Assembly (NCBI GenBank): GCA_023248495.1
Contig: JAHFEK010000027.1
Span: 1-33,435 of the forward strand
Source: Nitrospinales bacterium
GTDB taxonomy: Bacteria > Nitrospinota_A > UBA7883 > JACRGQ01
Direction: 5' to 3'
Length of the DNA stretch: 33,435 bases
Under the pieces are notes generated by a model. That model was not told the DNA's origin. It saw nothing but the letters and a program-made list of their open reading frames with translations, and made no database searches. Position numbers and translations under genes: made by a program. The first letter of the stretch is position 1. Every line of letters starts with the position of its first letter. This document shows, piece after piece, positions 1-33,435 of this stretch.

Positions 1-16
1 CAGAGTCTGTCGGAAG

Positions 17-79
17 ACCGGGGAAACTTATCTACCGAACATGGTGTCTCCCATGAGTGTCTCATCAGTTTTCCCCGGT
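17..79. repeat. Inverted-repeat remnant, possible insertion-sequence end
   Basis: ACCGGGGAAA (17-26) is the exact reverse complement of TTTCCCCGGT (70-79). The heptamer GTGTCTC occurs at 44-50 and 57-63, and again at 117-123. Repeated short motifs inside an inverted repeat resemble the multi-site ends of some insertion sequences. No transposase gene is present, so this is at most a remnant. The link to an insertion sequence is inference. Confidence 0.35.
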
Positions 80-116
80 TTCCACTTAATGAAATTCTAC
101 GATTTCCAAGATACAA

Positions 117-240
117 GTGTCTCAGTTTGAAATTAATGTTTGAATGGAACATGAGATTGCTTCGTTAACACTCGCAATGACAACTATTTGTCATTGCGAG
201 GCCATCGAAGATGGCCGCGGCAATCCCAAACTGAGATACC
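117..240 (+). repeat. Dispersed palindromic repeat, copy A (REP/MITE-like)
   Basis: This is a nested imperfect palindrome. The outer arms are CTCAGTTT (121-128) and AAACTGAG (228-235). Further in are GATTGC and GCAATC, and the inner arms CTCGCAATGACA (171-182) and TGTCATTGCGAG (189-200) are exact complements around a 6-base loop. The core at 153-236 matches a second copy on the opposite strand at 7524-7602. It has no coding content. Two diverged copies in intergenic DNA fit a non-autonomous palindromic element. Confidence 0.75.
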
Positions 241-317
241 ACCGAATGGGGCCGGGTCTTGCTTTATAGCAATTGGAGAGGCGTAAAGATGAAGAGAGCT
301 TTGATAATGTTTCTGGG

Positions 318-336
318 TGCCGGGTCAAGCCTGGCA
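318..336. repeat. Short REP-like hairpin
   Basis: TGCCGGG, a TCAAG loop and CCTGGCA form a 7-bp stem with one G-T pair. This is the common form of extragenic palindromes. The rest of 241-480 shows no gene; it contains only the leader of the next gene. Confidence 0.35.
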
Positions 337-488
337 TGACGCCGCGTTGCTTTACCACGGCGAAGTTTCGCCTTCGGTTCGCACTTTGAGGTCAAAAGCG
401 GGTTAGCGGTTGATTTTGGGGCGGGGATAAAATAGCATCTTCTTTTACCGTTTTACCCGTAACCTTTAACGAAACCCGGGGGTGCATC

Positions 489-1067
489 ATTAGCAGCGAA
501 AAAATTGCCGTAGCCTGCGATCACGGCGGGGTCGGGATGAAAAAATTCGTCGTGGAACTCCTTGAAAAGCGGGGTTACGAAGTGGACGATCTCGGCACCA
601 ATTCCACCGACTCGGTGGATTATCCGGACTACGGACACGTGGTGGCGGAGCGTATCGCTTCCGGCCAGAACCAACGCGCGGTGCTCATCTGCGGCACCGG
701 CATCGGTATGAGCATCACGGCCAACCGCCACCAGGGGGTTCGCGCCGCGCTTTGCAACGATCTCTATTCGGCCCGGATGAGCCGCCTGCACAACGATGCC
801 AACGTGTTGGTCATCGGCGGCCGCGTCATCGGCCCGGCGGTGGCGGAAGAGATCGTCATGACGTGGCTCACCACCGATTTTGAGGGGGGCCGCCACGCCC
901 GCCGCCTGGAAAAAATCGATACGGCCCATGTGGAAAACGTGGTGAAAAAAGTGGTGACGCATTATCTCGACAAGCATCACGAAGTGGACAGCAAGGCCGT
1001 GGAAAAGATGATTCACGATGCGGTGAACCAAATATTGAACAACAAAAAAGAAGACAACAATAAGTAA
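489..1067 (+). CDS. rpiB: Ribose-5-phosphate isomerase B, probable ATT start
   Basis: RpiB interconverts ribose 5-phosphate and ribulose 5-phosphate in the cytoplasmic pentose phosphate pathway. The protein shows the family's ACDHGG motif near the N-terminus, the [10 protein letters not shown] loop with the catalytic cysteine, the SRLHNDAN segment and an EGGRH motif near the domain end. The first ATG (537) would delete ACDHGG, which carries the substrate-binding Asp-His. The frame is open upstream but contains no ATG, GTG or TTG. ATT at 489 follows GGGGGTG (478-484) at a normal distance, so a rare ATT start is the best reading; ATC at 486 is the alternative. At about 192 residues it is roughly 40 longer than E. 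coli RpiB, because of a charged C-terminal tail rich in His, Lys and Asn. glyA follows after 17 bases and probably shares its transcript. The function is secure; the start is inferred. Confidence 0.88.
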
Positions 1068-1084
1068 TTAAAGGAAGGGGCATC

Positions 1085-2320
1085 ATGTCCGAACTTGCCA
1101 AAACCGACCCGGAAATTTTTAAGGCCATCCAGGACGAAACCGGACGCCAGGCGCACACGCTGGAGATGATCGCCAGCGAGAATTTCGTCTCCGAGGCGGT
1201 GCTGGAAGCGCAAGGCTCGGTGCTCACCAACAAGTACGCGGAAGGGTATCCCGGCAGGCGGTACTACGGCGGCTGCGAGTTCGTCGACGTGGCGGAGCAG
1301 ATCGCCATCGACCGCGCCAAGCAGCTTTTCGGCGTTGACCACGCCAACGTGCAGCCGCATTCCGGTTCGCAGGCCAATACCGCCATTTTTCTCGCCGCGC
1401 TGAAGCCGGGTGACACCATATTGGGGATGAACCTCTCGCATGGCGGACACCTCACGCACGGCCACCCGCTCAACATATCGGGCCGCCTCTACAAGATCGC
1501 CGCCTACGGCGTGAACCGCGACACCGAGCAGGTCGATTACGACGAGCTGTTGAAGCTGGCGAAGGAGCACCGCCCGAAGCTCATCATCGCCGGATGGAGC
1601 GCCTATCCGCGCGTGCTCGATTTCGCCGCCTTCCGCCGCGTCGCCGACGAAGTGGGGGCGATGCTGATGACCGATATGGCGCATTTCGCCGGCCTCGTGG
1701 CGGCGGGACTGCACCCCAGCCCGGTGCCGCATTCCGATTTCGTGACCACCACCACGCACAAGACGTTGCGCGGCCCGCGCGGCGGCATGAGCATGTGCCG
1801 CGCGCAATATGCCAAAGATCTTGATACCGCCGTCTTCCCCGGCATACAGGGGGGGCCGCTCATGCACGTTATCGCGGCAAAGGCGGTCGCGTTCAAAGAG
1901 GCTCTCCAGCCGTCCTTCAAGGCGTACCAGCAGCAGATATTGAAAAATGCCAAGGCGCTGGGCGAGGAATTGACCGCGCAGGGTTTCCGCCTCGTGTCGG
2001 GAGGCACCGATGTGCATTTGGTGCTGGTCGATCTCCGTCCGAAAAAGATAACCGGCAAGGTGGCGCAGCACGCATTGGAAGAAGCGGGCATCACCGTGAA
2101 TAAAAACACCATCCCGTTTGATCCGGAAAAGCCGATGGTCACCAGCGGCGTCCGTATCGGCACCCCCGCGCTTACCACCCGCGGCATGAAAGAAGGGCAG
2201 ATGCGCCAAATCGCCAAATGGATCGGTGAAACGCTGGATGCGCCGGATAACGCCGCCGACGTCCGCAAAAAGGTGGAAGCGCTTTCAAGGGAATTCCCGC
2301 TCTACGCCAACCGGCTGTAG
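1085..2320 (+). CDS. glyA: Serine hydroxymethyltransferase
   Basis: GlyA is a cytoplasmic PLP enzyme that converts serine and tetrahydrofolate to glycine and 5,10-methylene-tetrahydrofolate. It is the main entry to one-carbon units for purines and thymidylate. The 411-residue length is typical. Visible motifs are the ASENF segment near residue 30, [15 protein letters not shown], the HSGSQAN loop, [10 protein letters not shown], and [14 protein letters not shown] with the PLP lysine at K226. The ATG has a good ribosome site (AAGGAAGGGG) 5 to 6 bases upstream. It sits between rpiB and nrdR on the same strand with short gaps, which suggests one operon. Nothing is missing. Confidence 0.97.
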
Positions 2321-2390
2321 CCGGGGATCGGCAAACGATGATGAAGCGCCCGGCGGCAATTGGCCGCGCGGCCGGGCAAAGGAGTGCGAG

Positions 2391-2849
2391 ATGAAATGTC
2401 CCTTTTGCGGTAACACCGAAAACAAGGTGGTCGACTCGCGCGTGAGCAAGGAAGGCGACATCATCCGCCGCCGCCGCGAGTGCGACAAGTGCGGTGACCG
2501 GTTCACCACCCACGAACGGATCGAGGAGATGCTGCCGCTCATCATCAAGAAAGACGGCCGCCGCGAGGAATTCGACCGCGAGAAGATACGCAAGGGGCTG
2601 GACAAAGCCTTCGAGAAGCGGCAAGTGGGCGTGGAGCAGAAAGAGGCCATCATCGACCGGGTGACCAAACGGCTGCGGGATCTGGGTGAAAAGGAAATCA
2701 AGAGCGCCGTCATCGGGCAGGCGATCATGGATGAGCTGAAAAATACGGACGAGGTGGCCTATGTGCGGTTCGCTTCGGTATACCGGTCGTTCCGCGATGT
2801 GAACGAGTTTATGGCCGAGCTTAATAAACTGCTGGGGGAAAAGAATTAA
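2391..2849 (+). CDS. nrdR: Transcriptional repressor NrdR
   Basis: NrdR is an ATP/dATP-sensing repressor of ribonucleotide reductase genes. The 152-residue protein has the N-terminal zinc ribbon with Cys3, Cys6, Cys31 and Cys34 (CPFC and CDKC), the RRRREC segment, and an ATP-cone domain from about residue 49 to 139. The reading frame is open further upstream, but ATG 2391 starts exactly at the zinc ribbon (MKCPFCG) and is preceded by AAAGGAG, so it is the chosen start. The stop shares one base with the next ATG (TAATG), which suggests translational coupling to the siroheme gene. No ribonucleotide reductase gene lies in the window, so its targets are elsewhere. Confidence 0.96.
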
Positions 2850-3478
2850 TGCCCCGTTTCTATCCGATGATGCTTGACCTGCGGGGGAAGCGTTGCGTGG
2901 TGGCGGGTGGCGGCGAGGTGGCCGCCCGCAAGGTGGAGTCGCTGGCGGAATGCGGCGCGAACGTGACCATGATCGCCCCGGCGATAGATCCGTCGCTAAA
3001 GCCGCTTATCGACAGTGGCGTGGTGACGCACTTCGCGCGGGGCTATGTCGCGGGCGACCTTCAGGGGGCGGCGCTCGCCATCGCCAGCACCGATAACGAA
3101 GCGGTGAACCGCGCCGTATACGCCGATGCGAACGCGCTGGGCATCCCGGTCAACGTGGTGGATGTGCCGGATCTTTGCACCTTCATTGTGCCAGCGGTCG
3201 TCGAACAGGGGGACCTGACCATCGCCATTTCCACCTCCGGCAAAAGCCCCGCGATGGCCAAGCGGATACGCAAGGAGATGCAACAACACTTCGGCCCGGA
3301 ATACGGTGCAATGCTCCAACTGCTCGGCGAGGTGCGGCAACTGGCCCAGGCGCGGGAAAAGGATTTAGACCGCCGTATGAAGTTGATGACCGCCATCGTG
3401 AACAGCGGCTTGCTGGAGCGGCTGCGCGGCGGCGCACGGCCCACCGCGGAAGAAATATTCAAGGAATTCGCCGGATGA
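2849..3478 (+). CDS. Precorrin-2 dehydrogenase / sirohydrochlorin ferrochelatase (Met8p/CysG-N type)
   Basis: This 209-residue cytoplasmic protein matches the N-terminal module of CysG and yeast Met8p. That module oxidises precorrin-2 to sirohydrochlorin with NAD+ and may insert iron to give siroheme. It has the NAD-binding GGGEVAARKVE segment (residues 20-30), the conserved VVD with Asp105 at the position of the catalytic Asp104 of E. coli CysG, and the helical TSGKSPAMAKRIRKE segment of the dimerisation domain. The methyltransferase half of CysG is absent, so SUMT activity must be encoded elsewhere. It overlaps nrdR by one base and the following membrane-protein gene by four. A siroheme-dependent reductase is encoded at 7620-8312, giving the product a plausible user nearby. 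Confidence 0.92.
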   Translation: MPRFYPMMLDLRGKRCVVAGGGEVAARKVESLAECGANVTMIAPAIDPSLKPLIDSGVVTHFARGYVAGDLQGAALAIASTDNEAVNRAVYADANALGIPVNVVDVPDLCTFIVPAVVEQGDLTIAISTSGKSPAMAKRIRKEMQQHFGPEYGAMLQLLGEVRQLAQAREKDLDRRMKLMTAIVNSGLLERLRGGARPTAEEIFKEFAG

Positions 3479-4266
3479 AGACATTGCTCACTTTGGCGCT
3501 CTTTTGCTACTTTTTGGCGATGCTGAAATTTTTCATGCACCTCGCCGTGCGGCGGCAATTTTTTCACGCGCTGGCGGTCATCATGGCGCTGATTGGGTTT
3601 GGGCTGCACACGGCGGGCCTGATGGCCATTTCGGCCAAGACCGGCCACGGTCCCTACACCACCCCTTTTGAATATACCTCGTTCTTCGCTTGGACCACCA
3701 TGGCGGTGCTGCTGGTGTTTGCCGTATTTCTCCGCCGCATCGCGTCGGTCGGCGCGTTTGTTTCGCCGCTGGCGTTTCTTTTGATGGCCTATTCCATGTT
3801 GCTGCCGGAAGAGAGCGGCGGGGGGCAGGTGCGGGCCTTCTGGCTCACCATGCACTACACCGTTTCGTTTTTGGCGCTCTCGTCGTTCATCGTGGTGTTT
3901 GCCGCCAGCGCCATGTATCTCATCCAGGAGAACGAACTGAAACATCACCGTTTCAGCGGCCTGTTCAAGCGGATGCCGGATCTGGACACTCTCGATCTTT
4001 TGCTGAACCGGGCGTTGGTGTTCGGCTTCCCGCTGATCAGCGTTGGCGTTTTGAGCGGCATGATCTGGGCCAACAAGCTGTTTGGTTCGCTTTTGGGGCC
4101 GAAGCCGGCGCGGGTGCTGCCGATTATTGTCGTCTGGTTCGTCTATGCCCTTCTCATGTTCGGGCGCACCGTTATCGGTTGGCGCGGCCATACAATCGCC
4201 TTGGTGGGACTGGGGGGGTTCGCGTTGGCGGCCATGGCGGTCGGCTTTCATCTCGCGGTGCGCTAA
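3475..4266 (+). CDS. CcsA/HemX-like cytochrome c assembly membrane protein
   Basis: This 263-residue integral membrane protein has about eight hydrophobic segments. It resembles the HemX/CcsA group, which is involved in haem handling or c-type cytochrome maturation. It keeps the SGMIWAN segment (195-200), the WFVYALLMFGRTVIGWRGH stretch in the last third, and membrane-facing histidines H45 and H127. The tryptophan-rich WxWDPKE haem-handling loop expected after IWAN is replaced by GSLLGPKPARVLP, so this is either a HemX-type protein without CcsA chemistry or a diverged one. Its ATG overlaps the stop of the siroheme gene (ATGA). In many related genomes this pair leads into hemA and hemC; here the next gene is a signalling protein instead. 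The family call is firm, the exact role is not. Confidence 0.8.
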   Translation: MKTLLTLALFCYFLAMLKFFMHLAVRRQFFHALAVIMALIGFGLHTAGLMAISAKTGHGPYTTPFEYTSFFAWTTMAVLLVFAVFLRRIASVGAFVSPLAFLLMAYSMLLPEESGGGQVRAFWLTMHYTVSFLALSSFIVVFAASAMYLIQENELKHHRFSGLFKRMPDLDTLDLLLNRALVFGFPLISVGVLSGMIWANKLFGSLLGPKPARVLPIIVVWFVYALLMFGRTVIGWRGHTIALVGLGGFALAAMAVGFHLAVR

Positions 4267-4332
4267 TTTTCCATTTCGCGCTATAATCGGCGGGGCAGTG
4301 CAGGGTGTATTGAAAGGGGCCATTCCGGAAAC

Positions 4333-5580
4333 ATGGAAAGTATCCTTCTGATTGAAGAAAACGCGGCATTTGCCCGCGTGATCTCCGCCAAGTTGCACAG
4401 CGAGGCCGGGTGCCACACCGTGACGGCCGCCGGCTTTGACGAGGCGCGCCGCCTGCTGGAATCCGGCGCCGAAGATATCATCATGGCGGTCACCGGCTTC
4501 TCCGTTGCGGGCTCGCGGGACGGCGCCGCGGTGGATTATCTGCTCTCCAGAAAAATCCCCACCATCGTGCTATGCGAAAAGTACGATGAAACGATACGCC
4601 AACGGCTGGCGGACAAGGTGGTGGTGGATTTGCTGCTGAAGCGGACGACGGAAGATCTTAATGTGTTGGCCGCCGCCGTGCGCCGCGTACTGGGCAACCG
4701 CAGCCTCAAGATTCTGTTGGTGGACGATGCCGCCCCGTACCGCGTGGCTATGCGCGAGATGTTGGAAACCCAGCTCTACACGGTGATCGAAGCGGCGGAC
4801 GGTCAAGAGGGGCTGGATCAACTGGAAAAGCACCCCGATGTTAAAATCATCGTGACCGATTATTACATGCCGGTGATGGACGGCTTCGAGTTTGTCACCC
4901 GCGTGCGGAAAAAGCATAAACGGGAGAAGCTTGCCATCATCGTTCTCTCCGGCGCGCGGGAGGAAGATGTGGCGGCGAAGTTCCTCAAGTTCGGCGCCAA
5001 CGATTTTATTAAAAAGCCGTTTTCCAGCGAAGAGTTTAATTGGCGGATCAACCTCAACGCCGACCATCTGGAACTGATGGATCAGTTGCGGCGGACGGCG
5101 AACACCGATTATTTGACCGGTCTTTTAAACCGCCGCGCCTTTTACTCCGCGGCGGGGCGGCTATTTTTCGAAGCGGTGGCGCACGGGCAGGAACTGGGGG
5201 TGGCGATGCTGGACATCGACCATTTCAAGAAGGTGAACGACACCCACGGCCACGATGCGGGCGATGTGGCTATCAAGGATTTGGCCGCCTTGTTGACGTT
5301 GCACCTGCCAGCCGCGGACGCGATAGCCCGCTTTGGCGGGGAGGAATTTTGCGTGTTGGCGCGGGGAAAAAATCCGGCGGCGGTGGAAGAGATGTTTGAA
5401 TCGGCCCGGAAAGCGGTCGAGGCCGCGGTAACGCGCCATGGCGACGTTACATTTCGCTTCACCGTGTCGATCGGTGTCTGCGTCAAGCCCCAGGCCACGC
5501 TGGAGGAAGCCATCACGCGGGCGGACGCGCTGTTGTACGAGGCCAAGAACGGCGGCCGCAACCGGGTTTGCGCCGGCTGA
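4333..5580 (+). CDS. Response regulator with two receiver domains and a GGDEF diguanylate cyclase (PleD-like layout)
   Basis: The protein probably makes cyclic di-GMP from two GTP under control of phosphorylation. Residues 1-120 form a receiver-like domain that has lost its key residues: the phospho-acceptor site reads IIMAVTG and the LLIEEN start lacks the usual Asp. Residues 125-245 form an intact receiver with D131/D132, phospho-acceptor D176 (VTDYYMP), S206 and K228 (IKKPF). Residues 255-413 form the GGDEF domain with RFGGEEF (333-339), which fits an active cyclase. The upstream inhibitory RxxD site is not conserved, because the Arg position is Pro. In Caulobacter PleD it is the first receiver that is phosphorylated; here only the second could be. 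The 66-base leader contains TATAAT at 4282-4287 but no convincing -35 box. No partner kinase is adjacent. Confidence 0.92.
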   Translation: MESILLIEENAAFARVISAKLHSEAGCHTVTAAGFDEARRLLESGAEDIIMAVTGFSVAGSRDGAAVDYLLSRKIPTIVLCEKYDETIRQRLADKVVVDLLLKRTTEDLNVLAAAVRRVLGNRSLKILLVDDAAPYRVAMREMLETQLYTVIEAADGQEGLDQLEKHPDVKIIVTDYYMPVMDGFEFVTRVRKKHKREKLAIIVLSGAREEDVAAKFLKFGANDFIKKPFSSEEFNWRINLNADHLELMDQLRRTANTDYLTGLLNRRAFYSAAGRLFFEAVAHGQELGVAMLDIDHFKKVNDTHGHDAGDVAIKDLAALLTLHLPAADAIARFGGEEFCVLARGKNPAAVEEMFESARKAVEAAVTRHGDVTFRFTVSIGVCVKPQATLEEAITRADALLYEAKNGGRNRVCAG

Positions 5581-5667
5581 CACGCCGGATACGCATAACG
5601 TCCCCGCTCAAGGGGATGAACACAAGCAGGACTTAACATAACGCGCATAATCATAATGGAGGTTTAC

Positions 5668-6255
5668 ATGAAAAAAGTTTTGGCATTGCTCATGGTTCTC
5701 ATTATCGGCGGAGCGGGCCGGGCCGCGGCGGCGACCTACGTTCTGGACAAGTCGCACTGCAATATCGGCTTCTCCGTCAAGCATCTGGTTATTTCCAACG
5801 TGAAGGGGAAATTCGACGATTTTGAAGGCAGCTTTGACTTTGACGAAGCCAAGAAGGGCCTCAACAGCGCCCAAGCGGCCATCAAGACGGCCAGCATCAA
5901 CAGCGGCGATCCCAAGCGCGACGACCATCTCCGCTCGCCTGATTTTTTCGACGCGGAAAAATTTCCCGAAATTACCTTTGCGTTAAAAAACAGCCGGTCC
6001 CTTGGCGGCGGCAAAATGCAGGTCACCGGCGATCTTACCATTCGCGGCGTTACCAAAGCGGTGACCCTGACGGGTGAATTTCTGGGTACCGCCAACGACC
6101 CGTGGGGAAACAAGCGCGCCGGGTTCACCGCGGAAGGGGAAATCATCCGCGCCGATTACGGCATGGTCTGGAACAAACAGCTTGATGGCGGCGGTTTGGT
6201 GGTGGGCGATAAGGTGAAGCTGCAACTGGAAATCGAAGGGATTTTGAAGAAATAA
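5668..6255 (+). CDS. YceI-family periplasmic lipid/isoprenoid-binding protein
   Basis: This 195-residue exported protein belongs to the YceI family, whose members bind polyisoprenoids or other lipids in a lipocalin-like barrel. A signal peptide covers residues 1 to about 22 (MKKVLALLMVLIIGG, then Ala-rich). The mature part begins TYVLDKSHCNIGFSVKH and contains the family pattern RDDHLRSPDFFDAEKFPEI and LTIRGVTKAVTL. An ATG at 5656 lies inside the ribosome site TGGAGGT (5657-5663), so ATG 5668 is the start. The gene stands alone and ends at a strong terminator. The ligand cannot be told from sequence. Confidence 0.93.
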   Translation: MKKVLALLMVLIIGGAGRAAAATYVLDKSHCNIGFSVKHLVISNVKGKFDDFEGSFDFDEAKKGLNSAQAAIKTASINSGDPKRDDHLRSPDFFDAEKFPEITFALKNSRSLGGGKMQVTGDLTIRGVTKAVTLTGEFLGTANDPWGNKRAGFTAEGEIIRADYGMVWNKQLDGGGLVVGDKVKLQLEIEGILKK

Positions 6256-6263
6256 TCGCCGGC

Positions 6264-6300
6264 GGGGGGAGCGTCATCTCCACCGTTCCCCCCCCTTTTT
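6264..6300 (+). terminator. Rho-independent terminator of the YceI gene
   Basis: GGGGGGAGCG (6264-6273) pairs with CGTTCCCCCC (6284-6293) with one G-T pair, followed by CC and a run of six T. It lies 9 bases after the YceI stop and before the convergent NYN gene end at 6310. Confidence 0.85.
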
Positions 6301-6309
6301 CCACCGCGC

Positions 6310-7227
6310 CTATGGCGCGTCGGTGTTGGCGGAATATTCGGGCAGCTCTTCGTCACCCGCCGGATAGCCGTCATGGTCCGCCGCGGGCCGCCTGTCGGTT
6401 GCCGCGAATCCGCCGCCGCGCTTACGCCCTTCGTTCACCGGCACGATGTTGCGCGCCTCCATCCCTTTTTCCCCCGGTATCAGCTCGAATTCAAAAACGA
6501 TGTCGCGGCTGGGAAGCTCATCGGCCACCGTCTGGTCGCGGAAGTTGTAGAGGTGGGCGAACGCGCTTCCATACGGGGAGGTCGGCTTGCGCGGATCGGT
6601 AACCCACAGGTTGTCCAGCCGGTTTAAAAACCGCATGAATCCGTATCCCTTGTCCTTGAAAAACTTGTTGCAGGTGCCGCGTACTTTGCTCCCCGGCCTG
6701 GCCCATTCGCCGCCGCCTTCTATCGGCAGAAGGCCGGGAATAAGGTAACCGCTCACGAACAGATCGGCTTCCTTTTTCAGATCGTAGGAGACGTTTTTAA
6801 AGGCGACCACCTCGCAGCGCAGCCCCTTGCTTTGCAGTGCGCGGGCCACCTGCACAAAGTCGCCGTCGCCGGTGGCCAGAATGACCTTCTCCATCCCTTC
6901 GGATTGCAGCAGCGCGTCGACGGCCATTTCCAGGTCGGTGTTGGCTTTGCTGTGGCGCACTCCCATTTCGTCGGTGAACCACTTCACTTTTTTCTCGATG
7001 ACCTTGTATCCCCAGTCGCGCAGAGTGGAATAAAAGTCGTTGGTGCCATACCGGTAATTGTTGTCGGTACGCCCTTTTTCCTCGTCAAACACCGCGTACA
7101 CATTCAGCCGCACCGGGTTGTATCCGTCGCGGCTGGCGAATTCGCGCAGCACGTCGAAGCGCATACCGTAGCCGCCTCCCATATTCAGATTGCTCAGATC
7201 CACGTAAACGCCCACAGCTTTAGCCAT
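6310..7227 (-). CDS. NYN-domain (LabA/DUF88) predicted RNase fused to a cold-shock-like domain
   Basis: This 305-residue cytoplasmic protein has an NYN/PIN-like nuclease fold at residues about 4-165. The acidic residues expected for metal-dependent RNA cleavage are visible: D10 (VYVDLSN), D98 and D104 (NTDLEMAVDALL), D121 and D123 (ATGDGDF). Residues about 181-266 look like a cold-shock/OB domain, with GTCNKFFKDKGYGFM where CspA has its RNP1 motif and EKGMEARNIVPV at the end. The tail is polar and probably disordered. Start ATG 7227 has AAAGGAG upstream (minus-strand reading of 7234-7240). The combination suggests an RNA-processing or RNA-decay enzyme that carries its own nucleic-acid grip. 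The substrate is unknown. The nuclease call is family-based; the cold-shock assignment is by eye. Confidence 0.85.
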   Translation of the reverse strand: MAKAVGVYVDLSNLNMGGGYGMRFDVLREFASRDGYNPVRLNVYAVFDEEKGRTDNNYRYGTNDFYSTLRDWGYKVIEKKVKWFTDEMGVRHSKANTDLEMAVDALLQSEGMEKVILATGDGDFVQVARALQSKGLRCEVVAFKNVSYDLKKEADLFVSGYLIPGLLPIEGGGEWARPGSKVRGTCNKFFKDKGYGFMRFLNRLDNLWVTDPRKPTSPYGSAFAHLYNFRDQTVADELPSRDIVFEFELIPGEKGMEARNIVPVNEGRKRGGGFAATDRRPAADHDGYPAGDEELPEYSANTDAP

Positions 7228-7319
7228 AAAAACTCCTTTAAGGATGGCGCAACGGGCAGCGATGAAAACCGGGGCCTCGGCTGGTGGGAAAAAAGACTTG
7301 TCGGGTCGGTGATTATGGA

Positions 7320-7419
7320 GCGCGCTTTGGGGCGCGCCGTCCGGTTTTGTGATTCATTGCTTTCGTCGCGGATTATTGATTTTTGGTTGATTACCGCAAA
7401 CACGGACGGCCGCGTTTGC
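7320..7419 (-). promoter_or_regulatory. Structured leader region upstream of the NYN/cold-shock gene
   Basis: Two hairpins lie between the NYN start and the repeat at 7524. One is GCGCGC (7320-7325) with GCGCGC (7332-7337) around TTTGGG. The other is GCAAAC (7396-7401) with GTTTGC (7414-7419), with CGG and CCG pairing inside it. The flanks are AT-rich. I found no consensus promoter, so a long leader is possible but not shown. The remainder of 7228-7619 holds only the dispersed repeat. Confidence 0.25.
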
Positions 7420-7523
7420 TTATATGTGCGCTGACGATTTCAATGTTCTTAATTGATGATGCTTAACGGTCTAATACTACATCAACCGGAGATATATGCA
7501 AAACGAAGCCTTATTCCCGTGAT

Positions 7524-7602
7524 GCTTCAGTTTGAGAATGCCACAGCCTTCTTCGACGGCTTCGCAATGACAAATCATTGCGGGCGTTAGCGAAACAATC
7601 CT
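7524..7602 (-). repeat. Dispersed palindromic repeat, copy B
   Basis: Read on the minus strand this aligns end to end with 153-236. Both share ATTG-TTCG-TAAC, CGCAATGA, TTTGTCATTGCGA, GCC-TCGAAGA-GGC and TCAAACTGA or its CCAAACTGA variant. Copy B is shorter in the central loop, where about 8 bases are absent. It sits just after the 3' end of the reductase gene at 7620-8312, in transcription order. Confidence 0.75.
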
Positions 7603-7619
7603 CAACCGGGCGCCGCCGC

Positions 7620-8312
7620 CTATTCCGCGCCGGATTTGTCTTCGGCGGGTGTCTGCCACGGCAGGAGCAGCTTGGCGAGGCCCGATTCCTCCAGAAAATG
7701 TTCCTTGCCGATTTTTGCGATAAGGCGTCCCAGCCGCATTTTCTTGCCGCTCTTTTGCATGTACGCGATGACGCGCTCGATTATGGCGAGAACCGTTTTT
7801 TGGTCCTTGGCAAGGCCGACGCTTTGGGCCAGCACCGGGCCGAGTCCCGCCGAGCCGCCCAGCAGGATTTCGTACCCCTGATTGTGCCCGATGATGCCGA
7901 TGTCTTTCACCGCCGGTTCGCTGCAACTCCGGGGGCAACCGGCGATGCCGATGTGCAATTTGACCGGCAGGGGAGTGCCGCGGAAGCGCTCGTCTATCGT
8001 TTGCGCGAGCGAAAGCACCGGCTGTTTATAGCGCTGGCAAAACACCTCGGCGCTGCAAAGCCGCACGGGGCGGACGACCGGCGCTTTAAAGTTGTTCGAT
8101 TGATAGCCGGGGGCCGGATCGTGCGGACGTTCATGCCCTTTCCAGACAAAGACCATCTCGCCGCCGAATTTCACTTTGTGCGCGCCGGACTCCTTCATCC
8201 GGGCCACCAGCTTTTCCAACTCGGCTATGGCGATAACCCCCACCGGCATGTAGGGGGCAAAGGTGGCCGGGCGTATCCGGCCCGTGGCGGACGGCTTTTT
8301 CTTGTGTGGCAT
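7620..8312 (-). CDS. Small siroheme/4Fe-4S sulfite or nitrite reductase-like protein
   Basis: This 230-residue protein has the ferredoxin-like half domain (about residues 15-80) and the sirohaem/4Fe-4S domain (about 82-230) of the sulfite/nitrite reductase family. The cluster ligands are clear: C86 and C92 (C-x5-C) and C126 and C130 (C-x3-C, in AGCPRSC). Ordinary assimilatory enzymes are about twice this size with two repeats. Length and layout fit the small low-spin sulfite reductases described from Desulfovibrio vulgaris and Methanosarcina. The substrate (sulfite, nitrite or other) cannot be decided here. No electron-donor gene is adjacent. The start ATG lacks a strong ribosome site, and M22 is an alternative because the conserved fold begins near residue 20. 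The siroheme-synthesis gene at 2849-3478 is in the same window. Confidence 0.85.
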   Translation of the reverse strand: MPHKKKPSATGRIRPATFAPYMPVGVIAIAELEKLVARMKESGAHKVKFGGEMVFVWKGHERPHDPAPGYQSNNFKAPVVRPVRLCSAEVFCQRYKQPVLSLAQTIDERFRGTPLPVKLHIGIAGCPRSCSEPAVKDIGIIGHNQGYEILLGGSAGLGPVLAQSVGLAKDQKTVLAIIERVIAYMQKSGKKMRLGRLIAKIGKEHFLEESGLAKLLLPWQTPAEDKSGAE

Positions 8313-8344
8313 GGACGTCAGATTACCACAGTGGGGCGCGGGTC

Positions 8345-8393
8345 AAATGACTTTCGTCATTTCATCACCGCCATGCGGCCGCCGTGATATACT
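8345..8393 (+). promoter_or_regulatory. Divergent promoter region with operator-like palindrome upstream of purD
   Basis: AAATGAC (8345-8351) and GTCATTT (8356-8362) form a perfect 7-bp inverted repeat around TTTC. TATACT at 8388-8393 is a good -10 box; no clear -35 is visible at 17 bases. The distance from the -10 box to purD ATG (8404) is 10 bases, so the message would be leaderless or nearly so. The palindrome lies between the divergent reductase gene and purD and could serve either. Confidence 0.4.
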
Positions 8394-8403
8394 TTTGCCC
8401 GTT

Positions 8404-9672
8404 ATGAAAGTACTGGTTATCGGCGGCGGCGGGCGCGAGCACGCCATCGCGTGGCGGTTAAGCCAAAGCCCCCGCGTGACAAAACTGTTCTGCGCGCCGG
8501 GCAATCCCGGCACCGCGTCCATCGCCGTCAACGTGGCCGTGGCGGCGGACGACGTGGATGGGCTGCTTGCCTTCGCGCAAAAAGAGCGGATCGATTTCAC
8601 CGTCGTCGGCCCCGAAATTCCCCTCGTCAAAGGGGTGGTGGACCTGTTTGCAAAAAACGGCCTGAGGATATTCGGCCCCACCCAAAGCGCCGCGCGGCTG
8701 GAAGGGAGCAAGGTCTTCATGAAGGAGATGCTCGTCAAGGCGGGCATTCCAACTGCGCACTATAAAAAATTCACCGATGCCGCCTCCGCCATCGCGCACC
8801 TCGACGCGGCCGCGTTTCCGCTGGTGATAAAAGCGGATGGCCTCGCCGCCGGAAAAGGGGTGCTGGTCACCCATGATAAAGCGGAGGCGCGGGAGTTTAT
8901 CAACGCCGCGATGGGCAAGAAAGTGTTTGGCGGCAGCGGCGATACCATTATCATCGAGCAGTTTTTGCCCGGCGAAGAGGCCAGCTACATCGTGGTGGCG
9001 GATGGCGCGCACTTCGTGCCGTTGGCCAGCGCGCAGGATCACAAGCGGGTTTTCGACGGCGACAAGGGGCCGAACACCGGCGGCATGGGGGCATACAGTC
9101 CCGCCCCGGTGGTGACAAGGGAAGTTGATGAAAAAATCAGAAACAAGGTTATCGCGCCGCTGATTCAAACGATGCGCGAAGAAGGGTGCCCGTTCACCGG
9201 TTTCCTTTACGCGGGCATCATGGTGAGCAATGGCGAGCCGTATGTATTGGAGTTCAACGTCCGCCTTGGCGATCCCGAAGCGCAGCCGCTGATGTTCCGT
9301 TACCACGGCGACCTGCTGGCATTGCTGGAAGCGGCGGTCACGGGGAATGTCACAAGCGTAACGCCCGAATGGAAGAACGACGCCGCCGTCTGCGTGGTGA
9401 TCGCGTCGGGGGGGTACCCCGGTGATTTTGCAAAAGGATTTCCCATCGAGGGGCTGGATGCCGAAACCGAAAACGTGGTGATTTTTCACGCCGGCACCAA
9501 GCTGGAAGGGGACAAGACCGTAACCGCCGGAGGCCGGGTGTTGGGGGTTACCGCCGGGGGATCGACCATCGAAGAAGCCGCGAAGCGGGCGTACGCGCGG
9601 GCCTCGTCCATCAAGTTCAAAGATATGTTCTACCGCAAGGACATCGCCCACCGCGCCATCAACCGCAAGTAG
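8404..9672 (+). CDS. purD: Phosphoribosylamine-glycine ligase (GAR synthetase)
   Basis: PurD makes glycinamide ribonucleotide from phosphoribosylamine, glycine and ATP, the second step of purine synthesis. The 422-residue protein shows the start VIGGGGREHAIAWRL, the ATP-grasp segments KADGLAAGKGV and IIEQFLPGEEASY, the QDHKRVFDGDKGPNTGGMG signature and FNVRLGDPEAQPL near the metal site. The frame is open upstream, but ATG 8404 begins exactly at the conserved N-terminus. No Shine-Dalgarno is present; a -10 box ends 10 bases upstream, which fits a leaderless message. It is separate from the other purine genes (28882-32317), which are on the opposite strand. Glycine produced by GlyA is its substrate. 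Confidence 0.97.
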   Translation: MKVLVIGGGGREHAIAWRLSQSPRVTKLFCAPGNPGTASIAVNVAVAADDVDGLLAFAQKERIDFTVVGPEIPLVKGVVDLFAKNGLRIFGPTQSAARLEGSKVFMKEMLVKAGIPTAHYKKFTDAASAIAHLDAAAFPLVIKADGLAAGKGVLVTHDKAEAREFINAAMGKKVFGGSGDTIIIEQFLPGEEASYIVVADGAHFVPLASAQDHKRVFDGDKGPNTGGMGAYSPAPVVTREVDEKIRNKVIAPLIQTMREEGCPFTGFLYAGIMVSNGEPYVLEFNVRLGDPEAQPLMFRYHGDLLALLEAAVTGNVTSVTPEWKNDAAVCVVIASGGYPGDFAKGFPIEGLDAETENVVIFHAGTKLEGDKTVTAGGRVLGVTAGGSTIEEAAKRAYARASSIKFKDMFYRKDIAHRAINRK

Positions 9673-9750
9673 CCCGCCGCTTCAACAGACGAAAACGGGA
9701 CCCCGTAACAGGGTGTTGAATAACCGTTTAGACGGATCATTCTGGGCGGA

Positions 9751-9784
9751 GCGAAGAATCCCTTTCCGGAAAGGGATTCTTCGC
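9751..9784. repeat. Perfect 34-bp palindrome between convergent genes
   Basis: GCGAAGAATCCCTTTCC (9751-9767) is followed immediately by its exact reverse complement. Partial complementarity continues outward (GGGCGGA on the left, CGCCCGCGG on the right, and TCATTCTGG against CAGGATGA), giving an imperfect hairpin of about 65 bases. It is REP-like and lies between the 3' ends of purD (9672) and the FN3 gene (9821). There is no T-run, so it is not a standard terminator. Confidence 0.8.
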
Positions 9785-9820
9785 CCGCGGCTCAGGATGA
9801 CAAGCGGCCGCTGGCTCCGC

Positions 9821-12800
9821 TTATTTCGGCGTTTTTATTTCAACGACGGGCGAGGGCTTGCTTTCCAGGCCGGTGGAATCGACCGCCGTGACATAGAACG
9901 AGAACGATGTGTTCGGCTTAATATCTTTTACCGCCATGAAAGAGGTCTCGGTGACCGTTCCGATAACCGACCCGCCCAAGAAGGCTTTTTTATAAACGTT
10001 GTATTTCACCACGTCGCCGGTGGGGGAGGGGCTCCAGGAAAGGCCGATACCGGCTTGATCCAAGGTGGCGGCGGGGGCTCCGGGCGCGGCTGGCAACGGT
10101 TTGGTGGAGATGCTGATGGTCTCGGACGGTTCGCTTTCCAGCCCGTCGGTGTCTTTGGCCGTCACGCGGAAGTAGTACGTGCCGCCATCATCCAGTTTGC
10201 CGGCGGTGAACGAGGGATCCTTCGCGCTGCCCGCGGAGGAGAAGCCCTTGTCGGCGGCCGCGCTCCGGTAGATCAGGTATTCCTTGATGTCTTTTTCGGC
10301 GTTGGCGTCCCATTTAAGGGATGTCTGTTTCACCTCGCCGCTGGTTCCGCCAAGGCCGGCCGGTTTGGCGGGCGGTGGCTTGGTTACGCCCGCCACCGGA
10401 TCCGATTGCGCGCTTGACACATCGGCCACGTTATACGAGGTGATTCGATACTGGTAGGTGGAGTTATCTTTCAAGCCGCCAAAAGCCCCCCCTTTATCGG
10501 TAAAGGAAGCCACGTCGCGTCCGGCAAGCTTCTTTATTGATTCGGGTTTTTTTCCCTCGACTGTGCGGAACAGCTCGTATCCGGCAATCTCCTCTTTCTT
10601 GATGGGCGTCCAGGTTAATTGCACTTCGCGGAATTTTCCGGCGCTTGCCGCAAAGTCCCCCGGGGTTTCGGGCGGGCCGAACGTGGCGGCCTTGACGCTT
10701 GGCGAAAGGGCGCTTTCAACCGTTCCCCCCTTGAGATATGCGGAAACCGCGTAGTGGTATTCGGCGCCATCTATGAGATGGTTTCCCTTGTCGGTAAACG
10801 CCACCGTGACGGCATCTTTTGTTTCGCCGATCTTTTTAAATTCTCCCCCGGGCGTGTCTTGCCGGTGGATTATGTAGCCGGCGACTTCCTTGTCGGCATG
10901 TTGGTCCCAGCCGAGGGAAATGCTGCGGACGAACTCTTTGACGATACGCAGGGCGGCCGGGGCTTCCGGTTTTGGGTGGGTAGCCGCGGCCACCGCGGGG
11001 GAAGGTTTGCCGGCTTTCCCAACCTTGTTTACCGCCAGCAGCCGGTAGTAATAAACGCGGCCGCTTTCCAGGGGCATTTCCTTGGATGATTTTAGGACGG
11101 CCTGCACATCTTCTCCCTTTTTAATGGAAAGCGCGTCGGCGAATTTACCGTCTTCCGCATCGGCTTTTTGAATAATATAGCCGGTGGTTTCCGGGTCGGA
11201 CGGCTTGGCCCAATTAAAGGTCACCTGAAGAATTTCGTTGGAAACAGCCTTGAATGAGGCGGGGGCGGCGGGGCCGCCTTTGGTGGTCGCCGAGACGGGG
11301 TCGGACAGGACTCCCTCCACCTTTTCGGCATTAACGGCGGCAACTTTGTAATAGTAGGTTGCTTCATCGTTTATCGGGTTCGCCTTACTGTCGAGGTCGG
11401 TGTAGGCGGGGGATTCGGCCGCTTTGATTGTCGCGAGCGGGGTGTATTTTCCTTCACGGGTTTCCCCGCGGTAGATGGTGTAGCCCGTGGTTTCGGCTTC
11501 CTTGGAAGGCGTCCACGCAAGGTCGATCGCGCGGATTTTCGCGGAGCTTGCGGTGAGCCTGCCCACCGGGCCGCAGTGCAGGCGCACCATCTGGTTGGCG
11601 GCGATTTTTTCGGGGGCGTTTTCCGCGATTACTTCCGCAGTGGCGGTTTTAGGGGTTACCGTGGCGACCTTGATTTTTCCGACCGCAACCTGCTTGATGT
11701 TGCCTATCTGGCCGGTTGTCTGGTCGACGATTTTTTCGTCGGCCCGGATCACGTTCAGCACATCGCCTTTTTTCAGGCCGTCCAAGGAGCCGATGTTGAT
11801 GACCGCCTCTTTAGCCCCTTCTTTGCGTTCGATCACTACCCCTTCGGCAAAGGGCTTCACTTTTAAAATTTCGATGGAGAGGGGTTTTTCGGCGGAACCG
11901 GCGGTTGCGCGGTTTTCCATCTCATCCCATGCCTCAATGTAGTATTCCAGCGCCGCGCCGCTCATTGCAGCCGCCGGGATTGCGAGGGAAATCACGCCGG
12001 TGGCGGGAATGGGGCGCGTTTCCTTCACATAATTCTTTTCTCCCGCTTTCCGGTAAATGATCTGTGCGCCGGCGGCGGCGCCGGAATTGTCGGTCACTTT
12101 GGCGGTTATCACCAATTCAGAGGCGTCAGAGGCGGCTTTCACCGGTTCGTGCAATATCACCGGGGGTTCCTTGTCAAGCCCTTGAATGGCGATTTCGTAC
12201 GGCGATTCCGGCGCGCCATCCATGGCCAGGTTGCCGGCCGCGTCCACGGCGCTTAGATAATATTGCAGCATGTTTCCCTTTACGGCGTTGCTGGGAACCA
12301 CCCCTTCATAGATACCTTCGGCCATTTTGAACATGGAGCTTTTAACGTAGTCGCCCCCGGCCTGTTTTACGCGGAAATGAAGAAAGACCTCTTTGACCCC
12401 TTTGTTGTCGCGCGCCGAGGTTCGCACCGTATAGGAGCGGCCTTCCCGCGGTTTCGGTCCGACGGCATGGATTATCTGGGGCGGGGTTTTATCCTCTTCT
12501 TCTTTCGGTTTAAGCGCGACCGCAACATTGGCGCGCACGCCGCCGGTGATCGTGATGGTTTGGGTATGCGCGATGCTTCCTTCTTTCGTGACCTGGATGA
12601 CGTGTTCGCCGAGTTCCAATTTTTCCACCACCAGCGGAGTGATCCCCGCCGGATTGCCGTCCAGGACGACGGCGGCGCCCACCGGGGTGGAAGTTATGGA
12701 AAGGGATCCGGTTTTCGGAGCGGGGGCTTCAGCGGGTTTCGCCGCTTGCGGCGGCGCCGTCTCGGCTGGCTCGGACTGGGCTGGCGTTGCTGCCCCGGGT

Positions 12801-12895
12801 GATGCGTCAACAGTTGCGGGAGGAGTTTCCGTGTCGGCAAAGGCGATGGTGGCCGCGATTAGTAAAATGGTGGTGAACAGACTTTTTTTAATCAC
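9821..12895 (-). CDS. Secreted PEGA and fibronectin type III repeat protein, GTG start
   Basis: This protein of about 1024 residues is predicted to be exported; its role is unknown but its layout is that of an envelope or surface scaffold. In order: a signal peptide (VIKKSLFTTILLIAATIAFA); a Pro/Ala/Glu-rich linker; a PEGA domain (SITSTPVGAAVVLDGNPAG); two Ig-like modules each starting DK-PP; a small beta domain with INIGSLDGLKKGDVL that resembles the FlgT C-terminal type; and six fibronectin type III modules of about 95 residues, each with a W-x-P-like start and a YxxYRVTA-like strand. The frame is open to TTG 13084, but GTG 12895 sits 5 bases after GAGGAGA and starts the signal peptide, so it is the start. 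A possible -10 box TATAGT reads on the minus strand at 12928-12933. There is no catalytic motif and no anchor or sorting signal at the C-terminus. Confidence 0.85.
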   Translation of the reverse strand: MIKKSLFTTILLIAATIAFADTETPPATVDASPGAATPAQSEPAETAPPQAAKPAEAPAPKTGSLSITSTPVGAAVVLDGNPAGITPLVVEKLELGEHVIQVTKEGSIAHTQTITITGGVRANVAVALKPKEEEDKTPPQIIHAVGPKPREGRSYTVRTSARDNKGVKEVFLHFRVKQAGGDYVKSSMFKMAEGIYEGVVPSNAVKGNMLQYYLSAVDAAGNLAMDGAPESPYEIAIQGLDKEPPVILHEPVKAASDASELVITAKVTDNSGAAAGAQIIYRKAGEKNYVKETRPIPATGVISLAIPAAAMSGAALEYYIEAWDEMENRATAGSAEKPLSIEILKVKPFAEGVVIERKEGAKEAVINIGSLDGLKKGDVLNVIRADEKIVDQTTGQIGNIKQVAVGKIKVATVTPKTATAEVIAENAPEKIAANQMVRLHCGPVGRLTASSAKIRAIDLAWTPSKEAETTGYTIYRGETREGKYTPLATIKAAESPAYTDLDSKANPINDEATYYYKVAAVNAEKVEGVLSDPVSATTKGGPAAPASFKAVSNEILQVTFNWAKPSDPETTGYIIQKADAEDGKFADALSIKKGEDVQAVLKSSKEMPLESGRVYYYRLLAVNKVGKAGKPSPAVAAATHPKPEAPAALRIVKEFVRSISLGWDQHADKEVAGYIIHRQDTPGGEFKKIGETKDAVTVAFTDKGNHLIDGAEYHYAVSAYLKGGTVESALSPSVKAATFGPPETPGDFAASAGKFREVQLTWTPIKKEEIAGYELFRTVEGKKPESIKKLAGRDVASFTDKGGAFGGLKDNSTYQYRITSYNVADVSSAQSDPVAGVTKPPPAKPAGLGGTSGEVKQTSLKWDANAEKDIKEYLIYRSAAADKGFSSAGSAKDPSFTAGKLDDGGTYYFRVTAKDTDGLESEPSETISISTKPLPAAPGAPAATLDQAGIGLSWSPSPTGDVVKYNVYKKAFLGGSVIGTVTETSFMAVKDIKPNTSFSFYVTAVDSTGLESKPSPVVEIKTPK

Positions 12896-12964
12896 AGTTC
12901 TCCTCAAGCATAATAGATTTCGGTCTACTATAGCAAAATGGGGAGAAACAGGAAGGGGAAAAGG

Positions 12965-13013
12965 AAAAAAACGGGGGGAAGGGGAGGGGAGGGGAAAACC
13001 CCCCGTTTTTTTT
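12965..13013 (-). terminator. Bidirectional terminator with a G-quadruplex-prone loop
   Basis: A perfect 14-bp stem is formed by seven A, C and six G (12965-12978) with six C, G and seven T (12999-13012). The T-run closes the hairpin in either direction. The loop plus the stem's G-run gives four runs of at least 4 G on the + strand (12973-12978, 12981-12984, 12986-12989, 12991-12994) separated by 2, 1 and 1 bases, a very strong quadruplex motif. For minus-strand transcription the G-rich strand is the template. Confidence 0.85.
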
Positions 13014-13020
13014 AACGTGT

Positions 13021-13089
13021 TTAATCGGCAGTCAAAGTTAAAATGGCCGCCCATGGCACCGTTATGCCGCTCTGGGTGATCCAATTCAT
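13021..13089 (-). CDS. Possible 22-residue peptide in the sigma-54 transcript
   Basis: ATG 13089 opens a frame reading MNWITQSGITVPW and nine further residues, ending in TAA just before the terminator stem. An upstream AGAAGG lies about 10 bases before the ATG, slightly far for a good ribosome site. The centre is hydrophobic (VPWAAILTL). No known family is recognised. It may be translated, or the transcript may be purely regulatory. Confidence 0.25.
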   Translation of the reverse strand: MNWITQSGITVPWAAILTLTAD

Positions 13090-13143
13090 TTCTATGTCAA
13101 CCTTCTAGGCATTTTATTTTATTTGCCTAATGACCTAATAATA

Positions 13144-13159
13144 AGCATTATGCGTGCCA
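13144..13159 (-). promoter_or_regulatory. Sigma-54 (-24/-12) promoter
   Basis: On the minus strand the sequence reads TGGCACGCATAATGCT. It matches the consensus TGGCACG-N4-TTGCA at all positions except one T, with the -24 GG and -12 GC at exactly the required spacing. An NtrC-type sigma-54 activator gene ends 140 bases upstream. A palindrome CAATATTG at 13189-13196, flanked by partly symmetric bases, lies about 30 bases upstream and could be an activator site, although such sites are usually further away. Confidence 0.65.
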
Positions 13160-13297
13160 TTTTTAAAGAACAATAAATCAATAAGATGCAATATTGTGAT
13201 GCTAAAATAAGTGAGGCAAAAACGTTACAGTGCGGTATTTATGGGATTGATTTAAGTTTTATTGTGGAGGGGTTTGAGGGGCTGTTATATGGAGGGA

Positions 13298-14671
13298 TTA
13301 CAGGCGGCGGTAAAAAATGCTTCGATCCAATTTTAGCAAGTCGGCCGCTTTCGATTTGTTGCCGCCGCACTTTTCCAGGGCAAGCTTCAGCACCTCCTCC
13401 GTTACTTTTTCCATTGAAAACCCCTCTTCGGGGAGGTCTACCACCAAATGAATATGGCCGGGCCGGTTTCCACCGGGCGCGGCGCGGCTGTTATCTTCGC
13501 TGATTGTCAGGTGTTTCGGCTGGATCAACTCGTCCTCAGTGAGGATGGCGGCCCGCTCCAGGCAGTTTTTCAGTTCGCGGATGTTGCCCGGCCATTCGTA
13601 GCGCACCAGCTTCTCCATCGCCTTTTCCGAAAGACCGGGGAGCTGCTTTCCCAACTCCTGCCGCAGTTGTCCCAAGAAATAATTGGCCAGCAGCGGAATA
13701 TCCTCCTTCCGCTCGCGCAGCGGCGGCAACGTGATCGGAAACGAACTGACGCGGTGGAAAAGATCCACCCGGAAGCTCCCGTTTCCCACCATCTCCTCCA
13801 GATTGCGGTTGGTCGCCACGATAATCCGGAAGTCGGCCTTTATCGAGTGATGCGAGCCGACTTTTTCGTATACCCGTTCCTGCAATACCCGCAACAGCTT
13901 TGCTTGCAGTTCCAGCGGCATGTCGCCGATTTCATCGAGCAGAATCGTTCCCTTTTGCGCCAGGCCAAATTTGCCGTCCCGGTCGCGGTCCGCCCCCGTG
14001 AATGCCCCTTTGACATGGCCGAACAGTTCCGATTCCAACAGGTTGGCGGGAATGCCGGCGCAGTTCACCGCCACGAAGTTGTTCGCCATGCGGGGACCGG
14101 AGAAATGAATGGCGCGGGCCAGCACCTCTTTTCCGGTTCCGCTTTCCCCGTAAATGGCCACGGACGTGTTGATTGTCGTGGACACTTTTTCGGCGGTTTC
14201 CAGCACCCGTTTCATCAGGGGGGATTGCGTGACGATATTGTGGAAACTGTATTGTTCTTTTAGCTGGCTTTTAAGCTTTACGTTTTCTTCGTTAAGCCGC
14301 TGGAGTTCCAGGTTGCGGCGGATGGCCGCCACCATATCCAGCGGTTCAAACGGTTTGACCATGTAGTCGGTGGCGCCATCCTTCATGGTGGCGACCGCCA
14401 TATCGATGGTGCCGTGGCCGGTCAGCATGATGAATGGCAGGGAAATCCCCCGTTTCTTCATTTCCTTCAGCAGTCCCGGGCCGTCCATGCGGGGCATTTT
14501 CTGGTCGGCGATGACCATGTCCGCGCTTTCCCGCTCCAGAATATCGAGGGCCTCAAGCCCGTTGTGGGCGGTGAGCGCGTGAAAACCCTCCTGCTTGAGA
14601 ATGCTTCCCAAGGTCAAGAGCGCCACCTCGTCGTCGTCGACGATAAGCACCGTAGCTTCGTGATTCCCCAT
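13298..14671 (-). CDS. NtrC-family sigma-54-dependent response regulator
   Basis: The 457-residue protein is a phosphorylation-controlled activator of sigma-54 RNA polymerase. Residues 1-125 are the receiver (D12/D13/D14 cluster, phospho-acceptor D56 in IADQKMP, T84, K106 in VKPFE). Residues about 145-375 are the AAA+ domain with Walker A GESGTGKE (175-182), the sigma-54-contacting GAFTGA loop (222-227) and Walker B ILLDEIGD (243-250). The C-terminal Fis-type helix-turn-helix (CGGNKSKAADLL to SIFYRRL) binds DNA. Every residue needed for activity is present. GGGGGAT precedes the ATG. No histidine kinase is adjacent, so it is an orphan regulator. A sigma-54 promoter directly downstream (13144-13159) is an obvious candidate target. 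Confidence 0.96.
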   Translation of the reverse strand: MGNHEATVLIVDDDEVALLTLGSILKQEGFHALTAHNGLEALDILERESADMVIADQKMPRMDGPGLLKEMKKRGISLPFIMLTGHGTIDMAVATMKDGATDYMVKPFEPLDMVAAIRRNLELQRLNEENVKLKSQLKEQYSFHNIVTQSPLMKRVLETAEKVSTTINTSVAIYGESGTGKEVLARAIHFSGPRMANNFVAVNCAGIPANLLESELFGHVKGAFTGADRDRDGKFGLAQKGTILLDEIGDMPLELQAKLLRVLQERVYEKVGSHHSIKADFRIIVATNRNLEEMVGNGSFRVDLFHRVSSFPITLPPLRERKEDIPLLANYFLGQLRQELGKQLPGLSEKAMEKLVRYEWPGNIRELKNCLERAAILTEDELIQPKHLTISEDNSRAAPGGNRPGHIHLVVDLPEEGFSMEKVTEEVLKLALEKCGGNKSKAADLLKLDRSIFYRRL

Positions 14672-14786
14672 TCAATCCCCCGGCGCCTATTATGCGGTAT
14701 GCCGCCGCCACAGGCAAATCCCCAGGCGAGATGGCGCGGATGGAGGATTTGGAGCGGATGAAAGAATTGGAGGAAAGCCGATGGTA

Positions 14787-15554
14787 TCAATTATTCGCGG
14801 GGGAAACGGCGTAGCGCGTCCCCACATAGATCAGCACGCAGGCAAAAAGAACCCGCAACCAATCGGCATCAATGGCCGCGGCCGCCATCCCGCCGGCGAA
14901 GGTGCCGGCAACAATTCCCGGCGCCAGCCACCACAAGGTTTCGCCCGCCACATTCCCAAGACGGCCGTGGGCCGACGCACCGGCGATACCGGCAGGAACC
15001 ATCGCCAGCAGTGCGCTTCCCTGCGCCAGATGCTGCCCCATCCCGGCCAAGAGCACCATTGCCGGCACCATGATCGATCCTCCCCCGACACCCATCATTC
15101 CAGAAAGATACCCGGTAACAGCCCCCGCCGCCAGCAGCCAAACAATCTTAGTCCACATGCCGGCGGCACTCCCCTGTATCAGCCACGGTTTTGCCAGAAG
15201 CAATGCGGCAATCCCCATCTGAAAAATGCCGAAATACCGTTTGAGTTTTTCCGCCGGGAGGCGGTGGGCGATTCGTGCGCCAACTCCCGCCGTGAGTACG
15301 GCGGTGGAGGCCAGCGCCCCGGCCGCCCAAACATCCACCGCGCCGGAAAACGCGTAGGTGGCTGCCCCGGCTATGCCGGTGAATACCAGCGCGGCCAAGC
15401 TGGTGCCATGTGCGCGGCGTTGGGAAAACCCGGCCGTGCCAACTAACATCGGCACCAAGATGATGCCGCCACCCAGCCCGACCAGCCCGCCAAAAAATCC
15501 GGCGGCAAGCCCGATACCAAGATAGAGTCCCCGCATTTTTTTCATGCCATCCAC
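14787..15554 (-). CDS. TauE/SafE (TSUP) family permease
   Basis: This 255-residue inner-membrane protein has about eight hydrophobic segments. It carries the duplicated TSUP signature: GFFGGLVGLGGGIILVP near residues 19-35 and GYLSGMMGVGGGSIMVP in the second half. Family members export or import sulfite, sulfonates, sulfoacetate or other organic anions. The long frame starts with GTG 15554; ATG 15545 (third codon downstream) is an equally good start, and neither has a strong ribosome site. It is transcribed alone, divergent from the RNA-binding protein gene. A sulfite role would fit the reductase at 7620-8312 but that is guesswork. Confidence 0.88.
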   Translation of the reverse strand: MDGMKKMRGLYLGIGLAAGFFGGLVGLGGGIILVPMLVGTAGFSQRRAHGTSLAALVFTGIAGAATYAFSGAVDVWAAGALASTAVLTAGVGARIAHRLPAEKLKRYFGIFQMGIAALLLAKPWLIQGSAAGMWTKIVWLLAAGAVTGYLSGMMGVGGGSIMVPAMVLLAGMGQHLAQGSALLAMVPAGIAGASAHGRLGNVAGETLWWLAPGIVAGTFAGGMAAAAIDADWLRVLFACVLIYVGTRYAVSPANN

Positions 15555-15627
15555 ATGATAGTGGATTATTCAAATAGGGCAAAATAAACGCCGTATCTTC
15601 TTTCAAGGAAGAAAGTACGCCCCGTAT

Positions 15628-15656
15628 TTGGCAACTTTTACGGTTTGTGTTAGCAT
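15628..15656 (+). promoter_or_regulatory. Sigma-70-type promoter of the RNA-binding protein gene
   Basis: TTGGCA (15628-15633) and TAGCAT (15651-15656) are separated by 17 bases. The predicted start near 15663 leaves a leader of about 90 bases containing a small hairpin, AGCTT with AAGCT. A long leader is common for cold-responsive RNA-binding protein genes, but no thermosensor can be shown here. Confidence 0.5.
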
Positions 15657-15754
15657 TTAACCGTTATTTATGCTCCGTACAGGTGGATTTATTTAGCTTG
15701 GGCTTAAGCTCCAGCCGGCGGGGTCAATTATGTTACTTGTTTTTTGGAGTTTTA

Positions 15755-16108
15755 ATGGGTAAGAAACTGTATGTGGGCAACCTGCCGTATTCCATGACCG
15801 ATGAAGCGCTGCGCGAACAGTTCGAGCAGGCGGGATCGGTGGAATCAGCAAAGGTAATCATCGACCGGGAAACCAACCGCGGCAAGGGGTTTGGTTTTGT
15901 TGAAATGGCTACCGATGAAGAAGCGGAAGCGGCGATTGCTCAACTCAATGGTGTAAGCGTCGAAGGGCGCGCCTTGCGCGTGGCGGAGGCGAAGCCGATG
16001 GAACCCCGCACCGGTGGTGGTGGCGGCGGACGTGGCGGCTACGGCGGTGGCGGCGGTGGCGGTGGCCGTGGCGGTCGTGGATCCGGTGGTGGCGGCGGAC
16101 GCTATTAA
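15755..16108 (+). CDS. Glycine-rich RRM RNA-binding protein
   Basis: This 117-residue cytoplasmic protein has one RNA-recognition motif at residues about 4-82. RNP2 is LYVGNL and RNP1 is KGFGFVEM, both with the aromatic residues that stack on RNA. The last 35 residues are almost only Gly and Arg (GGGGGRGGYGG pattern), an RGG-like tail that adds non-specific RNA binding. It resembles the Rbp proteins of cyanobacteria and many proteobacteria, often cold-induced. The frame is open upstream to 15647, but ATG 15755 is preceded by TTGGAG at a good distance and starts the RRM. It is monocistronic, with its own promoter and terminator. Confidence 0.95.
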   Translation: MGKKLYVGNLPYSMTDEALREQFEQAGSVESAKVIIDRETNRGKGFGFVEMATDEEAEAAIAQLNGVSVEGRALRVAEAKPMEPRTGGGGGGRGGYGGGGGGGGRGGRGSGGGGGRY

Positions 16109-16128
16109 TCGATAACGAATTTTTTAAT

Positions 16129-16161
16129 AAACCCCGTGGTTTAGGCTGCGGGGTTTTTTTT
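16129..16161 (+). terminator. Rho-independent terminator of the RRM protein gene
   Basis: AAACCCCG (16129-16136) pairs perfectly with CGGGGTTT (16149-16156) around a 12-base loop, and eight T run from 16154 to 16161. It begins 20 bases after the stop. Confidence 0.9.
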
Positions 16162-16239
16162 GTCCGGATTTCCGCTTTTGGCGGATGCTGGCTTAAAAAG
16201 CCGCCGGGTTATCTTCCAGCCCGTTGGTCGTTGGAATAG

Positions 16240-16326
16240 TGGTGCCGAGGGCCGGACTCGAACCGGCACATAGTTGCCTACGGGGGATTTTGAGTCCCCT
16301 GCGTCTACCAATTTCGCCACCCCGGC
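16240..16326 (-). tRNA. tRNA-Leu (anticodon CAA)
   Basis: Read on the minus strand this 87-base gene begins GCCGGGG and ends CCTCGGC, then A and an encoded CCA. The acceptor stem has one G-U pair. The anticodon loop is CTCAAAA between the stems GGGGA and TCCCC, giving anticodon CAA, which reads UUG. A long variable arm and the T-loop GGTTCGAGTCC are present, as expected for a class II leucine tRNA. The discriminator base is A. Confidence 0.96.
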
Positions 16327-16344
16327 ATGAAGAATGGTTGGGGA

Positions 16345-16373
16345 ATTCTAAACCGATTAAAGTTGGCTGTCCA
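16345..16373 (-). promoter_or_regulatory. Promoter of tRNA-Leu
   Basis: On the minus strand TGGACA (16368-16373) and TAGAAT (16345-16350) each match consensus at five of six bases, with a 17-base spacer. The -10 box ends 18 bases before the mature tRNA. It shows the tRNA can be expressed independently of accD. The rest of 16374-16455 shows nothing further. Confidence 0.65.
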
Positions 16374-16455
16374 CCAATTTGCGCGTACCGCCCCGGAAAC
16401 TTTAAATTGCCAATCCCGCCCCTTTTTCCCTCAGCCATCGTATATCCGGACGTTG

Positions 16456-17334
16456 TCAGGCGGTGGCGGGAGGAGAAACGCGGCGGGCCATGTTGGTTCC
16501 CATATGGCGAAGCATTCCGGCGATGGCGGGCTTCAAGTCATCGCGTTTTACAATAACATCCACAAACCCGTGTTCCATGAGGAACTCCGATTTTTGGAAA
16601 CCTTCGGGAAGTTTTTGACGTATCGTCTGCTCAATGACGCGCGGACCGGCGAAGCAGATCAGCGCGTCCGGCTCGGCGATGATGATATCCCCCAGCATGG
16701 CGAACGAGGCGGTAACGCCCCCCGCGGTCGGGTGGGCCAGCACTGATAGATAGGGCAGCCCGGCCTCTTCCAGCCCGGCCAGCGCGGCCGAAGTTTTGGC
16801 CATCTGCATGAGTGAGAACGCGCCTTCCTGCATACGCGCGCCGCCGGAGCAGGAAACGATAATGACCGCCGCGCGGTTGTTCACGGCGCGCTCTATGGTG
16901 CGGGCGATTTTCTCGCCCACCACTGCGCCCATCGAGCCCCCCATAAAGCCAAATTCAAACGCGGCGATTTCAACGGGATACCCGTCCAACTTGCCGCCGC
17001 CGCAGACAATGGCGTCCACCTCGCCACTTTCTTTCTGGGCGTTCTTTATCCGGTCGCGGTACCGCTTGGTATCCTTGAACTTGAGCACGTCCACCGCCTG
17101 CATTTCGGCGTCCGCTTCCTCAAAGGTTCCTTCATCGATCAGCAGCATGATGCGTCGGCGGGCCGGCATGGTGTGGTGCTTGCCGCATTTTTTGCACACC
17201 CGCCAGTTGGCCTCAAATTCGGCGGCGTACACCATCTCGCCGCACCCCTCGCACTTCAGGAAAAGCCCTTCGGGCACCCCTTTCCGCTTTTCGCTTTTGC
17301 CCAGCGGAGTTTTTTTCTTTGTAAACCAGCTCAT
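16456..17334 (-). CDS. accD: Acetyl-CoA carboxylase carboxyltransferase subunit beta
   Basis: AccD forms the carboxyltransferase of acetyl-CoA carboxylase together with AccA and makes malonyl-CoA for fatty acid synthesis. The 292-residue protein has the N-terminal zinc ribbon (C28, C31, C47, C50; C-x2-C-x15-C-x2-C) and a crotonase-like domain with SGGARMQEGAFSLMQMAKT, HPTAGGVTASFAMLGD and FAGPRVIEQTI. ATG 17332-17334 overlaps the leuA stop by four bases, so the two are translationally coupled; the longer upstream frame runs through leuA and is rejected. Coupling to leuA is unusual, since accD is more often next to folC or trp genes. Confidence 0.96.
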   Translation of the reverse strand: MSWFTKKKTPLGKSEKRKGVPEGLFLKCEGCGEMVYAAEFEANWRVCKKCGKHHTMPARRRIMLLIDEGTFEEADAEMQAVDVLKFKDTKRYRDRIKNAQKESGEVDAIVCGGGKLDGYPVEIAAFEFGFMGGSMGAVVGEKIARTIERAVNNRAAVIIVSCSGGARMQEGAFSLMQMAKTSAALAGLEEAGLPYLSVLAHPTAGGVTASFAMLGDIIIAEPDALICFAGPRVIEQTIRQKLPEGFQKSEFLMEHGFVDVIVKRDDLKPAIAGMLRHMGTNMARRVSPPATA

Positions 17335-18854
17335 TTCTTTCCCTGTCTTTCCGCCAACATCCGGTTCAGCGCCGAAACGTACGCCCGCGCGCTGGCCTCC
17401 ACCGTATCGGTGCTCGCCGCGCGCCCGCGCACCACGCACCCCTTGCCGAATGCCACCTGCACGGTGACTTCGCCCACGGCATCCTTGTCACCCGTGATGG
17501 ATCGCACCTGATAGTTCAGGAGCTTTCCCTTCACGCCGGTTATACGGTCGATGGCGTGATAGACCGCGTCTATCGGCCCGTCGCCGTTTGCCGATTCGGT
17601 TATTATCGCACCTTTTTTGTCTTTCAGCTTCACCGTGGCGGTCGGCACGGTGCCATTGCCGGTGGTGACCTGAAAGTACACCACTTCCCACATGTGGCCG
17701 GGCTGCGCGATCTCGTCACCGATGACCGCTTCCAAGTCCTCGTCGAAGACCTCTTTTTTCTTGTCGGCCAGCGTTTTAAACCGCTCGAACGCCATGTCCA
17801 GCTGTTCTTTGTTCAGGCTGAATCCCAGATCGGCCATTTTTTTACCAAAGGCGTGGCGGCCGCTGTGCTTGCCCATCACCATTTTATTTTCGGAGAGGCC
17901 GATCTCCTGCGGCGTCATGATTTCGTAGGTCTCGCGCCGCTTCATCATGCCGTCCTGATGGATTCCCGATTCGTGGGCGAACGCGTTCGCGCCGACGATG
18001 GCCTTGTTCGGTTGAACGGCGATGCCGGTGACGGCGGTGAGCAGCTTGCTGGTTTTGTAAATTTCCCGCGTGCGGATGCCGGTGCCGTGCTTCAGGTTAT
18101 CGCGCCGCACTGTAAGCGCCATCACCACCTCTTCCAGCGAGGCGTTGCCTGCGCGTTCGCCGATGCCGTTGATGGTGCATTCGATCTGCCGCGCGCCGTT
18201 CTGCACGGCGGTCAGCGAATTTGCCACCGCCAGCCCCAGATCGTCGTGGCAATGCACGCTGATGACCGCGTTTTTGATGTTCGGCACGTTGCTTACGATT
18301 CCGGCTATCAGCGCGCCGTATTCCGCCGGGATGGCGTAGCCGACCGTATCCGGTATATTCACGGTGGTGGCGCCGGCCGTTATCGCCGCCGCGATGATCT
18401 CGTACAGAAATTCCGGGTCGCTGCGCGTGGCGTCCTCGCACGAGAATTCGATATCCTTGGTGTATTTGCGGGCCATCGCGATGCCGGCCACGGTCATGGC
18501 GGTCACCTCGGGGCGCGTCTTCTTCAGCTTGTGCTTCATGTGGATTTCGGAAGTGCTGATGAAAACGTGGATGCGCTTCCGCTTGGCCGGTTTCAGGGCC
18601 AGCCCCGCCGCCGTAATATCCTTTTCCACCATCCGGGCCAAGCCGCAAATCACCGGCCCCGAAACTTTTTTGGCTATCAGGTTCACCGCCGCGAAATCCC
18701 CATCGCTGGTGACGGGAAACCCGGCCTCTATCACGTCGACGTTCAGCGAGGCCAATTGGCGGGCCATTTGCAGCTTTTCATCGATGTTCATGGAAAAGCC
18801 GGGCGATTGCTCGCCGTCGCGCAGCGTGGTATCGAAAATGGTTATGTTTGCCAT
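17331..18854 (-). CDS. leuA: 2-isopropylmalate synthase
   Basis: LeuA condenses acetyl-CoA with 2-oxoisovalerate, the first committed step of leucine synthesis. The 507-residue protein has the catalytic TIM barrel with FDTTLRDGEQSPGFSM at the N-terminus, the HCHDDLGLAVANSL metal-binding signature, the INGIGERAGNASLEEVVM segment and HESGIHQDGM. Residues from about 375 on form the C-terminal regulatory domain that senses leucine. A moderate ribosome site (AAGGGA) precedes the ATG. No other leucine gene is nearby; accD follows in the same operon. Both products consume acetyl-CoA, which may explain the pairing. Confidence 0.96.
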   Translation of the reverse strand: MANITIFDTTLRDGEQSPGFSMNIDEKLQMARQLASLNVDVIEAGFPVTSDGDFAAVNLIAKKVSGPVICGLARMVEKDITAAGLALKPAKRKRIHVFISTSEIHMKHKLKKTRPEVTAMTVAGIAMARKYTKDIEFSCEDATRSDPEFLYEIIAAAITAGATTVNIPDTVGYAIPAEYGALIAGIVSNVPNIKNAVISVHCHDDLGLAVANSLTAVQNGARQIECTINGIGERAGNASLEEVVMALTVRRDNLKHGTGIRTREIYKTSKLLTAVTGIAVQPNKAIVGANAFAHESGIHQDGMMKRRETYEIMTPQEIGLSENKMVMGKHSGRHAFGKKMADLGFSLNKEQLDMAFERFKTLADKKKEVFDEDLEAVIGDEIAQPGHMWEVVYFQVTTGNGTVPTATVKLKDKKGAIITESANGDGPIDAVYHAIDRITGVKGKLLNYQVRSITGDKDAVGEVTVQVAFGKGCVVRGRAASTDTVEASARAYVSALNRMLAERQGKK

Positions 18855-18891
18855 AAATTAATCCCTTATCCTGCCTATATTAAACGATTAA

Positions 18892-18905
18892 CGCCATAAT
18901 TGGCG
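18892..18905. promoter_or_regulatory. Small palindrome upstream of leuA
   Basis: CGCCA and TGGCG flank TAAT as a perfect 5-bp inverted repeat, 38 bases upstream of leuA. It could be an operator or a leader hairpin. I saw no leucine-rich leader peptide and no T-box consensus. Confidence 0.25.
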
Positions 18906-19164
18906 AAAAAGTGGTGCCTTAAACCGTGGGGGATTAAAGGCTTAGAAGGAGGAGGCGGACAGGAAAGGTGAATGCGACGTTTGTGCGCGCGACGCGCCAC
19001 TTATCGGACGAGATCGTCAGTTTCGGATTGATATGTGTTTCCATATGCGATCATTCTATTGCATTACCTCGCCGCCTCAAAGTTCTTTTTGCGGCGAAGA
19101 GCCCATTCCCGCTTTGCGGAGCATCTCTTAGCCATGTGCAATTTTTTATATCATGGCTGATACT

Positions 19165-19176
19165 TTTGTATACAAA
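19165..19176. promoter_or_regulatory. Perfect 12-bp palindrome, possible operator
   Basis: TTTGTATACAAA is exactly self-complementary and lies in non-coding DNA. It may be a dimeric regulator site. No adjacent promoter could be fixed. Confidence 0.25.
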
Positions 19177-19290
19177 CCCGTGAACGCCGTCATTGCCATG
19201 TCATTGATAATAAATGGTTCATTAACGGCACGGTGATTGCTCTGTTTCTGTTGCAGGTGGAAATACCTACTATTTCCTCCTCTCCGGTTA

Positions 19291-19328
19291 GGGGTGGGCA
19301 CCTCCCACTGTCCACCCCATTTTTTTTT
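19291..19328 (+). terminator. Rho-independent terminator of an unidentified + strand transcript
   Basis: GGGGTGG (19291-19297) pairs with CCACCCC (19312-19318), followed by A and nine T. Inside the loop GTGGG and CCCAC offer an alternative smaller hairpin, so two exclusive folds are possible. No protein gene lies upstream on this strand closer than the RRM gene. Confidence 0.65.
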
Positions 19329-19451
19329 CCCTCAAAAGTTACCCTCAAGACAACCGATAAAAAACCCGCCATTTCAAATCGGACGTAGAATATAGCTGTA
19401 AGCGGATACCGCTTATCCGTTTGGTTAACCGATAACGGAAAGGAAAAAACC

Positions 19452-19856
19452 ATGTTTGATAAATGCGGATCTGATAAAAAAGAGTGCGTCAACCGGTTCT
19501 GCTATTGCCGCTGCTTCGGCTGCGCCCTGTTTGTTGCCGTGGCGGTTTTGCTGGCGGGATTCGTGGTGCAACTGCTCTGGAATGCCCTGATCCCTGCCAT
19601 CTTCGCGCTGGGAACAATTTCCTTCGTGCAAGCGCTGGGATTGCTGATCCTTGCGCGGCTGTTGTTCGGTTCCTGCGGACACCGGCGCGGCCATCACGGT
19701 CACCGCCACGGCGGATGGTGCGGATGGGCCAAGAAGGATGCCGCCGAATGCGGGGACTGGAAACACTACGATGCCTGGTGGCATGAAGAAGGAAAAGAAT
19801 CTTTTAAGAAGTATGCCGCTGGCAAAAAAGAGAACAAGGACGCCCAAAACCTTTAG
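19452..19856 (+). CDS. Small Cys/His-rich membrane protein, unknown function
   Basis: This 134-residue protein begins with a cysteine-rich cytoplasmic or periplasmic segment (C5, C12, C17, C19, C21, C24). Two membrane segments follow (about 25-42 and 46-74), joined by LLWNALIPAIF and ending SFVQALGLLILARLLFG. Next comes a His/Gly-rich stretch (HRRGHHGHRHGG) and a charged tail. The WN-x3-P-x-IF and QALGLL-x-L-x-R-x-LFG pattern recurs in uncharacterised small membrane proteins of other bacteria, from general knowledge. The Cys and His clusters suggest metal binding. AAAGGA precedes the ATG. The leader contains AAGCGG, ATA and CCGCTT as a hairpin just upstream. It is transcribed alone. Confidence 0.75.
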   Translation: MFDKCGSDKKECVNRFCYCRCFGCALFVAVAVLLAGFVVQLLWNALIPAIFALGTISFVQALGLLILARLLFGSCGHRRGHHGHRHGGWCGWAKKDAAECGDWKHYDAWWHEEGKESFKKYAAGKKENKDAQNL

Positions 19857-19860
19857 CAGG

Positions 19861-19920
19861 ATGCAGTCCCGCTGGAGTTTACCCCGGAGCCCCTTGACGG
19901 GGACTCCGGCGGGGTTGCAT
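19861..19920. repeat. 60-base imperfect palindrome between convergent genes
   Basis: ATGCAGTCCCGC (19861-19872) pairs at 10 of 12 positions with GCGGGGTTGCAT (19909-19920). Inner arms CCGGAG and CTCCGG, then CCC and GGG, continue the stem around TTGAC. It lies between the stops of the small membrane protein and gspK. It lacks a T-run and may act as a bidirectional transcript barrier. Confidence 0.6.
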
Positions 19921-19928
19921 GGTCGCAT

Positions 19929-20864
19929 CTACCGACGGGGAGAGATGACAGGTTCTTTCTTTGGGATGGGGGGTTCGTAGTAATCGTCGGTCCAATCCAA
20001 CAACGTGAGGCGGCGGGCGGCGGTTTTGCGCACCACCGCGCGCACCGAATGAGTCAAGGCGCTCCCCTCGAAACGGCCGGTGGCGACAATCGCAAAGGTA
20101 TCCGATTTGCCGTTTGGATCGGGAACGGCGTTGTGACTGCGCGCATCCATGATGCCGTCCACCTGGTTTGGGGGCATACCGGATGCCAACAAAGCCTCGG
20201 GGGATGCGGTGTTTAGATTCAGCGCCCCGGCGGAATAAACGGTCAGGACTTTTTCCAGCACGTCGAACATTTTCGGGGAAACCCCTTTGACCCGCCGCAG
20301 CTCCGCCACGCTGTCGAAATCGCCGTTCTTGGCTTTATACGGCGGTTTCAGCGTCTGGTAATAATCGCTCTCGGCGCCGTTGGCGCGATGGTAATCGTCC
20401 GCGTCGGCCCAATCGAGGATGCCGTCGATAGCCGTATCCGCCCCTTCTATACCATCCGGAAAGAGGGTCGCGAAAAGGCGGCGCAATCCCGCTTCGTCCC
20501 GCGCCAACGCGTTGAGATTCAACTTTGCGTTCTCGTCGGTGATGACGTAGCTCACCAATCCGCCGCCGAACTTCACCAGCCGCGGCGCAAACTCGGCCTC
20601 TTTCAGATCGTCGCCCGCGCGCCCCAAAATGTTCTGTCCCTCTTTGGCATACACATAATCGAAATCCTCCAGCAGTTCCGCGAAGGCCATCTGCGCACCG
20701 GCGCGGGCAAGATAATAGGCCTCGCGCCCTTCTTTGAAGTTGCGCACCGCCCCTATATCGCCGCGCGCGCTCATCGCCATCTCGGCCGCCAACGCCGCCA
20801 ATATCACCAGCAGCCAGATCACCAGCAGCAGCGCGATACCCCGTTCGCCCCGCAACGGCCTCAC
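19929..20864 (-). CDS. gspK: Type II secretion minor pseudopilin GspK, GTG start
   Basis: GspK caps the pseudopilus tip of the type II secretion system in the periplasm. The 311-residue protein starts with RGERGIALLLVIWLLVILAALA: a Gly before the hydrophobic helix, and no Glu at +5, as is usual for GspK. Large insert regions follow, with the NLNALARDEAGLRRLF segment and a helix-hairpin-helix-like LNLNTASPEALLASG. The frame is open to 20924, but GTG 20864 overlaps the gspJ stop by four bases and starts the signal, so it is chosen. It is the last gene of a four-gene overlapping operon. gspL and gspM, which usually follow, are absent. Confidence 0.93.
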   Translation of the reverse strand: MRPLRGERGIALLLVIWLLVILAALAAEMAMSARGDIGAVRNFKEGREAYYLARAGAQMAFAELLEDFDYVYAKEGQNILGRAGDDLKEAEFAPRLVKFGGGLVSYVITDENAKLNLNALARDEAGLRRLFATLFPDGIEGADTAIDGILDWADADDYHRANGAESDYYQTLKPPYKAKNGDFDSVAELRRVKGVSPKMFDVLEKVLTVYSAGALNLNTASPEALLASGMPPNQVDGIMDARSHNAVPDPNGKSDTFAIVATGRFEGSALTHSVRAVVRKTAARRLTLLDWTDDYYEPPIPKKEPVISPRR

Positions 20865-21520
20865 TGTTTCACCTCCGGGGCCACGATGCCGCCCGGCTCT
20901 ATCCGCACGGTGAGCGGCGGCCACGCAAACGGATCGTTGCTTTCCGCCGCCGTCAGGGACAGCCGCGCGGCCAGCGGCATCTTATCCAGCTCTTTATCGT
21001 CCACGCTTTTTCCGCGCCAGACATCCTTCGCCTCGCTCCCTTCTCCTTCGTGGTAGAGGTACTCGCATTTAAAATCCTTTATCTTTCCCTCTCCCATCGG
21101 GATGTCCGTCCACTTCACTTCTTCAAGCGGCGTATGCGGATCGAACGGCGCTTCGGAAAATAACAGCGTCTTCTTCTCCGCGTCGAACGAAAGCCGTTGC
21201 AGATAAAAACCGTCGGCATCCGCCAGTGCCTTGAGGCGTGGGGCATTCGCCACGAAAAGGAGCTTGTCCGCTTCACCGTGGAAGGCGAGAAATTTATCAT
21301 TCTTTACATTGACGAAATATGTTTGCCGCGCGCTTTTGAGCTGTCCCGCGATGAGCCCTATCCCCTCGGTGAGGTCGTAATGCCCCTCCATCCGCGCACG
21401 CCCCGCCTCCCACGAGCGGAGCGAAAGATGAAACCCGGTGGTGAGGATGGCGGTGATCGCCGCGAGCAGGGTGATGGCGATCAGCAATTCAAGCAGGGTG
21501 AAACCGCGCTGGTTCTTCAC
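20861..21520 (-). CDS. gspJ: Type II secretion minor pseudopilin GspJ
   Basis: This 219-residue tip pseudopilin has a prepilin-peptidase site, RG before FTLLELLIAITLLAAI, with Glu at +5. The periplasmic domain contains RSWEAGRARMEGHYDLTEGIGLIAGQL, similar to GspJ proteins, which hold a conserved Arg-rich helix after the membrane anchor. It overlaps gspI by four bases at its start and gspK by four at its end. It partners with GspI and GspK at the pseudopilus tip. Confidence 0.92.
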   Translation of the reverse strand: MKNQRGFTLLELLIAITLLAAITAILTTGFHLSLRSWEAGRARMEGHYDLTEGIGLIAGQLKSARQTYFVNVKNDKFLAFHGEADKLLFVANAPRLKALADADGFYLQRLSFDAEKKTLLFSEAPFDPHTPLEEVKWTDIPMGEGKIKDFKCEYLYHEGEGSEAKDVWRGKSVDDKELDKMPLAARLSLTAAESNDPFAWPPLTVRIEPGGIVAPEVKQ

Positions 21521-21945
21521 CGGTTCGCCTCCACCACCGCTTTAATTGTGTTGAGGACAAGTTCTTTGGCGGAAGCGCCATCTTGCCATTCCACTTTCAC
21601 CGCAAGGCGGTACAAGGCCACCCGCTCGGCGGCATCGCGCGGGGTGTTTTTGTCCTTCCGCCCCACCGGCTCTTTGTATTCCTCGAGGGTGGTTTTAAAC
21701 GAGTAGTCGGGATTGCCGGGAAACGTCCCCTGTTCGTTCACCGGCGTGAAGGGACTTTGGGCCAAAAGTTCCTCCAGCTTTTCACCGCCCACCACCGCCG
21801 CGCGGGCGTGGCGTTCGCTCCGCTCGATGTTACGCAGGGTGCCGCCATAAAGGTGAAAGATGGCGGTAAACGACACGGCGAGAATGGTGACGGCCACGAG
21901 TATCTCCAACAGCGTAAAGCCACGCTCGTGAGTTCCGCGGTTCAT
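21517..21945 (-). CDS. gspI: Type II secretion minor pseudopilin GspI
   Basis: This is a 142-residue pseudopilin. The N-terminus is MNRGTHERGFTLLEILVAV with cleavage expected after Gly, Phe at +1 and Glu at +5. The later segment RSERHARAAVVGGEKLEEL matches the conserved region of GspI, where the family has an A-x-x-v-A-e-k-l pattern. Four-base overlaps with gspH and gspJ indicate strict co-translation. The length is slightly above the usual 120 to 130 residues. Confidence 0.9.
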   Translation of the reverse strand: MNRGTHERGFTLLEILVAVTILAVSFTAIFHLYGGTLRNIERSERHARAAVVGGEKLEELLAQSPFTPVNEQGTFPGNPDYSFKTTLEEYKEPVGRKDKNTPRDAAERVALYRLAVKVEWQDGASAKELVLNTIKAVVEANR

Positions 21946-22445
21946 TTTCCCGCCGCCTCGTGGCGGAGCACTCCCGCGCGGCCGGAGAGCGGGTCGAGGG
22001 TTACGCGGTAGCCGCCTTTATCATCGGCGCTATCCGCTTTGGAGGCGGTAACGGCGAGATCGCACGCGGTGGCGGTGCCGGCGGGACTGAACTCCAATAG
22101 CAGCAACCCGCCATGGGGTGTCCAGACTTTTACCGCATCGGGAATTTTCACCACTTGGCCGTTGAACGCCCCCGCCGGACTCCCGGCATCGAACCGCCCC
22201 TCGATGGCGTAGGCCGCCTTTTGGGCCGGATCAATGACGGTGGAAAAAACCGTTTTACGCGCGATGGCTTCCTGCCGGGTCAGACGCATGAGGGCCGCCA
22301 TCTCCCCGGCCACGGATTTTAGCTCCGCCCGTTCGAGGGAACGCGCGAAGAACGGCACCCCCAGCCCCGCCACCATCGCGATGACCGCCATCACGATAAG
22401 CAGTTCCACGAGGGTGTAGCCGGCCCGTCCGTCCCTGTTCGTCAT
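21942..22445 (-). CDS. gspH: Type II secretion pseudopilin GspH-like
   Basis: The 167-residue protein has the site RAGYTLVELLIVMAVIAMVAG with Tyr instead of Phe at +1 and Glu at +5. It then shows the GspH/FimT pattern with LTRQEAIARKT and a beta-rich C-terminal half. It is the first gene of gspHIJK. The frame is open to a TTG at 22481, but ATG 22445 lies next to the cleavage motif. A minus-strand promoter ends so close that the message would be leaderless. gspG and the assembly ATPase are not in this window, so the core system must be encoded elsewhere. FimT of type IV pili is the alternative, made less likely by gspI, gspJ and gspK. Confidence 0.85.
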   Translation of the reverse strand: MTNRDGRAGYTLVELLIVMAVIAMVAGLGVPFFARSLERAELKSVAGEMAALMRLTRQEAIARKTVFSTVIDPAQKAAYAIEGRFDAGSPAGAFNGQVVKIPDAVKVWTPHGGLLLLEFSPAGTATACDLAVTASKADSADDKGGYRVTLDPLSGRAGVLRHEAAGK

Positions 22446-22451
22446 GGAAAC

Positions 22452-22481
22452 AGGATACCGGGTGAGCGGGGAGCACGGCAA
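22452..22481 (-). promoter_or_regulatory. Promoter of gspHIJK
   Basis: On the minus strand TTGCCG (22476-22481) and TATCCT (22452-22457) are 18 bases apart. The expected start falls within a base or two of the gspH ATG (22445), so the message may be leaderless. The spacing is slightly long. Confidence 0.4.
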
Positions 22482-22511
22482 GGAAAAGGGGAGGGCTTAT
22501 CCGTGCAGTGA

Positions 22512-22571
22512 CGCGGGCACTCCCGCTCGTGGCGTGTCCGCGCTTGACAGGATGGAGAAAGGGGAGATAAT
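22512..22571 (+). promoter_or_regulatory. Promoter of the tetR-MFP-RND operon
   Basis: A consensus -35 TTGACA (22544-22549) and GATAAT (22566-22571) are separated by 16 bases. Immediately upstream, CGCGGGCAC (22512-22520) and GTGTCCGCG (22534-22542) form a 9-bp inverted repeat with one G-T pair, which could be a second regulator site shared with the divergent gsp promoter. Confidence 0.8.
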
Positions 22572-22580
22572 GTGCTTTGA

Positions 22581-22596
22581 CCGACCGGTTGGTCGG
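22581..22596. promoter_or_regulatory. TetR-family operator
   Basis: CCGACC and GGTCGG flank GGTT as a perfect 6-bp inverted repeat covering the predicted transcription start, 23 bases before the regulator's start codon. The ACCGACCGGT-like form is common for TetR-family operators of efflux operons. Autorepression is the natural reading. Confidence 0.75.
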
Positions 22597-22618
22597 CTGA
22601 TTAATTTCAGGAGGAATT

Positions 22619-23254
22619 TTGGCAAAAACCGTTTCCGTTAGAAAGGCCGCGCCCAAAACGTGTCCCGTCGTGGGCCGCATCCTTGGCGCCGCCGAAAAAC
22701 TTTTTGCCAAGCACGGTTTCGCCGCCGTCTCCATGAGTTCTATCGCCAAAGAGGCCGGGACGAGCAAATCGAATATCTACCATCACTTCCGCGCCAAGGA
22801 CGACCTGTATCAGGCGGCGCTCCGCTTCGCCGCCGAAGCGACGAAGACGCTGCTGGAAGATGTGGAAGGAAGCGGCGAAGCGGTATCGCGGAAGTTGGAG
22901 CTTTTTGCCCAAGCGCATATCGAAGGGATGCACCGCCATGCCGATATGGCGCGGCTTATCCTGCGTGAGCTGCTGACGGACGGCCGGAAGCGGGGGCGCG
23001 AGATCGCCGAAAGCGGTTTTGCCGGCAATTTTTCCACGCTCACCGCGCTCGTCCGCAAGGGGCAAAAAAACGGCGAGCTGCGCAAGGAGCTGGATCCCGC
23101 CGCGGTGACGGCGCTGGTGCTGGCGGCAAACATTTTTTTCTTTCAAAATAACGAAGTGCTGCGGCATTACCGCGAAGTGACGTTTGCGGATGACCCGGAG
23201 CGTTATGTGAAAACGGTTTCTGAAATATTGCTCAACGGCATCAAGCCACGGTAA
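22619..23254 (+). CDS. TetR/AcrR-family transcriptional regulator, TTG start
   Basis: This 211-residue repressor probably controls its own operon and the pump. The helix-turn-helix lies at about residues 20-65: RILGAAEKLFAKHGFAAVSMSSIAKEAG, then SKSNIYHHFRAKDDL, which is the family's recognition helix with YHHF. The C-terminal ligand-binding part is helical, and the last third contains ALVLAANIFFFQNNEV. There is no ATG near the right place. TTG 22619 is 4 bases after a strong CAGGAGGA, so it is the start. The MFP gene follows within 21 bases. The inducing ligand is unknown. Confidence 0.92.
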   Translation: MAKTVSVRKAAPKTCPVVGRILGAAEKLFAKHGFAAVSMSSIAKEAGTSKSNIYHHFRAKDDLYQAALRFAAEATKTLLEDVEGSGEAVSRKLELFAQAHIEGMHRHADMARLILRELLTDGRKRGREIAESGFAGNFSTLTALVRKGQKNGELRKELDPAAVTALVLAANIFFFQNNEVLRHYREVTFADDPERYVKTVSEILLNGIKPR

Positions 23255-23275
23255 CGGATGAGAGGGGAACGCGCG

Positions 23276-24343
23276 ATGGAAAAGTTTGGCTCCGGACGGA
23301 ACAGGCGGATTGTGGCCGCATTTTTCGCGGCGGCGCTACTGCTCGCGGGCGGCTGCAAGAAAAAAGAGGAAGCCCAGGCCGGCAAAGGGCCTCGCGCCGT
23401 ACCGGTAATCGCCGCAAAGGCGGAGTTGCGTCCCGTGGAAATCCGGGAGGAATCGGTCGGCTACATCGAAGGCAGCGAGGCCCCAGCCATATCGGCCGAA
23501 GTGAGCGGCCGCGTGCTCGCCGTGCTGGCGGATAACGGCGCGCCGGTTCGCGCCGGCGGCGTGCTGGCGAGAATCGACGACGGCGACCTGAGGCTGCGGC
23601 ACGAAGCGGCCCTCGCCGCGGCGTCTAACGCCGAAAAAAACGTGGCTCGCCTGAAAAACCTTTTCGCCGAAAAGGTCATTCCCGAAAACCAGCTTGATGA
23701 CGCCCAAACGCAACTGACGGGGCTGCGGAGCCAACTGGCGGCGGCGGCGCGCGACCTGAAAAGGGCGGCCGTCACCTCGCCTCTCGACGGCAAGGTGCAG
23801 AGCCGTCTGGTGGCCGAAGGAGATTACGTAAACCCCGGCAAGCCGATGTTTGTCATCGCCGGTGGCGGCCACATGCAGATTCACCTGCCATTTCCCGAAT
23901 CGATTGCCAACCGTTTTGCCGCCGGACAGGCGGTGCGGCTGACCACCCCCATGGATCCCGCGGTGATGGAGGGGAAGATATCGGAAATCCGTCCGTTGAT
24001 CGCCAGCGGCAGCCGTTCGGTAGACGTGATCGTGAACAGAAACAATCCCGGCGGCTGGATGCCGGGAGCCAGCGTCACCGGCTCGGTACTGTTGGATTTC
24101 CGGAAGGCGGCGGTGTTGGTTCCGTCGCTTTGCGTGGTGCTTCGCCCCGCCGGCGAAGTGGTCTACGTTATTGAGGGAGATAAGGCGCGCGCGGTGCCGG
24201 TGCAAACCGGCGTACGGCAGGATGGCATGGTGGAAATCACCAGCGGACTCAAGGGGGATGAAACCCTCGCCGCCGACGGCGCCAGTTACCTCACCGATGG
24301 CGCGGCCGTAAAAGTGGCTTCCGTGGCGGATAAAACGAAATGA
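23276..24343 (+). CDS. RND efflux membrane fusion lipoprotein
   Basis: This 355-residue periplasmic adaptor (HlyD/AcrA type) links an RND pump to an outer-membrane channel. The signal ends at LLLAGGC with Cys27 as the probable lipidated residue. Next come the lipoyl half (AISAEVSGRVLAVLADNGAPVRAG), a helical hairpin with AEKNVARLKNLFAEKVIPENQLDDA, the second lipoyl half (TSPLDGKVQSRLVAEGDYV), and beta-barrel and membrane-proximal domains. ATG 23258 is an alternative start, but 23276 has AGGGGA upstream. Its stop overlaps the pump's ATG by four bases, so the two are coupled. Confidence 0.93.
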   Translation: MEKFGSGRNRRIVAAFFAAALLLAGGCKKKEEAQAGKGPRAVPVIAAKAELRPVEIREESVGYIEGSEAPAISAEVSGRVLAVLADNGAPVRAGGVLARIDDGDLRLRHEAALAAASNAEKNVARLKNLFAEKVIPENQLDDAQTQLTGLRSQLAAAARDLKRAAVTSPLDGKVQSRLVAEGDYVNPGKPMFVIAGGGHMQIHLPFPESIANRFAAGQAVRLTTPMDPAVMEGKISEIRPLIASGSRSVDVIVNRNNPGGWMPGASVTGSVLLDFRKAAVLVPSLCVVLRPAGEVVYVIEGDKARAVPVQTGVRQDGMVEITSGLKGDETLAADGASYLTDGAAVKVASVADKTK

Positions 24344-27300
24344 CGCTGCCCGAACTATCGATACGCCGGCACGTTCTGGCGTACATGATGAGCGGCGTAC
24401 TTATGCTGCTCGGCTACATTGGCTATACGCGGCTGGGCATAGACCGTTTCCCGGAGGTCGAGTTTCCCATCATCACGGTCGTGACCACATTGGCTGGCGC
24501 CAATCCGAACGTCATCGACTCCAACATCACCAACGTCATTGAGGCCGCCGTGAACTCCGTGCCGGGCATCAACCATATTCAATCCACCAGTTCCCCCAGC
24601 GTGTCGGTGGTGGTAATCGAATTCAATCTCAGAAAAAATGTGGACGTGGCCTTTAACGAAGTGCAGGCGAAAATAAATCAATCGCTGCGCCAGTTGCCGA
24701 AGGGAACCGACAATCCGGTGGTGGCAAAGATGGAAGTGGGGGCCCAACCGGTGATGTGGCTGGCCCTCAGCGGCGACCGGACGCTGGGAGACCTTAACCT
24801 CTACGCCCGTAACGTCATCAAGAAACGCTTGGAGAATATCGACGGCGTCGGACAGGTAATGATCGGCGGCGAACGCAAGCGGCAGATACGGATTAACCTG
24901 AACCTGGCGGCGATGGCGGGACTGGGCATATCGGTCAACGATGTGCTGGGGGCGGTCGGGGGCGAGCATGTGGTGTTGCCGGGCGGCTTCCTTTCGGGAA
25001 CCAACATGGAGTACCTCGTCAAGTTGGACGCCGAATTCCACAACCTCAAAGATATGCGCAGGATGATCATCGGCTACAAGGACAACGCGCCCATCCGCAT
25101 AAGCGACGTGGCGAAGGTGGAAGACGGCCTCGCGGATTACCGCCAGCTCGCCAACTTCAACGGCAAACCGGCCGTGGGTCTGGGCATTATAAAAGTGAGC
25201 CGCTCCAACACGATAGCCGTCATTCAAAAGGTTCAGGAACGGCTCAAGAACGAGATCATTCCGCAGCTTCCCCCCGGACTGACCATTCAGGAAGCTTCCA
25301 ACGACGGCCTGTTCATCCAGGCGATGGTAAATTCCCTCAAGGAGCACATCCTCGAATCGGTAATGCTGGCCGCGCTTGTGGTCTTCCTGTTCCTCAAGAG
25401 CTTCCGCGCCACTTTCATAATCGCCACGGCCATCCCGGTATCGCTTCTTTCCGCCATCGCGGCGATGTATTTTTCCGGTTATACCTTCAACACGCTCACG
25501 CTATTGGCGCTGCTTCTGTTGATCGGCGTGGTGGTGGACGACGCCATCGTGGTGTTGGAAAACATTTACCGGCACCGCGAACACATCGACCGCGATCCCC
25601 AATCGTCCGCAATCAACGGTTCCCAACAGGTGGTTTTCGCCGTGCTGGCGGCAACGCTGACGCTGATCTCTATTTTCTTTCCCGTGATTTTCATGGAAGG
25701 GATCATCGGGCGTTTTTTCCAGTCGTTCGCGGTGGTCGTCACCGTTGGCGTCATCGCCTCGTGGTTCGTGTCCATGACGCTGACACCGATGCTCTGCTCG
25801 CGCTTTCTCGTGATGGCCGATAAGGAAACGCATGGCCCGGTGTACCGTTTCCTCGACCGGTCTTTCCACCTGATGGATCGCGGTTACGTAACGATGCTGG
25901 AATACGCGCTTTCCCATCGCTGGAAGGTGGTGTTGTTCACCGTGGCCGCCGTCCTTTCCACCGGTATCTTTTTCACGATGGTGGGAAAAGAATTCGTGCC
26001 GAAAGAGGACGAGGGACGCTTTATCGTCTTTTTGAAAGCGCCGCTCGGATCCAGCATGGACTACGCGGCTGGACGCCTCACGGAGGTGGAAAAAGTGATG
26101 GCGGGGCAAAAGGAAATCCAGACCTATTTCACCGCCATCGGGATGGGGGGGCAGGTGAATCAGGGCATGGCGTTCGTCCGGCTCAAGCCAAAGGCGGAAC
26201 GCACTCTTAAACAGCATAAGATAATGGACGAGTTGGCCGCGAAATTCGCCCGGATACCGGGTGTGATGGCGTTCCCGTCCGCCGTGCCGATGGGCGGCGG
26301 CGGGCGCGGCGAACCGCTCCAGTTCACTTTAAGCGGCGTCAACTTTGACCAAGTGGCGGCGCTCGCGGATCAGATGAAGAAAAAACTTTCCGCCGATGGC
26401 GCCCTGGGACGCCTCGACCTTGACCTCCAAACCGACATGCCGCAGGTGAATATCAACATCGACCGCACCCGCGCCGCCAATCTGGGCCTTTCCGCCATGG
26501 ACATGGCAATGGCGGTGAACGTGCTGGTGGGCGGTTACGACGCCGCGAAATATAACGACGAGCCGGGTGATGGCGAGCGGTACGACGTTCGCGTGAAGGC
26601 GGCCGACAGGCAGGTGGAACACCCCGCCGACCTTAAGAAGATTTACATCCGGTCGCGCGATGGCAAAATGGTGCGCCTGGATACCATCGCGACGTTCAAT
26701 AAAGAACTGGGGCCGGCCGTCATAAGCCGGCTCGATCTCAAATATGCAGCTAATTTCTTTTCCGACCCCGCCATTCCGCTGGGCGCGGCGGCGCAAAAGG
26801 TGAAAGATATGGCCGCCGGCATGCTGCCGCTGGGGTACACGGTGCTGATGCGCGGACAGGCTGAAGAATTCGGCAAGACGGTGGGATACATGATCTTCGC
26901 TTTTAGCATGTCGATCATTTTGCTGTATATGGTGCTGGCCAGCCAGTTCAACAGCTTCACGCAGCCGTTTATCATCATGGTGGCGCAACCGCTGGCGATC
27001 ATCGGGGGACTGGCCGCGCTCTGGGTCACCGGCAGCACGCTCAACATTTTTTCCATGATCGGGCTGGTGCTGTTGATGGGGCTGGTTGCCAAAAACTCCA
27101 TCTTGCTGGTCGACTTTGCCAACCAGTTGCGCGCGGAGGGAAAGGACATCGATGCCGCCTTGCGCGAAGCCTGCCCCGTGCGCATGAGGCCGGTGCTGAT
27201 GACCAGCTTGACGGTCATCTTCGCCATGTTGCCGGCCGCGATGGGATTGGGCGAAGGAAGCGAAACAAACGCCCCGCTCTCCATCGCCGTCATCGGCGGG

Positions 27301-27423
27301 ATGATATCGTCCACATTCCTTACGCTGCTGGTGGTGCCCAGCGTGTATTCGCTGGCGGAGGGATGGTTTGAAAAACGCGCCGCCCGCCATCGGGCCCGGC
27401 AAGACGGCTCCCGCCCTTTGTAA
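24340..27423 (+). CDS. RND-family efflux transporter (AcrB/HAE1-like)
   Basis: This 1027-residue inner-membrane proton-driven exporter has twelve predicted membrane segments and two large periplasmic loops (after residue about 30 and after about 560). The proton-relay pair D400-D401 is visible in GVVVDDAIVVLENIYRH, and the relay lysine lies in GLVAKNSILLVDF. The start RRHVLAYMMSGVLMLLGYIGYTRLGIDRFPEVEFP is typical. Substrates may be drugs, detergents or metabolites. No TolC-like gene is adjacent, so the outer-membrane partner is encoded elsewhere. It is regulated with tetR and the adaptor from the promoter at 22544-22571. Confidence 0.95.
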   Translation: MTLPELSIRRHVLAYMMSGVLMLLGYIGYTRLGIDRFPEVEFPIITVVTTLAGANPNVIDSNITNVIEAAVNSVPGINHIQSTSSPSVSVVVIEFNLRKNVDVAFNEVQAKINQSLRQLPKGTDNPVVAKMEVGAQPVMWLALSGDRTLGDLNLYARNVIKKRLENIDGVGQVMIGGERKRQIRINLNLAAMAGLGISVNDVLGAVGGEHVVLPGGFLSGTNMEYLVKLDAEFHNLKDMRRMIIGYKDNAPIRISDVAKVEDGLADYRQLANFNGKPAVGLGIIKVSRSNTIAVIQKVQERLKNEIIPQLPPGLTIQEASNDGLFIQAMVNSLKEHILESVMLAALVVFLFLKSFRATFIIATAIPVSLLSAIAAMYFSGYTFNTLTLLALLLLIGVVVDDAIVVLENIYRHREHIDRDPQSSAINGSQQVVFAVLAATLTLISIFFPVIFMEGIIGRFFQSFAVVVTVGVIASWFVSMTLTPMLCSRFLVMADKETHGPVYRFLDRSFHLMDRGYVTMLEYALSHRWKVVLFTVAAVLSTGIFFTMVGKEFVPKEDEGRFIVFLKAPLGSSMDYAAGRLTEVEKVMAGQKEIQTYFTAIGMGGQVNQGMAFVRLKPKAERTLKQHKIMDELAAKFARIPGVMAFPSAVPMGGGGRGEPLQFTLSGVNFDQVAALADQMKKKLSADGALGRLDLDLQTDMPQVNINIDRTRAANLGLSAMDMAMAVNVLVGGYDAAKYNDEPGDGERYDVRVKAADRQVEHPADLKKIYIRSRDGKMVRLDTIATFNKELGPAVISRLDLKYAANFFSDPAIPLGAAAQKVKDMAAGMLPLGYTVLMRGQAEEFGKTVGYMIFAFSMSIILLYMVLASQFNSFTQPFIIMVAQPLAIIGGLAALWVTGSTLNIFSMIGLVLLMGLVAKNSILLVDFANQLRAEGKDIDAALREACPVRMRPVLMTSLTVIFAMLPAAMGLGEGSETNAPLSIAVIGGMISSTFLTLLVVPSVYSLAEGWFEKRAARHRARQDGSRPL

Positions 27424-27427
27424 CCCC

Positions 27428-27464
27428 GCTTCGGCGTGGTCACCAACAATGACTCCGCCGAAGC
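27428..27464. repeat. Hairpin between convergent RND and kinase genes
   Basis: GCTTCGGCG (27428-27436) and CGCCGAAGC (27456-27464) are a perfect 9-bp inverted repeat. It is followed on + by an A-rich rather than T-rich stretch, so it is not a textbook terminator. Confidence 0.55.
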
Positions 27465-27481
27465 AAAGAAAAAATCTGGGA

Positions 27482-28858
27482 TTACGCGGCGGTTTCTTCG
27501 GATGCCAGCTTCAGCCTGAACGCCGCGCGGGTTCCCCGGTTCTCGCCTTCGCTTTTCAGTGACAAATCGGCGTTGTGGTGTTCCATCACCATTTTCACCA
27601 GCGTTAATCCCAGTCCCATTCCGCCGCTTTTGAAACGGTATTTGCCCGATGAGTGGGTGGTGAGATCCTCCAACGCGAAATAGGGTTCGAAGACATAACG
27701 GCCGCTCCCCTTGGGAATGCCAATGCCGGTGTCAGTCACCGCGATCACCGCATTGTCCCCCTCAATGTTTACTTCCAACGTCACCGTTCCGCCATCCGGT
27801 GTGAACCGTACCGCGTTCGCCAGCAGCTCGTTCACCGCCCAGCCGAGCATTTCCTGATTTGCCCGCACGAGGGTAAAAGCCGGGAGCCGCGCCACATCAA
27901 TGGTGAACGTGAGGTTTCTTTGTTCCTCGCCGATCCGCTTGCCGGTAAAGGCGGCGCACTGTTGCAGGAGAAAATAAAGATGGCAGGGGCGGTATTCCCC
28001 GCGCCCCTCGCCGCCGCTCAATTGCGCCAATAGATCGGTGGTGGCGAGAATATCGTCGAAATCCTTGCGGCAGTGCTCCAACCCTTCGCCCGCCTGGCGC
28101 AGAAGCTCCTTCTGATCCGCCGGAGCGGTGAGCGCCGAGGTTATCAACGATTCCACCAACTGCATCCGGCTTAAGGGAGTGCGCAACTCGTGCGAAGTGA
28201 TCATTGTAAAGTAGCGCCGGGTACGGTTGAGCATTTCCTCGCGCGATACGTCGCGTATCACCGCCACATAATGGACGGTCGTTCCATCCGCGCCAAACAC
28301 CGGGGAAATGCTGGTGTGCTGCTCAAAGAGGCCGCCATCCTTGCGGCGGTTGATGAATCGGCCTTCCCACAATTTTCCGGCGCGCAGCGTTTCCCACATC
28401 GTCCGGAAAAACTGTTCCGGCAGCTTGCCGCTGCTCAGGACATCAGGTGATTTGCCCAAAACTTCCGCGGCCGAATAGCCGGTGATCCGAGTGAAGGCCG
28501 GATTGGCATACACGATTTTGTCGCCGGCGTCAGTGATGTAAACCCCTTCGCCGGCCTGTTCCAGGGCGGCGGCCAGACGCAGATTGATGGCGGCCGCAGC
28601 GGACTGCTCGGCCTGATGGCGGTTATCAACCGAGCGCAGATGACTGATGAAAGCGATGATTAGCAAAGTCACACCGCCCGAAACAAAAAATGACGCTATC
28701 GCGCCCGTGACCATGTAGCCATATGTTCCCGATCCGCGAAAATAAACACTGAGCGGGGCGACGATGGCGGCGGTCATCAGCATCGATACCACGATACTGA
28801 TCCACAAAATATGAATGAGCGGAGCGCGGAATATTCTTTCGGCCAGACGATTAATCAT
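27482..28858 (-). CDS. PAS-domain sensor histidine kinase
   Basis: This membrane histidine kinase is about 458 residues long. Two membrane segments (about residues 14-37 and 48-73) are joined by a short loop. A PAS domain follows at about 92-207 (ALEQAGEGVYITDAG, then ANPAFTRITGYSAAEVLGKSP). The dimerisation domain carries SHELRTPLSRM with phospho-accepting His223. The ATP-binding domain carries NELLANAV, DTGIGIP and GGMGLGLTLVK. The long frame starts within purQ; ATG 28858, 23 bases after the purQ stop, begins before the first membrane segment. It is the last gene of the purine operon by position. No response regulator is adjacent, so it is an orphan kinase. Candidate partners in the window, by inference only, are the GGDEF and NtrC-type regulators. 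Confidence 0.9.
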   Translation of the reverse strand: MINRLAERIFRAPLIHILWISIVVSMLMTAAIVAPLSVYFRGSGTYGYMVTGAIASFFVSGGVTLLIIAFISHLRSVDNRHQAEQSAAAAINLRLAAALEQAGEGVYITDAGDKIVYANPAFTRITGYSAAEVLGKSPDVLSSGKLPEQFFRTMWETLRAGKLWEGRFINRRKDGGLFEQHTSISPVFGADGTTVHYVAVIRDVSREEMLNRTRRYFTMITSHELRTPLSRMQLVESLITSALTAPADQKELLRQAGEGLEHCRKDFDDILATTDLLAQLSGGEGRGEYRPCHLYFLLQQCAAFTGKRIGEEQRNLTFTIDVARLPAFTLVRANQEMLGWAVNELLANAVRFTPDGGTVTLEVNIEGDNAVIAVTDTGIGIPKGSGRYVFEPYFALEDLTTHSSGKYRFKSGGMGLGLTLVKMVMEHHNADLSLKSEGENRGTRAAFRLKLASEETAA

Positions 28859-28881
28859 ATGACGTGGCTTAATGCCAAAGC

Positions 28882-29580
28882 CTACATCATGAGCGATTTG
28901 AAAACGCCCCAACCGTCGGTATTGCCCAAAATCGGTTCCGACGCGCGTTCCGGATGCGGCATCAGGCCAAACACGTTGCCGCGCGCGTTGCAGATGCCGG
29001 CTATGTTGTTGAGCGCGCCATTGGGGTTGGCCTCCGGCATCACATTGCCGTTTTCATCGCAATAGCGGACCACCACTTGCCCGTTGGCTTCCAATGTTTG
29101 CAGGGTTTCCGGGGGCGCGTAATAGCGTCCCTCGCCGTGGGCGATGGGCAGCTTCAGCACGGCCCCTTTATTTAACGCGCGTGTGGCGGCGATGTCGTTA
29201 CGTTCGATGCGGACATGAATGTTTTTGCAGATGAACTTGCGCGATTCGTTCATCAAAAGCGCGCCCGGCAACAGATGGCACTCGGTGAGCACTTGGAAAC
29301 CGTTGCAGATGCCGATGACGATGCCCCCTTTTTCGGCGAACTCGATCACCGACCGCATTACCGGTGAAAAACGGGCAATGGCGCCGCATCGGAGGGCATC
29401 GCCGTAGGAAAAACCGCCAGGAAGGAATATCACGTCAAGGTTTCCCACCGAGGCGTCTTTGTGCCAAATATGACGCACGGCCGCGCCGGGAAGCAGCGAA
29501 GAGGCGTGGAGGGTGTCCCGTTCGCAATTCGCGCCGGGAAACAGCACCACCCCGATTTTTGGATTTTTCAAGGCGGCCAT
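28882..29580 (-). CDS. purQ: Phosphoribosylformylglycinamidine synthase, glutaminase subunit
   Basis: PurQ supplies ammonia from glutamine to PurL in the fourth step of purine synthesis, in complex with PurS and PurL. The 232-residue class I amidotransferase has the start KIGVVLFPGANCERD, the FLPGGFSYGD loop, the nucleophile Cys92 in GICNGFQ, and the His-Glu pair in PHPERA near the end. Its ATG shares one base with the stop of the cNMP-binding protein gene (TGATG), so those two are coupled. purL is not the next gene; a histidine kinase gene follows instead. Confidence 0.96.
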   Translation of the reverse strand: MAALKNPKIGVVLFPGANCERDTLHASSLLPGAAVRHIWHKDASVGNLDVIFLPGGFSYGDALRCGAIARFSPVMRSVIEFAEKGGIVIGICNGFQVLTECHLLPGALLMNESRKFICKNIHVRIERNDIAATRALNKGAVLKLPIAHGEGRYYAPPETLQTLEANGQVVVRYCDENGNVMPEANPNGALNNIAGICNARGNVFGLMPHPERASEPILGNTDGWGVFKSLMM

Positions 29581-30056
29581 CAGCGTTGGTTGTCGGCGTA
29601 GCGGCTGCCGAGATGATCCAGCCGGTCGCTGATGGTAGATGCGATATTGCGTAAAATTTGTATGACAATGGAAGGATTCTTTTCAATGAGGATTTCAAAA
29701 TTGTTACGCGAGAGGAAAAGCGCTTCGGTCGGTTCAATCGCCACTATGCTGGCGCCGCGCGGGGTTGCCTCGCCGCGCACCAGCGCCATTTCGCCCACGC
29801 TCTTCCCTTTGCCATGTTGGGCGAGCACGCTGTATTTTCCGTCAAGGCTCTCTTTGCGTATCTCCACCTTGCCGCGGGTGATAAACAGCACCGAGTCGCC
29901 GGGAGACCCCTCCTTTGCAATCATGGCATTGGCCGGGTAACGGCGGTGTTCCAGCTTGCTGGCGAGCACGGTTACGTCGGATTGCTTGATGTTGTCGAAC
30001 ATCGGTATCTCGCACATGATGTTTTTGATTCCGGCGATGTCCATGTTATTTCCCAT
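29580..30056 (-). CDS. Stand-alone cyclic-nucleotide-binding domain protein inside the pur operon
   Basis: This 158-residue protein consists of a single CAP-type cNMP-binding domain (about 18-135) without a DNA-binding or enzymatic part. It shows GDSVLFITRGKVEI and the phosphate cassette GEMALVRGEATPRGASIV with E89 and R100 in the positions that bind the ribose and cyclic phosphate. This suggests real ligand binding, to cAMP, cGMP or another nucleotide. A short C-terminal helix follows (IVIQILRNIASTISDRL). It lies between purS and purQ, which normally touch each other. The start may be ATG 30056 (overlapping purS) or 30044. What it regulates is unknown. Confidence 0.85.
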   Translation of the reverse strand: MGNNMDIAGIKNIMCEIPMFDNIKQSDVTVLASKLEHRRYPANAMIAKEGSPGDSVLFITRGKVEIRKESLDGKYSVLAQHGKGKSVGEMALVRGEATPRGASIVAIEPTEALFLSRNNFEILIEKNPSIVIQILRNIASTISDRLDHLGSRYADNQR

Positions 30057-30294
30057 CCGTGACGGTGACCCGGAAATTTTCCATCACCGGATTGCTCAGC
30101 AACTTCTTGCAGATATCATCGATCTGTTGCTTGGCGGTTGCCGCGTCAGCGCCGTCGATATCCAGTTCGATATGCTTGCCGATGCGGACGTTTTTAACCC
30201 CCGTGAAACCAAGGGAGTGGAGCGCGTGTTCCACCGCTTTTCCCTGGGTATCCAGGATGCCGTCGCGCAGCGTCACCGTTACTTTGGCTTTCAT
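30046..30294 (-). CDS. purS: Phosphoribosylformylglycinamidine synthase subunit PurS
   Basis: PurS is an 82-residue scaffold that joins PurQ and PurL. The frame starts MKAKVTVTLRDGILDTQGKA and continues with HALHSLGFTGVKNVRIGK, the family's two characteristic strands and helix. ATG 30294 overlaps the purC stop by four bases; the longer frame through purC is rejected. The small length matches the family. A cNMP-binding protein gene comes next, instead of purQ. Confidence 0.95.
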   Translation of the reverse strand: MKAKVTVTLRDGILDTQGKAVEHALHSLGFTGVKNVRIGKHIELDIDGADAATAKQQIDDICKKLLSNPVMENFRVTVTDGK

Positions 30295-31001
30295 TGACCG
30301 CATATCCTCCGCACGACCTCGCGATACGATTCTTCCACTTTGCCGAGGTCGCGGCGGAAGCGGTCCTTGTCCATTTTTTCGCCGCTCTCCATGTCCCACA
30401 GGCGGGAGGTGTCGGGCGAAAATTCATCCGCGAGGATGATCTCGCCTTTATAGCGTCCAAATTCCAATTTGAAATCCACCAGCCGGATGCCGTGGTTCTT
30501 GAAAAGTTCCACCAGCAGCCCGTTCACCCGCAGCGCCATCGCCCGGATGACATCCAGTTCGCCCTGTGTGGCCCAGCCGAACACCAGCACGTGGTCGGGC
30601 ATGATCATCGGATCGCCCAGCGCGTCGTCTTTGTAGTAATACTCCACCACCGGGTGAGCCAGTTGGCTCCCCTCTTCTTTTCCAAGCTTTTTCGCCAGCG
30701 AACCGGCGAGCACGTTGCGCACCACCACTTCCACCGGAACGATGGCCACTTTTTTCACCAGCATGTCGCGGTCGTTAAGCTTTTTCACGAAATGGGTTTT
30801 AATACCGTTCTTTTCAAGGAACCCAAAGAGGTGGGTGGTGAGCATATTGTTCATCACCCCTTTATCCACGATGGTGCCGCGTTTTTGCGCGTTGAAGGCG
30901 GTGGCGTCGTCCTTGAAATGCTGTATCACCTGATCCGGATTGTCGGTACGGTAAAGGATTTTGGCCTTCCCCTCGTAAATTTGTTCCAATTGCTTGGTCA
31001 C
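30291..31001 (-). CDS. purC: Phosphoribosylaminoimidazole-succinocarboxamide synthase (SAICAR synthetase), GTG start
   Basis: PurC joins CAIR and aspartate with ATP to give SAICAR in purine synthesis. The 236-residue protein shows YEGKAKILY at the ATP site, FNAQKRGTIVDKG, PVEVVVRNVLAGSL, and the DFKLEFGR and LADEFSPDTSRLWD signatures. GTG 31001 follows GGTGGAGG by 5 bases and gives the usual family N-terminus. The TTG at 31025, which overlaps the purB stop, has no ribosome site and would add eight residues. Thus purC probably starts 21 bases after purB. Confidence 0.95.
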   Translation of the reverse strand: MTKQLEQIYEGKAKILYRTDNPDQVIQHFKDDATAFNAQKRGTIVDKGVMNNMLTTHLFGFLEKNGIKTHFVKKLNDRDMLVKKVAIVPVEVVVRNVLAGSLAKKLGKEEGSQLAHPVVEYYYKDDALGDPMIMPDHVLVFGWATQGELDVIRAMALRVNGLLVELFKNHGIRLVDFKLEFGRYKGEIILADEFSPDTSRLWDMESGEKMDKDRFRRDLGKVEESYREVVRRICGQ

Positions 31002-31021
31002 GGAGTCCTCCACCTGCGGCG

Positions 31022-32317
31022 TCAACCGCCAAATACACGTTTGAAAATTTCGTCCACGTTCCTAAGATAATAGTTCAGGTCGAACAATTCTTCAATCCGG
31101 GCCGGCTTGAGACGTTCGGCGATCTTCGGCTCGGCCATCACGAGATCCTTGAAAAGCAACTCCTCGCGCCAGCAACGCATCGCCAGCCCCTGCACCACCG
31201 AATAGGCATCTTCGCGGATCATGCCGCTTTCCACCAGCGCCAGCAAAACCTTTTGCGAGTAAAAAAGGCCGTAGGTGGCGTCGATGTTCCTGAGCATCCG
31301 CTTGGGGTAGACGTGCAGGCCCTCGATGACCTTGCGCATCTTGTCCAGCATGTAATGCAGCAGCGTGGTGCTGTCCGGCACGATCACCCGCTCGGCGCCG
31401 CTGTGGCTGATGTCGCGCTCGTGCCACAGCGCCACGTTTTCCAGCGCGGTATGCATGTTGCCGCGCATCACGCGAGCCAGGCCGCACATCTGCTCGCACT
31501 GCACCGGATTGCGCTTGTGCGGCATCGCAGAGGAGCCTTTTTGACCCTGATGAAACGGCTCTTCGGCCTCCAGCACCTCGCTGCGCTGGAGGTGCCGGAT
31601 TTCGAGGGCTATTTTTTCGATGGTGGCGGCCGTTATGGCAAGCGCCGCCATATAGTCGGCATGCCGGTCACGCTGGATGATCTGGGTGCTGATGGGGGCG
31701 GGAACCAACCCCAACTTTTCGCAGACGTATTTTTCGATCTCCGGGCTGCAGTGCGCGTGGGTGCCCACCGCGCCGGATATTTTTCCCACGCTGACGGTTG
31801 CGATGGCGTTCACCAACCGCTGCCGGTTGCGCCGCATCTCGGCATGCCAGAGCGCCAGCTTGAGGCCGAAGGTGGTCGGCTCGGCATGAACGCCGTGGGT
31901 GCGCCCCATGCACGGCGTCATTTTGTAAACATGCGCCTGTTTCTCCAGCGCCGTCAGCAAAATATCCAGTTTTTCCAAAATCAATTCACCGGCGCGCTTC
32001 ATCAAGGCGCAGAGCGCGGTATCCACCACGTCGGACGAAGTTAGCCCCATGTGCACATACCGGCTCTCTGGTCCGATGAACTCGGCGACGGAGGTGGTGA
32101 ATGCGATCACGTCGTGCCGCACCTCTTTTTCTATTTCGTCGATGCGCGCCACGTCGAAATTCGCTTTTTTCTTGATGATCGCCAGCGCGTCGGCGGGGAT
32201 GTTCCCCAGCTTGTGGTGCGCCTCGCACGCGGCGATCTCCACTTCCAGCCACGTGGCGAATTTGTTGCGCGGCGACCAGAGATCCGCCATTTCCTTGAGC
32301 GTATATCGTTCTATCAT
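31022..32317 (-). CDS. purB: Adenylosuccinate lyase
   Basis: PurB removes fumarate from SAICAR and from adenylosuccinate, two steps of purine synthesis. The 431-residue fumarase-superfamily protein has the TSSDVVDTA segment, GRTHGVHAEPTTFG with the catalytic His, and the signature loop GSSAMPHKRNP. AAGGAAA lies 8 bases before the ATG. purC follows at once, and the gene order matches a standard pur operon. The previous gene on this strand, a WalJ/YycJ-like hydrolase, ends only 12 bases upstream, so it may share the transcript. Confidence 0.97.
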   Translation of the reverse strand: MIERYTLKEMADLWSPRNKFATWLEVEIAACEAHHKLGNIPADALAIIKKKANFDVARIDEIEKEVRHDVIAFTTSVAEFIGPESRYVHMGLTSSDVVDTALCALMKRAGELILEKLDILLTALEKQAHVYKMTPCMGRTHGVHAEPTTFGLKLALWHAEMRRNRQRLVNAIATVSVGKISGAVGTHAHCSPEIEKYVCEKLGLVPAPISTQIIQRDRHADYMAALAITAATIEKIALEIRHLQRSEVLEAEEPFHQGQKGSSAMPHKRNPVQCEQMCGLARVMRGNMHTALENVALWHERDISHSGAERVIVPDSTTLLHYMLDKMRKVIEGLHVYPKRMLRNIDATYGLFYSQKVLLALVESGMIREDAYSVVQGLAMRCWREELLFKDLVMAEPKIAERLKPARIEELFDLNYYLRNVDEIFKRVFGG

Positions 32318-32329
32318 TGGAAAGTTTCC

Positions 32330-33100
32330 TTATACATCGTGCAGTTCGCCGGGGCGGTCTTGACCCGCTATCTCGTATTTTATTGGCCGGCCCGCCGCCG
32401 CGAAAAATGTGTCGGCACCCAAACGGACGAGATTCGGATTGTTATTCTGTTGGCTCAAATGGGCGAAGATGACGGTGCCGAGACCGTCCCACACCTCATC
32501 CTTTAACAGTTTCATGCAATCGTCATTGGAGAGATGCCCCAGCTTTCCCTTGATGCGCCGTTTCAGCGGCCACGGGTAGGGGCCGATATCCAACAACTCC
32601 GGGTCGTGATTGCTTTCCAACAGGGCGAGGTGGGCGAGGCGGAAATTTTCCATGGCGCGTACCGTCACGCACCCCAAATCCGTCATTACCAGCGCGCGGC
32701 GTCCGCCGCATTCGCTCAAGTACGCCACCGGTTCGGCGGCGTCGTGCGAAACGGTGAAGGGATGCAACGTGATATCCCCCACGGTGAACGGCTCTTCGGG
32801 GGTGACCGTTTCGATCCGTCCCGCTTTCTCCAGTTGACCATTGGCGGCCTGCCGGGTGCCGCGCGTGAGGTAAAGCGGTATGCCGTACCGGCGCGAAAAA
32901 AGGGCCGCGCCGCGGATGTGATCGGTGTGTTCGTGGGTAATGGCGATGGCGTTGATGTCCCCCGGCGCGAACCCGGCCATCTTGAGGCGGCTTTCCAGTT
33001 CGCGGCAGGCGAAGCCGGCGTCTATCAGCACGGCGCTGGTTTCGGAATGGACAAGGATGGCGTTGCCCTTGCTGCCGGAACCAAGTACGCGGAGTTTCAT
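32330..33100 (-). CDS. Metallo-beta-lactamase fold hydrolase, WalJ/YycJ-like
   Basis: This 256-residue soluble protein has the dinuclear-metal motif HEHTDH (H56, H58, D60, H61), further ligands in SHDAAEP and MTDLG, and FAHLSQQNNNP near the end, a signature of the YycJ/WalJ group. Members of this group have been linked to DNA processing, including mismatch repair, in Firmicutes. The start MKLRVLGSGSKGN is typical. Its ATG overlaps the stop of the upstream, interrupted gene by four bases. The substrate is unknown. Confidence 0.9.
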   Translation of the reverse strand: MKLRVLGSGSKGNAILVHSETSAVLIDAGFACRELESRLKMAGFAPGDINAIAITHEHTDHIRGAALFSRRYGIPLYLTRGTRQAANGQLEKAGRIETVTPEEPFTVGDITLHPFTVSHDAAEPVAYLSECGGRRALVMTDLGCVTVRAMENFRLAHLALLESNHDPELLDIGPYPWPLKRRIKGKLGHLSNDDCMKLLKDEVWDGLGTVIFAHLSQQNNNPNLVRLGADTFFAAAGRPIKYEIAGQDRPGELHDV

Positions 33101-33435
33101 TTCTCGCCGCCGTTTTCGTACAGGTGGTAGAGCAACGGCAACAGCAGCTCGTGGTGGCCCGTGACGCGGACCCCCTTGCAGCCGGTGGTGACCGGCCGGT
33201 GCACCACGTTCACGCCGGGGCGGTAGTGCATCGTCATGTCGAAGTCGACGGCGGTGAAATCGCGCACATCGTCGCCCAGATTGCGGGCGGCGGAAAGCGC
33301 CTTGATAAATATTTAGGGCAGAATCACGGCGGAGCCGACATTGAAATAGCAGCCGCCGCCGGTGAGCGTTTTAAGCATGGCGGTGAATATGCGGAAATCG
33401 TCGAAGCTTTTTTCGCCGATCAGCGCGCCATTCGT
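33097..33435 (-). pseudogene. 3' part of an unrecognised conserved gene with an in-frame stop
   Basis: On the minus strand the frame enters from beyond the window edge with TNGALIGEKSFDDFRIF, continues through GGGCYFNVGSAVILP, then meets TAA (33313-33315). It goes on coherently with IFIKALSAARNLGDD and VDFDMTMHYRPGVNVVHRP to TGA at 33097-33099, which overlaps the next gene's ATG. I recall relatives reading GSAVILPE-x-FLKA, so the stop would replace a Glu codon (GAA to TAA). I cannot name the family. It could be a nonsense mutation, a sequencing error or recoding. Confidence 0.6.

Follow-up and report, generated by a model that had tools for sequence, protein, structure and literature searches.

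The locus and its question

In a 2.57-Mb draft genome of the Nitrospinota, the gene of an NtrC-type response regulator is followed on the same strand by a candidate sigma-54 promoter and, a short way on, by a strong terminator, which raises the question of what is transcribed between them. The original prediction was a dedicated small RNA or a micropeptide. We compared the window, i.e. the whole stretch of 33,435 nucleotides analysed here, with the genomes of its congeners and of more distant members of the phylum. The features under discussion are collected in Table 1. The best explanation, which we hold to be probable on comparative sequence grounds, is that the segment is a non-coding small RNA gene driven by the adjacent sigma-54 activator.

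Table 1. Positions (window coordinates), strands and basis of the features discussed in the text
Feature	Position	Strand	Basis
NtrC-type response regulator, presumed activator	13298..14671	-	Pfam, sequence, clade of orthologs
Putative activator-binding site CCGCACTGTAACGTTTTTGCCTCAC, centred at about -90	13211..13235	-	conserved in four congeners; core beside the G007 and G011 orthologs
Sigma-54 -24/-12 promoter TGGCACGCATAATGCT	13144..13159	-	matrix score and conservation
Predicted small RNA, about 168 nt	12965..13133	-	start by spacing rule, end at terminator
22-codon frame MNWITQSGITVPWAAILTLTAD, judged a chance frame	13021..13089	-	not conserved
Intrinsic terminator, 14-bp stem, C/U-rich 20-nt loop (12998-12979)	12965..13012	-	folds and conservation
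Near-pure pyrimidine tract, 64 nt	12935-12998	-	conserved; lies between small RNA and -10 box of the next gene
Extended -10 box TGCTATAGT of the downstream gene	12927..12935	-	invariant in 4/4
Downstream PEGA/fibronectin-III protein gene	9821..12895	-	Pfam; tblastn match in relatives
ATACTTTTGTATACA upstream of the second promoter	19160-19174	+	contains invariant ACTTTTGTATACA
Second sigma-54-driven short RNA unit	19226-19330	+	relatives in L223-L226, L230-L235
134-aa gene behind the second RNA	19452-19856	+	in seven genomes, no Pfam match

A conserved sigma-54 promoter behind an NtrC-type regulator

The minus-strand promoter with exact -24/-12 spacing that had been claimed is confirmed as TGGCACGCATAATGCT at 13159-13144: the GG-N10-GC spacing is exact, and the -12 element reads ATGC as against the consensus TTGC. 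With a simple -24/-12 matrix it scores 16.6 of 18.5 bits and is the top sigma-54 match in the 33-kb window, where the sole other site of at least 14 bits lies at 19226 (14.9 bits); on the orthologous contigs of the congeners G001 and G002 the orthologous site alone reaches at least 14 bits. By itself the pattern is unremarkable, as TGGCACN6TGCW is found 7 times in the genome versus 7 for a reversed control. Since plain sigma-54 pattern counts do not exceed the control genome-wide, conservation was used as evidence, and it is conservation rather than the match itself that carries the case for the promoter. It is present in all four congeners, with the other three reading TGGCACAGATTATGCT, TGGCACGCATCATGCA and TGGCACGTATCGTGCA, and 11 of the 16 aligned columns are invariant. 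Loss of the GG and GC elements in close relatives, which had been named beforehand as a ground for abandoning the prediction, did not occur, both elements being kept in 4/4 congeners. RpoN is encoded in each of the seven genomes checked for it.

The regulator gene, said to end 140 bases upstream on the same strand, ends at 13298, a measured 139 bp before the promoter. Its product combines a receiver domain, a sigma-54 AAA+ domain with the GAFTGA motif and a Fis-type HTH (PF00072, PF00158, PF25601, PF02954). It is 86-88% identical to its counterparts in the three other genomes of the genus, 63% to the ortholog in G007 (another genus) and 59% to that in G011 (another family), and together with its orthologs in eight other Nitrospinota genomes it forms one clade with support of 100/100. 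The recognition helix is nearly identical among the orthologous regulators. A scan of named genomes for the regulator returned two congeners and otherwise distant regulators only.

The comparison also brought out an upstream element, TTTTTRC-N2-CAC, that the original prediction had missed. It is written TTTTTGCCTCAC in the window copy and lies in CCGCACTGTAACGTTTTTACCGCAC-like DNA common to the four congeners, in all of which exactly 63 bp, gap-free, separate TTTTTRC from the TGG of the promoter. Beside the orthologous regulator of G011, TTTTTACAACAC stands 67 bp before TGGCAAAGTAATTGCT; beside that of G007, ATTTTACAACGC stands 63 bp before AGGTACGCTTCTTGTA, which is the top-scoring sigma-54 site within 500 bp there and yet weak (5.4 bits). 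As the motif was defined after inspection of the genus and this promoter is weak, we treat the G007 case as suggestive. Counting it, the spacing is 63 bp in five genomes and 67 in a sixth; in G008, G018 and G019 neither the site nor the promoter adjoins the regulator. A search of 24 genomes for site plus promoter gave no second plausible target, the other matches being at control level and coding-like, and when the upstream site by itself was used to look for a regulon, the other matches were likewise at control level. In each congener the site joined to a plausible promoter is unique to this locus. The activator seems dedicated to one target, and the putative upstream site would be where it binds.

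The predicted RNA and its terminator

A terminator with a 14-bp stem, claimed about 130 bases beyond the predicted start, is indeed there. Its arms are A7CG6 (13012-12999) and C6GT7 (12978-12965), enclosing a 20-nt loop, UUUUCCCCUCCCCUCCCCUU; counted from the predicted start at 13133, the stem begins about 120 nt on and ends about 168 nt on. A simple terminator scan missed this hairpin because it allowed loops of 3-8 nt only. The terminator is found in 4/4 congeners, with no other occurrence in any of the four genomes, and is the best conserved part of the unit: 13 of 14 columns in the 5' arm and 17 of 20 in the loop segment are invariant across the four.

The body of the transcript is a different matter, being only 19-42% alike between the two subclades, which counts against the small-RNA reading; drift of a similar degree is seen in the DNA ahead of the upstream site. 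Selection appears, from these alignments, to hold the promoter and the terminator and not the stretch between them. Singly folded, each of the four predicted RNAs forms a 5' hairpin in addition to the terminator, but their bodies fold only slightly better than shuffles (z-scores -1.65, -0.29, -1.41 and -1.92). The alignment fold of the four supports the terminator alone, with no covariation. Both results again count against the reading. Because the body z-scores are weak and the alignment fold reduces to the terminator, what we claim is a non-coding RNA and not a conserved fold. Searched against Rfam up to an E value of 1, the segment gave weak eukaryotic microRNA and snoRNA matches only and none to CrcZ, Qrr or GlmY. 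A search that recovered Hfq from five control genomes detected none in the five genomes examined here (completeness 78-98% for the congeners, with G011 rated 100%).

A second predicted sigma-54-driven RNA in the window

The comparison uncovered a stronger case of a sigma-54 RNA 6 kb from the first, on the plus strand. Behind its promoter, CGGCACGGTGATTGCT at 19226-19241 (TGGCACGGCGATTGCT in G003), come two hairpins and a U-run at 19249-19330. G000-G003 and G007, which represent two genera, are identical over about 60 consecutive bases, from GGAAATACC through the A that follows the terminator stem, and the RNA folds better than all of 200 shuffles (z -4.1), with an unpaired core, CUCUCCGGUUA. 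It belongs to no Rfam family, the lone weak match lying further on and on the other strand. A model search of 24 genomes of the phylum recovered diverged copies in G008 (C16) and, as a second copy, in G007 (C23). A sigma-54 site (14.9 and 16.6 bits) immediately precedes each of them; the copies share the core CUCUCCGGUUAGGGG, while the first hairpin aligns poorly across them and covariation is not above shuffles. A weaker third match, G008 C18, has no sigma-54 site there and is probably spurious. Some 50 bp ahead of the second promoter lies ACTTTTGTATACA, which does not vary among five genomes and resembles a site for another activator. Homologs of the 134-aa gene behind the unit are 52-84% identical to the window copy in seven genomes. 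This second unit is better supported as a small RNA than the one at 12965-13133. That the window holds another sigma-54 short transcript, one whose body is ultraconserved, suggests a use of sigma-54 small RNAs in these genomes.

Alternative explanations

The sigma-54 promoter might instead serve the PEGA-domain gene downstream, with the hairpin as an attenuator subject to occasional read-through. That gene is on the same strand and is the same neighbour in 4/4 congeners, and a conserved terminator, the best kept part of the unit, would suit such a leader. The gene likely starts at GTG 12895, after GAGGAG, and not at TTG 13084, the tblastn match of the protein in relatives beginning at the former point. 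However, the terminator is followed by the gene's own invariant extended -10 box, TGCTATAGT, which indicates a probable promoter of its own; the folds show no alternative antiterminator pairing; and the PEGA orthologs of G008 and G010 are located elsewhere, without such a hairpin upstream. We consider a conditional leader unlikely. In G003 the PEGA gene copy (G003:C89:59654-62701, L146) is reported with one internal TAA stop.

More distant lineages offer another explanation to which we give similarly little credence, namely that promoter and upstream site are the old control region of an operon lost in the genus and that the terminator stops a functionless transcript. In G011 the site and promoter are followed by an 82-aa frame, which matches the Os1348 NHLP RiPP-precursor model, and then by PocR, PAS-GGDEF, HD-GYP and PilZ genes; in G007 the gene behind the site and weak promoter is of the MEDS-LuxR kind. 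As a separate observation, the leader behind the G011 promoter (L139:7855-8229, minus strand) folds at -50.7 kcal/mol (z -3.25) and has no Rfam match. In G011, and possibly in G007, the control elements therefore lead protein genes and not a terminated RNA, which counts against the small-RNA reading, as the free divergence of the RNA body favours a vestige. What a vestige leaves unexplained is that promoter, exact spacing and terminator have been kept in four species amid drifted DNA. Given this arrangement, the control region appears to predate the small RNA; as far as a few genomes can suggest, the latter may have arisen in the genus when the genes downstream were lost or replaced.

It is very improbable that the conserved element acts as DNA only, the terminator tract forming a quadruplex or roadblock that insulates the downstream promoter. 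The pyrimidine tract starts with the terminator loop, extends toward the conserved -10 box of the next gene, measures 52-70 nt across the four genomes and is about twofold longer than any other in the stretches scanned; its plus strand has four G-runs, each of at least 4 G, in all four. However, such an element, with its hypothetical quadruplex, gives no account of the conserved sigma-54 promoter and upstream site.

Finally, translation of the 22-codon frame is hardly credible: the frame was located between promoter and terminator (13089-13021) as claimed, has an AAGG-like ribosome site ahead of its ATG and has some ATG nearby in the relatives, but the ATG frames there run to 17 codons in G002 and 7 in G001 and read through the terminator in G003, with unrelated sequences; as none of the three relatives has an equivalent frame, a micropeptide is rejected. 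The comparison of the intergenic region across relatives, proposed as a check, thus upheld the promoter and the terminator but not the frame. Of the two products foreseen, the dedicated small RNA is favoured by the conserved promoter, upstream site and terminator and by the fact that the site follows the regulator, while the micropeptide falls with its frame.

Proposed model: an activator with its own small RNA

The small-RNA reading rests on several lines taken together: the upstream site, promoter and terminator stand out as conserved islands where the non-coding DNA of the four genomes has otherwise diverged; the spacing of site and promoter is fixed (63 bp, 67 in G011); the regulators form a single, fully supported clade (100/100) with a near-identical recognition helix; RpoN occurs in seven genomes and no frame is conserved; and both the terminator and the site joined to a plausible promoter are unique to the locus in each congener. 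The adjacent response regulator, presumably phosphorylated by a kinase encoded elsewhere, would on activation bind the conserved site, which is centred some 90 bp ahead of the start, and cause sigma-54 RNA polymerase to open the 13159-13144 promoter. The product would be an RNA of about 110-170 nt, stopped at the strong terminator and encoding no peptide, which would act in trans.

Its most likely means would be the C/U-rich terminator loop, pairing with G-rich, Shine-Dalgarno-like stretches of mRNAs, a step that, taken by itself, we put forward tentatively. A search for loop targets with the complementary 13-mer gave matches above control in every genome and no conserved target; the 30 loci with a 13-mer that were inspected (one pattern, a subset of the matches) lie mostly within coding frames and share no common leader. 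As no target was found, this mode of action is our inference. A bolder and somewhat unlikely version is that of a sigma-54-controlled, Hfq-independent RNA in which the terminator loop is the sole selected part and pairs with G-rich leaders, the tract perhaps doubling as a G-rich DNA roadblock that protects the next promoter.

Parallels in other bacteria

The locus is best read as a further case of a known kind. In the CbrB-crcZ system of Pseudomonas and Azotobacter, the gene of a sigma-54-dependent small RNA likewise lies immediately downstream of that of an NtrC-type regulator and forms a transcription unit of its own (PMC8871633); CrcZ, however, titrates Hfq/Crc, whereas Hfq was not detected here and Rfam gave no CrcZ match. 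In Vibrio, qrr1 similarly adjoins the gene of the sigma-54 activator LuxO, at 151 bp (PMC8043402), but it is oriented opposite to luxO, and five Qrr RNAs occur in V. harveyi, in contrast to the single, same-strand unit without a Qrr match described here. The glmY gene of Enterobacteriaceae, E. coli included, shares with our locus a sigma-54 promoter with upstream activating sites and a conserved synteny with the regulator (QseF, also GlrR) operon (PMC6075780); it differs in lying upstream of that operon. The partner protein of GlmY is RapZ, and no GlmY match was obtained here.

The conserved part of the RNA is unusual, and in it the locus recalls RepG of Helicobacter pylori, whose gene also lies beside a response regulator gene, that of the orphan regulator hp1043, and whose C/U-rich terminator loop pairs with G-repeats (PMC8295292). 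A near-fixed C/U-rich terminator loop is the conserved part in both; RepG has a known G-repeat target, and sigma-54 control is not mentioned in the portion of that source available to us, whereas the present locus has a sigma-54 promoter and no target was found.

Among the ten best matches of a literature search on Nitrospinota, small RNA and sigma-54, none names the phylum. The locus would offer Nitrospinota a concrete example of a small RNA under sigma-54 control and, if the loop is its working part, another terminator loop that, like that of RepG, serves as a pairing arm.
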